From Bacteroidota bacterium (GTDB lineage: Bacteria; Bacteroidota; Bacteroidia; Bacteroidales; WCHB1-69), in NCBI GenBank assembly GCA_029570835.1, contig JAKPTX010000168.1:1-50024 (forward strand): 50,024 nt of DNA, written 5' to 3'. The notes beneath the pieces were generated by a model, which saw nothing but the letters and a program-made list of their open reading frames with translations, did not search any database and was not told where the DNA came from. Of the stretch, positions 1 through 50,024 are shown piece by piece. A program made the position numbers and the translations under genes. The first letter of the stretch is position 1, and every line of letters begins with the position of its first letter.

Positions 1-1
1 T

Positions 2-493
2 TTTTATAAAGTAGTAGCAAAATGGGGATATCCAGTTATTGTTCAAGAGTTTGTAACCGGCACGGAAGTGAACGTAACCGCTATTGGTGACGGAAAAGGT
101 ACTTGTATCGGTGCTGTCGCAATGCGAAAGTTATACATTACTGATAAAGGTAAAGCATGGTCAGGTATTTCACTGGAGGATGATGAACTATTGGAAATTT
201 CCAAAAGAGTAATCGAAAACAGCAAATGGCGTGGCGGTTGCGAATTGGAGTTTATCAAAACCAAAAATGATGATTATTATCTGCTTGAAATGAACCCCCG
301 TTTCCCTGCCTGGGTATACCTTGCCAATGGCTGCGGGCAAAATCACCCGGAAGCGCTTGTCAAAATGGCACTCGGTGAAGATGTTCAACCTTTTACAGAG
401 TATCAAAGCGGGAAAATGTTTATCCGCTACTCTTACGATCTCATCGTGGATATCTCAGAATTCGAAAAAATCTCCACCACCGGAGAAAAATAA
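2..493 (+). CDS. ATP-grasp domain ligase, C-terminal part (5' end outside window)
   Basis: The reading frame is open from base 2, so this is the 3' end of a longer gene; the GTG at 68 is an internal valine codon, not a start. The visible part is the C-terminal half of an ATP-grasp fold. A VIVQEFV segment would contact the adenine, and the EMNPRFPAW stretch supplies the acidic and Asn metal ligands plus Arg typical of ATP-grasp carboxylate-amine ligases. Such enzymes join a carboxylate to an amine through an acyl phosphate; the substrate cannot be read here. A PLP decarboxylase gene starts 54 bases downstream on the same strand, so the two probably act in one pathway, for example making an amide and then decarboxylating an amino acid moiety. 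That pathway is inference. A 7-nt TCTAAAT-like repeat lies between the two genes. Confidence 0.85.
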   Translation, partial: FYKVVAKWGYPVIVQEFVTGTEVNVTAIGDGKGTCIGAVAMRKLYITDKGKAWSGISLEDDELLEISKRVIENSKWRGGCELEFIKTKNDDYYLLEMNPRFPAWVYLANGCGQNHPEALVKMALGEDVQPFTEYQSGKMFIRYSYDLIVDISEFEKISTTGEK

Positions 494-510
494 AAATCTA
501 TGTTCAAATT

Positions 511-546
511 TAATTCTAATTTCTAAAATCTAAATTCTAAATTTAA
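511..546. repeat. Degenerate TCTAAAT heptamer repeat
   Basis: About five imperfect copies of a 7-nt unit (TTCTAAT, TTCTAAA, TCTAAAT) fill the short gap between the ATP-grasp and decarboxylase genes. The unit length matches that of the other tandem arrays in the window. Confidence 0.6.
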
Positions 547-547
547 T

Positions 548-1894
548 ATGAAACCCAATTACGAAAGTCCAACAATACAAAAATTGAATGCCGGAATGAT
601 GAATAAATTCGGCAGTCGTACAGAATATACACCTGTAAAATTCATTGATAATGTGGCTATTGCCGACTTAATGGACCAATATGGCTCACCACTCTTTGTG
701 ATCAGTGAAAGAACCATTCGTCAAACTTATCAAAAAGCCCTCAAAGCGTTTAGAATGCGCTATCCCAAAGTGCAATTTGCGTGGAGTTACAAAACAAACT
801 ACTTAGATGCAGTTTGTCAGGTTTTCCATCAAGAGGGCAGCTGGGCAGAAGTAGTTTCCGGATTTGAATACCAAAAAGCGCTTCGCAATGGTGTTCCCGG
901 TAACCTTATTATTTTCAACGGACCGGATAAATCCAGAGAAGATCTGATTATGGCACTTGAAAACCGCTCGCTCATTCATATCGACCATTTCGATGAACTG
1001 TTTATGCTGATTGAGATTTTGGAAGAGAGAGAAGATCTGAAAGCCCGTGTTGCCATTCGCGTTAACATGGATACCGGTGTTTATCCACAATGGGACAGAT
1101 TTGGATTTAACTACGAAAATGGACAAGCCTGGAATGCGATTGTAAAAATCATTGCACAAGAGAAACTACAATTAGAGGGGCTTCATTGCCATATCGGAAC
1201 CTATATGTTAACCGCCAACGCTTATGCAGTGGCTGCACGCAAAATGTGTGAATTGGCTTTTGCATACGCCAATACAACCGGAAAACATGTAAAATATTTG
1301 GATATGGGTGGTGGCTTTTGCTCAGCCAATACGCTCAAAGGTTCCTATTTGCAAGGAAGCGACATTATTCCCACTTTTGATGATTACGCTGAAGCAATTA
1401 CCACTACTATTCTACAATTCGGTTTCCGCCCCGATGAACTACCTTTGTTGATTTTAGAAACAGGTCGTGCATTGATTGACGAAGCGGGTTATTTGCTTGG
1501 AACAGTGTTAGCAACAAAACGTCTAGCCGATGGTCGCAGAGCTACTGTACTGGATATCGGTATCAATATTATGTTTACCTCATTTTGGTACAATCACCGC
1601 GTTTCACCTGCTCAGGATTTCACTCAACATGTTGAAGAAACTACACTTTACGGTCCGTTGTGCATGAATATTGATGCTATCCGCGAAAGTGTGATTATGC
1701 CCATCTTGAAAAAAGATGATCGTGTCGTTGTTCACGAAGTGGGAGCATACAACATGACTCAATGGATGCAGTTTATTACGATGAGACCCAATGTAGTAAT
1801 GATCGATACAAAAGGAGAAGTGCACCTGATCCGCAAACAAGAAACGGTTGACACCATTGTAGAGCGTGAAATAGTACCGGAGCACCTAAAATAA
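548..1894 (+). CDS. PLP-dependent decarboxylase, Orn/DAP/Arg type III fold
   Basis: 448 residues with the alanine-racemase-fold barrel and C-terminal beta domain of the ornithine/diaminopimelate/arginine decarboxylase family. The PLP lysine is K82 in the motif SYKTN. An HCHIGT motif lies near residue 215, a GGGF phosphate-binding loop near 255, and E304-TGR corresponds to the usual E-P-G-R. C372 in GPLCMNID matches the active-site Cys contributed across the dimer. The length is close to DAP decarboxylase, but the N-terminal 30 residues (YESPTIQKL...NKFGSRTEY) are not typical of LysA, and the upstream neighbour is an ATP-grasp ligase. I therefore do not call it lysA. It is probably a cytosolic dimer that decarboxylates an amino acid or an amino acid conjugate. 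Fold and chemistry are well supported; the substrate is unknown. Confidence 0.85.
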   Translation: MKPNYESPTIQKLNAGMMNKFGSRTEYTPVKFIDNVAIADLMDQYGSPLFVISERTIRQTYQKALKAFRMRYPKVQFAWSYKTNYLDAVCQVFHQEGSWAEVVSGFEYQKALRNGVPGNLIIFNGPDKSREDLIMALENRSLIHIDHFDELFMLIEILEEREDLKARVAIRVNMDTGVYPQWDRFGFNYENGQAWNAIVKIIAQEKLQLEGLHCHIGTYMLTANAYAVAARKMCELAFAYANTTGKHVKYLDMGGGFCSANTLKGSYLQGSDIIPTFDDYAEAITTTILQFGFRPDELPLLILETGRALIDEAGYLLGTVLATKRLADGRRATVLDIGINIMFTSFWYNHRVSPAQDFTQHVEETTLYGPLCMNIDAIRESVIMPILKKDDRVVVHEVGAYNMTQWMQFITMRPNVVMIDTKGEVHLIRKQETVDTIVEREIVPEHLK

Positions 1895-1913
1895 TTTGTG
1901 ATATTATCAGATA

Positions 1914-4082
1914 ATGCAAGATAAAACTACCCTCAAGTCTTTCATGACCCTACATCTGAAAGCAACCCTCAACAGCTATGGCCAGATCTTCTTCTCCATG
2001 CAGAGCTGGCTTGCTGTCCTCGTACTCATTTTAAGCATGCTGGATCTCCGAATCGGGTTAGGAGGATTGGTAGCGGTCATCATTACCAATTTACTCTCTC
2101 ACTTACTGGGTTTTTCCAGAGATAAGATTGCTACCGGTATCTACGGATTTAATGCTGTTTTCATGGGTATGAGCTTGATGAATAAGTTTTATTTCAACCA
2201 TTCATTTTTACTCTTTTTCATCTTCGCCATCATACTCTCATTTTTACTTACCATTTGGCTCGAAACGGTACTTTCAAAGAAAAACTTACCGGTACTCACT
2301 TTACCTTTTGTGATTACCAGTTTTATTATCGACTTTGCATTCCGAAACTTTGCCAATATTGAACTGATTACTCAATTTGACCGGTTTACATTGCTGTTAG
2401 CCAAGCAAATGAGTGTTCCGTGGTATGACTTAGTACATTCGTTGGATCATGTTCAGTTTCCTCAACTCATTCACCTCTATTTTAAAACGCTGGCATCCCT
2501 CTTTTTTACAGATAGTATTTTAGTGGGAGTTGTGATTACCGTTGCATTGCTCATCCATTCCCGTATTAAATCGACGGTTGCATTTCTCGGATTTTTCTGT
2601 GCTTTTGTAATCGGTAAAATCGTAGGGTTTGATTTGCAGTTATTGACTGCAAACCTGGCGGGAACAAACTTTATATTCTGGGGAATCGCAATGGGTTGTT
2701 TCTTCATTATCCCCAATATCCACAGCTATCTGCTTGTGGCAGTATTTACACCCATACTTTTCCTTCTGTATGCCGGTATTGAAAAACTGATTGCCGGAAC
2801 CGGTTTATCGTCATACACTCTGTCATTCAGTATATTGTCCATAGTCGTAATCTACGTATTGATCCATCGTACATTCAATAAATTTTTTGTTTTTCCATAC
2901 ATACAGTATTACGATCCTGAAAAGACGGTGTACAAAAGTAGAAACTACGCACAACGTTTCGAAAATGATTTACCCTTTAAAATGAAACTCCCATTTATGG
3001 GTGAATGGACTGTCAGTCAGGGATATAATGGAGAAATCACCCATTTAGGTGAATGGGGAAGTGCACTGGATTTTGTTATTACGGATGAGAATAGAACCTA
3101 CGCATTACCCGGATCAAAAAAAGAGGATTATTACTGTTACAACAAGCCTGTCTTAGCTCCGGCTGATGGGTATGTATACCAAATTAGCAATATTACAAAA
3201 GATAATGAAATCGGTGATGTCAATACCAATAAAAATTGGGGCAACACCATCATTCTCAACCACTTGAATGGACTTTTTACGCAATTCAGCCACTTAAAGC
3301 AAGACAGTTTTAAAGTTCAAGTCGGGGATTATGTAACAAAAGGTACGATACTTGCCTCTTGCGGTAACTCCGGACGCTCGCCCGAGCCACACCTCCACTT
3401 CCAGGTTCAGCTAACGCCTGAGATTGGAGCAAAAACCCACCCCTACCCTTTCGGCTACTATTTTGAAAAAACGGATGGAAAACCCATCTTAAGAATTGGT
3501 GAGATTCCTCCCGAAAATGCCATTGTATACAATGTAAACAGTTTGGATTTAGTATACAATGCATTTAATTTTAAACCCGGCAGAGAATTGAATGTCAACC
3601 ATAACGGTGAAATATTAACCTGGAAGGTAGCAACCAATGCTTACAACAATACGTATATTCACTGCGAAAAGTCAAACTCAACCGCTTACTTTGTGAATGA
3701 TGGTACTATGTTTTACTTTACCGATTTTGAGGGAAAGAAAAACTCTGCACTCTATACCTTCTACCGTAGTTGCTTCAGACTTTTATTGGCCGGAGAGCAA
3801 ACCATTGAAGTGAAAGATATCATTCCACTATCAAAAGAGTTACCACTCTCCATCAAGTGGCTACAAGATTTTCTTGCTCCGATTGTACTGCTCAGTCAGG
3901 TTAATTTTTCATCTAAATTGCACCGGATGGACAATCCATTTTATCCCGAATATGCTGAGTATCTCAATCAGGTTGAGGTCAAATCTTTTTGGAAAAAACA
4001 GCCGGATACAGAATATAGCATAACTATAGCACAATCAAAAATCGAAATTAAATCACAGAATCTTAACTTATGTATCGAATAA
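1914..4082 (+). CDS. Urea-transporter-family membrane protein fused to M23 (LytM-like) peptidase domain
   Basis: 722 residues in two parts. Residues 1 to about 320 carry around ten hydrophobic segments with urea transporter family features, such as the GIYGFNAVFMGMSL stretch near residue 80. Residues about 350-530 form a LytM/M23 metallopeptidase domain with H460 in SHLK and the H493-x-H495 motif in PHLHFQVQ, the usual catalytic and zinc-binding histidines. The first zinc site is odd. D386 (in ALDF) is present, but the residue four positions before it, where M23 enzymes have the other His ligand (HxxxD), is G382; the nearest His is H377. The peptidase may be inactive or use a rearranged site. 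A further ~190 residues follow with no motif I recognise. The M23 domain would normally face the periplasm and bind or cut peptidoglycan. The gene overlaps the next by 13 bases, so they are probably translationally coupled. Confidence 0.8.
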   Translation: MQDKTTLKSFMTLHLKATLNSYGQIFFSMQSWLAVLVLILSMLDLRIGLGGLVAVIITNLLSHLLGFSRDKIATGIYGFNAVFMGMSLMNKFYFNHSFLLFFIFAIILSFLLTIWLETVLSKKNLPVLTLPFVITSFIIDFAFRNFANIELITQFDRFTLLLAKQMSVPWYDLVHSLDHVQFPQLIHLYFKTLASLFFTDSILVGVVITVALLIHSRIKSTVAFLGFFCAFVIGKIVGFDLQLLTANLAGTNFIFWGIAMGCFFIIPNIHSYLLVAVFTPILFLLYAGIEKLIAGTGLSSYTLSFSILSIVVIYVLIHRTFNKFFVFPYIQYYDPEKTVYKSRNYAQRFENDLPFKMKLPFMGEWTVSQGYNGEITHLGEWGSALDFVITDENRTYALPGSKKEDYYCYNKPVLAPADGYVYQISNITKDNEIGDVNTNKNWGNTIILNHLNGLFTQFSHLKQDSFKVQVGDYVTKGTILASCGNSGRSPEPHLHFQVQLTPEIGAKTHPYPFGYYFEKTDGKPILRIGEIPPENAIVYNVNSLDLVYNAFNFKPGRELNVNHNGEILTWKVATNAYNNTYIHCEKSNSTAYFVNDGTMFYFTDFEGKKNSALYTFYRSCFRLLLAGEQTIEVKDIIPLSKELPLSIKWLQDFLAPIVLLSQVNFSSKLHRMDNPFYPEYAEYLNQVEVKSFWKKQPDTEYSITIAQSKIEIKSQNLNLCIE

Positions 4083-5404
4083 TATTAACTCTTGTAGCAC
4101 TTTTTATTTTGGGAACAGTCAAAGGACAACAAGATCCCAACAGGACTAGTGAGTCAAATAAAAGTAAGGAAATAGCTTATTATGACAGCCTCACTTTTGC
4201 TCAGTACCAAAATCAAGATTACAAAGCACTGATTAAAACAGCAAATAAAGCAGAAAAATCGGGAATCACTTTTCCCTATTTAAATTATCGCAAAGCAATT
4301 GCTTATTACGAGTTAAAAAACTATGCCAAAGCTGCAAAATATTACGAAAAAGCGATGGTTGATATGCCCGATGACCTTTATTTAAAAGGAAGTTTATACA
4401 TGGCATATCAGCTAAGCGGACAAAATATGAAAGCTGATATACTTGGAAAAACATTGCCCAAAAGCAGCCAGAAATATCTGGGTTATAGCTCCCCGTTGGT
4501 TGATTTTATCCATCTTTCAGGTGGATATACTTTCAGCGATAATAACGCAAAACTACGCGATAGTATCGCTAATCTTGATACCATCAATCAGTATCAGGAT
4601 ATGATACTGGGGGGAATAACTATCGGATTTAATCTCTCCGAACGAGTAAAACTAACTACTAGCTATAACTTGTTTACGACAAAATTTGAAAGCTTTGCCC
4701 GAGACAGCATAAGACGAACTGATTTACTGTCTCAAAATCAATTCAACCTCGGTTCAGTAATAGGATTAAAACACAACTTTACAATCGGATTTACTGCCGG
4801 ATTTTATGCTATCGAGAAGAACAATAAGTCAGCAGTTCCCGATTCAGTTTCAGGAAATGGAGCAGGTGGGAGAATTAGATCCTCTCAAACAACAGATTAT
4901 AACATTTCTACGTTAGTTTTTGTGAATAAGAGATTTACCTACTTCATGCCTGAAATCTCATTCGGTTATTCAGACTTCGCCTCCTCAAATCAGTTTCATT
5001 CCACAGTTCAACTTACTTATTACCCCTTGGGAAACCTTAACTTCTACGGAACCAGTTCCGGAACCTTAATTTTTGACAATCATGAAAAGAGAGGAACACA
5101 GACCGTTTTTACTCAAAAAATCGGTGTAAAATTATTTGGGAATATGTGGTTAGATGGGATGGTCAGTGTGGGTAATCATCTAAATCACATGGCAGAACAT
5201 TCTTTTGTTGTGTATGACACCTATGACCCAATCAAGTTAATTACAAACGTGAGTTTGTCTTATTATTTCAAAAAATTGACTCTTTCCGCCACATACTCGT
5301 GGACTCAACGAGAAGGTTGGGCATTGACCAATTATTACACAGAATTGTTAATGTATAAATATAATAATCAATTAATTAATCTTGGATTAAAATGGAATTT
5401 TTAA
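4070..5404 (+). CDS. Secreted TPR protein with C-terminal outer-membrane beta-barrel-like region
   Basis: 444 residues. It has a signal peptide (hydrophobic segment ending near GTVKGQ, about residue 20), then one or two TPR-like helical hairpins (about residues 60-120: YRKAIAYYELKNYAKAAKYYEKA). Residues about 150-444 are rich in alternating beta strands with many Tyr, Thr and Asn residues, and the chain ends in ...LKWNF. A terminal Phe is typical of outer-membrane barrels inserted by BAM. The start ATG overlaps the transporter/peptidase gene by 13 bases, and the end overlaps the next TPR gene by exactly the same amount. The three are therefore likely one cell-envelope unit: inner-membrane transporter with peptidoglycan domain, outer-membrane barrel and periplasmic TPR protein. 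I know no named family for it. Confidence 0.75.
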   Translation: MYRIILTLVALFILGTVKGQQDPNRTSESNKSKEIAYYDSLTFAQYQNQDYKALIKTANKAEKSGITFPYLNYRKAIAYYELKNYAKAAKYYEKAMVDMPDDLYLKGSLYMAYQLSGQNMKADILGKTLPKSSQKYLGYSSPLVDFIHLSGGYTFSDNNAKLRDSIANLDTINQYQDMILGGITIGFNLSERVKLTTSYNLFTTKFESFARDSIRRTDLLSQNQFNLGSVIGLKHNFTIGFTAGFYAIEKNNKSAVPDSVSGNGAGGRIRSSQTTDYNISTLVFVNKRFTYFMPEISFGYSDFASSNQFHSTVQLTYYPLGNLNFYGTSSGTLIFDNHEKRGTQTVFTQKIGVKLFGNMWLDGMVSVGNHLNHMAEHSFVVYDTYDPIKLITNVSLSYYFKKLTLSATYSWTQREGWALTNYYTELLMYKYNNQLINLGLKWNF

Positions 5405-6006
5405 AGAAAAATAGTGCAATACTTATCTTGTTAATCCTGTTTGGATTTTCAGCTTCAGCACAGGTTACACCTTCCAAACTTTTTGAAAACAGCTACGCCA
5501 AAGAAGCAGCCGGTGATTACAAAGGTGCTATCAATGAACTTGTCGGATTAAATGGATTTGATTATCACAAATCCCTCAGATTGGGTTGGCTCTACTATTT
5601 AGAAAAAAACTACGATGCAAGTATCCGTTACTATCAACAAGCCATCAAGTTACGTCCAAAAGCTGTTGAGGCATTGCTTGGCTTGTGTAACCCGCTCGAA
5701 GCACAGAAAAAAAACGATCAACTCGAGAGTACCTATAAGAAAATCCTTGCCATCGACCCGACAAACACCAAAGTGAACTACGCATTAGGCAATATCTATT
5801 ACTATCGAAAAAACTTTGCTTTAGCCGAAAAGCACTTTGATGTGGTAGTTAGTTTATATCCTTTCGACTACTATTCCAACCTCATGGCCGGCTGGACCAA
5901 GTATTTCTTAGGTAAGAAAAATGAAGCTAAAACCCTCTTTAACACCGTCTTAATCATCTCTCCTAGTGATAAATCAGCAAAAGACGGACTTTCACTTATC
6001 AAGTAA
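5392..6006 (+). CDS. Secreted tetratricopeptide-repeat protein
   Basis: 204 residues with an N-terminal hydrophobic signal segment ending in FSASAQ (about residue 23), then roughly four TPR units, for example LGWLYYLEKNYDASIRYYQQ and ALGNIYYYRKNFALAEKHFD. TPR arrays mediate protein-protein contacts, so this is a likely periplasmic adaptor for the preceding beta-barrel protein, with which it overlaps by 13 bases. No catalytic motif is visible. The stop codon is followed immediately by a GAAGGTA heptamer array. The TPR assignment is strong; the partner is inferred only from the overlap. Confidence 0.8.
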   Translation: MEFLKKNSAILILLILFGFSASAQVTPSKLFENSYAKEAAGDYKGAINELVGLNGFDYHKSLRLGWLYYLEKNYDASIRYYQQAIKLRPKAVEALLGLCNPLEAQKKNDQLESTYKKILAIDPTNTKVNYALGNIYYYRKNFALAEKHFDVVVSLYPFDYYSNLMAGWTKYFLGKKNEAKTLFNTVLIISPSDKSAKDGLSLIK

Positions 6007-6034
6007 GAAGTAAGAAGGTAGAAGGTAGAAGGTT
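6004..6034 (+). repeat. GAAGGTA-type heptamer array (left copy)
   Basis: Four to five 7-nt units (AAGTAAG, AAGTAAG, AAGGTAG, AAGGTAG) begin at the stop of the TPR gene. The array is inverted relative to the one at 6567-6600, so the two bracket the four-helix-bundle gene. Confidence 0.8.
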
Positions 6035-6053
6035 TAAGAACCAAGCGGCAAAA

Positions 6054-6443
6054 TTAAGATTTTGGGTCTTGGGGTTCGAGGTGCTGATTTTGAGATTCGT
6101 AGTTTAATTTTCTTTTTATTGTTTTTAATGCACTGACAAACATTGCAGTTAGTTGATTAGCTTCATCCAGCAATTCCTCCACATCATACCATTTTTTCGA
6201 TTGGATAATTTCTAACCAAAAACAACATTCATCAATTTCTTCTAATACAATATTCAGTTTTGCTATAAACTCTTTACTGCTTCTAGCTCTGCACACTGCT
6301 CTGTAATTAGCTCCCACAGATGTAGCCGAGCGAACCAATTGTTGCATTACTACTCTTTTGGAAATAGAATAATCTATTTGTTCAACCAAATCAATAATTG
6401 AAAGTGAAAAACACTTTGTCCTGTCTTGTAACTCTTTACTCAT
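6054..6443 (-). CDS. Four-helix-bundle protein (S23 / 23S rRNA intervening-sequence family)
   Basis: 129 residues, almost entirely helical, with the family pattern SKRVVMQQLVRSATSVGANYR in the second helix and KEFIAKLNIVLEEIDECCFWLE in the third. Homologues occur in 23S rRNA intervening sequences, as stand-alone genes scattered through Bacteroidota genomes, and as the Avd accessory of diversity-generating retroelements. They are small basic oligomers that bind nucleic acid. No reverse transcriptase or variable repeat is visible nearby, so an Avd role is not supported. The gene sits between heptamer arrays in opposite orientation (6004-6034 and 6567-6600) in an otherwise ordinary stretch, suggesting it may be a recently inserted cassette. 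The family is confident; the function in this position is unknown. Confidence 0.88.
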   Translation of the reverse strand: MSKELQDRTKCFSLSIIDLVEQIDYSISKRVVMQQLVRSATSVGANYRAVCRARSSKEFIAKLNIVLEEIDECCFWLEIIQSKKWYDVEELLDEANQLTAMFVSALKTIKRKLNYESQNQHLEPQDPKS

Positions 6444-6566
6444 ATAGTTTAAATTAGAATTGTTAGTTATTATGGTTTCTCTTCTACTTGTGGAAGATCT
6501 GAGTTATTTTATTGTCAATTAGTCATATGAAAGTTACATATCTATTTTTAAGTAAGGTAAGGATCA

Positions 6567-6600
6567 CCTTCTACCTTCTACCTTCTACCTTCTACCTTTT
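6567..6600 (-). repeat. GAAGGTA heptamer array (right copy, inverted)
   Basis: Four perfect tandem copies of CCTTCTA plus a partial fifth, the reverse complement of the GAAGGTA array at 6004-6034. The array lies seven bases beyond the prs stop codon and upstream of the four-helix-bundle gene. Confidence 0.85.
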
Positions 6601-6607
6601 CCTTCGG

Positions 6608-7546
6608 TTAGTTGAAACGAAAGTGCGATGTAATTGAGGATTGATCTACCACGCTTTGGATGACGTCTGCCAACAGTTTAGAGATGGATACCACTTCTAT
6701 TTTATCAATATCAGCCTTAAGGGGGATTGTATCTGTAAGTACCAACTTGTCAATTGCGGAATTCATTACATTTTCAGGACCATTACCGGAGAGTAGTCCG
6801 TGTACACACATAGCAATTACACTTTTGGCTCCCAACTCTTTTAGTCTGGCAGCAGCTTTGCACAAGGTTCCACCGGTATCAATAATATCATCCACTAAAA
6901 TACAGTTTTTCCCTGCGATGTCACCAATAATTTGCAAACTGGCTACCTCATTCTGTTTCTCACGTTGCTTAAATCCAATAGCTAAGTCACAATCCAAGGC
7001 TTTGGCATAAACAGAAGCTCTTTTAGTCCCGCCTGTGTCGGGTGATACAATACAAAGATTATCCAAATTCAAACTTTGAATATAAGGGAAAAAGACATTG
7101 GAAGCGTACATATGATCCACCGGAATTTCAAAGAACCCTTGAATTTGATCAGCATGCAGATCTATTGTAATAATTCTATCCACACCTGCAGCACTCAATA
7201 AATTAGCCATTAATTTAGCCCCAATGGAAGTTCTGGGACTATCTTTTCTATCCTGTCGGGCATATCCAAAATAGGGCATAACAGCAATTATTTTATACGC
7301 AGAAGCTCTTTTGGCTGCATCGATAAGAATTAATAACTCCATGATGTTTTCAGCCGGACCGGAGGTAGGTTGAATGATAAAAACATAGTTTCCTCTAATG
7401 GTTTCTTTGTAATAGGCTTGAATTTCTCCATCCTGAAACTGAGCTATATCTACATCTAAAAGTTCGGTGTTTAAATGTTCTGCAATTTTTTGCGCTAACT
7501 CGGGATGTGCACGACCTGTTACTAAAGCACTCTTGTGTTGAATCAT
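6608..7546 (-). CDS. prs: Ribose-phosphate pyrophosphokinase (PRPP synthetase)
   Basis: 312 residues, the normal length for class I PRPP synthetase. It transfers pyrophosphate from ATP to ribose 5-phosphate to give PRPP for purine, pyrimidine, NAD, His and Trp synthesis. Visible motifs are the catalytic-loop region, the metal- and regulatory-site DLHADQIQGFF, the PDTGGTKRA segment, and the PRPP/ribose-phosphate loop LVDDIIDTGGTLCKAA. The start ATG at 7546 gives MIQHKSALVTGRAHPELAQ, a typical N terminus. A -7 box on the minus strand at 7591-7598 lies about 45 bases upstream, in the region shared with the divergent subtilase gene. Confidence 0.97.
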   Translation of the reverse strand: MIQHKSALVTGRAHPELAQKIAEHLNTELLDVDIAQFQDGEIQAYYKETIRGNYVFIIQPTSGPAENIMELLILIDAAKRASAYKIIAVMPYFGYARQDRKDSPRTSIGAKLMANLLSAAGVDRIITIDLHADQIQGFFEIPVDHMYASNVFFPYIQSLNLDNLCIVSPDTGGTKRASVYAKALDCDLAIGFKQREKQNEVASLQIIGDIAGKNCILVDDIIDTGGTLCKAAARLKELGAKSVIAMCVHGLLSGNGPENVMNSAIDKLVLTDTIPLKADIDKIEVVSISKLLADVIQSVVDQSSITSHFRFN

Positions 7547-7590
7547 ATTTTATTGATTATTAAAGGGTTGGTTTTATTGATTTAGATTTA

Positions 7591-7598
7591 CAAATATA
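7591..7598 (-). promoter_or_regulatory. Predicted -7 box for prs (TATATTTG)
   Basis: Exact match to the Bacteroidota consensus TAnnTTTG, in the right orientation and about 45 bases before the prs start. No clear -33 TTG at the expected distance. Confidence 0.55.
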
Positions 7599-7632
7599 CG
7601 AAGATTTTTTACATTTTCTCGAAAAATATCAT

Positions 7633-7640
7633 TATTTTTG
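7633..7640 (+). promoter_or_regulatory. Predicted -7 box for the subtilase operon (TATTTTTG)
   Basis: Exact TAnnTTTG match. The predicted transcript would begin near 7646, which favours the ATG at 7682 over the TTG at 7649. Confidence 0.55.
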
Positions 7641-7681
7641 CATATTGATTGGTAAACTATTATTTAACCTTTGTTAAGATT

Positions 7682-9379
7682 ATGAAAAGAGTAGCTTTTA
7701 TTTTTCTCTCAATATTCTTTTTACTACCATTATTTGCACAATCTCCTGCAAAATATTGGGTTCAATTCAAGGATAAAAAAGGGACTCCCTATACCATTGA
7801 ACAGCCACTCCGGTTTTTGTCGCAAGCAGCACTGGATCGAAGAGCAAAGTATAATATTCAAATCACTGAGCAGGATCTGCCTGTCAATCCGGCTTATATT
7901 GAGGAAGTGCTTAAACTGGACAGCAATATGCTCTTGATGACTCGCTCTAAATGGTTAAACGGAATTACAATCTACTCTGAAGTTGAAAATATTGAAGAAT
8001 TAATCCGAGAGTTAAGTTTTGTAATTGATTGTGAGAGAACGATTCCAATGGAAGAGAAAGAGGAGATTATCACCGATCCTTTCTTTTTTAACAATGAAGA
8101 AAATGTTGCTCCCCAAATTGATATTCCTGATGACCTTGATTATGGGCAAGGAACAGAACAGATTAGAATTAACAATACCCATTGGCTTCACCGTTTGGGA
8201 TTCAAAGGAGAGGGTATCAAAATGATGTTATTGGATGGGGGGTTTCTAAATACAGATACCATTCGTCACTTTGAACTGCTTAGATCACAAAACAGACTGA
8301 GAGGTGCAAGACATTACGCACAACTGGGAGCTAACCCTTTTGGTGCAGGATCACACGGAACTATGGTACTGGCTACTATCGCCTCCTATTTACCCGGAGA
8401 ACTGGTTGGCTCAGCACCCGGAGTAACGGTATGGTTGGCACAAACAGAAGATGGAAGAAGTGAAAATAAAATCGAAGAAGATAATTGGGTAGTAGGTGCT
8501 GAATGGGCTGATAGCTTGGGGGTTCAAGTGATCAACTCTTCATTGGGATATTCTAAATTTGACGACACTACCAAAACTCGAACTTATGCTGAGATGGATG
8601 GGAAACACAGTAGGGCCTCTATTGCAGCTTCCTATTTAGCTTCTAAAGGAATAATTTTGTGTAACAGTATGGGGAATGATGGAAACAAACCGTGGAAATA
8701 TTTAACTTCTCCCGCAGAAGCAGAAGACATTTTGGCCGTTGGGGGTGTCAATATTGAAGGGAAAAGAGCCCCTTTTAGTTCGTATGGTCCAACTTCAGAC
8801 GGTAGAATTAAACCGGATGCTGTAGCTGTAGGATGGAATACTTACGTTGCTAACCAAAGAGGAATAACACTCCGTTCAAATGGGACATCCTTTTCCTCTC
8901 CCATTATGGCAGGAATGGTTGCCTGTTTGTGGCAAGCTTTCCCTGAAAAAAATGCTTTTGAAATCATGGAAGCTGTTCGTTTGAGTGGGGATCAAGTGCA
9001 TGCACCGGACAGCTCCTTGGGATATGGAATTACCGACCTTCTCAAAGCATACAATATTTTACTTCAAAAAGATATTTCTAAAATTAATATTGACCTCGAA
9101 ACTTACGCTGTATCTAAAAATCAAGTTACTCTCTTAATAGAAGTTGACAAACCTACTGATATTGTTGTAGTCAGTAATTTGAAGTCTAAACCTGAGACAA
9201 AAGTGAGCAAAAAAATAACACTGAAACCCGGAAAAAACAAAATCGAAATAAAAACACCCAAATTGGCTAAGAAAAATAAATATGACTTCATTGACTTAAT
9301 GATCCTTGAAGAAGAGGGCAACACTCTGTTATCTCAATTTGTTGTGGGGTATGAAAAATTACAAAAAAATAAAAAATAA
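7682..9379 (+). CDS. Secreted subtilisin-like serine protease (S8 family)
   Basis: 565 residues from the ATG at 7682, which begins a clear signal peptide (MKRVAFIFLSIFFLLPLFAQ). An in-frame TTG 33 bases upstream would bury it and lies almost on the predicted transcription start. The catalytic triad is D185 in LLDGGF, H225 in GSHGTMV and S403 in GTSFSSPIMAG, with the oxyanion-hole region NSMGNDGN near 335. The region before the triad (about 20-160) resembles an inhibitory prodomain region seen in Bacteroidota S8 proteins. The C-terminal ~100 residues form a beta-rich, Lys-rich domain without the motifs of a type IX secretion sorting domain, so periplasmic or surface location is open. Two lipoprotein genes follow closely on the same strand, suggesting a shared transcript. 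Confidence 0.92.
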   Translation: MKRVAFIFLSIFFLLPLFAQSPAKYWVQFKDKKGTPYTIEQPLRFLSQAALDRRAKYNIQITEQDLPVNPAYIEEVLKLDSNMLLMTRSKWLNGITIYSEVENIEELIRELSFVIDCERTIPMEEKEEIITDPFFFNNEENVAPQIDIPDDLDYGQGTEQIRINNTHWLHRLGFKGEGIKMMLLDGGFLNTDTIRHFELLRSQNRLRGARHYAQLGANPFGAGSHGTMVLATIASYLPGELVGSAPGVTVWLAQTEDGRSENKIEEDNWVVGAEWADSLGVQVINSSLGYSKFDDTTKTRTYAEMDGKHSRASIAASYLASKGIILCNSMGNDGNKPWKYLTSPAEAEDILAVGGVNIEGKRAPFSSYGPTSDGRIKPDAVAVGWNTYVANQRGITLRSNGTSFSSPIMAGMVACLWQAFPEKNAFEIMEAVRLSGDQVHAPDSSLGYGITDLLKAYNILLQKDISKINIDLETYAVSKNQVTLLIEVDKPTDIVVVSNLKSKPETKVSKKITLKPGKNKIEIKTPKLAKKNKYDFIDLMILEEEGNTLLSQFVVGYEKLQKNKK

Positions 9380-9406
9380 ATTCTAAACCTTAAAATTTCA
9401 ATCAAC

Positions 9407-10051
9407 ATGAAAAGAATGAGTTTAATTTTAGGAGCATTGATCGCTCTTGTACTGGTTTTCACATCATGTGGTGAAGAACCTCAGTATTATAAACCTGAAA
9501 ACCCAAAATATAAAGTGGGTGATCTTATTAAAATTGGTGATGTGCATGCAGTCGTATTTTACGTTACCTTTGATGGAGACCATGGTAAAGCTGTTTCGGT
9601 TTCAAACGAAGCTTCACTCCAGTGGTCCACAACAGCGACAATCAATTTAGGCTGTTCTGACAAACTATTTGGAAAAAATAATCAACAAATAGTACAAAAT
9701 TTACCTGCCTCAGGTCCTGACGATTGGAGATTAGGCTATCCCGTTTTCTGGCAATGCTTCAATGTAGCATACCCAAGCCAACCTATTGACTTTAAAAAAG
9801 TATCATGGTATCTTCCTTCACTTGAAGAGATGAAACTGATTTTAAAATACAGAACTATGATCAATGATGCCATGGAGGATTTAGAAGCTGTCGGGAAAAG
9901 AGAGATCAGAGAAAATGTAAAATATTGGACCTCCACAGAAGCAGATGCTTTTAATGCTAAAATTTGTATAATCAATGATGGCAAGATTACAGTGGAAGAT
10001 AAAATGAAAACCAATAATGACCCTCTTTTCAGAGCTGTTATTGACTTTTAA
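9407..10051 (+). CDS. Lipoprotein with DUF1566 (Lcl)-like domain
   Basis: 214 residues with a type II signal peptide; the lipobox TSCG puts the lipidated Cys at about residue 21. The body has the layout of the DUF1566/Lcl C-terminal domain: a WYLPSLEEMKLI motif near 142, then YWTSTEADAFNAK near 180, and a short ending RAVIDF. This domain is found in surface proteins of Bacteroidota and in a collagen-binding Legionella adhesin. The gene lies 27 bases after the subtilase and 12 bases before another lipoprotein gene, so an envelope role beside them is likely. The ligand is unknown. Confidence 0.7.
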   Translation: MKRMSLILGALIALVLVFTSCGEEPQYYKPENPKYKVGDLIKIGDVHAVVFYVTFDGDHGKAVSVSNEASLQWSTTATINLGCSDKLFGKNNQQIVQNLPASGPDDWRLGYPVFWQCFNVAYPSQPIDFKKVSWYLPSLEEMKLILKYRTMINDAMEDLEAVGKREIRENVKYWTSTEADAFNAKICIINDGKITVEDKMKTNNDPLFRAVIDF

Positions 10052-10063
10052 AATGTCTTAATT

Positions 10064-10861
10064 ATGAATAAATTAACTCAATTATTAATCTTTTGTTTTT
10101 CTATTTTTCTATTTACTTCGTGTACTGACAAAGAAGAAACAGGTACGGTAACCATTCAATTTGATCATGTAGTTGGAGGTAGTATCCCCGGACCGACGCC
10201 TTTAATGTTAAACCAGCTATCATATTACAATAGAGCCGAAAACTTATATCAAGTGAATGAGGTAAAATATTTTATTTCAAAAATGAGATTGATTAGCTAC
10301 GAGGACAAACTTGTCCCCATTAAACAAAATCGTGGAATTCACTATGTTGACCTGAATTATCCTAATACTACAACTTGGGAACTCAAGGAAATACCTGCCG
10401 GAAGCTATCAGGCAGTTCAATTTGTATTTGGCTTGGATGAAGAGGATAATATTTCCAATAGTTTCCCAAATCCACCTGAATGCAACTTTTTTTGGCCTGA
10501 ACATTTGGGAGGAGGATATCATTATATGCAGATTAATGGAAAATGGGAAATTGAACCCGGAACTCTAAAAAACTTTAATTTCCATACCGGAATTGGACAG
10601 TTATACCGAAATAATGTCATCGCTATTGACTCTATTTTTGCCTATATCCACAACTATTTCATTGTTACACTTCCTATTGATTTCGAAGTTGAAAAAAATC
10701 AAAACTCTACCTTGAGACTCGTGATGGATATCAACGAATGGTTCCAAAATCCCTATGTCTATGATCACAATGTCTATGGAACCAGCATTATGCAGAACCA
10801 GGAAGCACAACAGATTATAAGGGAGAATGGAAGGACCGTTTTTGGTATTTATAATAAGTAA
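10064..10861 (+). CDS. MbnP-like lipoprotein
   Basis: 265 residues with lipobox FTSC (Cys about residue 20). The layout fits the MbnP family: an N-terminal TVTIQFDHVVGG strand, NEVKYFISKMRL near residue 66, GSYQAVQFVFGLDE near 122, the aromatic FWPEHLGGGYHYMQINGKW segment near 145 and FNFHTG near 172. MbnP proteins bind copper and are usually encoded beside a di-heme partner (MbnH); no cytochrome-like CxxCH protein is encoded here. It may therefore act alone or with the adjacent DUF1566-like lipoprotein. Family assignment is by pattern recognition only. A strong G-run/C-run terminator follows. Confidence 0.7.
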   Translation: MNKLTQLLIFCFSIFLFTSCTDKEETGTVTIQFDHVVGGSIPGPTPLMLNQLSYYNRAENLYQVNEVKYFISKMRLISYEDKLVPIKQNRGIHYVDLNYPNTTTWELKEIPAGSYQAVQFVFGLDEEDNISNSFPNPPECNFFWPEHLGGGYHYMQINGKWEIEPGTLKNFNFHTGIGQLYRNNVIAIDSIFAYIHNYFIVTLPIDFEVEKNQNSTLRLVMDINEWFQNPYVYDHNVYGTSIMQNQEAQQIIRENGRTVFGIYNK

Positions 10862-10864
10862 ATT

Positions 10865-10902
10865 AAAAAAAAAGGGGGGCGACTATCTGTTACCCCCTTT
10901 TT
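10865..10902. terminator. Bidirectional intrinsic terminator
   Basis: An A-tract plus GGGGGG, a 14-base loop region and CCCCC plus a T-tract form a perfect G/C-run stem flanked by A and T runs. It sits between convergent genes (MbnP-like and FTCD) and can serve both. Confidence 0.8.
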
Positions 10903-10921
10903 ATTTTATCGCTTTCGTCAA

Positions 10922-12619
10922 TTAAGCCATCACTTTTCTTACAACCTCCATCAATTCTGCCTCCTTGGCTTTGGCTTTCTCAACATATTCTTCTGCCTCT
11001 CTAATCATTTTATCAGCAAATGCTTTGTCATCTATATCAGCAGCGTTGATCTTAACATTCAAATAGGCTCCAATAACAGCAGCACGAGCACAAAGTACAC
11101 CTACCGCAGCATCAGTAATCGAGTTGGGATTTCCTTTCTGAATCATCTCTTCGCAAATCTCAAACACGTCGTAAGAACGTTTTAAGGTTCTGAATGGAAT
11201 CTCCATAGCATATTTTGTCGCTTCTTCGATGGCAGCTTTTCTAGCAGCTTTCTCTTCATCCGTTTTCTTGGGAAGTCCGATTGCTTCAAGAATCATTTTG
11301 AATGAATTGGTATCTTCATCAACTAACCAAAGTAGTTCATCTTTTATTTTTTGACCGCGTACGGCAACATCGGAAAACCCTTCCCAACGCTCATCCCAAC
11401 CGGGTTTATGAGATGAAAGATTGGCAACCATAGTACCCAATGCAGCTCCTAAAGCACCCATATAAGCAGAAATGGAACCTCCTCCCGGAGCAGCACTTTC
11501 AGATGCAGTTTCGTTAGCAAAGTCAGTGCAAGTCATCCCCATCAATTTGGGCCCTTCCTGATCCTTGGCAAGTAAATACTCAATCACTTTTTCTTCAGGA
11601 ACAAAAGGTTTGAGATCATCCAATCCCATAGACTTAACCGCAATCTTGATCAACTCTTTCTCATCCACTCCAACAGATCTGTTTTGTTTTCTTAGGAAAA
11701 AGATCCCGGCATCAAGTAATGATTGTTTAGGAACCAACCCCACAATTTCCGCACCGGTTACTCTGATACCACGTTGTTCCGCTTTCATACGTACCTCCTC
11801 AAAAGCAATATGTAAAGGAGTTTCACTGGTGTTGGTAATATTCATCGATACTTGAGCAATACCGTACTCTTCAATAAACCAGCCAATTGCTTTTGTTCCT
11901 TTTAATGTACCCGGAATATCGATGGTATTGCCGTGTTCATCTCTCATAATTTTTCCGGTAATAGGATGACCTTCACGCATAGGACGACCCTTTTCACGAA
12001 CGTCAAAAGCGATTGCATTGGCACGACGGGTTGAGGTGGTATTCAAATTGTAATTCACGGCAATCAAAAAGTCACGTGCACTGATAGCAGTAGCACCACT
12101 TTTCGCAACCGACTCATTGAATTGATCCGGACCAAAATCAGGTTTCCATGCAGGATCTGCCAGTTTTTCTTTCAATCCTTCATACTCCCCTCTTCTACAA
12201 TTTGCCAGATTTCTTCTTTTCTCTTCAAAAGCAGCGTTTTCGTAGCAATAAACCGGAATACCCAGCTCCTCACCTGCTCTTTTAGCTAATTTTCTGGCAT
12301 ATTCTGCCGTTTCTTCCATCGTAATGTTGGCGACGGGAACCAAAGGACACACATCGGTAGCCCCAAAACGAGGGTGATCACCATGGTGAACCCGCATATC
12401 AATCAACTCTTGAGCTTTCGCAATCACTTTTACTGCGGTTTCCACCACCTCATCCGGAGTTCCCACAAAGGTAACTACAGTACGATTGGTAGTATACCCG
12501 GGATCCACATCCAATAATTTTACACCTTCCATTTTCTCGATCTCCGCCGTAATTTGACGGATCACTTCAAGATTTCTTCCTTCACTAAAATTAGGAACAC
12601 ACTCGATTAATTGTTTCAT
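10922..12619 (-). CDS. ftcD: Bifunctional glutamate formimidoyltransferase / formimidotetrahydrofolate cyclodeaminase
   Basis: 565 residues joining two enzymes of histidine degradation. Residues 1 to about 325 are the formimidoyltransferase (MKQLIECVPNFSEGRN at the N terminus; HHGDHPRFGATDVCPLVP near 80, including the catalytic-type His). It transfers the formimino group from formiminoglutamate to tetrahydrofolate. Residues about 360-565 are the cyclodeaminase (ESAAPGGGSISAYMGALGAALGTMVANL), which converts the product to methenyl-THF and ammonia. The fused arrangement matches animal FTCD and the Bacteroidota enzyme. No other hut genes (hutH, hutU, hutI) are nearby. A TATCTTTG -7 box lies at 12663-12670 on this strand. 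Confidence 0.95.
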   Translation of the reverse strand: MKQLIECVPNFSEGRNLEVIRQITAEIEKMEGVKLLDVDPGYTTNRTVVTFVGTPDEVVETAVKVIAKAQELIDMRVHHGDHPRFGATDVCPLVPVANITMEETAEYARKLAKRAGEELGIPVYCYENAAFEEKRRNLANCRRGEYEGLKEKLADPAWKPDFGPDQFNESVAKSGATAISARDFLIAVNYNLNTTSTRRANAIAFDVREKGRPMREGHPITGKIMRDEHGNTIDIPGTLKGTKAIGWFIEEYGIAQVSMNITNTSETPLHIAFEEVRMKAEQRGIRVTGAEIVGLVPKQSLLDAGIFFLRKQNRSVGVDEKELIKIAVKSMGLDDLKPFVPEEKVIEYLLAKDQEGPKLMGMTCTDFANETASESAAPGGGSISAYMGALGAALGTMVANLSSHKPGWDERWEGFSDVAVRGQKIKDELLWLVDEDTNSFKMILEAIGLPKKTDEEKAARKAAIEEATKYAMEIPFRTLKRSYDVFEICEEMIQKGNPNSITDAAVGVLCARAAVIGAYLNVKINAADIDDKAFADKMIREAEEYVEKAKAKEAELMEVVRKVMA

Positions 12620-12662
12620 AATGATTATATTATAAGTTTTTAAAGATTTTACAATAGAGTCG

Positions 12663-12670
12663 CAAAGATA
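12663..12670 (-). promoter_or_regulatory. Predicted -7 box for ftcD (TATCTTTG)
   Basis: Exact TAnnTTTG match on the minus strand, about 43 bases before the ftcD start and just after the groEL terminator. Confidence 0.5.
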
Positions 12671-12685
12671 CGACTTTTTCTGTCA

Positions 12686-12718
12686 CATAAAAAAGGACCA
12701 TCTATTGATGATCCTTTG
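12686..12718 (-). terminator. Intrinsic terminator of groESL
   Basis: Read on the minus strand, an 11-bp stem (arms 12692-12702 and 12707-12717, one G-T wobble) with a 4-base loop is followed by a run of T. It sits 14 bases past the groEL stop codon. Confidence 0.85.
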
Positions 12719-12731
12719 TTTCAATAATCTC

Positions 12732-14360
12732 CTAGTACATTCCCGGCATTCCACCCGGTACGGCGGGGGCAGCAGGAGTCTCCTCAGGAATTTCAAAGAG
12801 TACACACTCGGTAGTGAGCAACATGCCTGCAATAGATGCTGCATTTTCAAGGGCTACACGAGCCACCTTAGTAGGATCAATCACACCCGCTTTGATGAGA
12901 TCTTCATATACATCAGTTCTGGCATTATATCCGATCTTTCCTTTTTTCTCTTTCACAGCATTCACAACAACTGAACCCTCTTTACCGGCATTGGCAACAA
13001 TTTGGCGAAGTGGTTCCTCTAATGCTCTGCGGATAATATCAACACCCACCTTTTGATCTTCATTTTCAACTTTTACTTTACTCAAGGACTCAATAGCAGT
13101 GAGGTATCCAACACCACCTCCGGAAATAATTCCCTCTTCAATAGCTGCACGTGTTGCATGAAGGGCATCGTCAAAACGATCTTTCTTCTCTTTCATTTCC
13201 ACTTCAGAAGCTGCACCAACATAAATTACAGCTACACCACCTGCCAACTTAGCCAATCTCTCTTGTAATTTTTCTCTGTCATAGTCGGAGGTAGTTTTCT
13301 CAATCTGTGATTTAATCTGTGCAATTCTTGCTTGAAGAGCTTCCTTATCACCCTTACCACTAACGATAGTAGTGTTCTCTTTATCAACAGTTATCTTTTC
13401 GGCAGTTCCCAGCATATCCAGTTGGGCATCCTCTAATTTAAATCCTTTCTCTTCAGAAATTACAACACCACCTGTCAAAATAGCGATATCTTCCAACATC
13501 TCTTTTCTTCTGTCTCCAAATCCGGGCGCTTTAACAGCTACAATTTTCAAACCTGCACGCAAACGGTTTACAACTAAGGTTGCCAATGCTTCACTTTCCA
13601 AATCTTCACTAATTACCAATAAAGGTCTTCCGGTTTGAACCACTTTTTCAAGAATAGGTAAAAACTCTTTCATATTACTGATCTTCTTGTCATAGATCAA
13701 GATGAAAGGATTTTCATAAACGGCCTCCATTTTTTCAGCATCTGTGATGAAATAAGGAGAAATATAGCCTCTGTCAAACTGCATTCCTTCAACGATCTTT
13801 ACCTCAGTCTCAATTCCTTTGGCTTCTTCAATAGTGATAACACCCTCCTTCTTCACTTTTTGCATCGCTTCTGCAATAGTCTTACCGATAGTAGTATCGT
13901 TATTTGCAGAAATAGTAGCTACCTGTTCAATCTTTTCATGGTTGTTCCCAATCGCTTGCGACTGACTTTGTAGATGTTTCACTACTTCAGCTACGGCCAT
14001 ATCAATACCTTTTTTCAATTCCATCGGATTAGCCCCTGCAGTAACATTTTTTAAACCGGTATTGTAAATAGATTGCGCCAATACAGTTGCTGTAGTAGTT
14101 CCATCACCGGCTTGATCATTGGTTTTAGATGCTACCTCTTTTACCATTTGAGCACCCATATTTTCTATAGGATCTTTTAATTCTATCTCTTTCGCTACCG
14201 TAACACCATCCTTAGTAATTTGTGGAGCTCCAAATTTCTTGTCAATAATTACATTTCTTCCTTTGGGTCCTAAGGTTACTTTAACAGCGTTTGCCAATGC
14301 GTCAACACCTTTTTTCAAACCTTCTCTTGCTTCCCAATCATACATTATCTCTTTTGCCAT
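12732..14360 (-). CDS. groEL: Chaperonin GroEL (60 kDa)
   Basis: 542 residues, normal length, forming the ATP-driven double-ring folding chamber with GroES in the cytosol. Typical segments are [12 protein letters not shown] near residue 27, the ATP-site [12 protein letters not shown] near 86, and ISGGGVGYL near 412. The C-terminal tail is GGMPGMY, the Gly/Met tail of chaperonins in its Bacteroidota form. It lies 75 bases downstream of groES and ends in an intrinsic terminator, so the pair is one operon. Only one groEL is visible here. Confidence 0.98.
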
Positions 14361-14435
14361 AATTACATCTATTTTTTTATAATTTTTTATTAATTTTTGT
14401 ATTATTTTTAATTAAAATATTGAATATTCTTGATA

Positions 14436-14714
14436 TTACTTAAGAATAGCAAGAACATCACTCTCTTTCATGATTAAATAGTTCTCTCCATCAACATTCA
14501 ATTCCGTACCGGCATATTTGCCATAAAGTACAGTTTGACCCACTTTTAAAGTCATAGGTTCATCCTTTTTACCTGGTCCAACAGCTACAACTTCTCCTTT
14601 TTGTGGTTTTTCTTTTGCGGTATCGGGAATAATAATCCCACCTGCTGTTTTTTGCTCAGCCTCCGCCGGAGCAATAATTACTCTGTCTGCTAAAGGTTTA
14701 ATGTTTAATTTCAT
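14436..14714 (-). CDS. groES: Co-chaperonin GroES (10 kDa)
   Basis: 92 residues, full length. The N terminus [14 protein letters not shown] and the mobile-loop region [21 protein letters not shown] that docks on GroEL are clear, as is [11 protein letters not shown] near residue 63. It caps the GroEL chamber. It is first in the operon with groEL. The upstream region has no perfect TAnnTTTG box, but it has a cluster of TGACA/TGTCA half-sites at 14789-14813 that could be a heat-shock operator. Confidence 0.97.
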
Positions 14715-14788
14715 AATGATTATATGTTTAGTTATTAAAATAAAATTCCATTATAACAATATTGCAAAAAGCGTGCTAAATCAAAATA

Positions 14789-14813
14789 TGTCACTATTCC
14801 TGACATTTTGTCA
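14789..14813. promoter_or_regulatory. Three TGACA/TGTCA half-sites upstream of groES (candidate operator)
   Basis: TGTCA (14789-14793), TGACA (14801-14805) and TGTCA (14809-14813) form a perfect TGACA-TTT-TGTCA palindrome plus a third inverted half-site. They lie 75-99 bases before the groES start. This is not the CIRCE element. Regulator unknown. Confidence 0.45.
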
Positions 14814-14858
14814 TAAAATTTGTGTAATTTTTGCTGATAACGAATAATAAGGAAAGAT

Positions 14859-15851
14859 TTAGCGTTGAATCGGGTCAGGAAAACGGTCACTCTTGACAGT
14901 TTTATACTCTCCTGCCTGGTCATATATAAAATAGGCTGCAAGTGTAGTGTCATATTTTATGATCTCCATCGATTTTTCAATCCCCAAAACCATAAAAGCG
15001 GTTGCATAAGCATCAGCTGTAGTACAGTCAGGGGCAATAACACTCACACTCAACAAAGAGGAAACCTCCGCACCACCGGTAAAAGGAGATATGATATGGG
15101 TAAAACGTTTTCCATCTTGTTCTATATAATTGCGATAGTTGCCACTAGTGGCAATCGCCTTATCACGAATGGTAAATACATAATCTGTCTCCACCGGATC
15201 ATCTGCCTGATGAGTTGGAACTTGCACTCCTACCCGCCAGGGCTTACCCCTGTTGCTTCCGCGGGCAACAATCTCTCCCCCAACATCAACCAAACAGTCA
15301 GGATAACCCATTCCGGATAAATAATTAGCAATCTGATCAACGGCATAACCTTTAGCTATGGCATTAAAATTCAACTTAATAGCAGAATTTTCCTTAATCA
15401 GATGATTCCCCTCAATATGAACACGTTGATATCCAACTAGTTGCTTTAAACTATCAATGACCATGGAATCCAAATGCATAACTCTATCTTTCCCAAATCC
15501 CCAGGCTTCAACCAAAGGTGCAATAGTGATATCAAAAGCCCCATGAGTACGTTCACTAACCTCTATAGATTTATTAAATAGCCACTGAAACTGTTCAGTC
15601 AGTTCAAGATCCTCACCTTGGTTCAGTCTACTCACTAAGGTTGTGGGCTGAAAAATGGAAAATTGGGCGTTAATTTGATCCAAAAGTGAATCAACCCCGT
15701 GTTGAATTGCTGCTTTTTCTTCTCCAATATAAGCAACCTTGTAATAGGTGCCCAGCGCACCCCCCTCAATTTTTATCACCTTAGAATAATTGCAGCTCAT
15801 TAAAAACAAAGCAGTTAAAACAAAAAACAGGGGGAAAATAAACTTTTTCAT
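14859..15851 (-). CDS. apbE: FAD:protein FMN transferase (ApbE), lipoprotein
   Basis: 330 residues from the ATG at 15851; a TTG two codons upstream is less likely. It attaches FMN covalently to Thr/Ser of redox proteins such as NqrB/C and RnfD/G, using FAD and Mg2+. The lipobox LMSC (Cys about residue 20) anchors it facing the periplasm. Family motifs include GALGTYYKVAYIG near 30, FNAIAKGYAVDQIA near 163, the FAD-binding DVGGEIVARG near 190, and the metal-binding TADAYATAFMVLG near 275. No nqr or rnf genes are in the window, so its target is encoded elsewhere. A TAATTTTG box lies about 20 bases upstream, back to back with the SRP RNA promoter. Confidence 0.95.
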   Translation of the reverse strand: MKKFIFPLFFVLTALFLMSCNYSKVIKIEGGALGTYYKVAYIGEEKAAIQHGVDSLLDQINAQFSIFQPTTLVSRLNQGEDLELTEQFQWLFNKSIEVSERTHGAFDITIAPLVEAWGFGKDRVMHLDSMVIDSLKQLVGYQRVHIEGNHLIKENSAIKLNFNAIAKGYAVDQIANYLSGMGYPDCLVDVGGEIVARGSNRGKPWRVGVQVPTHQADDPVETDYVFTIRDKAIATSGNYRNYIEQDGKRFTHIISPFTGGAEVSSLLSVSVIAPDCTTADAYATAFMVLGIEKSMEIIKYDTTLAAYFIYDQAGEYKTVKSDRFPDPIQR

Positions 15852-15871
15852 AATCAAATTTAATCAAAACA

Positions 15872-15879
15872 CAAAATTA
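15872..15879 (-). promoter_or_regulatory. Predicted -7 box for apbE (TAATTTTG)
   Basis: Exact TAnnTTTG match on the minus strand, 20 bases before the apbE ATG and 13 bases from the opposite-facing SRP RNA box. Confidence 0.5.
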
Positions 15880-15892
15880 TAATTATTTTTCG

Positions 15893-15900
15893 TACTTTTG
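15893..15900 (+). promoter_or_regulatory. Predicted -7 box of SRP RNA gene (TACTTTTG)
   Basis: Exact TAnnTTTG match. It ends five bases before the first base of the predicted SRP RNA terminal helix, the expected distance to a start site. Confidence 0.7.
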
Positions 15901-15905
15901 CAGCC

Positions 15906-16003
15906 GGGTAAGTCTTATACGATCAGCTCCCTTTCAACTCCCCCAGGGTAGGAATACAGCAAGGGTACATCGGTTGTAGCGATGCGATATAAGTAGCTTA
16001 CCC
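15906..16003 (+). ncRNA. ffs: Signal recognition particle RNA (4.5S, small bacterial type)
   Basis: About 98 nt, the usual size of the small bacterial SRP RNA. The 5' GGGTAAG (15906-15912) pairs with the 3' CTTACCC (15997-16003) to close the molecule. In the middle is domain IV: CCAGG, then GTA, a GGAA tetraloop, TAC, then AGCAAGGG. This is the conserved Ffh-binding hairpin with its asymmetric loop. A T-run begins right after the closing helix, and a TAnnTTTG box lies just before the 5' end. It forms the SRP with Ffh for co-translational membrane targeting. Confidence 0.93.
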
Positions 16004-16009
16004 TTTTTT
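15997..16009 (+). terminator. Terminator of SRP RNA (closing helix plus T-run)
   Basis: The 3' arm CTTACCC of the closing helix is followed by TTTTTT at 16004-16009. Confidence 0.6.
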
Positions 16010-16021
16010 AGTAATAGCATT

Positions 16022-16645
16022 ATGATTATCAAAATATATCCCGAAAACCCCAATCCCAGAGCAGTCCAACAAGTGGTGGATTGCCTGCAATCCGGAGGTG
16101 TCATCATTTATCCGACTGATACCATCTACGGAATTGGGTGTGATATCTATAATGCCAAAGCGATCGAAAGGATCGTTCAAATTCAGGGAGATCACAAGAA
16201 AAAGGCATCTATGTCCTTCATTTGCCACGACTTAAGCCATCTTTCCGTTTACACAACCCCCATCAATAATACAATTTTTAAAGCTATGCGCCGTGCATTG
16301 CCGGGTCCCTTTACTTTTATCCTCAATGCCAGTAATATAGTGCCTAAAATCATTCATGGCTCTAAGAAAACAGTCGGTATTCGTGTGCCTGACAACAACA
16401 TTATCCGCGAAATCGTGAGAGTGAACGGCAATCCCATTCTCTCAACTTCAGTTAAAGATGATGATGATGTGATTGAGTACACCACTGACCCTGAATTGAT
16501 TCATGAAGCGTATGGTGATCTCGTTGATATTGTGATCGACGGAGGTTATGGTGACAATGTTCCCTCTACTGTGGTTGATTGTACCAGTGGGGAAATTGAG
16601 GTCATCCGTGAAGGTAAGGGAGATTTAGACCTTTTATTTGGATAG
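16022..16645 (+). CDS. Sua5/YciO/YrdC-family protein (threonylcarbamoyl-AMP synthase-like)
   Basis: 207 residues comprising a single YrdC-fold domain. N-terminal GGVIIYPTDTIYGIGCDIYN, then KKKASMSFICHDLSHLS, the ALPGPFTFIL motif and GIRVPDN are all family signatures. TsaC/Sua5 enzymes make threonylcarbamoyl-AMP from Thr, bicarbonate and ATP for the t6A37 tRNA modification. The MSFICHDLS wording is closer to the YciO subgroup, whose role in t6A is less certain, so no symbol is given. It lies 18 bases after the SRP RNA and may rely partly on read-through from its promoter. Confidence 0.88.
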   Translation: MIIKIYPENPNPRAVQQVVDCLQSGGVIIYPTDTIYGIGCDIYNAKAIERIVQIQGDHKKKASMSFICHDLSHLSVYTTPINNTIFKAMRRALPGPFTFILNASNIVPKIIHGSKKTVGIRVPDNNIIREIVRVNGNPILSTSVKDDDDVIEYTTDPELIHEAYGDLVDIVIDGGYGDNVPSTVVDCTSGEIEVIREGKGDLDLLFG

Positions 16646-16803
16646 TTTTCTTTTTCTTTATTTTTTAATAAAAAAAAGGGGGAGGAAATCCGCCACTTCT
16701 AGAAATTTATTATACAACTAATTGAATATTAGACTCTTTGCAAGTAGTTGGTGCTGATTTATTATACATTGTTTTAAATCCCCATTTATTCGAAAATAAT
16801 TTA

Positions 16804-16811
16804 TAACTTTG
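16804..16811 (+). promoter_or_regulatory. Predicted -7 box for the MORN-repeat gene (TAACTTTG)
   Basis: Exact TAnnTTTG match 41 bases before the ATG at 16853. Confidence 0.55.
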
Positions 16812-16852
16812 CAGATTACATTTATTTTATTTTAATAGAACAAAATATCAAC

Positions 16853-19800
16853 ATGAAAAAATCCACTTCCCTTTTCATAGTCATTATGATACTATCAAGC
16901 GTTATATCGTACGGACAGAAAACCAAACAACTAAAACAGATTAATTCTCAATCTATTATCGAAGAGGGTGTGCGACTGCATGATCAAGGAAAGTATGATG
17001 AGGCGATCCAACTTTACAAACAGATCCCGATCAGCGATTCGCTTTATATTTTAGCTCAATATGAGATAGCTTATGCCAACTTTGTTAATGAAAAGTATAA
17101 AGAAGCATTAATGGTTGCAGAACCACTACGTCGAAAATATGATGATCATGTCAGAATGAGTTCCATCTACGCACTGATTGGTTCCTCATACTTAAATTTG
17201 AAAGTTTACGATCAGGGAATTGAAGTTGTCAATGAGGGATTAACTTACCTACCATACAGTGTTCGCCTTTATCTGACTCTAGGAACTCTTTACAGTGGAA
17301 AAGAGGCTTACAAGGAGGCTGAACTCGCTTTTAAAAATGCTCTGTTTTGTACTCCTTCCTCTCAAATTACTCACTTTAGATTAGGAGAAGTATTCATCCA
17401 ACAAGGCCGAACAATCCCTGCTATTTTAGCACTCAACTATGCGGTTTTTCTCAATCCTAAAACTGAAATTGCCATCTTTGCTATCCAAAAACTACAACAA
17501 TACTACAATAGTTTTTCCGAAGATACAGACAATTTTCCCACACGTCCGATGGAAGATGCTGAGTTAATTGGTGAATGGGAACAATTCAGCGAACTTGAAT
17601 TTTGGGTTAAATCGGAAGTTGCCCTGAAAAGAAACTTTCATAAAAAATCTAAAATTAGACATAATGTTAATTCACAAAACCAATTGGTTTTTGAAAACCT
17701 CCCTGAACCCTCCTCATCTAAGGACGTAATTCAATTTCTATATATCCCCTTCTTTAGGCAGATTATGCAAGATCGTGAATTCAGTCTCTATGCCCACTAC
17801 TTCTTCTCCGGCACCGATCTGGAAGAAGGAAAAATAGAGAAAAAAGCCCAAAAGATGAGTAAAAAGATTGATAAAATGGTTAGCAAAGGGATCGACTTTT
17901 TGAAGGAGAGGATCTCTCGTGGAATAGGAGTACCGGATGAGCTCCCCCCTTTAAGACAATTTGAATATAATTATGAAAATGGACTCATTCAAGGTGTCGG
18001 AGGATACACTCAAAAAAATGGATCAGGGGAATCTATGTATAATGGGAATTGGCAGATTATCAATGATGATGGTGGAATCACAGCGGAACTCAACCTCAAC
18101 AATGATATAAGAAATGGTGTCTCTACATTTTATTATCACGGTGAAAAACAACAAGTTGTCCCTTACCTGAATGGGAAGGTGGATGGTACTGCCTGGGTTT
18201 ACTTTCCTGACCTTGGACTGGAAAAACAACCTCTTCGAATCAGTATCGAGTTCAAAAATGACAATTTGGAAGGCGTAAGAAAAGAGTATAACCGCTATGG
18301 TGTACTGATAGAAGAAGCACACTATAAAAACGACCTTCTTCATGGAGAAAAACTAAACTATTCTTCAACCGGCTTATTGTACTCTAAAGGAGAGTTAGAG
18401 AAAGGAAACTATGTCGGAGAATATATAGAATACTTCCCTAATGGAGAAAAATCATTAGAGTGTTATTACGGAAAAGAGGATGAAGAGGGTATGTTCCGCA
18501 GTTACTATCCTGACGGAAAACTATATAAAGAAGCAACTATCATAAATGAAGCCTTTAACGGAGTTGCTAAAACGTACTATCCAAACGGAAAATTAAGCAG
18601 TGTCGGATCCTATATCGGAGGAGAGTTAGATGGATTTTGGACAGGATATTACCCTAATGGAGCAGTCAGTGATGAAGTTAGCTATAATTATGGAGTTTAT
18701 AATGGCACCTCCTCTTTTTATTCCCCAAATGGATTCCTCTATAGTCAAACTCAGTACAATGAGGGAGTAATTACTAAGATTACTACTTACCTCCCCAATA
18801 AAGAGATTAGAAAAGAGTATACCGGAGATCTTTTAAAGGGAGATATTGAAATTTACAATGAATATGGACAGTTGACGAAGAAATACAGATGTAATGAAAA
18901 AGGTCAGGAAGAGGGAGTTACAACCTTTTATTATCCTACCGGAAAAATCAAAAGAACAATTCCCTACGTAGAGGGAGAACCTCATGGGGAAAATAGGGAG
19001 TATTATCCCAATGGAAATCTTAAAGCTTATCGCCGGTTTAACAAAGGAGAGTTTGACGGATTACAAATATATTATCATATTAATGACTCCATAGAATCTG
19101 AAGGATATATGCAAAATGGAAATAAAGTGGGTTCCTGGTATTGGTATAACCTGGATGGTTCTCTTTCACACCATGAAGAACATAAAAATGAATCTGTTGT
19201 ATACACTGCACTCTATTATCCATCCGGATCACTTCGAGAGGAGTATTTTTACGACCTCAATGGAACTCTTGTTAAACATGTTATTTATAATCACTTAGGA
19301 GAAGTTTTACACACTAATCAATTCCAAAATGGGGAAGGAACAATGGAAAACTATTATCTCAATGGAACACTTCTTTCCAGTGGGAAATATCGCTACAATA
19401 AAAACAGTGATTCTACTACCTTTTATGATATTGATGGAAAGGAACTGTTCGAAATACCCTATTTGAATGGAGAAATGCATGGAATAATAACCTCTTCTAC
19501 TCCCGAAGATCCATATTACAAAGCTGAATTACCTTATCTGTTCGGAAAGCAACATGGAACTGTTAAAGTGTACGACAATCGGGTATTAGTCAGAGAGATC
19601 AATTACGAACATGGTTCTAAAAGCGGGGCTAGAATAAACTACTATCCCAACGGAAAAATTCGCTCAACTGTTCCATATATAAATGATGTCGAAGAAGGTG
19701 AAGGATTCTGTTATGGTGATGACGGGAAAACCGTACTGGTTGGTTATCATTATTTATATGGAGATCTCATAGCTGTCGCTCAACAAAAAAAGGATCAGAA

Positions 19801-20209
19801 AGGGCTTCAAAAATGGGAACCTATTACTCAAGATACCACCTCTATTGAAAGTTATTATCCCAATAAAAAATTAGCCAAAAAAGTACAATTGATTAATGGT
19901 GAACAAAATGGGGAATTTCTGGTTAATGGATCGAATGGAAAACCTTTATACCATTTTTATCAAACCCATAACCTCATGAATGGTCACTACCTAAGTTACT
20001 ACCATAATGGCAATAAACGTATGGAAGGTGATTATTGGTTTGATCAACTTCATGGAGCGTACCAGGAATGGTATGAAGATGGAGTAATCAAAATTAAGGG
20101 AAACTATTACCTCAATGAACCTCATGGAGAGTTCAACTTCTATGATTCAAAAGGTTACTTACTTTACACTTTAGAATTTTATTACGGTTCAGTAATTCAG
20201 AAAAAATAA
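16853..20209 (+). CDS. Giant secreted TPR plus MORN-repeat (YwqK-like) protein
   Basis: 1118 residues. A signal peptide (ending near SYGQ, about residue 22) is followed by TPR units (about 30-220), a linker with a Lys-rich helix (about 325-360), and then about 750 residues of repeats built on YYPNGK-like units such as YYPDGKLYKE, YYPNGKLSS, YYPTGKIKR, YYPNGNLKA, YYPNGKIRS and YYHNGNKRM. These are MORN_2-type repeats, as in proteins annotated YwqK antitoxin. They form long beta-hairpin rods. With TPRs and a signal peptide, this looks like an exported scaffold rather than a cytosolic antitoxin. The next gene starts four bases after its stop codon, so they are one operon. The repeat family is confident; the function is not known. 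Confidence 0.85.
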   Translation: MKKSTSLFIVIMILSSVISYGQKTKQLKQINSQSIIEEGVRLHDQGKYDEAIQLYKQIPISDSLYILAQYEIAYANFVNEKYKEALMVAEPLRRKYDDHVRMSSIYALIGSSYLNLKVYDQGIEVVNEGLTYLPYSVRLYLTLGTLYSGKEAYKEAELAFKNALFCTPSSQITHFRLGEVFIQQGRTIPAILALNYAVFLNPKTEIAIFAIQKLQQYYNSFSEDTDNFPTRPMEDAELIGEWEQFSELEFWVKSEVALKRNFHKKSKIRHNVNSQNQLVFENLPEPSSSKDVIQFLYIPFFRQIMQDREFSLYAHYFFSGTDLEEGKIEKKAQKMSKKIDKMVSKGIDFLKERISRGIGVPDELPPLRQFEYNYENGLIQGVGGYTQKNGSGESMYNGNWQIINDDGGITAELNLNNDIRNGVSTFYYHGEKQQVVPYLNGKVDGTAWVYFPDLGLEKQPLRISIEFKNDNLEGVRKEYNRYGVLIEEAHYKNDLLHGEKLNYSSTGLLYSKGELEKGNYVGEYIEYFPNGEKSLECYYGKEDEEGMFRSYYPDGKLYKEATIINEAFNGVAKTYYPNGKLSSVGSYIGGELDGFWTGYYPNGAVSDEVSYNYGVYNGTSSFYSPNGFLYSQTQYNEGVITKITTYLPNKEIRKEYTGDLLKGDIEIYNEYGQLTKKYRCNEKGQEEGVTTFYYPTGKIKRTIPYVEGEPHGENREYYPNGNLKAYRRFNKGEFDGLQIYYHINDSIESEGYMQNGNKVGSWYWYNLDGSLSHHEEHKNESVVYTALYYPSGSLREEYFYDLNGTLVKHVIYNHLGEVLHTNQFQNGEGTMENYYLNGTLLSSGKYRYNKNSDSTTFYDIDGKELFEIPYLNGEMHGIITSSTPEDPYYKAELPYLFGKQHGTVKVYDNRVLVREINYEHGSKSGARINYYPNGKIRSTVPYINDVEEGEGFCYGDDGKTVLVGYHYLYGDLIAVAQQKKDQKGLQKWEPITQDTTSIESYYPNKKLAKKVQLINGEQNGEFLVNGSNGKPLYHFYQTHNLMNGHYLSYYHNGNKRMEGDYWFDQLHGAYQEWYEDGVIKIKGNYYLNEPHGEFNFYDSKGYLLYTLEFYYGSVIQKK

Positions 20210-20213
20210 AGCT

Positions 20214-22148
20214 ATGAAAAAAATTATTATAACTATCGGGTTTTTCATTTCTCTTTACATTGTAAGAGGACAAGTAGACATCAATCCCAAGGATTATCAC
20301 TTTGGAGAACTACCTACAACAACAGAAGCTGAGGATTTACAATTCAAGGATTATCAGAGTGCTACGTTAAAACATCGTTATCTCCTCTATTTCCACTTAA
20401 CTAAAACGGAAGCTCAATTATGGGAATTAAAACATATTGCTTATAAAGTGTACACTCAGGAAGGGGTTTCAAAACTCAACTCTATCAATTTTTCAGACAT
20501 TGATATTACGAGTTTTAAACAATTTGAAGCCAGGGTTATTCGGAATAATGAGATTATTCATGAATACAATCAAAACCACTTTGTTAAAATAACCAATCAA
20601 GAGGAAGAAGAGGAAGAAGAAAGCTTAGCAACTTATGAGATCAAGCTTCCCGATTTAGCCGTTGGAGATATTGTAGAGTTTTACGGAATCCGAATCAGAC
20701 CCGAATTGAATGAAATGGAGACCTATTATTTACATGGAGATGTCCCAAGTAAAGATATCGATTACACGATTATCATGCCCGATCATCTCAAACCTCATGT
20801 TCAACTGTATAATAGTGAGTACCCCGTTATCGACTCCATTGTTACCCATTTGGATTTACGTTATACTACAATTCATATTCCTTTTTTACCCGCTATTCCC
20901 AATGAACCATTCGCCCACCCTGACAAGTATCTGGCACGGGTTGAGTACAATCTGGCTTATAATTATTCGTACGGAAACCAAAGAGTTAACACAACAAAAT
21001 ACTTTGTGAATAATTTTTATGAACTTTCCAAACTAAGTGATCCTACTCTCACCAAGATAGTTAAAAAAGAGTTAATTAAACAGTTGAAAATCAACAAAAA
21101 AGATCCTTTGGAACAACAATTAAGAACCATTGAAACGCTACTCAAAAGAGAACTGTACGGAGTAAACAAAATAATACAACTTAAAATTTACTCCTATATA
21201 TTAGATCACTTTAAGATTAATTATGAGATTGTACTCACTACAGACAAAACCAAAAAAACATTTGACAAAAACTTCAATGGATTTAACTTCTATAAGGAAA
21301 TACTATTCTATTTCCCGGAAATTGATCAATATATTGCACCCGAATACTTTGCATTACGCTTGGGGTTAACGCCTGCTGTATTGACCGGCAATGAAGCTCT
21401 CTTTTGTAAAAAGGCAAAAATAGGAAAAACAGAACTATTTACCTACTATTTCGGCACAATCCCGGTTCCTAAAAAGACAACAACAATAGATAATATTGTA
21501 CTATCCCTGGATTTCTCCTCTGATCTTAAAACTTTATACGGTAAAATCAAAAGAGAAACTAGCGGATATCTGGTAAGTTTTATCCAGGCAAACTACGACT
21601 ATTTTGAGATTGAGGATAGAGAGCAACTGGTTGAAGAATTGATGACCCTCTCCTCCGATGGATCATTGATTTCAGATGAAACGTTTACTCATACTTCACC
21701 TCAGGACATTGGAGTTCATCCTTTGATAGGAGAAGGATCTATTTCTAACAGTTCTTGGGTTAGAATGGAGGGAGATGATCTCATCATTTCAGTTGGTGAA
21801 ATGATAGGAAAACAAGGAAAAATCGAATCTAAACAATCTAGAGTATTACCTGTAGAACGGAACTATCTAAGCTCTTACCGAAGATCCATTTCTATTGCCA
21901 TTCCACAAGGTTACCGTGTAGATGATCTCGCCCAATATCAAGTTGAGATTTATGACAATGATGACCCTCAAAAGGCTAAAGCCGCTTTCACTGCTCATTT
22001 CAAAGTAGAGAATGATGTTTTAAAAGTAGAATGTATCGAATATTACGATCAACTTTACTACGATATAGAAGCATATCCGCTAATTGAAAGAGTGGTAAAC
22101 GGTGCTGCTGATTTTAATCAACTTAAAGTTAGATTGGTGAAGAAATAG
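20214..22148 (+). CDS. Secreted DUF3857-like protein
   Basis: 644 residues with a signal peptide (hydrophobic stretch ending in VRGQ, about residue 20). Residues about 45-240 look like DUF3857: a KHRYLLYFHLTKTEAQLWELKHIAYKVY beginning, then YEIKLPDLAVGDIVEFYGIRIRP. In this family a transglutaminase-like fold often follows; here residues about 290-400 could be that domain, but I see no clear Cys-His-Asp triad. A short acidic run of Glu sits near residue 130. It lies four bases after the giant MORN gene, so they probably act together at the envelope. It converges with tpiA with only five bases between the stop codons. Confidence 0.65.
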   Translation: MKKIIITIGFFISLYIVRGQVDINPKDYHFGELPTTTEAEDLQFKDYQSATLKHRYLLYFHLTKTEAQLWELKHIAYKVYTQEGVSKLNSINFSDIDITSFKQFEARVIRNNEIIHEYNQNHFVKITNQEEEEEEESLATYEIKLPDLAVGDIVEFYGIRIRPELNEMETYYLHGDVPSKDIDYTIIMPDHLKPHVQLYNSEYPVIDSIVTHLDLRYTTIHIPFLPAIPNEPFAHPDKYLARVEYNLAYNYSYGNQRVNTTKYFVNNFYELSKLSDPTLTKIVKKELIKQLKINKKDPLEQQLRTIETLLKRELYGVNKIIQLKIYSYILDHFKINYEIVLTTDKTKKTFDKNFNGFNFYKEILFYFPEIDQYIAPEYFALRLGLTPAVLTGNEALFCKKAKIGKTELFTYYFGTIPVPKKTTTIDNIVLSLDFSSDLKTLYGKIKRETSGYLVSFIQANYDYFEIEDREQLVEELMTLSSDGSLISDETFTHTSPQDIGVHPLIGEGSISNSSWVRMEGDDLIISVGEMIGKQGKIESKQSRVLPVERNYLSSYRRSISIAIPQGYRVDDLAQYQVEIYDNDDPQKAKAAFTAHFKVENDVLKVECIEYYDQLYYDIEAYPLIERVVNGAADFNQLKVRLVKK

Positions 22149-22153
22149 AAAGA

Positions 22154-22930
22154 TTAATTCTCTTTCAACACTGTTTCGGCTGCTTCAATGATATTATAAA
22201 ACTCCTTGGCATTGAGAGAAGCACCTCCTATTAGTCCGCCATCTACATTATTTTGTGTGAAGAGGGAGAGAGCATTCTGTGAGTTACAACTACCTCCGTA
22301 CAAAATGTAAGTATTATATGCGACTTCAGTACCATACTTCTTTTCAACCAAATTTCTTATGAATTGATGCATCTCTTCAGCTTGTTCGGGAGTTGCCACC
22401 TCACCGGTACCAATAGCCCAAACCGGTTCATAAGCAATCACTACCTGTTCGAATTGCTCTTTTGACAAGTGGAACAAGGTTGACTTAATCTGTTGTTCTA
22501 CCACACTATTTTGCTTATTTTGAGCTCGTTCCTCCAACAATTCTCCGCAACAAACTACAGGAATAATATCATTTTTCAAGAGTTGATCTACCTTTTTAGC
22601 AATTATTTCGTCTGTTTCATGGAACAATCTTCTTCTTTCCGAGTGGCCTACAATACAAAACTCCACTCCTATTTCAGACAACATTTTTGCAGATACCTCA
22701 CCGGTTACCGCACCATCATCATACTCGCTACAGTTTTGTGCAGCAACAGAAAACTGATTCTCCTCGGCGTGGTCAGTTAATAGTTCCAAATAAAGGTATG
22801 GAGGCGCCATCACTACACCGGTTTCCAGATTTATTCCTTCTAACAAATCCGAAATTTCAATCATCAAATCATCAGCTTCAGAAAATATTTTGTTCATTTT
22901 CCAGTTTCCAATTACTAATTTAGGTTTCAT
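22154..22930 (-). CDS. tpiA: Triosephosphate isomerase
   Basis: 258 residues, normal length. It interconverts dihydroxyacetone phosphate and glyceraldehyde 3-phosphate in glycolysis. Catalytic residues are K11 (GNWKMNK), H96 (VGHSERR) and E168 (AYEPVWAIGTG, which also starts the mobile loop 6). The phosphate-binding GGSCN and GGLIGGASL motifs are near the C terminus. It starts 20 bases downstream of mreD on the same strand and could be co-transcribed with mreCD. Confidence 0.98.
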   Translation of the reverse strand: MKPKLVIGNWKMNKIFSEADDLMIEISDLLEGINLETGVVMAPPYLYLELLTDHAEENQFSVAAQNCSEYDDGAVTGEVSAKMLSEIGVEFCIVGHSERRRLFHETDEIIAKKVDQLLKNDIIPVVCCGELLEERAQNKQNSVVEQQIKSTLFHLSKEQFEQVVIAYEPVWAIGTGEVATPEQAEEMHQFIRNLVEKKYGTEVAYNTYILYGGSCNSQNALSLFTQNNVDGGLIGGASLNAKEFYNIIEAAETVLKEN

Positions 22931-22950
22931 AATCCATATTTTTTAATTAT

Positions 22951-23460
22951 TTATTTTTTACTGTAAAAGAAAATATATAAGATTGATACAATAAGAATGG
23001 TGGTTACCAATGCTGTTGCAAGTGAAACCCACAAAATCATTAGTATCTCTCTCATATTGAACGTTTCCAACATCGTGATAGTCAGTTGATGTAGAAAAAC
23101 CAATCCTCCGACATAAGCAAGAATCCATTTTAAGTCTTTTTCTCCCGGAAGAGGTTTGAAAACCTCATCAGTAGTACGAACTCCGGTAATTATGGAGACC
23201 CAAATCGGTTTAAAATAGATCAACAAGAGACAGGCTAAGGAGTGGATTCCATAAGTTTGAAAGAACATATCTATAAAATAACCTGTAATAAAAGCAATCA
23301 GGTATTGAAATGTCTTTTTCATTTCCAATGGAAGTAGTAACAGAGGAAGAATATAGACCTGCGGATTGATAAAACCAAACAGATGCACATAATTGAAGAT
23401 GAACACCTGTAGTGCTATAAAAATTACAAACCGAAACAGATTGGAGGCTATACTATTCAT
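22951..23460 (-). CDS. mreD: Rod shape-determining protein MreD
   Basis: 169 residues with about five membrane-spanning segments and the short, poorly conserved sequence expected of MreD. The main support is context: its start overlaps the end of mreC by 8 bases (23453-23460). The protein is an inner-membrane part of the elongasome that links the MreB cytoskeleton to wall synthesis. In many Bacteroidota, pbp2 and rodA follow; here tpiA follows instead. Confidence 0.85.
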   Translation of the reverse strand: MNSIASNLFRFVIFIALQVFIFNYVHLFGFINPQVYILPLLLLPLEMKKTFQYLIAFITGYFIDMFFQTYGIHSLACLLLIYFKPIWVSIITGVRTTDEVFKPLPGEKDLKWILAYVGGLVFLHQLTITMLETFNMREILMILWVSLATALVTTILIVSILYIFFYSKK

Positions 23461-24316
23461 CTTGGAAAGAGGTTTTAAGTGAATCTATTTCTGATCTGTA
23501 TATATTTTTAATCAAATAGACGGAATTAATAGTTCTAAAATCGGTGGCAAACTTCACTTTAATCGTCAAGAAAGTATTTTTCTCATTGTCATATTTATCG
23601 ACTACTTTGCCAATCAATAGATTTTGGGGGAACACACTGGAAAATCCACTGGTAAAAATCGAGTCCCCAACATTAACGATCAAGTGCTGAGGTATATCGA
23701 TCAAATTTCCGATATCGGGTTCATTATCCTCCCAAACCACAGTTCCAATCTGGTTAATCGGCGAAACTCTGGCACTGGTTCTGGAATTCGGGTTGATCAA
23801 CGGAATAATAGAAGAAAAATTCGCTGATGCCTCTTTCACAACTCCTACTACTGCACCCTGCAAAGACAACACAGCCATATCTGAAGTAACGCCATCATTA
23901 TATCCTTTATCGATAATGATGTAGTTATGTTTCTTATGGGTAGTTTTAAACACCACATTGGCAGAAAAATAATCATACATTCTTTTTTCAACTATTTTTC
24001 CGTAGCGGTTTGTATCCTTAGTTGAATAAGTATAAACTGTATCCAGACTATAGAGAAACATATTTTCTTTTTCACGAAGCAGTTTCAGGTTTTCAGCTAC
24101 CAGTTGTTCATTTTCGTTCGCCAGCTGAAAATGTCGCAACAGTTTACTCCATCTTTGGTTCAATGGTCCTGTAATTGAATGTGTAGCATTATGGAATAAT
24201 ATTTTTTGATAATGCATGCTATTGTACATCCAAACTATCGAAAGCACCAATAGTACTACAAATACAAAAACATGAAAATATTTTATCAAAAAATCCCGAA
24301 GGGCGTTCATTCGCAA
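23453..24316 (-). CDS. mreC: Rod shape-determining protein MreC
   Basis: 287 residues: a short cytosolic N terminus, one membrane segment (about 12-28), a coiled coil (about 55-95, NENEQLVAENLKLLREKE) and a beta-barrel domain with the family motifs NYIIIDKGYNDGVTSDMAVLS and GVVGVVKEASANFSSIIPLINPNSR. It is a periplasmic scaffold of the cell-elongation complex. mreB is not immediately upstream; the upstream region is a gene-free, repeat-rich stretch with a TAATTTTG promoter box at 24333-24340. Confidence 0.93.
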   Translation of the reverse strand: MRMNALRDFLIKYFHVFVFVVLLVLSIVWMYNSMHYQKILFHNATHSITGPLNQRWSKLLRHFQLANENEQLVAENLKLLREKENMFLYSLDTVYTYSTKDTNRYGKIVEKRMYDYFSANVVFKTTHKKHNYIIIDKGYNDGVTSDMAVLSLQGAVVGVVKEASANFSSIIPLINPNSRTSARVSPINQIGTVVWEDNEPDIGNLIDIPQHLIVNVGDSIFTSGFSSVFPQNLLIGKVVDKYDNEKNTFLTIKVKFATDFRTINSVYLIKNIYRSEIDSLKTSFQDE

Positions 24317-24332
24317 TTTAAATTATAACCTG

Positions 24333-24340
24333 CAAAATTA
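24333..24340 (-). promoter_or_regulatory. Predicted -7 box for mreCD (TAATTTTG)
   Basis: Exact TAnnTTTG match on the minus strand, 17 bases before the mreC start codon. Confidence 0.5.
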
Positions 24341-24389
24341 CAAAAAAAGATTAAGATTTATAGGATTTGAGGATGAATAGAATTATTTT

Positions 24390-24420
24390 GAAGGCGGAAG
24401 GCGAAAGGCGGAAGGCGGAA
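24390..24420 (+). repeat. GAAGGCG heptamer array
   Basis: About four units of GAAGGCG, one altered to GAAAGGC. Confidence 0.8.
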
Positions 24421-24496
24421 ATTTAGTTTTGAGCTACTTTTTTAATATAACCTATTGATTTTTAATTATATATATTATTTGGAAATAAAAAAATTT

Positions 24497-24546
24497 GGGG
24501 GGCAGCATCAGTCTTCCTCTTTTTTCATTTTATCACCCCACTCTGG
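24497..24546 (-). repeat. G-run/C-run hairpin element, copy A
   Basis: Read on the minus strand: CCAGAGTGGGGTGATAAA, a variable middle, then CTGCCCCCC. It shares its ends with copies at 24934-24990 and 42893-42950. GGGG and CCCC can pair, so it may act as a terminator. Confidence 0.6.
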
Positions 24547-24574
24547 AATGTTATCCTTTTGAGAAAAACCTTAT

Positions 24575-24604
24575 GAAGGCGGAAGGCGGAAGGCGGAGGG
24601 CGGA
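24575..24604 (+). repeat. GAAGGCG heptamer array, second copy
   Basis: Four units, the last changed to GAGGGCG. It is followed at 24609-24621 by two ATTACGA units and then TTTTACAAGGTAGAAAG, a combination also seen near 49485-49545. Confidence 0.8.
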
Positions 24605-24709
24605 ATAAATTACGAATTACGTGTTTTACAAGGTAGAAAGTAGAATTTAGAATTAATTGGGAACGATATTGCATTTCCCTAATTTAACCCTCTAAAGCTA
24701 ATATTATAA

Positions 24710-24786
24710 TAAATTTGGGCTAAAGCCCGGTATTGGTAAAGAGCATTCCCAACCCCGACATAAATGTCTGGGCTATTGATGTGAAT
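24710..24786 (+). repeat. Twin-hairpin intergenic repeat, copy 1
   Basis: It begins TAAATTTGGGCTAAAGCCC (a GGGC-TAAA-GCCC hairpin) and ends ATTGATGTGAAT after a second hairpin with CCC and GACA arms around a TAAA loop. The inverted copy at 49796-49873 has the same ends and a different second stem that still pairs. Confidence 0.7.
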
Positions 24787-24841
24787 ATCAATGAGATACG
24801 GTAGTTATTTAACAATTTTCAACTTTCAATTTACGACAAAA

Positions 24842-24902
24842 ACTTTCGACTTTTGACTTTCGACTTTTTCAGCCCGTAATTCGTAATTCGTAATTCGTAA
24901 TT
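24842..24902. repeat. CTTTCGA and CGTAATT heptamer arrays
   Basis: CTTTCGA/CTTTTGA units at 24842-24868 are followed by four CGTAATT units at 24875-24902. Related units recur at 49485-49509 (inverted) and 49640-49659. Confidence 0.75.
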
Positions 24903-24933
24903 GGTCAAATATTCTCCAAAAGCTATAAAATAG

Positions 24934-24990
24934 AAGAGTGGGGTGATAAATTAGCAGTTACGGGAGGTTTTGTCTGCCCCCCTCTTTTTT
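24934..24990 (+). terminator. G-run/C-run hairpin element, copy B (likely terminator)
   Basis: GAAGAGTGGGGTGATAAA, then about 25 variable bases, then CTGCCCCCCTCTTTTTT. GAG and GGGG on one arm can pair with CCCC and CTC on the other. It lies downstream of the minus-strand nuclease gene and can terminate it in reverse. Confidence 0.55.
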
Positions 24991-25050
24991 ACTTTTATAA
25001 AAAAAGAAAAATAAAAAATTAAGAGAAGAAAACAATCAAAAAAAAGCGAT

Positions 25051-25581
25051 TTATTTCTTCCCTTTTCTGCGTTGAGCCCTTTCTTCCCAGGGAGGAGTCG
25101 GATTTTTATCCTTCCAGAGTCCCTTTTTCTCTGCTTTGGCATCCTTTTCCATTTGGGCTAACTCCGAATCTTTATTGTACTTTTTGTAGTGCCATGCATA
25201 GCCGGCTTTCAACATCTCGCGACTCAATTCCCGACCATCTTCGAGGTAGGAAAATGCCACTGTTCGTCCATAATGATCTTCAGTAACCTCCTTCAAAGTC
25301 ACTTTTTGGTGCATACAGAGGTCAGAAAGATATTGCTTCGCCATTTTATAGTAGGGCATTCCCCTTTCCGGTGCATCAATCCCTTGCATCCTTACCCTGA
25401 CAGTCGTTTTATCGGGAGTTAACAACTCATAAGTATCCCCATCCATCACCTTAACAACCACTCCTGTAATCTGATCTTCAGATTCTTGAGATTGAGATTG
25501 AGAGCGCCCTGCATAGTAATAAAAAAGAAAAACAAAGGCAACAGCACCAAGTAAAGATATTATTCTGAGCGTTTTTTTCAT
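25051..25581 (-). CDS. Secreted or membrane-anchored staphylococcal-nuclease-like nuclease
   Basis: 176 residues. An N-terminal hydrophobic segment (about 7-24) is followed by an SNase (TNase) domain at about 37-155. The Ca2+ and catalytic residues line up with staphylococcal nuclease: D49 in MDGDTYEL, R64, D69 and E72 in RMQGIDAPE, and R106 in DHYGRTVAF. All three residues essential for catalysis (Arg, Glu, Arg) are kept, so it should cut DNA and RNA outside the cytoplasm. A basic tail (ERAQRRKGKK) ends the protein. It lies 26 bases downstream of the acyltransferase gene on the same strand. Confidence 0.93.
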   Translation of the reverse strand: MKKTLRIISLLGAVAFVFLFYYYAGRSQSQSQESEDQITGVVVKVMDGDTYELLTPDKTTVRVRMQGIDAPERGMPYYKMAKQYLSDLCMHQKVTLKEVTEDHYGRTVAFSYLEDGRELSREMLKAGYAWHYKKYNKDSELAQMEKDAKAEKKGLWKDKNPTPPWEERAQRRKGKK

Positions 25582-25607
25582 AATTTTTATAAAAAATCAG
25601 CTTAACA

Positions 25608-26954
25608 TTATAACAAACTTTGAACCATATCAATAATTCTTTTTCTCAACTTCTTTAAATGTGTTACCTGATCACTTTTTCTTTGTAGCAAATAGAAGTA
25701 AGATTTAAACAGTTTTTTTACCCCAATCAGCCAATAGAAAAGGAACTTATAACTAATGGCGGCGGCAATCAACCAGAGTATGGTGAAGAATAGGGATTTA
25801 AGTGAAAAAATGAGTATCAGAAAGAGAATCAGGTACCATAAAGGAGAAAACAACAGCGGTAATGCAAAACGAATACTGGACTTCAACTGACGATCTTTGA
25901 TTTTTTTGGTCACCCATTCAGTCAGCCAGATCGGGATAAAATGATGGACCAATCCAAAAAGAAATAGCGGGATACTCAATGTCAGCAGAAAATCCTTCCA
26001 TAACGCCCTACCCCACGTTTGAGGATTTGCCAACTCTTGATCGCCAAACTCTTCCTGATCCAACAAATCGCAATAGTTCCGGGTTTCCTCTATGATCTTC
26101 AGATACTCTGCTTCATTCTCATCTTTGAACGCCATCAATCGATCGATCACTCTTTTCTCCTCAATAAACCGCTGATAAAAATCATTCTTATCGCGCTTAT
26201 CCAGTCGCTCTTCTGAGACCATCAGACGAAGCATATCTAACTCCCGATAGTGCTCGCGATCACTGATATCGATCATCATTTTTTGGAGATGAGTACGCAC
26301 TTTGTCATTCAACAGCTGATAGGCATGATTGGGTTCTTCCTGATAGGCAGGATAAAGTTCCCGGAAAGTAATCGGCTCTCCCACCACAGCCAGCAGGTCG
26401 CCGCCTCTGTACTCATACGTAGAATAGTGAATGGTAATCGGTAAAACTTGTAAATCCAGCTTATAGTCGGAAAGCTCTACCGCTGTAAAACAGATTCTTG
26501 GGAACCCTTTCTTAAAGGGACCTAAGTAGCGCCCGTGCTGATGTTGTGCCTCGGGGTACATCATGAGCGTCCCCCCTTTTTTTAATATTTCACCAGCCAA
26601 TAAAAAGATATCATTATTGCGACGAACGTCATTCCTGTCACCATCCCGGGTTCTAAAAGTGGGTAAAATTTTGAGAAATCTCAATAAACGGGCGATAAAG
26701 TCACGCTTAAAAATATCACCCCGGGCAATAAAAACGGGCTGACGACCATCCTTAAAAAGGAGTAATTGCGTCATCGGATCCATCAATCCATTCTGATGGT
26801 TGGCAATCACTATACAGGGAGTTCCTTTGGGAGGAATATGCTCCTCGCCCACAATCGTTACGGATCGATAAAAAGACCTAAACCCACTTTTTATCAAAGG
26901 AGCCAGAAAAGCATAAAGGCGCGAGTGCCGATCAATATTGTCAAAATTGATCAT
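25608..26954 (-). CDS. PlsC-family glycerophosphate acyltransferase-like membrane protein
   Basis: 448 residues. The acyltransferase domain (about 30-230) has the catalytic His in NHQNGLMD, with H53 and D59. The His-Asp spacing is five residues rather than the four of classic PlsC; this longer form occurs in eukaryote-like GPAT relatives. The later block MYPEAQHQHGRY corresponds to the FPEG glycerophosphate-binding motif. Two or three membrane segments lie in residues about 320-430. The likely role is acyl transfer to glycerol 3-phosphate or lysophosphatidate in phospholipid synthesis, but the acceptor is not certain. It is followed by the nuclease gene and preceded by the DPP11 gene with a 15-base gap. 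Confidence 0.85.
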   Translation of the reverse strand: MINFDNIDRHSRLYAFLAPLIKSGFRSFYRSVTIVGEEHIPPKGTPCIVIANHQNGLMDPMTQLLLFKDGRQPVFIARGDIFKRDFIARLLRFLKILPTFRTRDGDRNDVRRNNDIFLLAGEILKKGGTLMMYPEAQHQHGRYLGPFKKGFPRICFTAVELSDYKLDLQVLPITIHYSTYEYRGGDLLAVVGEPITFRELYPAYQEEPNHAYQLLNDKVRTHLQKMMIDISDREHYRELDMLRLMVSEERLDKRDKNDFYQRFIEEKRVIDRLMAFKDENEAEYLKIIEETRNYCDLLDQEEFGDQELANPQTWGRALWKDFLLTLSIPLFLFGLVHHFIPIWLTEWVTKKIKDRQLKSSIRFALPLLFSPLWYLILFLILIFSLKSLFFTILWLIAAAISYKFLFYWLIGVKKLFKSYFYLLQRKSDQVTHLKKLRKRIIDMVQSLL

Positions 26955-26969
26955 CGAATCAGTATTTGG

Positions 26970-29111
26970 TTATCGTAATTGCATCTCTTTGATCAGATTC
27001 TGAGCATTGGCGTAGTAATCAATGATATAAAGGATATATCTCACGTCCACGCTAATATTTCGACACTGATTGACATCATAATAGAGGTCGCTCATAGTTC
27101 CCTCCCACATGCGGTCAAAGTTGATTCCTACCAATTCCCCATTGCCATTCAAAATCGGACTTCCGGAATTACCGCCTGTAGTATGGTTAGCCGCAATGAA
27201 AGCCACTCTCAGATTACCCTCTTTGTCAGCATATTTTCCAAAATCCCTCTTCAAAAGCAACTCTTTCAAACGCGCATCCAATTGATAATCAAAGTGATCC
27301 GGATCCTCTTTTTGCAAAATTCCATCTGAAGTAGTATAAGGTAAATAATAAATCCCGTCAATAGGTGCAATGCCCAACATTTTGCCATAAGCAACGCGCA
27401 TGGTCAGGTTGGCATCGGGGAAAAGTACGCGCTCCGGCTCAACATCCATCAAACACTGTAAATAGAGCTTGTAATATTGATCTAAATTAGCATTAATAGG
27501 TGGAATTTGATTGTTTTGCAATTCACGATGCGCTGCCAATGCATCTTTAAAGAGTTGATTATTATTCAACCAACGCTCTAACTTTTTAATCTTTTTTGCA
27601 CTCAAATAATTTACAAACTGCTCAAATTGCTCTTGAGACGAAAAAACAGAACGCTCATACAATTCTTCACTTAGCACCTTTAAAGTAGGTAAAGAGACAG
27701 CATAATAATCTTTTATTGCATCAGGAATCTGATCTTGAGGCATAACATTAAAATAATGGTGCAACAAAGCTACAAAAATCTCTTTATCGATCGGTTTGTA
27801 GAAAGAGGGATAAAAACCTTTGGAGAGTGCCAACAATTTCTCTTTTGTCATTTCCATAGTGCCTATTTCCTGACTTTCAAGAATATTGCGTACTTTTTCT
27901 ACAAAACCCGGTAACTCCACTGCGGTAAAGGTTTCCCTTAAATAAGCAGCCTGGTACTCTAACTGTTTAGACTTACTGTATTCACTTTCAATATCTTGCA
28001 GCAATGTACCATATTTGGAATTCCACGTCGGATTTTGCTTAATCTTCTCATGAAGCGCTTTTTCCTGTTGCTTTTTCACCTCAATTACATTGGAGTTTTG
28101 GATTCCTTGGTTTTCACCAATCCATTTCTTCCAACCATTGGAAATAGAGTTAGCCTTTGCAGCGTACATCAAACGAAGTTCTGCCGATTCAGCCATATAT
28201 TTCTTCATGATATCCAAACGTTTACCTCGTTGGGTAATCGCCGGCGGATTTCTATAGTTCACAACCAAATCCACCCCGTCAGAAGTATAATATTGCATGG
28301 TTCTCCCCGGATAACCTATAACCATCGTAAAATCACCTTCTTCAATTCCTTTTGTTGAGATAGGCAAAAAATGGGGGGAGTTCATGGGAATATTCTCCTT
28401 GGAATAGGCAGCAGGTTCTCCATTAGGTGCTGTATAGATGCGGTACAGAGAAAAATCTCCGGTATGACGAGGCCAAACCCAATTGTCCGTATCCCCACCA
28501 AACTTACCGATTGTTTCGGGAGGAGTTCCTACCAAACGCACATCGGAATAAACCTTGTAAATGTACATATAGTATTGATTCCCGTAATATAAAGGTTTTA
28601 TATTGACCCGATATTTACCCTCTTCACTACTCTCTTTGATTAATTGTTCTATATTGGTTGCAATTTGGATATCCTGTTTATTTTGATCACTTTTTAAATC
28701 TACGTCTTTCATTACTGCTTCGGTTACATCTTCCATTCTAACCAAAAACGAAACCTCTAAACCCGCGCAATGAATCTCCTCTTCATAACTTTGAGCCCAA
28801 AAACCATCATGCAGATAGTTGTTTTCCATCGTGCTATATCGTTGAATGTAGGAGTATCCACAATGGTGATTAGTTAGTAACAAGCCGTTTGGAGAGATCA
28901 ATTCTGCAGTACAGCCTCTCCCAAAAAGTACCACAGCATCTTTTAAGCCGGAATGGTTGATACTGTATATATCCTCGGCAGTCAGCTTAAAGCCCATTTG
29001 TTGCATTTCTGCTTCATTTTTTTGCAATAACAGAGGAACCCACATACCACCATCGGCAAGGGCATAGAGAAATAAAGATAAAAAACCGATTAAAAATAGT
29101 ACTCTTTTCAT
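26970..29111 (-). CDS. dpp11: Dipeptidyl-peptidase 11 (S46 family, Asp/Glu-specific)
   Basis: 713 residues with a signal peptide (about 1-19). The S46 signature is plain: LLTNHHCGY with catalytic H83, GGDTDNWVWPRHTGDFSLYRIY carrying the Asp, and GGNSGSP with S649. The specificity residue is R667 in the GINFDRMWEG motif, exactly 18 residues after the catalytic Ser, as R673 follows S655 in Porphyromonas gingivalis DPP11; DPP7 has Gly there. The enzyme should release N-terminal dipeptides with Asp or Glu in P1 in the periplasm, feeding amino acid fermentation. A TATCTTTG box lies 30 bases upstream. Confidence 0.95.
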   Translation of the reverse strand: MKRVLFLIGFLSLFLYALADGGMWVPLLLQKNEAEMQQMGFKLTAEDIYSINHSGLKDAVVLFGRGCTAELISPNGLLLTNHHCGYSYIQRYSTMENNYLHDGFWAQSYEEEIHCAGLEVSFLVRMEDVTEAVMKDVDLKSDQNKQDIQIATNIEQLIKESSEEGKYRVNIKPLYYGNQYYMYIYKVYSDVRLVGTPPETIGKFGGDTDNWVWPRHTGDFSLYRIYTAPNGEPAAYSKENIPMNSPHFLPISTKGIEEGDFTMVIGYPGRTMQYYTSDGVDLVVNYRNPPAITQRGKRLDIMKKYMAESAELRLMYAAKANSISNGWKKWIGENQGIQNSNVIEVKKQQEKALHEKIKQNPTWNSKYGTLLQDIESEYSKSKQLEYQAAYLRETFTAVELPGFVEKVRNILESQEIGTMEMTKEKLLALSKGFYPSFYKPIDKEIFVALLHHYFNVMPQDQIPDAIKDYYAVSLPTLKVLSEELYERSVFSSQEQFEQFVNYLSAKKIKKLERWLNNNQLFKDALAAHRELQNNQIPPINANLDQYYKLYLQCLMDVEPERVLFPDANLTMRVAYGKMLGIAPIDGIYYLPYTTSDGILQKEDPDHFDYQLDARLKELLLKRDFGKYADKEGNLRVAFIAANHTTGGNSGSPILNGNGELVGINFDRMWEGTMSDLYYDVNQCRNISVDVRYILYIIDYYANAQNLIKEMQLR

Positions 29112-29140
29112 TATTCTAATTTAATTAATAAGCTAATTTG

Positions 29141-29148
29141 CAAAGATA
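29141..29148 (-). promoter_or_regulatory. Predicted -7 box for the DPP11 operon (TATCTTTG)
   Basis: Exact TAnnTTTG match on the minus strand, 30 bases before the start codon. Confidence 0.55.
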
Positions 29149-29205
29149 AATAAAAATGATGAGTTTTATTGATAGAATTGATAACACGCTATGAAAAAAA
29201 TAATC

Positions 29206-29213
29206 TATTTTTG
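29206..29213 (+). promoter_or_regulatory. Predicted -7 box for the ZIP transporter (TATTTTTG)
   Basis: Exact TAnnTTTG match. The 5' leader would be about 55 bases. Confidence 0.55.
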
Positions 29214-29274
29214 CAGTCTAAGGATATAAAGTGATCTTTAAAATTTATTCGACTAATCACGTTTAGATAACTAT

Positions 29275-30084
29275 ATGGAAGACAACAATATATTATTTGC
29301 CTTTTTATTGACCCTTTTCGCCGGATTATCCACCGGTATTGGGAGTCTTATGTCTTTGTTATCCAAGAAGTTCAATCCGAAGTTCTTATCTTTTTCGTTA
29401 GGTTTTTCTGCCGGTGTCATGATCTATGTTTCGTTGGTTGACATCCTGCAAAAAGCAAGGGAATCATTGTCATCACCTGAGGTATATGGCAAAACCTGGG
29501 GAGAATTGTACACTGTAATTGCTTTTTTTGTCGGGATTGGAGTGATCGCCTTGATTGACAAACTGATACCTTCCTACGAAAACCCGCACGAAATCAAGAA
29601 TATTGATGAGGAGAATTACAAGGCATCAAAAAGAAAAAATTTGGCACGCATGGGGATCTTCTCCGCAGTTGCCATCGCAATACACAACTTTCCTGAGGGA
29701 TTGGCAACCTTTATGGGTGCACTCAGTGAACCCAAGTTAGGAATCTCAATAGCCATAGCTGTTGCCATTCACAATATTCCGGAAGGGATTGCGGTCTCCG
29801 TGCCGATCTATTTTGCCACAAAAAGCAGAAAGAAAGCGTTCTGGTATTCATTTTTGTCAGGATTAGCTGAACCGTTGGGTGCTATTATTGGTTACTTTCT
29901 ACTCAGTTCCATTTTCAGCGAAGCCACCTTTGGTTTTGTCTTTGCCGGTGTTGCCGGAATCATGGTTTATATCTCCCTGGATGAACTACTACCTACCGCC
30001 GAAGAGTACGGAGAACATCACATTGCCATTGGTGGTCTGGTTGCCGGAATGGCGATCATAGCGGTCAGTTTGGTGCTAATATAG
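29275..30084 (+). CDS. zupT: ZIP-family divalent metal transporter (ZupT-like)
   Basis: 269 residues with eight predicted membrane segments. The two metal-binding signature motifs of ZIP proteins are present: HNFPEG (H137) and HNIPEG (H166), on neighbouring helices. The loop between TM3 and TM4 (about 95-120) is acidic and basic but not His-rich. It should import Zn2+ and possibly Fe2+ or Mn2+ across the inner membrane. It is a single-gene unit convergent with the glycan block. No Zur box is evident in the leader. Confidence 0.93.
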   Translation: MEDNNILFAFLLTLFAGLSTGIGSLMSLLSKKFNPKFLSFSLGFSAGVMIYVSLVDILQKARESLSSPEVYGKTWGELYTVIAFFVGIGVIALIDKLIPSYENPHEIKNIDEENYKASKRKNLARMGIFSAVAIAIHNFPEGLATFMGALSEPKLGISIAIAVAIHNIPEGIAVSVPIYFATKSRKKAFWYSFLSGLAEPLGAIIGYFLLSSIFSEATFGFVFAGVAGIMVYISLDELLPTAEEYGEHHIAIGGLVAGMAIIAVSLVLI

Positions 30085-30100
30085 TGAACCATATTAGGAA

Positions 30101-31504
30101 CTAGTGCTTCTGATAAAGCTCATAATTATTGAGTTCTAAAGGTACAATTACATATTGTGAAGGAACCTCAAAATTACTATGTTTATCTACCAATAAATAC
30201 TTTTCATTTATTGGGATATTATAATTCAAACTAATGTAATGATATCTGGCAAAGTAACCATGCAATGACCAATCTGTTCTTATTTTTGGTTCTACGGCTA
30301 GCATTGAATTTTTAGGAACAATATCTCCGACAGCGCGAACATCTTCAATTTTATGTTCATCTCTACCTATTTTATTTGAATTGTACAGAACAAGAGAGAT
30401 ACCGATTGCAAAAATCAGTATACTCGCATATTTAAATATTTTAAATTTGACACCTCCTGTCTTGATCTTTTTCATCAGATAACTAACTCGTTCTACTATC
30501 AATAATGCAAATGCTATGCTAAAGAATGGAAATGTAGGCAAAATGTAAAACCCTCTTTGTTTCATACTAATCATCATGGGTATAACTCCTGATAATCCGA
30601 GCAATAAAAAAACCAAAAAACATTTAATGTTGGAGTTTGAAAACCTAACTTTAAATGTAAATGCAACCGACAGTAAAATTAACAAAAAAATCGGGATGAG
30701 TTCAAGAAATAATCGTATCAAAATATAGAATCGAGTCTCAACAGTTTGAATATTCTGAACACTATCAATAACTTGCTTGTTAATATACATAAGAATACTG
30801 TCAATACTCTCAGGAACAACGAAATATAAAACTACAAAAGGCAGGAATGTTGAAAAGAGTAATAAAGAAGTGTCTATAAAAAATCTCTTAAAGCTAATAT
30901 TTCGTTTTATTAGAAATATCCAAAAAATAAATGTGAAAGGAAAAAACCCAACAAAACCTTTAGATAAAAAGGCTCCAAACAATGAAAATCCTGCCAAAAA
31001 CAAATAAAGAAAACGTCTATTTTCGAAACTTTTTAAAATAAATAAAACTGACAAACTTGTAAAAATCATCATTGTGTTTTCAAGCATATTATTTGGTATT
31101 GCCCAAGAAACAAGAGGTATTGTTATCCATAACAGTAATGGCAACCAAGCTGTTTGATTTGAATCACTTACAATCAGTTTTTTCCATATTCTAACAATAA
31201 TAATTCCTGTTACTACGTAAGTTAAAAAGGAATATAACCGCTCAACATAAATATTATCACCTAAAATTTTAAAAAATAAACTTTGCAAACCAAACACCAA
31301 TGGAGGATGTCCAACAAAAACGGGGGATAATGTCTTTGTTAAGTGTGGGTGCCAAAAATCTCCAATCCCATTTGCAAGATTCCTTGATATTGTGGCGTAT
31401 AAAAGACCATCTAAAAACATTCCATCAGACAGCATAGCGGGACTAATAATTAGTAAAAGTATCCCAAAAACGCTCAAATAAAAAGGATATAAATTATTTT
31501 TCAT
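30101..31504 (-). CDS. GT39/ArnT-like membrane glycosyltransferase
   Basis: 467 residues with about ten or more membrane segments. An early periplasmic loop carries D32 in the DGLLYATISRN motif, the position of the catalytic acid in GT-C enzymes such as dolichyl-phosphate mannosyltransferases and ArnT. These transferases move a sugar from a polyprenyl-phosphate donor onto protein or lipid A at the periplasmic face. The acceptor is unknown. It is the last gene of a surface-glycan block on this strand, separated from the O-antigen-ligase gene by about 110 bases. Confidence 0.75.
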   Translation of the reverse strand: MKNNLYPFYLSVFGILLLIISPAMLSDGMFLDGLLYATISRNLANGIGDFWHPHLTKTLSPVFVGHPPLVFGLQSLFFKILGDNIYVERLYSFLTYVVTGIIIVRIWKKLIVSDSNQTAWLPLLLWITIPLVSWAIPNNMLENTMMIFTSLSVLFILKSFENRRFLYLFLAGFSLFGAFLSKGFVGFFPFTFIFWIFLIKRNISFKRFFIDTSLLLFSTFLPFVVLYFVVPESIDSILMYINKQVIDSVQNIQTVETRFYILIRLFLELIPIFLLILLSVAFTFKVRFSNSNIKCFLVFLLLGLSGVIPMMISMKQRGFYILPTFPFFSIAFALLIVERVSYLMKKIKTGGVKFKIFKYASILIFAIGISLVLYNSNKIGRDEHKIEDVRAVGDIVPKNSMLAVEPKIRTDWSLHGYFARYHYISLNYNIPINEKYLLVDKHSNFEVPSQYVIVPLELNNYELYQKH

Positions 31505-31614
31505 GATTCAAATATTATACAATAGTTACCGGTTTGTCCATTGGTTATTTAGATAGGGTTATGTTAATTTTATAAGCATAAAATTATTTATTTAATAATG
31601 TTACATCACAGCAA

Positions 31615-32928
31615 TCATCCCAACTTTTCCTCCTCTGCAACAAAAGAATCATAAGTTAACAGACTCATAAACAATGCTATAAAATTGGCTCCTGAGCCGG
31701 TTTCAAACATGGACTCTGTCATCAAATTAAGAGCAACAATGAAAATGAAAGCCAACAAAAGTAGCTTCTTTCGCTTAAACGCATGATAAAAAGGATATCC
31801 CAAATAGAAAATTAAAATCCCAAATCCTATTATCCCGACTGTTAGGAGTGTTTGCAGATATTGATTATGAGGATTTAAACGAGCATTATATAGATTTATA
31901 TAGCCTTGTTCTTTATACGCCTCTGCCATCACATCTATGGCATCTCCGGTACCGGTACCTAAAGGAAGATGTTTCATAGATTGTTGAAATGCAATTCTCC
32001 AGGCTACTAATCGTTGAGAAGTACTCCCGTGGGGTGAATGTAAATCCTTCTTGGTACGCTCACGGGAAAGATCTTTGATTGCTGCGGGTACCCGATTCGT
32101 CGAATTCGATCCATAATGCATGACTCCAATAGTCAACCCACCCAAGAAAAGCATAAATAAGATACTTTTTGAAAACTGCCATTTAGTTTTATTAATCAAA
32201 AACAAAAAAGCAATTAAAAGCATAACAAGAAGAATAAGGATTCCTGCTTTAGACTGTAACAAATAATTGTATATAAATAAAACTATAATTCCAACGGTAA
32301 GAATGATCCGTTTCCATCGCCGCATCGATATTTTTGAAAAATAGAGATAATAAAGAGAAGCAACAAAAGCAAAGGTTACGTACATGGATAGGTATACGGG
32401 ATGCATATTGCGCCAGGATGGAGCGCCAGTTTGAAATCGATAGAGACTTATCGGGATGTGAGTTGCGTTCTGATAAAAGAAGAGGAACGACTTGGGATAA
32501 TTCAAATACTTACAAAAAGAGCAAGTGATATTGAAAATCGCCATCAAAATAGTTGAAAAAATAAAAATCAAAATCAGACGCTGTCTTACTTTTGGAGTAA
32601 ACCACTGGGGATCCATACTAAACAGAATGAGCGGAGCCAGGAGAAACCACAACTTATTCTCCAGATTAGTAATTCCTGACTTCAGATTGGACGTATAAAG
32701 CAGACCTATCAAATAGATAATATATAGAGAGATAAAAATAATAAAAAAGGAACGGAGACGATTTTGGAACAATCTCACTTTACGCTCTTTCCAGTTCCAA
32801 TGTACGATCAAATTAATGATGAGTAGAATAGCAATGGGTAGGGTAAAGAAAAGTGTAAAAGGAGTCGTTATCATCAAAGCCGATAACAAGTAAAAATTGA
32901 TCTTAAATTCCCTTCCTATTGAATCCAT
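31615..32928 (-). CDS. O-antigen ligase-like (Wzy_C family) membrane protein
   Basis: 437 residues with around ten to twelve membrane segments. A large periplasmic loop ends in PHNQYLQTLLTVGIIGFGIL (about 348-367), the His-containing signature of the O-antigen ligase/polymerase Wzy_C family. It should join or polymerise polyprenyl-linked glycan in the periplasm. Ligase (WaaL) and polymerase (Wzy) cannot be told apart from sequence alone. Its ATG is one base after the stop codon of the cytidylyltransferase gene, so the two are translated together. Confidence 0.82.
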   Translation of the reverse strand: MDSIGREFKINFYLLSALMITTPFTLFFTLPIAILLIINLIVHWNWKERKVRLFQNRLRSFFIIFISLYIIYLIGLLYTSNLKSGITNLENKLWFLLAPLILFSMDPQWFTPKVRQRLILIFIFSTILMAIFNITCSFCKYLNYPKSFLFFYQNATHIPISLYRFQTGAPSWRNMHPVYLSMYVTFAFVASLYYLYFSKISMRRWKRIILTVGIIVLFIYNYLLQSKAGILILLVMLLIAFLFLINKTKWQFSKSILFMLFLGGLTIGVMHYGSNSTNRVPAAIKDLSRERTKKDLHSPHGSTSQRLVAWRIAFQQSMKHLPLGTGTGDAIDVMAEAYKEQGYINLYNARLNPHNQYLQTLLTVGIIGFGILIFYLGYPFYHAFKRKKLLLLAFIFIVALNLMTESMFETGSGANFIALFMSLLTYDSFVAEEEKLG

Positions 32929-32929
32929 C

Positions 32930-33634
32930 CTATTGATTACCTTGTTTAGTTATATAATCCTCAAAAAAAACAATATCTTCCGGATAGGTGATTTTAAAAT
33001 TCTCCGATGCACCTTCAACTACTTTGATCGGAATTTGAGGCAAATAGTAGTGCACTAAGGAACAATCATCTGTAACCTTTTTTTGAGAATCCAACAAAGC
33101 CAACCGGAAAGCCTCTCTAATTACAGACAAATGGAATCCTTGAGGGGTTTGCGCTCTGTAAACCTCACTTCTATTGGGGTAATGAGCTACCTCCTTATTT
33201 GAATCCACTTCAACGATAGTGTCAGCTGATGGAATTGCTGTTAAAACAGCTTTATAGTCTTGTAAAGCAGATAATACCCTTGAAACCACCTCCGTCGTGA
33301 TTAACGGACGAGCAGCATCATGAAACAAAATATGAGCCTCTGAGACATCTTTGTAGTAATTTAGTGCCGCTAGGGTCGATTCATAGCGCTCCTTTCCTCC
33401 TTCAATCTGTGCCTTAATCTTGGGATATTGTTCCAGGTCAATATAATCACCCAACTTTCCGGCAAAATCAGGGGAAAGAACCACACTAATCTCATCAATC
33501 TGCGGATTGGCATGAAAAACAGCAATAGTGTATTCAATAATCGGCTTCCCATGGATGAGAATCCATTGCTTTGGAAGATCCTCACCTACTCTTTTCCCCA
33601 ATCCGGCAGCTAAAATAACTACTATTTTTTTCAT
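32930..33634 (-). CDS. ispD: IspD/TarI-family cytidylyltransferase
   Basis: 234 residues. The nucleotide-binding start AAGLGKRVGEDLPKQW, the HDAARPLIT segment near 104 and the YRAQTPQGF motif near 165 define the IspD family. IspD makes CDP-methylerythritol in the non-mevalonate isoprenoid pathway; the close relative TarI makes CDP-ribitol. YRAQTPQGF and the C-terminal SENFKITYPEDI favour IspD, but IPSADTIVE resembles TarI, and its operon neighbours are surface-glycan genes. I favour IspD, with CDP-alditol synthesis as the alternative. No other isoprenoid gene is in the window. Confidence 0.8.
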   Translation of the reverse strand: MKKIVVILAAGLGKRVGEDLPKQWILIHGKPIIEYTIAVFHANPQIDEISVVLSPDFAGKLGDYIDLEQYPKIKAQIEGGKERYESTLAALNYYKDVSEAHILFHDAARPLITTEVVSRVLSALQDYKAVLTAIPSADTIVEVDSNKEVAHYPNRSEVYRAQTPQGFHLSVIREAFRLALLDSQKKVTDDCSLVHYYLPQIPIKVVEGASENFKITYPEDIVFFEDYITKQGNQ

Positions 33635-33645
33635 CTGTTACCTGT

Positions 33646-35832
33646 TTATCGATTCACTTCCGCTTGAAAAGATTTCTTAAAAAACACCTTGTACAGGCCA
33701 TGCCAATACCCTACTCCATAACTTACATGCACCACAAAAAAGACCCAGGGCATGACAAAATAGAACTTCCAATCCGCCCACTTGCGAGACCCTTTTCTTC
33801 CATAATCCAACGCAGTGCCGATATAAATTAAAAGCACCAGTAAAAAAGGATAAATTATGTAGGGAACTGTTGCCGCAAGAATAGTTCCTACAATAAGTCC
33901 CAGTACAAAAAGTGGAGGAACAAACTGTCTTAGCGTTGCAGGTGAACCTAACTTCTTATTTACCAAAGGTTTATATAAACCATATTGATAAAACATACGA
34001 GATGTTTTCCTGATTGTATCACGGGCATAGTAGTCAGAAACAATTTGAGGTACCAAATAGACACTTCCCCCATATTTTTTGATCCGAGCATTAAACTCAT
34101 CATCTTGATTACGAACCAGTTCCGTATCAAAAAGACCAATCTCATCAAAAACAGATCTTCTAAAACAACCAAATGGTACAGTATCCACTTTCCTAACCTG
34201 AGAGATTCCCACTCTGAAATAGGCATTTCCCATTCCAAACTTGGAGGAAACTACCTCCGCAATCACACGGGCTGTTGTTGTGGGTTTCGGCGGCAGAGTT
34301 CTACATAAACCACCCACATTATCAGCTTCAAGACGCAATTGCCAACGCACTAAATCCAGAATATAGTTTCGTGGATAGATTGCATGGGCATCAATACGGA
34401 TAATCAAATCCCCTATTGCTTGTTCAATCCCATAATTCAATGCGTAAGGAACAATTTTTTCAGGGTTCTCTACCATTTTAATCCAAGGATAACGTTCCGT
34501 ATAGGAGGCAATGAGTTCCCGGGTACGATCCTGACTCCCCCCATCAATTAAAAAAAACTCCATTAAAGAATGAGGATAATCAGAAGCAATGACAGATTCA
34601 ATACACTCTTCCACATAGTTTTCCTCATTATAAACCGGACAAATGACAGAAATAAATGGAAGATCTTCATTTTCAGCAATTTGCTGATATCGATAAAAAT
34701 AGGGAGCAAAAAGAGAAAGATAGCTGTTTGCAATCATATTCCAATCAAATGGAGTTAAATCCAGATTAGCGACCTCTCTGCAGTACTCATCATAATGATC
34801 AAACAGATTGAACATGGCATCCCTCACAGCAGTAGGATCTTTCAAATTAGCAGCAATACCAACTTTCTGATTTTCAAACAATTGATCTATCGCTTCCCCT
34901 TTGGTATAAATTACAGGAAGCCCTTGAGAGAGAGCCTCCAGATAAACCAATCCAAAAGTCTCCGACTTGGAAACCATAATGAACGCATCAGCCTCTCGAT
35001 AATATTGCTGCAATCGTTCCTTATCATACTCTACACCATGATAAAAAATGGCTTCCGAATTTTGTTCAATCAATTGTAACACAGCTTGTTCCCTATCACC
35101 ACCACCCCCTACAAGGTGCAATTCCCAATCGGGTCTCTCTACTCTGGCTTTCAAAAACGAATCAATCAAAAACTCCACATTCTTATTTTGATCAAACTTG
35201 CCGACATACAACCACTTAAAAGGTTTCCTAAGTTCCCTTTTCTCTCTGTGAAGATGCCAGTAGGGATCCAATCCGTTAGATATTACTATTGATTTTTCCT
35301 CTAATATTTTTTGAATTTTAAAAAAGGGGGGAGCCAAATACGCGCTCTTCTGTTGTGCAGGAGAAATAAAAATCACTTTTTGAGCATTTCTGACAATCTC
35401 CCTTCCCAGATGCCACAAATGGGGCATCTTCTTGAGATAAAAGTTAATATCAGTCCCCCTTATCGTAACACTGTATGGTATTCCATAATACTTCCAGCAT
35501 CGGTAAGCAATAATCCCTTCCGAAAAAAGAGTGGCAGCATGAACATAGTTAATTCGAAAGAGATCTACACTATTTAACAACAAACGCCACTTGATTCTGA
35601 GCTTATAAGGGAACCAATATTTGTAAAAAAAGTGCGAATTAGTCAACGGAACTACCTTTTCTTCGTAAAGCGGGTCCTCATATAAGGATCTGATATCTTG
35701 AAAACCAACACCGGTTCTGGCCACAGAAAAGAGAGTAATATTCAGTTGTTCTTCACTATTCATCAAGGCATTACACAACTGATGATGCACCTTCGAATTC
35801 AAATGATCTTCCGATATATAAAGTAGATTCAT
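33646..35832 (-). CDS. Bifunctional GT4-GT2 glycosyltransferase with C-terminal membrane segments
   Basis: 728 residues in two catalytic parts. Residues 1 to about 365 are a GT4 (GT-B) transferase with the donor-binding motif SKSETFGLVYLEAL near 292. Residues about 385-640 are a GT2 (GT-A) transferase with ISVICPVYNEENYVEECIES, DGGSQDRTREL, a metal-binding RIDAHA (in place of DxD) and NQDDEFNARI. Two or three hydrophobic segments follow (about 640-715). Two transferases in one chain suggest consecutive addition of two sugars on a lipid-linked glycan at the inner face. It starts the glycan operon and ends 11 bases before ispD. Donor sugars cannot be read. Confidence 0.85.
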   Translation of the reverse strand: MNLLYISEDHLNSKVHHQLCNALMNSEEQLNITLFSVARTGVGFQDIRSLYEDPLYEEKVVPLTNSHFFYKYWFPYKLRIKWRLLLNSVDLFRINYVHAATLFSEGIIAYRCWKYYGIPYSVTIRGTDINFYLKKMPHLWHLGREIVRNAQKVIFISPAQQKSAYLAPPFFKIQKILEEKSIVISNGLDPYWHLHREKRELRKPFKWLYVGKFDQNKNVEFLIDSFLKARVERPDWELHLVGGGGDREQAVLQLIEQNSEAIFYHGVEYDKERLQQYYREADAFIMVSKSETFGLVYLEALSQGLPVIYTKGEAIDQLFENQKVGIAANLKDPTAVRDAMFNLFDHYDEYCREVANLDLTPFDWNMIANSYLSLFAPYFYRYQQIAENEDLPFISVICPVYNEENYVEECIESVIASDYPHSLMEFFLIDGGSQDRTRELIASYTERYPWIKMVENPEKIVPYALNYGIEQAIGDLIIRIDAHAIYPRNYILDLVRWQLRLEADNVGGLCRTLPPKPTTTARVIAEVVSSKFGMGNAYFRVGISQVRKVDTVPFGCFRRSVFDEIGLFDTELVRNQDDEFNARIKKYGGSVYLVPQIVSDYYARDTIRKTSRMFYQYGLYKPLVNKKLGSPATLRQFVPPLFVLGLIVGTILAATVPYIIYPFLLVLLIYIGTALDYGRKGSRKWADWKFYFVMPWVFFVVHVSYGVGYWHGLYKVFFKKSFQAEVNR

Positions 35833-35872
35833 TCCTATTTCTAATTGAACAACAAAAATAACATTTTATTTG

Positions 35873-35880
35873 TACTTTTG
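35873..35880 (+). promoter_or_regulatory. Predicted -7 box for the rhomboid gene (TACTTTTG)
   Basis: Exact TAnnTTTG match, 24 bases before the ATG. Confidence 0.5.
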
Positions 35881-35904
35881 TCGCTTAAAATTTCATAAAT
35901 TTTT

Positions 35905-36576
35905 ATGGACCCTATTCTAAAAATTGAAAAGGACCGCGTTACGAACTCTTTGGCTAGATCTTTTTTGATCACTTTGATCCCAATTTTAGCCTTTATTATC
36001 AACGATGTCTTTGTCCTGCAGTGGAACGAATGGGGAATTCATCCTCGCGAATTTGATCATGTGTGGAGTGTTCTGTTAATTCCTTTTTTACATGCAGATT
36101 ACGAACATCTCTTTTCCAACATGATCCCTCTTTTTGTTCTCTCTTTTGGATTACTCTACTTTTTTAAAAAAAGAGCATACCTGATCATGCTGTTCAATCT
36201 ACTTGTTAGTGGTATTTTAATTTGGAGTTTTGGAAGAACCGGAAATCACATTGGAGCCAGCGGTTTGATCTATGCCTTTATTTTTTTTATGGTAACCATC
36301 TCCTTGATTAAACGAGAAAAATCACTAATGGCCTTCTCTCTGATTGTTATTTTTTTGTACGGCAGTGTAGTTTGGGGCTTTTTTCCTCAACTTTTCCCGG
36401 GTAAAAATATCTCTTGGGAGGGACATGTTGCCGGTGCAGTAAGCGGAATTGTTCTGGCATGGGTCTTCAGAGATGAGGGTCCACAGAGAAAGATTTTCTT
36501 TGAAGATGAAATCGAGGAGGAGGAAGGAGAAGAAGAGGAAAATAATGAAGAAAATATGTTTGATGAAAACATTTAA
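35905..36576 (+). CDS. Rhomboid-family intramembrane serine protease
   Basis: 223 residues with six membrane segments. The active site is complete: N72 in HLFSNM, S119 in GASGLIYA and H174 in GHVAGAVSG. Rhomboids cut membrane proteins within their transmembrane helices. The C-terminal ~25 residues form a very acidic cytosolic tail (EDEIEEEEGEEEENNEEN), which is unusual but not disabling. It is followed 97 bases later by the dikinase gene, which has its own predicted promoter. Natural substrates are unknown. Confidence 0.93.
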   Translation: MDPILKIEKDRVTNSLARSFLITLIPILAFIINDVFVLQWNEWGIHPREFDHVWSVLLIPFLHADYEHLFSNMIPLFVLSFGLLYFFKKRAYLIMLFNLLVSGILIWSFGRTGNHIGASGLIYAFIFFMVTISLIKREKSLMAFSLIVIFLYGSVVWGFFPQLFPGKNISWEGHVAGAVSGIVLAWVFRDEGPQRKIFFEDEIEEEEGEEEENNEENMFDENI

Positions 36577-36582
36577 AAATGC

Positions 36583-36613
36583 TTGAAATTTTGAGAAAAA
36601 TGTTGTAATATTG
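36583..36613 (+). promoter_or_regulatory. Predicted promoter for the dikinase gene (TTG, 20 bases, TAATATTG)
   Basis: TTG at 36583-36585 and TAATATTG at 36606-36613, spaced 20 bases apart, match the Bacteroidota -33/-7 arrangement with one mismatch in the -7 box. Confidence 0.5.
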
Positions 36614-36673
36614 CAAAGTTATAAGAAAGTAGTTAAACCCTTATTAACACACTATTGATCAAAAGAATACTCT

Positions 36674-39600
36674 ATGGTAGAAATGATTAAATCGAAAGCG
36701 TTGGAAGTGAATCTCTCACGCACTCAAAATATTCCTTATACAATTCCCGAAAAACATCTTTGGTTTATCGGTCTCTCTGAACAATATTGGGGAATCCATA
36801 AAAGAGCTGATGAGTTCTTTAATGAGTTTCATCATCCTTTTTCTAATCGTAAAGATGTAATCCTACTGATTGTAAATGTCGTAAATAGCGACTTCTGGAT
36901 CTATAAGGAGATGGAAGAACTGGAAAGAGTGATTGAGATTATTCTGGATATTTTTGAACAATTAATGAAAGAGAATCTTCCTGACGAACTCTATAAACAG
37001 CTTCTCTTTGTCTATCTTAACTTTATTGATGCTCATTACGACTCACTTTCCCGTTTTGATCGGTTTCCAAAGCAAATTCTGGAACAGTTTGATCACTACT
37101 TTGATCAACGCCCTTTCAGCTTCTTTATCAACATCGGCTATTTTAAGAAAAAGCTGGAAAAACCGGCATTAAATCCTGCTACTGCTGACCCCTGCTTCAA
37201 GTTGATGCATAAAATGATCAATCACCATATTTCCTTCTGGAAAGAAACAACCAGAATTGAAGAATGGTACCTGGAACATCAGGATAAAATGAGTGAAGAT
37301 TATCTTCCCACTATTGCTGAAACAGGAAGTAAAATATTTGATTATTACGAAGAAAAGTCCGGTAAAGCACAATCCTGGCAAGATCTGAATGAAATTACCT
37401 TTACGGTTACCGATGTGATTGATGCTTTGATGGAAAAGATCTACTTCTTTAAAAAAGCACCGGAACAGTTTGTCTACATTTTTTATTTACTCCACTTACC
37501 CGGAACTATCTATCACCGTGAATATATTCTCATTGAACTCAACAAAATCATCAAGAAGATCAGTACAGAGTTGAATGAAGATGAGACTATTGAGTCAATT
37601 GACGCACTTTTTCTACAGTTCAGGGAGTTTAAAAAGAACTACATGAATATGATTCTGGACTCCATCCTAACCCTTGGGAAAGAGATCCTGAATACTGAAA
37701 ATCTAACCCTAATTCACCATCTGGAAAATCAGATGATCAACTTTGGATTTGTGAATCCGGGAGTAACCTATATGACCAACGACTGGGAATTGAAAGTCGA
37801 CCCCTGTCATGTTAAAAACATTCGTGTTTGGTTGGAGTTGATAGAGTATCGACCTGAAACCATGAAACGACTGCTCTCAGCACTCATTATCAACTTGAGA
37901 ATTGGGGGAATATTTATCTTTGATACCGATTTTTTCCAAAAAGATATCACTAAACTACTCAATTCCGATATCTTCCCTATCTACAAAAAAGTAAAGCAGT
38001 TGGCCGGTATTTTTCCGGTTTACTTTAATGAGATCGGAGCGGAAGGATTATTACGTGATGTATCAACCAAAATCGATGAGATAACCCACCGAAATGATAT
38101 CCTGATCCACTTTTTAAGAAAACAGATTCACACGGAAGGGAATAACTCACACATTCAAATCACCATGGATGTAATCCATTTCTGGTATCACAAAGACAAA
38201 AAATGGATCTCAAAAGTAGTGCCTCAAAATGTGTTTGATCAGGTTGATGAAGATGGCATGTTTGTGAAGGGAGTTCATGAACTCCTGGTGAAAACCTGTG
38301 AGAAACATCAGATTGAAATTGAAAAGCTGATAGAAGTAGAAAAAGATGAACTGGCAAAAATGATTCAGACAGTCGGACATGAAGATAGTGTCGATGTAGA
38401 ACGGGTGATGTTGATTATTGAACTCTATCAACTGCTCAAAGAAAAATATATTTTCGCCAGTACCAATATTGTGGCGATCCTCAATAGGCATACCTTTGTG
38501 GATAAAGAGGATATCGACAAATTGGAAAACCTACTTGATACTGAAAACAACGTAGCTCTCCTCAAACATATCCATGTGATGATCAACAAACTCAATGAGA
38601 TCATCTTTGATCCCAACCCTTCTGAAGGAATGGAAAATGTGTTCTATAAACGACACATTGCATTCGGGATCCCATCCATGTACGGTTACTACAAGGAACC
38701 TAAGTTTGATGCTTTAGGACTCATATTCCGATTGGAGAGAATTGCGCTGGTGATCATGAAGCGGATTATAGCGGAAATCAATATTGACTACTTCACTCTT
38801 AAAACAATTCGTGAAATCTTAGACCTGATTCAACTCTTCCAGGAAGGGCTACATTGCGAAGGAATCCACCTCCAAAACTTTGACTCCAACCTCAAGATGC
38901 TGCAATTCAGTTTAACCTCCGGCTGTTTTACGCTCAAACAGTACATCAACATTTTCCAATTTATGGAAAAAAACATCAAGGAGATCACGAACACCTACTT
39001 CATCCAACCTTATGAAAAACTGCTCCCAACCATCATCACTCAGCATTTACCCGAAGATACTGATCCTTATACTCTGAAAAAAATCATTGCACAAAAATCC
39101 GAGATTTTTTACCGGGAATCAATCGCATCCTCCTTCAACATCCAGTTGTTGGATAACTTTATGGGAGAAGTGCTGACTAAACTCCGGAAACAGATTAACT
39201 CCCTGACTGAAGAGGAGGCTAAGCGCATTATGACTTATGATGACAACCTGAGTATCAGTCCTTTATACAAAAAAACACCCTTAATTGATAACCCCGTATT
39301 TTTAGGAAATAAAGCTTACAATCTCAAAAAACTCTATTTGAATCAATACCCGGTTCCCCCCGGATTTGTAATTACAACAGAAGTGTTTAGACGGATTGAT
39401 GAAATCCAGAAGATTGACAAACTCAATGAACGGGTGGATCAACTGATTGCTTCTCATCTCAAAAAGCTGGAAGAACTCACCGGTCTGGAATTTGGGAACT
39501 CCGAAAAACCACTGCTTTTAAGTGTGCGTTCCGGATCTGCGATCTCTATGCCGGGTGCAATGAATACCTTCTTGAATGTCGGATTGAATGATGATATTAC

Positions 39601-40765
39601 CGAGAAGTTGAGTAAAATGGATAATTATGCCTGGACCTCGTGGGACTGTTATCGCCGTTTAATCCAAACCTGGGGAATGTCTTATGGATTGGAACGTGAC
39701 CAGTTTGACCAAATCATCATTGACTACAAGAAAAAATATAGTGTCAACCAAAAAGTAGAGTTTGCTCCTCATGTGATGCGGGAAATTGCTTTTGAATACA
39801 AGAAACTACTGGCAAAATACAGCATTGAGTTTGAGGAAGAGCCTTTTGCACAGCTTAAAAAAGCAATTATTTCAGTTCTCAACTCCTGGGATACTGTTCG
39901 GGCTCAGGCATACCGTAAACACATGCATATAGCCGATGAGTGGGGAACTGCTGTAACGATCCAAAAAATGGTGTTGGGAAATATCCATATTGAATCAGGA
40001 TCCGGTGTTCTCTTTACAAAAGATGTTCAGGAACAAGGTGATGAGATCAATCTTACCGGTGACTTTACCTTCATCAGTCAAGGAGAAGATATCGTGGGCG
40101 GATTGGTAAAAACATTACCTATCAGTGAAAAACAAAGAGTTAAAGGAGTGTACAGTTCACCTATTTCACTGGAAAGTACCTATCCTGAAATCTATCAACG
40201 TCTATTGGAAATTTGTACTAAGATGCTGGAAGAAGGGAAAATGGCACACCAGGAAATAGAGTTTACGTTTGAAACCTCACGGGGTGAAGACCTTTACATC
40301 CTGCAAACCAGAAATATGACGTTCCATTACCAAAGCAGAATGGAAGTATTTGATACTCCCGAAGAAAAAATGGAGCGTGTTGGTAGCGGTATCGGTATCG
40401 GATCTCAGGCTCTCAATGGAGTGATTGTCTTTGAATTACAAGATATTGACTGGATAAAGAAGGAAAATCCAAATATTAATGCTATCTTAGTGCGTCCTGA
40501 TACGGTTCCGGACGATATTGAGATTATCTTTGAGTGTGACGGACTGCTTACAGCCAGAGGAGGTGCTACTTCCCACGCTGCCGTAACAGCCGGCACCTTG
40601 GGTAAAACCGGAGTGGTGAACTGCAACGACCTGATCGTGTATGAACAGGATAAAAAATGTACGATCGGAGGAGTGTTGTTCAACCTCTTTGATCCTGTTG
40701 CAATAGATGGGAAAAACGGATTTATCTACAAAGGTAACTATCCGATAAAAATTGAAGAATTTTAA
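36674..40765 (+). CDS. PPDK-like dikinase: long N-terminal region, PEP/pyruvate-type ATP-grasp domain, phospho-His domain
   Basis: 1363 residues. Residues 1 to about 870 are mostly helical and match no family I know. From about 875, FLGNKAYNLKKL...VPPGFVIT begins the ATP-binding domain of pyruvate phosphate dikinase/PEP synthase, with LSVRSGSAISMPGAMNTFLN near 955. The C terminus is the swivelling phospho-His domain, with H1301 in GGATSHAAVTAG and then GKTGVVNC. The third PPDK domain, the barrel that binds PEP or pyruvate, is missing; the chain ends about 60 residues after the His. It should therefore autophosphorylate on H1301 using ATP and pass phosphate to an unknown acceptor, as glucan water dikinase and rifampin phosphotransferase do. 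The N-terminal region may bind that acceptor. A GAPDH-like gene begins 28 bases after its stop codon. Confidence 0.82.
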   Translation: MVEMIKSKALEVNLSRTQNIPYTIPEKHLWFIGLSEQYWGIHKRADEFFNEFHHPFSNRKDVILLIVNVVNSDFWIYKEMEELERVIEIILDIFEQLMKENLPDELYKQLLFVYLNFIDAHYDSLSRFDRFPKQILEQFDHYFDQRPFSFFINIGYFKKKLEKPALNPATADPCFKLMHKMINHHISFWKETTRIEEWYLEHQDKMSEDYLPTIAETGSKIFDYYEEKSGKAQSWQDLNEITFTVTDVIDALMEKIYFFKKAPEQFVYIFYLLHLPGTIYHREYILIELNKIIKKISTELNEDETIESIDALFLQFREFKKNYMNMILDSILTLGKEILNTENLTLIHHLENQMINFGFVNPGVTYMTNDWELKVDPCHVKNIRVWLELIEYRPETMKRLLSALIINLRIGGIFIFDTDFFQKDITKLLNSDIFPIYKKVKQLAGIFPVYFNEIGAEGLLRDVSTKIDEITHRNDILIHFLRKQIHTEGNNSHIQITMDVIHFWYHKDKKWISKVVPQNVFDQVDEDGMFVKGVHELLVKTCEKHQIEIEKLIEVEKDELAKMIQTVGHEDSVDVERVMLIIELYQLLKEKYIFASTNIVAILNRHTFVDKEDIDKLENLLDTENNVALLKHIHVMINKLNEIIFDPNPSEGMENVFYKRHIAFGIPSMYGYYKEPKFDALGLIFRLERIALVIMKRIIAEINIDYFTLKTIREILDLIQLFQEGLHCEGIHLQNFDSNLKMLQFSLTSGCFTLKQYINIFQFMEKNIKEITNTYFIQPYEKLLPTIITQHLPEDTDPYTLKKIIAQKSEIFYRESIASSFNIQLLDNFMGEVLTKLRKQINSLTEEEAKRIMTYDDNLSISPLYKKTPLIDNPVFLGNKAYNLKKLYLNQYPVPPGFVITTEVFRRIDEIQKIDKLNERVDQLIASHLKKLEELTGLEFGNSEKPLLLSVRSGSAISMPGAMNTFLNVGLNDDITEKLSKMDNYAWTSWDCYRRLIQTWGMSYGLERDQFDQIIIDYKKKYSVNQKVEFAPHVMREIAFEYKKLLAKYSIEFEEEPFAQLKKAIISVLNSWDTVRAQAYRKHMHIADEWGTAVTIQKMVLGNIHIESGSGVLFTKDVQEQGDEINLTGDFTFISQGEDIVGGLVKTLPISEKQRVKGVYSSPISLESTYPEIYQRLLEICTKMLEEGKMAHQEIEFTFETSRGEDLYILQTRNMTFHYQSRMEVFDTPEEKMERVGSGIGIGSQALNGVIVFELQDIDWIKKENPNINAILVRPDTVPDDIEIIFECDGLLTARGGATSHAAVTAGTLGKTGVVNCNDLIVYEQDKKCTIGGVLFNLFDPVAIDGKNGFIYKGNYPIKIEEF

Positions 40766-40793
40766 TTTATCAACCGTTTAAAAATATAATGCT

Positions 40794-42038
40794 ATGATGA
40801 TCAATCTAAAAACAAAAAATCTATTAGGGATAAATGGATCCGGAAGAATTGGAAAACTTACTCTTTGGCACCATTTAATCTCACGTAAGTTTGATGGCGT
40901 AGTACTCAACGTTGGACGTATTGTGGGTAAAAGCCTGGATGACCTGGTTCAAACCATCACTACCGACTCCACTTACGGTTCATTAAGTCACTTCCTTTAT
41001 GGAAGATGCGGAAAACCTTGTGATATCCAGGTAGATTATGACGAGCAAGTGATAGTCATTGATGGATTTCCTGTTAAAGTGCTGAACACTGAACGAAATC
41101 CGGCCGATATCAACTGGAAAGCAGAAGGTGTGCGTATAGTGGTTGATTGTACCGGAAAATTCTTAGATCCTAACATCCCTGACAACGATCCTAAAGGATC
41201 CATTACAGGACACTTAGCCGCCGGAGCTGAAAAAGTGATTGCCAGTGCTCCATTCAAATCTAAAAAAGGAGAAATAGATATTGATCGTTTCCCTACTATT
41301 ATTTATGGGATTAATCATAACGCCTTTGATCCCGGAAAACACCATATCATCTCCGCAGCCAGCTGTACCACTACCGGTCTGGCATATATGATGAAACCGC
41401 TCCTGGAAGATAGAGAGACTCGTGAAGTACTTACTGCTTCCCTCTCTACCATACACGCCGCTACTAATAGCCAAAGTGTACTGGATACAGTACCCACAAC
41501 CAATACTTCCGACCTGCGTAAAAACAGATCCGTACTCAACAATATCATTCTCTCCTCTACAGGTGCTGCAAAAGCGTTGGAAAAGGTGATCCCTGAAGTT
41601 TCACAATTTGGATTTATGGCAGATTCCATCCGTATTCCTACAACGACAGTTTCCTTAATCGCTCTCAATATTACCTTTAACTCTCGTCTCAATGACTCCG
41701 GAAACCCCTATATCAACGGTAATTATATTAAAAATATCTATAAAAAAGCCGCTGAAGGAGAACATAAAGGACTTCTGCATCTATCAATGCAGCAAAATGT
41801 TTCTATGGACCTCATAGGTAAACGAGCTGCCGTTGTGATTGAAGGACAAGAGATCCACACCCGTACCGGATTCTTAAGAATTCCTAAGGATATTCTACAT
41901 CAGGTAGGTGCTAACCTGGAAGATGTGAATATCCCGGTAACACACGCTAAAATTATGGGCTGGTACGACAATGAATTTGGAAGTTATGTAACCTGTTTGG
42001 GTTACTTAACCGAGCACGTTGCTTCGCAATTGGCTTAA
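40794..42038 (+). CDS. Glyceraldehyde-3-phosphate dehydrogenase, long variant
   Basis: 414 residues, about 75 more than ordinary GAPDH. The NAD-binding start GINGSGRIGKLTLW, VVDCTGKFLDP, the catalytic C191 in SAASCTTTG and H221 in STIHAATNSQS, STGAAKALEKVIPE and WYDNEFGSY are all present. The usual SNASCTTNCLAP is changed to SAASCTTTGLAY, losing the Asn and second Cys, as in some divergent GAPDHs. It should oxidise glyceraldehyde 3-phosphate with NAD(P) and phosphate. No phosphoglycerate kinase is adjacent. The close placement after the orphan dikinase suggests co-expression. Family is certain; direction and cofactor are not. Confidence 0.9.
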   Translation: MMINLKTKNLLGINGSGRIGKLTLWHHLISRKFDGVVLNVGRIVGKSLDDLVQTITTDSTYGSLSHFLYGRCGKPCDIQVDYDEQVIVIDGFPVKVLNTERNPADINWKAEGVRIVVDCTGKFLDPNIPDNDPKGSITGHLAAGAEKVIASAPFKSKKGEIDIDRFPTIIYGINHNAFDPGKHHIISAASCTTTGLAYMMKPLLEDRETREVLTASLSTIHAATNSQSVLDTVPTTNTSDLRKNRSVLNNIILSSTGAAKALEKVIPEVSQFGFMADSIRIPTTTVSLIALNITFNSRLNDSGNPYINGNYIKNIYKKAAEGEHKGLLHLSMQQNVSMDLIGKRAAVVIEGQEIHTRTGFLRIPKDILHQVGANLEDVNIPVTHAKIMGWYDNEFGSYVTCLGYLTEHVASQLA

Positions 42039-42089
42039 TTTATACAAACCTCTCCCCTATTGGAGTAACCCACAAATCCGACTCTCGTT

Positions 42090-42806
42090 ATGGAAAAAAC
42101 TGCTATTCTTTTGGGAGCCACAGGATTAACAGGTGGAGTACTGTTGCACCGTCTGTTGGATGATCCTGATTTCGGCAGGGTGATTGTTTTTACACGGAGG
42201 ACTACAGGAGTGCTTCATCCTAAATTGGAAGAGCATATCGTAGATCTTCTTCGTCTGGATTTGGTAAAAAAAGAAATTAGGGGGGAGGTTATCTTTTGTT
42301 GCATCGGTACTACAAAAGCAAAGACACCCAATAAAAAACTCTACGCAAAAATCGACTATGGAATTCCTGTCCAGGCAGGAAAAATAGCCGCTGAGAATGG
42401 AATACAAAGCTTTATTGTCATCTCTGCATTAGGCAGTAATCCCAAAAGTCGCATATTTTACAACTACCTCAAAGGACGAATGGAGGAAGCCCTGTTGCTG
42501 CTGCCTATCCCCCATTTACAAATTTTGCGTCCCTCCCTGATTGGAGGTAAGAGAAAAGAAAAACGCACAGCTGAAAATATCAGCAAATTCGTGATGGGTG
42601 CACTGGATTTCATTATTCCCACAAAATACAAAATGGTCACCCCTCAGGAAATTGCCAAAACGATGATCCATCTCGCGAAACATCCCTCCCAACATACCAT
42701 CATTACCAACACGATGATCAAAAATCTGGGAAAAAAACCTAAATTTGAAGGCGGAAGGTTGAAGGCGGAATCAATTACGAATTACGGAAAGATAAATTTT
42801 AATTGA
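42090..42806 (+). CDS. Rossmann-fold NAD(P)-binding protein (TIP30/HTATIP2-like), C-terminal tail from repeat DNA
   Basis: 238 residues. N-terminal LLGATGLTGGVLLHRLLDDPDFGRVIVFTRR is an atypical short-chain dehydrogenase nucleotide-binding site; VIFCCIGTTKAK and FIVISALGSNPKS and an N-Y-L-K segment (about residues 127-130) follow the NAD(P)-binding TIP30-like pattern. Substrate unknown. The last ~20 codons (from about residue 219, FEGGRLKAESITNYG) are encoded by GAAGGCG and ATTACGA heptamer repeat DNA (42747-42787) that is non-coding elsewhere in the window. The repeat appears to have entered the 3' end and replaced or extended the natural C terminus. Confidence 0.8.
   Translation: MEKTAILLGATGLTGGVLLHRLLDDPDFGRVIVFTRRTTGVLHPKLEEHIVDLLRLDLVKKEIRGEVIFCCIGTTKAKTPNKKLYAKIDYGIPVQAGKIAAENGIQSFIVISALGSNPKSRIFYNYLKGRMEEALLLLPIPHLQILRPSLIGGKRKEKRTAENISKFVMGALDFIIPTKYKMVTPQEIAKTMIHLAKHPSQHTIITNTMIKNLGKKPKFEGGRLKAESITNYGKINFN
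42747..42787 (+). repeat. GAAGGCG/ATTACGA heptamer array inside a coding sequence
   Basis: Three GAAGGCG-like units (one GAAGGTT) followed by two ATTACGA units, the same two unit types that sit together at 24575-24621. Here they are translated. Confidence 0.8.
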
Positions 42807-42892
42807 ACGTGGCTGTAGAGACGCAATGCACATTATCATATAAATAACCACAAAATGATCCATTCGTTCATTCCCGAAATTCGAAATCATTT

Positions 42893-42950
42893 CCAGAGTG
42901 GGGAGACAGAATAACTGAAGAGGAATGCCTATTCTGCCCCCCTTTTTTTT
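42893..42950 (+). terminator. G-run/C-run hairpin element, copy C (intrinsic terminator)
   Basis: CCAGAGTGGGG, then CAGAATA (42907-42913) pairing perfectly with TATTCTG (42930-42936), then CCCCCC and a run of eight or more T. A strong intrinsic terminator for the plus-strand genes, located between convergent units. Confidence 0.8.
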
Positions 42951-43006
42951 TATATTTCATAAAAACAGAAAAATCAAAAATTATAAAACCCTGAAGAGGC
43001 ACCCAA

Positions 43007-44029
43007 TCATTTGTTTCCCTTAATGTAATATTCTCCTTTAATCTCCTTATTATCAATCTTTTGTCGGGTTTCCATTTCTACTTTTTGGGTTTCTTCATCA
43101 CTTCCCCAATGTTCTACTATTTCCTGAACAAAATTCCAACCATCTTCCAGAAATGAAAATTTGAGTTTGATTTTAAAATCTTCCCAGGTTTCGGAATAGC
43201 CGATTGCTTTTCTATTTTTGTTAATCTGTTTAATGTTTTCAGGTGGATAAATAAAAAGAGTTTCTCCTATGATAATATGATGTCCATAATCATCTCCATA
43301 TTGTATCGTTGGTTCTACGCTTAAAAACATTTTTCTATTGGCTTGACACTCATCATACATCCTTATAAAAACTCTAACATCAAGATTCCCTTTTTTCACT
43401 TCTTCCTTTAACAAATCAAATGGTAACTCAATCAAATTCTCTTTACTATTGTGTCCTAATACGAGCGAAATTGAATGATGAAAATAGGGAGCACAGTTTT
43501 CATTAATGGTACCAAACTCTTTATACAAAGAAATAATCCTCTCTAAATTAATAGAATCAGTTAATAGAATTTGTCTTCTATCCTCTTCGGTATAACTGAA
43601 CTTGCCTAACCTAACAGATTGGTCCAAATTACGAATAGCTTGCAAACTATCGATGAGAGGCTGTATAATGGTTGTTTGAGTTGTATCCTTAATAGTCTGA
43701 AGCGTATTATATAACTCTCTATTTTCCTCAAATCCATCAATATAGAGTTCACCTCGTTGAGCAAGGAGATGAGCTTGCTTAATGATTACATTTTCATCTC
43801 CTACATGATGTTCTCGATATAAGTAGAAGTAATAATAAATATCTCTTATGAAGGGATCCTTCTCTTGAAAAGCTTTCTCTAAAAACAGAGCGGCTTTTTT
43901 ATGGTTTCCTTTACAATACTCCAGTTCCGCTTTATTCACATATTTGTAATATTTTTTTACATTATTTTGCCCAAACAGACAAATTGTAAAAATCAATAAT
44001 GAGGCAAGTAAAACAAATCTTTTTTTCAT
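43007..44029 (-). CDS. Secreted DUF6624-like TPR protein (third copy in operon)
   Basis: 340 residues with a signal peptide (ending in CLFGQ, about residue 20) and a TPR-like hairpin (about 27-60, AELEYCKGNHKKAALFLEKAFQ). The middle region follows the DUF6624 pattern: LQAIRNLDQSVR near 130, a DSINLERIISLYKEFG segment near 158, and an FIRMYDECQANRKMF...IQYGDD segment where family members usually end in a QYGTQ motif. The DUF6624 assignment is from pattern memory. It is the last gene of the five-gene operon and starts 33 bases after an S41 peptidase gene. No catalytic residues are known for this family, so its role is open. Confidence 0.6.
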   Translation of the reverse strand: MKKRFVLLASLLIFTICLFGQNNVKKYYKYVNKAELEYCKGNHKKAALFLEKAFQEKDPFIRDIYYYFYLYREHHVGDENVIIKQAHLLAQRGELYIDGFEENRELYNTLQTIKDTTQTTIIQPLIDSLQAIRNLDQSVRLGKFSYTEEDRRQILLTDSINLERIISLYKEFGTINENCAPYFHHSISLVLGHNSKENLIELPFDLLKEEVKKGNLDVRVFIRMYDECQANRKMFLSVEPTIQYGDDYGHHIIIGETLFIYPPENIKQINKNRKAIGYSETWEDFKIKLKFSFLEDGWNFVQEIVEHWGSDEETQKVEMETRQKIDNKEIKGEYYIKGNK

Positions 44030-44062
44030 AATTCATTGTATTAAAAGTTCTTTTTCATTTTT

Positions 44063-45595
44063 TTATTCCAACTCCAATACCTTCTTAAATCCGGTATCAT
44101 ATTGGTACAAAAACTCTTTGCTTTTCATATTATAAACAGATCTAGGATAAAGTATTTCCTCTTCAAATGTAGGTGCAATTTCAATTTCTGTGTAGTCCTG
44201 GTAAATATCTTCCGGTTTGGTTGCGTTATAAATATCCATAATACAAGTCAAGCGAAATGTAAATTTGGAATATTTAAGTTGGAACACTTGTGGCATGAGC
44301 CCAAAACCAACCATCTTTCCGGTTGGTGAACCTACGGAAACAACCTGCTCAACCTCATTTGCAAATCGCACCAAAGAAAAACCGGCGGAATAAGTATTGC
44401 GATTGCTCAAAACATATATTTTTTTGTCATATCCGATTGAATTGCTGTCCGGAACGATTAACATTTCAGAATTTATAATCCCATAAATTTTGTTATCTAA
44501 AAATGGGATTTTTTCGTACGAAATAATATTTTTATAACTTTGAAACTTTTTTCGTATGATTTTTGAATCACAAAAGGCTAATTTTGTTGAATAATGAATG
44601 GTATCCTTCACAATAGCAGAGATCACATTCATCCAAACATAATCAGAACCACCCTCATTGTCCCTTACATCAATAATTACCTTATCAATAATATTATTCT
44701 TGCCAACCTCTTTGATCTGTGAATAAAACTCCTCATTATCCCCTGTCATCGTACTCAAACAGATGTACAAAATCTGATCTTCCTGAAAATAAGAAACTTG
44801 ATTATTGGATTTATCAAGGTTTAGATCTTTATTAGGTATCCCTTCCAACACTATAGGCACAACCTGAACTACAACATGTCCTGGATATTGATTAAAAGAA
44901 AACTCCATTATTTCCCCATTTTGTTCCGCTTTAACTCTTGCAGTTTTAGGTATGTAAACACCCCATTTATCCCCATAATAAAACCTTTTGTTTTTGATGT
45001 CAAAATAACATTTTTTCAGTAAATGATTAGTAACATAAGTGTTCATTTCTTCTCCATCAACTGATAAAACCTTCATTAAAGTAATGTTCAACGTATCGCC
45101 ATTTTCACCAATCAACTGATGATTTCCCCTAATAAAAAAACTATTGTTATAATAGATAGCACCATCCCAAAAAGTATTCCACTTCTTCCTTTTTTCCATG
45201 AGGTATTCCATACTTTTATAATAGGCTTGTCTGGCTTGGATAGCATAAATATCTATAGATTCCAAATTTTCAAAATCGGGGTATACATCAAAAGTCTCAT
45301 AAGAATGACCATCCATTACCCATTCTAATACACTGTTTAACAGATCGTTAAACGAATCATTATCCATTATGGTATCAATCTGACTTCGCATAGCCCGCAT
45401 CATCGCCAACTGATCCAATCCGGTCACCTTTTGTCTGACAAGTAATTGAGGATTTCCATCCTCTATAATTTTGATCAGCTGATCAAAATCGCGATACATC
45501 TGTTTTTTTGTTAATTTTTCAAAAGGATTTTCCAGCTGAGCAAAACAACTTAAACTCAATGTCAGTATAAAGATTATTATAATTTTAGCTTTCAT
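44063..45595 (-). CDS. Secreted S41-family (C-terminal-processing-like) peptidase, Ser/Lys form
   Basis: 510 residues with a signal peptide (ending LSCFAQ, about residue 19). The N-terminal region KLTKKQMYRDFDQLIKIIEDGNP... is shared with the next S41 protein. The peptidase core has VIIDVRDNEGGSDYVW near 325 and the nucleophile S403 in NRNTYSAGFS, with K427 24 residues later in GSPTGKMVGFG. In CtpA/Prc enzymes the Ser-Lys dyad is 25 residues apart, so a Ser/Lys mechanism is plausible. No PDZ domain is obvious. The C terminus is FKKVLELE, identical to its paralogue. It sits between two DUF6624-like genes and may process or degrade their products or a shared substrate. Confidence 0.85.
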   Translation of the reverse strand: MKAKIIIIFILTLSLSCFAQLENPFEKLTKKQMYRDFDQLIKIIEDGNPQLLVRQKVTGLDQLAMMRAMRSQIDTIMDNDSFNDLLNSVLEWVMDGHSYETFDVYPDFENLESIDIYAIQARQAYYKSMEYLMEKRKKWNTFWDGAIYYNNSFFIRGNHQLIGENGDTLNITLMKVLSVDGEEMNTYVTNHLLKKCYFDIKNKRFYYGDKWGVYIPKTARVKAEQNGEIMEFSFNQYPGHVVVQVVPIVLEGIPNKDLNLDKSNNQVSYFQEDQILYICLSTMTGDNEEFYSQIKEVGKNNIIDKVIIDVRDNEGGSDYVWMNVISAIVKDTIHYSTKLAFCDSKIIRKKFQSYKNIISYEKIPFLDNKIYGIINSEMLIVPDSNSIGYDKKIYVLSNRNTYSAGFSLVRFANEVEQVVSVGSPTGKMVGFGLMPQVFQLKYSKFTFRLTCIMDIYNATKPEDIYQDYTEIEIAPTFEEEILYPRSVYNMKSKEFLYQYDTGFKKVLELE

Positions 45596-45610
45596 ATTCG
45601 TTCACATTAT

Positions 45611-47221
45611 TTATTCCAACTCCAACACTTTTTTAAAAACATAATCATAGTTGATCATAAAATCATAAGATCTTTTATCCAAGATCAATCCATAATCCAT
45701 ATATTTAAACATTTCTTTTAATGTTGGTGATACAATCATTTCAGGAATATCTTGAAAAACATCCTCCGGATTTTGAACTTTTGTTAGATCAATTGCTGTT
45801 TCAAATTGAAAAGTAAATTTTGAATTTTTGAGTTGAAAATTCCATGGATTTAATCCAAAACCTGCGATATGCCCTGTTGGTACACCAATAGAAATAAGAT
45901 TAGAATCTTGTCTAGCCAGTGAAGTCATTGAATGAGCAGCAGAATATGTATTTTCGTTTTGAATGATGTATATTTTACCTTTATAATTCAATGAATTAGA
46001 ATCAGGGATTATATATTTGTACTGTTGTTCTCTGACAATCATTTTTTTCCAATTCAAAGTGGGAATAACTTGACTATGATATTTACCGGTAACATGAGTA
46101 GGATATTCAGTTGTAAAAAAATGGATACATTGTTCATTATCATTTAAGGCTAAAGTTGAAAGCCATTTTATAGTATCCGATACAATGACCGATAACATAT
46201 CTTGCCAAAAATCATCTCCTCCTCCATAATTATCTCTTAGGTCAATAATTACTTTATCGATTTTCTTATTTTTTCCTACATTTTTAATTTCATCTATAAA
46301 TAGATTGGTAGCATCCCACATTTCATCAGTGTAAATGTACAAAATTCGTTCTTTCGGATAGTATTCAACAACTTTATTTCTTGAAAGTTTTTTGTTCTCC
46401 AAGTAAAAATAAATATTTTCATTAATCAAAGAATCACTACATCCCGATATAATGAAATTATAGTCATTGAGATTGAGTAGATATTGCTTATTACTATTGG
46501 GATCATATAATAAGATTGTATCCTCACAAGTAATTGATAGATTAGTTGTATAATATTTTCTATTTTGAAAATCCCATTTAATTTCACTAGGTTCTAAGTG
46601 ACCAAATTTTAAATATACTAATGAATCAATAGGAAGACTATTACATGAAAGTATTTTAAAATCACTCAAATAAAGAGTGTCTTCTTTTGAAATTTTGTTA
46701 ATTAATGTGTACTGTCCATGTGCGTAGTAATCTCCGTTGAAGTAATAGTCCATAAAAGGACTAAATTTATTCCTTTTTCGATACTCTTGAGCTTTTCCTT
46801 CCTTGTATATGTTATATTGCGACTCAATTTCTTTAAAATAAGTTGAATCATAAAAACTCTGCCCGGGCATATATCTTGGTTCTTCTACAACATAATAACC
46901 TACTGTCCTTCTTGCATGTATATCCAAAGTTTTATTTAAACAACGGGTCATTAAATCAAAAAACTCCCAATAGTTGTTGATTTCATCAATTTTTTCTCTC
47001 TCTATTAAAATTTCGTTTATCATGTCATACCCTGTAACCATTTTCCTGACTTCAATTTGAGCATTGAAATCTTTGACATAGGCTACAAACTGGTCAAAAT
47101 CTTCATACATCTGTTCTTTCGTCATCTTGACCGGTGGTTTAGGAACTTTAATTTTTCCTTTTTGGGCAAATGAAGTGAATCCTAAGCACAGGATAACGAT
47201 GCAAATTAAAACTTTTTTCAT
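45611..47221 (-). CDS. Secreted S41-family peptidase paralogue, Ser/His form
   Basis: 536 residues with a signal peptide (ending TSFAQ, about residue 20), then the same N-terminal region as the 44063-45595 protein (KMTKEQMYEDFDQFVAYVKDFN). The peptidase core keeps VIIDLRDNYGGGDDFW near 330 and S427 in NENTYSAAHS, but the residue 24 later is H451 (GVPTGHIAGFG) where the paralogue has Lys. This points to a changed general base or loss of activity. The C-terminal FKKVLELE is identical to the paralogue. It starts four bases after the DUF6624 gene before it and ends 15 bases before the next S41 gene, so the two came from a tandem duplication. Confidence 0.85.
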   Translation of the reverse strand: MKKVLICIVILCLGFTSFAQKGKIKVPKPPVKMTKEQMYEDFDQFVAYVKDFNAQIEVRKMVTGYDMINEILIEREKIDEINNYWEFFDLMTRCLNKTLDIHARRTVGYYVVEEPRYMPGQSFYDSTYFKEIESQYNIYKEGKAQEYRKRNKFSPFMDYYFNGDYYAHGQYTLINKISKEDTLYLSDFKILSCNSLPIDSLVYLKFGHLEPSEIKWDFQNRKYYTTNLSITCEDTILLYDPNSNKQYLLNLNDYNFIISGCSDSLINENIYFYLENKKLSRNKVVEYYPKERILYIYTDEMWDATNLFIDEIKNVGKNKKIDKVIIDLRDNYGGGDDFWQDMLSVIVSDTIKWLSTLALNDNEQCIHFFTTEYPTHVTGKYHSQVIPTLNWKKMIVREQQYKYIIPDSNSLNYKGKIYIIQNENTYSAAHSMTSLARQDSNLISIGVPTGHIAGFGLNPWNFQLKNSKFTFQFETAIDLTKVQNPEDVFQDIPEMIVSPTLKEMFKYMDYGLILDKRSYDFMINYDYVFKKVLELE

Positions 47222-47225
47222 ATCC

Positions 47226-48185
47226 TTACCTTACTATATTATACTTGCCCATATACTCTTCAACAGTCGTATCAAATTTCATCTCTGCTCTGCGAAGATT
47301 TACATTCTTTTCATCTTCAATCGGACGAAGTTGCTTGTAACTTGTTTTGGTTTTTTCATCGGTTTTCCATTGGTATTGAGTTCCATACATTTGTTTTTTA
47401 CCGAAAAGAACTAAAAACCGATCTTTAAAGACTGCATAAGAGGTCGGATCAAACTGTCCATTTTTGAATTGAGTTTCAATCGCATCCATTTCAGTTTTGG
47501 AAATCACAACCTTGTGTAGTAAAAAATAAGCAAACTCTTCACAGTATCTTCCTGCATAATGCTCAATTGGGAACCTTTTGGAATTCAAAATCTCAATAAA
47601 ACTCCCGGTATATTTTCTGGAATGGTCAAGTAAAAGGGTATCAAATTTATCTCCTTGAAAAAACTGATATTCATCTACTTTCTCAAAATCTGTAGAAGGT
47701 AATTCCAACAAATCCTTAAAATCACCATAAAGGGAATAATCAATAGACAAATAAAAGAGCCTTAATGCCTGAGCAGTATCAACGACCCCTTCTTGTGATT
47801 CTATAAATTTATTTTCAATCTTTCTTTTGATTTGCTTCCATTCCGGAGTAGTTTTTATTACATCCGTGAAAGCTCCGTCCACCAAAACCAATCGGTCATC
47901 ATTGGATTTATCCACATAATAATTAAGAAATTTAAACATCAAATCAAGCTTTCCCAATTTGGCATAATTGACCGCAATTTGATAAAACGATTCAATAGAG
48001 CCTGAAGTTTCAAGTGTTCTAAAATGATCAACCAATGAGGAGTCATATTGCCCCCTCTTTTGATAATCATCTCTGGAAATCACTTTCGGATTAGTATATT
48101 TTGCATAAGGAACAACATCCGATTTTTGGGAATACAAAAGAGGCAGAGCACTCAAAATAAGCAAGAACAACACGATTTTTTTCAT
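47226..48185 (-). CDS. Secreted DUF6624 protein (second copy in operon)
   Basis: 319 residues with a signal peptide (ending LPLLYSQ, about residue 20) and a TPR-like helical part (about 55-125). The C-terminal third has the clearest DUF6624 signature in the window: GKKQMYGTQYQW near 264 and LRPIEDEKNVNLRRAEMKF...VEEY at the end. Family members occur as secreted or lipid-anchored proteins in Bacteroidota; no activity is established that I can cite. Its stop codon is four bases before the S41 paralogue, the tightest spacing in the operon. Confidence 0.75.
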   Translation of the reverse strand: MKKIVLFLLILSALPLLYSQKSDVVPYAKYTNPKVISRDDYQKRGQYDSSLVDHFRTLETSGSIESFYQIAVNYAKLGKLDLMFKFLNYYVDKSNDDRLVLVDGAFTDVIKTTPEWKQIKRKIENKFIESQEGVVDTAQALRLFYLSIDYSLYGDFKDLLELPSTDFEKVDEYQFFQGDKFDTLLLDHSRKYTGSFIEILNSKRFPIEHYAGRYCEEFAYFLLHKVVISKTEMDAIETQFKNGQFDPTSYAVFKDRFLVLFGKKQMYGTQYQWKTDEKTKTSYKQLRPIEDEKNVNLRRAEMKFDTTVEEYMGKYNIVR

Positions 48186-48257
48186 GATTTATTTTTTTTA
48201 ATAAACGTTATTTAAAGACTCTTTATTTTCTCCCCAAAAAATATTTTCAATTCACAA

Positions 48258-49175
48258 TCAATAGGTTATGAAAATAGTATTGGGTTTCACTACTTTTTGA
48301 TCCAATGGAGGTAATCCTACATTTTTTCTTCTTTGATTCACCAATGCGGTATCCGGATTAGCCTTTCTGCCGTTATCGTCAAACTCACCATAATAACTGT
48401 ACTCATCACGGGCAAAAATTACACAACGATCGTAAGTCCTTGTATAAGCTTCAACATCAGAATATCCATTAATCAAACTTTGCCTTTCGATAGGTTCAAT
48501 ATAAGTGAGCCAAAATTCAGGATAGGCACTAAAAATATGTCGACCAACGATAAAATATGCCCAGCCCCCATACCTAAACGGATTAGGCATATCGGGATTC
48601 TTATTAATAATTTCAACTATTTTCACCATATTCAAAGAATCGGTATACATTAAAATATTTTTTCTACAAGAATTGGGGTATTGTGTATCAAAGTTTCTTG
48701 CCAATTGATCCGCTTCATTCATTGCCCTAAACTCTCTCATTAAATAGAGCTCGTCATAAGAATACAGCTTCCCAAAATTCTCTTTATACTCCTCCATCTT
48801 ACTCATATACAACGATGTATCTGCAGCAAAGTACTTTTTCCTATAAAGACGTCCAAAACTTTCAACATCCATTCTTTTTGAATAAAATGCTTTATCATAA
48901 TAGACTACTGCACTATCATATTGCTGATATTCAGCATAAATATCTGCAATATTAATATACACGGCTGACTTACTCCTTTCATCTGCGATTGGAAAACTCA
49001 ATACATCATAATACAATTGAATCGCATTTTTATAATTATCTTTGTCATAAGAATAATCATAAGCTATTTTATTTATTTTATAAAAATTGATAATCGAATC
49101 GGGTAAAATCAACTCTTGTGAATAAGAGTTAAGTACCCAAAAAGAACAGAATAGAATGAATGTTATTTTTTTCAT
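48258..49175 (-). CDS. Secreted DUF6624-like TPR protein (first copy in operon)
   Basis: 305 residues from the ATG at 49175, which gives a normal signal peptide (MKKITFILFCSFWVLNSYSQ). A start 60 bases upstream lies beyond the predicted -7 box at 49196-49203 and is rejected. TPR units occupy about 25-110 (KNAIQLYYDVLS, YQQYDSAVVYYDKAF). The C-terminal part is DUF6624-like: YTRTYDRCVIFARDEYSYYGEFDDNG near 246, then NQRRKNVGLPPLDQ, a close match to the family ending. It begins the five-gene operon; the following gene starts 72 bases after its stop codon. Confidence 0.7.
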   Translation of the reverse strand: MKKITFILFCSFWVLNSYSQELILPDSIINFYKINKIAYDYSYDKDNYKNAIQLYYDVLSFPIADERSKSAVYINIADIYAEYQQYDSAVVYYDKAFYSKRMDVESFGRLYRKKYFAADTSLYMSKMEEYKENFGKLYSYDELYLMREFRAMNEADQLARNFDTQYPNSCRKNILMYTDSLNMVKIVEIINKNPDMPNPFRYGGWAYFIVGRHIFSAYPEFWLTYIEPIERQSLINGYSDVEAYTRTYDRCVIFARDEYSYYGEFDDNGRKANPDTALVNQRRKNVGLPPLDQKVVKPNTIFITY

Positions 49176-49195
49176 ATTACAGATTTTACACGATG

Positions 49196-49203
49196 CAAAT
49201 GTA
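49196..49203 (-). promoter_or_regulatory. Predicted -7 box for the DUF6624/S41 operon (TACATTTG)
   Basis: Exact TAnnTTTG match on the minus strand, 20 bases before the ATG at 49175. It supports that start codon and the operon boundary. Confidence 0.55.
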
Positions 49204-49288
49204 CAGAAAAAACGATATATAAACCGGAGCTTCATCTGGAGAATTTAATAAATTTTAACCAACATTTTGATATTTTTATTTTTTATTT

Positions 49289-49461
49289 GGGCATTCCGGC
49301 TTGCCGCCCACGATCCTCCCCAACGCCGTCGGGCTTGTTCCGGGGTCCGCTTCGCTCCCGTGCTTCGCTTCACTTCGCTGAACCCAATCCCCAACCCAAC
49401 ATTAAGCCTATCGCGACGCTCGTTCCCGCTCGCACCGGCTTCGCCGCCCTCCACATCCCTA
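49289..49461. repeat. GC-rich repeat-like block
   Basis: About 170 bases that are markedly GC-rich in an AT-rich window, starting GGGCATTCCGG and containing three CTTCGCT units. Both strands are open for short frames, but none has a signal or motif of a gene. Confidence 0.55.
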
Positions 49462-49484
49462 ATGCGAAAAACGCGGAATCCAAG

Positions 49485-49550
49485 TACGAATTACGAATTA
49501 CGAATTACGCCTTTACAAGGAAGAAGGTAGACGGTAGAAGGTAGAAGGTT
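49485..49550. repeat. ATTACGA and GAAGGTA heptamer arrays
   Basis: Three to four ATTACGA units (49485-49509), then CCTTTACAAGG, then GAAGGTA units (49521-49550). The same order occurs at 24609-24650. Confidence 0.8.
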
Positions 49551-49551
49551 C

Positions 49552-49617
49552 ACTCGGGATGCGACTTCAAGTTATGTCCTGCGTGTAAGGAAAACGTGTA
49601 AAAGTCGCGTCCCGAGT
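49552..49617. repeat. 16-bp inverted repeat (hairpin-forming)
   Basis: Arms 49552-49567 and 49602-49617 pair over 16 bases with one mismatch or G-T wobble around a 34-base loop that contains two direct CGTGTAA copies. No T-run follows, so it is not a simple terminator. Confidence 0.75.
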
Positions 49618-49639
49618 AGCTCAATTTTAAAAACTTTCA

Positions 49640-49659
49640 CCTTCCGACTTTCGACTTTT
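49640..49659. repeat. CTTTCGA-type heptamers
   Basis: CTTCCGA, CTTTCGA and CTTTT units, related to those at 24842-24868. Confidence 0.6.
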
Positions 49660-49691
49660 AAATAACCCCGAAGGGGTGACATTATTGTAGA

Positions 49692-49740
49692 ATGGGGCAA
49701 ATGGGGCAATAGTAGGGCAATAGTAGGGCAATAGTAGGGG
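49692..49740 (+). repeat. 11-nt tandem array (TAGGGCAATAG)
   Basis: Three near-perfect 11-nt units preceded by two shorter variants (ATGGGGCAA). Confidence 0.85.
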
Positions 49741-49795
49741 AAATTAATTTAAAAAGGCATTTTAGCTACAATGTGATGTAATTATTTGATATTCA

Positions 49796-49873
49796 ATTAC
49801 ATCAATTGCCACGTCTCTTTAGGGCGTGGATTGGAATTACCCCCTGGAACCCAAGGGCTTTAGCCCAAATTTA
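49796..49873 (-). repeat. Twin-hairpin intergenic repeat, copy 2
   Basis: Inverted relative to copy 1 at 24710-24786, with the same two ends. The second hairpin has 7-bp arms at 49809-49815 and 49823-49829, different in sequence from copy 1 but still paired. Confidence 0.7.
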
Positions 49874-49964
49874 CAAAACATGAAATAAGAAGTTAGAAAT
49901 ATGAAATACGCTACATCATATCATATCACACTGATAGTCAATTAAATAATTCTAAATTTAAGAT

Positions 49965-49986
49965 TCCGAAATCCGAAATCCGAAAT
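49965..49986 (+). repeat. TCCGAAA heptamer array
   Basis: Three tandem 7-nt units of TCCGAAA. Confidence 0.8.
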
Positions 49987-49993
49987 GTTTTTG

Positions 49994-50001
49994 TATTTTT
50001 G
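49994..50001 (+). promoter_or_regulatory. Predicted -7 box for a gene beyond the window (TATTTTTG)
   Basis: Exact TAnnTTTG match 23 bases from the right edge; its gene is not in view. Confidence 0.4.
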
Positions 50002-50024
50002 TTGCGTAAATTAGATGTTAGATA

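Follow-up and report, generated by a model that had tools for sequence, protein, structure and literature searches.

The window, the whole 50,024-nucleotide stretch of DNA from a Bacteroidales-type bacterium that we analysed, carries five ORFs on the minus strand (g1 to g5), all with intact frames. Their coordinates agree with the single-strand operon described in an earlier note on this DNA, and the gaps between successive genes, from g1 to g5, are 72, 4, 15, and 33 bases. As that note had also proposed, all five proteins begin with what look by eye like signal peptides, ending in YSQ, YSQ, FAQ, FAQ, and FGQ, respectively, and all five are probably exported through them. A −7 box had been reported in front of the operon, and a candidate does lie there. 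It is the sole TANNTTTGC to the right of 36.7 kb, but the window contains 13 copies of this sequence where chance would give 10.2 (13 was reached in 26 of 100 shuffles), so a single match before g1 is suggestive at most.

Table 1. Positions and predicted products of the operon features in the window.
Feature	Position	Strand	Description
−7 box-like TACATTTGC	49195..49203	-	19 bases before g1 ATG; suggestive only
g1	48258-49175	-	305 aa, probably exported; weak TPR matches, C half DUF6624-like
g2	47226-48185	-	319 aa, probably exported; DUF6624, Pfam match sub-threshold
g3	45611-47221	-	536 aa S41 peptidase; predicted catalytic H102, S427, D487
g4	44063-45595	-	510 aa S41 peptidase; predicted catalytic H97, S403, D463
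g5	43007-44029	-	340 aa, probably exported, DUF6624-like

That g3 and g4 encode S41 peptidases was borne out, since they scored 44.3 and 59.1 bits against Pfam Peptidase_S41 (PF03572; cut-off, 24). In an alignment of 37 S41 sequences the catalytic His was kept in 37, the Ser in 36, and an Asp or Glu in 37, and by this alignment both proteins carry the residues predicted for catalysis in PF03572, which uses a Ser together with either His or Lys. The two are 34% identical and do share the FKKVLELE end remarked on earlier. However, KVLELE or KVLELK ends are widespread, being found in 11 of the 37 aligned family members (g3 and g4 included), and so we rejected the shared end as a mark of recent duplication. 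A tree of the same 37 sequences also ruled out the proposed local expansion of the S41 pair, because it placed the two genes in different groups: g3 grouped with genes from L152 and L031 (100/99), whereas g4 paired with one gene from L146 (96/93) and nested with it in a five-row group that included both L147 genes and L148 (100/99). A plasmid or phage link of g4 was likewise discarded, since tblastn gave no match in either the plasmid or the phage collection.

The likeness of g1, g2, and g5 to DUF6624 stood as a remote one. Among the five proteins, g2 alone matched the Pfam profile (PF20329), at 19.1 bits and below the cut-off of 27. The same search gave no match for g1 or g5, and DUF6624 was not among the Pfam matches of eight g5-family members at E 0.05; a g2 homologue in L147 reached 54.7 bits. 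Profile-profile comparison, in contrast, aligned the g5 family with DUF6624 at 99.4% (E 1e-21), the g1 pair with DUF6624 at 97.2% (E 3.9e-11), and g1 with the g5 family at 98.1%, whereas in the one control comparison, of S41 with DUF6624, the match was 16% and confined to the signal peptide. Common motif positions were found in g1 (D156-Q157, H213, D249, Y262-G263, and R283), g2 (D255-R256, Q265, Y267-G268, and R298-R299, with the family's conserved His one alignment place off), and g5 (D136-Q137, H193, D226, Y244-G245, and R273); across the DUF6624-like family, R273 is invariant and H193 near-invariant in g5 numbering. Because all three proteins fall short of the Pfam cut-off but show profile-level homology, we call them DUF6624-like and do not file them as members. 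A search for solved relatives of the DUF6624 profile returned chance-level matches only (best E, 0.027).

Relatives of g1 were found in 14 of 247 genomes, its own included, and outside its own genome only a fragment in G033 had an E value of <1e-4. A separate search yielded a g1 homologue in L033, 37% identical, that immediately precedes an S41 gene. The g5 protein is 69 to 70% identical to a paralogue in a grasp-with-spasm cluster of its own genome, and it is under purifying selection as judged from the dN/dS of 0.19 for this one pair.

We looked at 33 named loci with an S41 member of at least 250 bits to determine whether peptide genes lay within 6 kb. A radical SAM (rSAM) maturase, C39 exporter, or ATP-grasp gene was present in 10 of them (L146, L147, L150, L152, L156, L160, L162, L172, L175, and L176), and 23, several on short contigs, had no peptide gene in that range. 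None of 18 control regions matched the peptide-gene profiles. GG frames defined by a crude pattern turned up in 5 of the 18 controls, and GG frames alone therefore carry no weight. An rSAM gene lies directly upstream of the S41 gene in L150, L156, L160, and L172 and, among relatives, in L031, L037, L038, and L039; in L037, L038, L150, L160, and L172 the S41 gene sits directly between the rSAM maturase and the C39 exporter. In the tree, g3 and g4 have S41 genes from peptide clusters as their closest neighbours. Across the whole tree, however, the peptide-cluster label was not clustered (13 changes against a shuffled mean of 11.3, with 474 of 500 shuffles as low), so genomic context does not fix function. 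Fifteen sequences were labelled "none" for this count, those of L035, L036, and L153 with flanks short on one side; L040 has an HlyD fragment.

For the DUF6624-like genes, five of the six g5-like loci of the order contained grasp-with-spasm genes (ATP-grasp and SPASM in L133, L135, and L136) or a C39 exporter (L131 and L129). A g5-like or g2-like gene lies immediately before the ATP-grasp gene in L127, L133, L135, L136, and L147, and between a GG frame and the ATP-grasp gene in L127, L133, and L147. Most DUF6624 loci nevertheless lie outside peptide clusters, with ATP-grasp in 5 of 23 and absent from 18; of 12 further stretches found with the g2 profile, 2 have an rSAM or ATP-grasp gene. The earlier note had presented the operon as a candidate for a new system joining S41 peptidases to DUF6624 proteins. 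The two kinds do occur together elsewhere (in L147, L131, L129, L033, and the grasp-with-spasm locus that this genome carries on contigs C126/C74), but they are rarely neighbours in general, an S41 gene being present in 1 of 23 DUF6624 loci, 0 of 20 g5-profile loci, and 0 of the 12 further g2-profile stretches. What that reading overlooked is that GG-leader peptide clusters house many of the relatives, S41 and DUF6624-like alike. L147 brings the pieces together: an 82-aa GG frame, the g2 homologue, an ATP-grasp (TIGR04192, 237.8 bits; cut-off, 230), a SPASM protein (TIGR04193, 295.7 bits; cut-off, 175), exporter fragments, and two S41 genes. L033 shows no peptide genes around its g1 homologue and S41 gene.

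The C126/C74 cluster lies apart from the operon and carries two g5-like paralogues; the sole full C39 exporter and the sole ATP-grasp of this kind found in the genome are both on C74, beside the g5-like copies. A search for a close rSAM RiPP maturase in the genome gave two weak matches (best E, 5.4e-6; 23% identity), and this candidate was dropped. In the window, ORFs of at least 50 aa other than g1 to g5 had no maturase, exporter, S41, or DUF6624-like profile match. A hidden GG precursor was also sought at 40 to 50 kb, where four GG-containing ATG frames of 30 to 150 aa were found, none leader-like on reading. Only 849 bases of contig remain upstream of g1, and more genes may therefore lie beyond its end; among the ORFs listed, only two, TTG-start frames of 85 to 87 aa, fall at 49.25 to 50.0 kb. 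The last 175 bases are repeat-like and matched 48 other places, never over the full stretch, so that no next contig or overlapping end was found. The g5 tail recurs in nearly identical form at the cut end of contig C81.

We tentatively favor the idea that the operon is an orphan envelope accessory set of the kind seen in Bacteroidota clusters for GG-leader modified peptides, namely grasp-with-spasm graspetides and radical-SAM/SPASM RiPPs, and that its role is most likely protective. What was observed directly are the genes and their homologies, the conservation of the catalytic residues in the S41 proteins, and the gene neighbourhoods of relatives. Since no recognisable peptide gene lies beside the set, it may protect against such peptides or trim them; it would act on an exported peptide by protective cleavage or by trimming, and our results are compatible with either. 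The five proteins would leave the cytoplasm via their signal peptides, and g3 and g4, His/Ser peptidases of two separate lineages, would cut at least one exported modified peptide in the periplasm. This cutting would most likely protect the cell, with the action of the S41 nisin resistance protein (NSR) against a lantibiotic as precedent, and the three DUF6624-like proteins would bind or process the same peptide class. The peptide could come from the cell's own C126/C74 cluster or from neighbours.

It is also conceivable, though somewhat unlikely, that the S41 enzymes are post-export maturation proteases making a second cut or trim of the C126/C74 peptide in trans, assisted by DUF6624-like proteins that act as chaperones or tailoring enzymes. 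The S41 genes placed between maturase and exporter, the g5- and g2-like genes placed between GG frame and ATP-grasp, and the presence of a grasp-with-spasm cluster in the same genome all fit this reading, but the operon is physically apart from that cluster, many S41 loci of the family have no peptide genes, and C39 exporters commonly remove GG leaders themselves (PMC10352776). Those S41 loci, together with the breadth of the S41 family, the 18 DUF6624 loci without ATP-grasp, and the gene pair in L033, would suit general envelope proteins for protein quality control or C-terminal processing, whose co-location with peptide genes is incidental. Given the empty controls set against the S41 and g5-like loci with peptide genes, and the repeated direct adjoining of S41 and rSAM genes, we regard such a role as unlikely.

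The operon might instead be the remnant of a peptide cluster that has lost its precursor and maturase or has the rest beyond the contig end. The nearby repeat-like end, for which no overlap was found, and the g5-tail copy on C81 speak for a remnant; the five intact frames, the selection on g5, and the nearly empty stretch before the contig end make it improbable. Very doubtful is a more specific form of immunity, in which DUF6624 would be an extracytoplasmic enzyme opening the ester or amide rings that graspetides form through their side chains, and the two S41 peptidases, from different peptide-cluster lineages, would then destroy the linearised peptide. If true, this would be the first function for DUF6624 and a two-step resistance against cross-linked peptides.

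These results tie DUF6624, an exported family without assigned function, and a subfamily of S41 peptidases to peptide natural products of Bacteroidota, and they suggest that an S41/DUF6624-like pair is able to stand without biosynthetic genes. If the favored protective role is right, g1 to g5 would be a lead to peptides not yet seen and to what those peptides target, and would offer a direct test of the role of DUF6624. The presence of DUF6624 in graspetide clusters has been noted before (PMC13097080). Among papers from a library that covers a minority of subscription journals, we recognised, from titles, abstract openings, or passages, no description of S41 peptidases within radical-SAM or graspetide clusters of Bacteroidota; in a review of leader proteases (PMC10885120), at least 12 of the 15 mentions of "S41" fall within the reference list.

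Among known systems, the C-terminal processing peptidases CtpA, CtpB, and Prc resemble g3 and g4 as S41 proteins by sequence, CtpB being a weak profile match, but the predicted base of g3 and g4 is His, not Lys, and both score far below the 218.6-bit cut-off of NCBIfam TIGR00225 (11.7 and 16.1 bits). S41 genes are also conserved in one RiPP cluster type, that of the fungal dikaritins (PMC6514808); these genes are eukaryotic and the peptides different. NSR, an S41 peptidase with His98/Ser236 that cleaves the lantibiotic nisin (PMC4698656), is extracytoplasmic, as g3 and g4 probably are, with a His in its N-terminal part and a Ser, and acts on a modified peptide. Its TASSAEM motif is absent from g3 and g4, where NTYSAAH and NTYSAGF surround the Ser, and the S41 profile retrieved 13 sequences with solved structures, none of them named NSR. 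Grasp-with-spasm graspetide clusters (TIGR04192/TIGR04193) are like the operon in the g5- and g2-like proteins encoded directly before ATP-grasp in relatives; unlike them, the window has two S41 peptidases and no recognisable exporter, nor the precursor, ATP-grasp, and SPASM partner that would place it in that system. Finally, "Cluster 23," present in almost all branch 5 graspetide loci, which are of Bacteroidota type, comprises function-unknown proteins, many with a signal peptide, that have a conserved His and Arg (PMC8939145), much like the near-invariant H193 and invariant R273 here. Judging from the text of that paper, Cluster 23 may be DUF6624.

The operon is filled by five intact genes separated by gaps of 72, 4, 15 and 33 bases. 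Judged by eye, all five products have signal peptide-like N termini. The third and fourth genes (g3 and g4) encode S41 peptidases scoring over the Pfam cut-off, and the others (g1, g2 and g5) encode proteins resembling DUF6624. The final 175 bases of the window had 49 matches in its own genome, self included, and segments of the window flanks were found again on two other contigs, C81 and C126.

Coordinates of the operon, its surroundings and features of related loci (L-numbers)
Feature	Location	Positions	Strand	Remark
Five operon genes, g1 to g5	window	43007-49175	minus	
-7 box-like TACATTTGC	window	49203-49195	minus	before first gene, g1
Repeat-like intergenic DNA	window	49850-50024; 42932-42981		
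Peptidase S46 protein	window	26970-29111		intact; 717.5 bits, PF10459
g5 tail and downstream flank	window	42932-43121		
Copy of the g5 tail and flank	C81 (L128)	9618-9806		at cut end of C81
Aspartic-protease-like frame	L126	8665-9612		near g5-like gene in peptide locus; retropepsin-like by eye, no Pfam match
Aspartic-protease-like frame	L131	14409-15590		near g5-like gene in peptide locus; retropepsin-like by eye
Related proteins of ~500 aa	L129; L131; L261	12741-14309; 16321-17943; 7091-8605		loci with C39 exporters
C39 exporter in pieces (two frames) versus second, intact	L147	7567-7942 and 16471-18717		

Across 37 sequences of the S41 family, His and the acid were present in all and Ser in 36 (L149 has Tyr); g3 and g4 each retain all three. 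This His/Ser pattern differs from that of C-terminal processing peptidases of the classical type, which use Ser/Lys. Among solved structures the S41 profile best matched 4ghn (E 3.5e-16), 8vcb (E 1.1e-10) and 4l8k (E 9.5e-7), all uncharacterised or putative peptidases, and also matched CtpB (E 2e-5). The earlier note had attributed the S41 pair to local duplication. That explanation fails, because the two fell in different groups of the S41 tree: g3 with the peptide-cluster loci L152 and L031 (100/99), and g4 with one gene of L146 (96/93), inside a five-row group with both L147 genes and L148 (100/99).

Relatives of g4 turned up in 15 of 99 genomes (own included) and at 43 loci in the named collection. 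An rSAM maturase, C39 exporter or ATP-grasp gene lay within 6 kb at 10 of the 33 loci that had a member of at least 250 bits, a set in which L150 and L155 are two places on one contig and L149 and L154 two contigs of one MAG. Among relatives, L031, L037 and L038 each combined a GG-type frame, rSAM, S41 and C39 exporter, and L039 the first three. These GG frames were called precursors by eye only, and none of the four tested reached an NCBIfam cut-off. Among the matches listed, no rSAM protein of these loci reached an equivalog cut-off and three of four passed the SPASM domain model. Eighteen control stretches of 18.5 kb gave zero matches to the profiles used on the S41 loci; the one match to a broader S41 profile was weak (E 0.00087), and crude GG frames occurred in 5 of the 18. 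The peptide cluster label was not clustered on the S41 tree (13 changes against a shuffled mean of 11.3). Copies that have peptide genes are intermixed with copies that lack them; L148, for instance, lies near an L147 gene and has no peptide gene across its 21 kb.

The likeness of g1, g2 and g5 to DUF6624 proposed in the earlier note was borne out by profile-profile comparison but not by Pfam, except weakly for g2, whose match fell below threshold; g1 gave weak TPR matches and g5 matches at chance level only. The g5 family matched DUF6624 at 99.4% (E 1e-21), the g1 pair matched it at 97.2% (E 3.9e-11), and the g1 pair matched the g5 family at 98.1%. The single control, S41 against DUF6624, gave 16%, confined to the signal peptide. 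In an alignment of 41 DUF6624-like sequences one Arg was present in every row, and at least 90% of rows kept D-Q, His, Asp and Tyr-Gly; the His of g2 is displaced by one alignment position.

Within the order (247 genomes), we found g5-like proteins in 6 genomes besides the own one. Peptide genes were present at five of these six loci, with ATP-grasp and SPASM at L133, L135 and L136 and a C39 exporter at L131 and L129; L134 had none. At L131 and L129, S41 genes, distant family members of 29 to 60 bits, adjoin the g5-like gene. Phylum-wide, 51 of 345 genomes (own included) had g5-like matches. The best 20 places outside the own genome included two with ATP-grasp and SPASM (L254, L255) and one with a C39 exporter (L261), ATP-grasp matches of 25 bits in L261 and L263 being left out of the count; at L251 and L252 the g5-like gene is immediately preceded by a GG frame. 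By Pfam, DUF6624 occurred in 21 of 247 genomes (own included), and its 23 loci outside the own genome (the L239 match not being recovered) had ATP-grasp in five (L137, L138, L229, L232, L238) and an S41 gene in one (L132). The g2 profile matched 39 of 393 genomes (own included); among the matches listed, 12 additional places had rSAM or ATP-grasp in two (L314, L317) and S41 in none, the L322 match not being recovered. Given these low counts, DUF6624 overall lies mostly outside peptide clusters and seldom beside S41, and the association is limited to a subset.

The own genome is 95% complete in 277 contigs and has a grasp-with-spasm cluster on C126 and C74, which are probably adjacent because their ends have 141 identical bases in common. 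In order, it encodes a distant S41, an aspartic-protease-like frame (by eye, no Pfam match), an RDD protein, a g5-like protein 30% identical to g5 and an FGE-like protein. These are followed by an 87-aa GG frame, a g5-like protein 69-70% identical to g5, ATP-grasp (TIGR04192, 218.5 bits, just under the 230 cut-off), SPASM (TIGR04193, 276.9 bits, over the 175 cut-off), a C39 exporter, HlyD and, judged by eye, a TolC-like frame. Searches of the genome found a single full C39 exporter and a single ATP-grasp of these types, both in this cluster. Between g5 and its C74 paralogue dN/dS was 0.19. The C81 copy of the g5 tail, 97.9% identical over 190 bases, either arose by recent copying or represents a strain variant.

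Both protein kinds do occur together elsewhere (L147, L033, L131, L129), but not generally. On one strand, L147, from a Bacteroidales MAG, carries an 82-aa frame with a GG leader, a homologue of g2 (32% identical to it across 258 positions; DUF6624, 54.7 bits), ATP-grasp and SPASM, both over curated cut-offs, C39 fragments and two S41 genes carrying the same C-terminal motif. Farther on are rSAM, a distant S41, and an intact C39 exporter, the last followed by a g5-like frame and another ATP-grasp. At L033 a g1 homologue lies directly upstream of an S41 gene, with no peptide genes across 16 kb. L161 has an S41, a distant S41 and, at the contig end, the start of a g5-like frame (weak match, E 9e-6). 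The ~500-aa proteins at L129, L131 and L261 look by eye like vitamin K epoxide reductase/thioredoxin fusions and perhaps serve disulfide formation in peptides.

What the operon shows directly is homology, motif conservation and genomic context. On this basis we propose that its five proteins would be exported, that g3 and g4 may cleave an exported modified peptide, and that the DUF6624-like proteins may act on the same peptide. We lean weakly towards protection over trimming as the operon's role, because GG leaders are commonly removed by C39 exporters, because many copies stand apart from peptide genes, and because NSR, an S41 peptidase with His/Ser, confers nisin resistance according to two papers (PMC4698656, PMC4828448). 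In the literature searched, mostly outside subscription journals, we found no description of the S41 part or of the orphan S41 and DUF6624 combination. Other reports describe S41 peptidases in fungal dikaritin clusters (PMC6514808) and C39 exporters accompanying GG precursors in Bacteroidales (PMC10352776). The DUF6624 part is already known by association, DUF6624 having been noted in graspetide clusters (PMC13097080). A paper on graspetides describes "cluster 23" proteins, which conserve His and Arg and in many cases have a signal peptide, at almost all branch 5 loci (PMC8939145), and we infer that these are the same family as the DUF6624-like proteins here.
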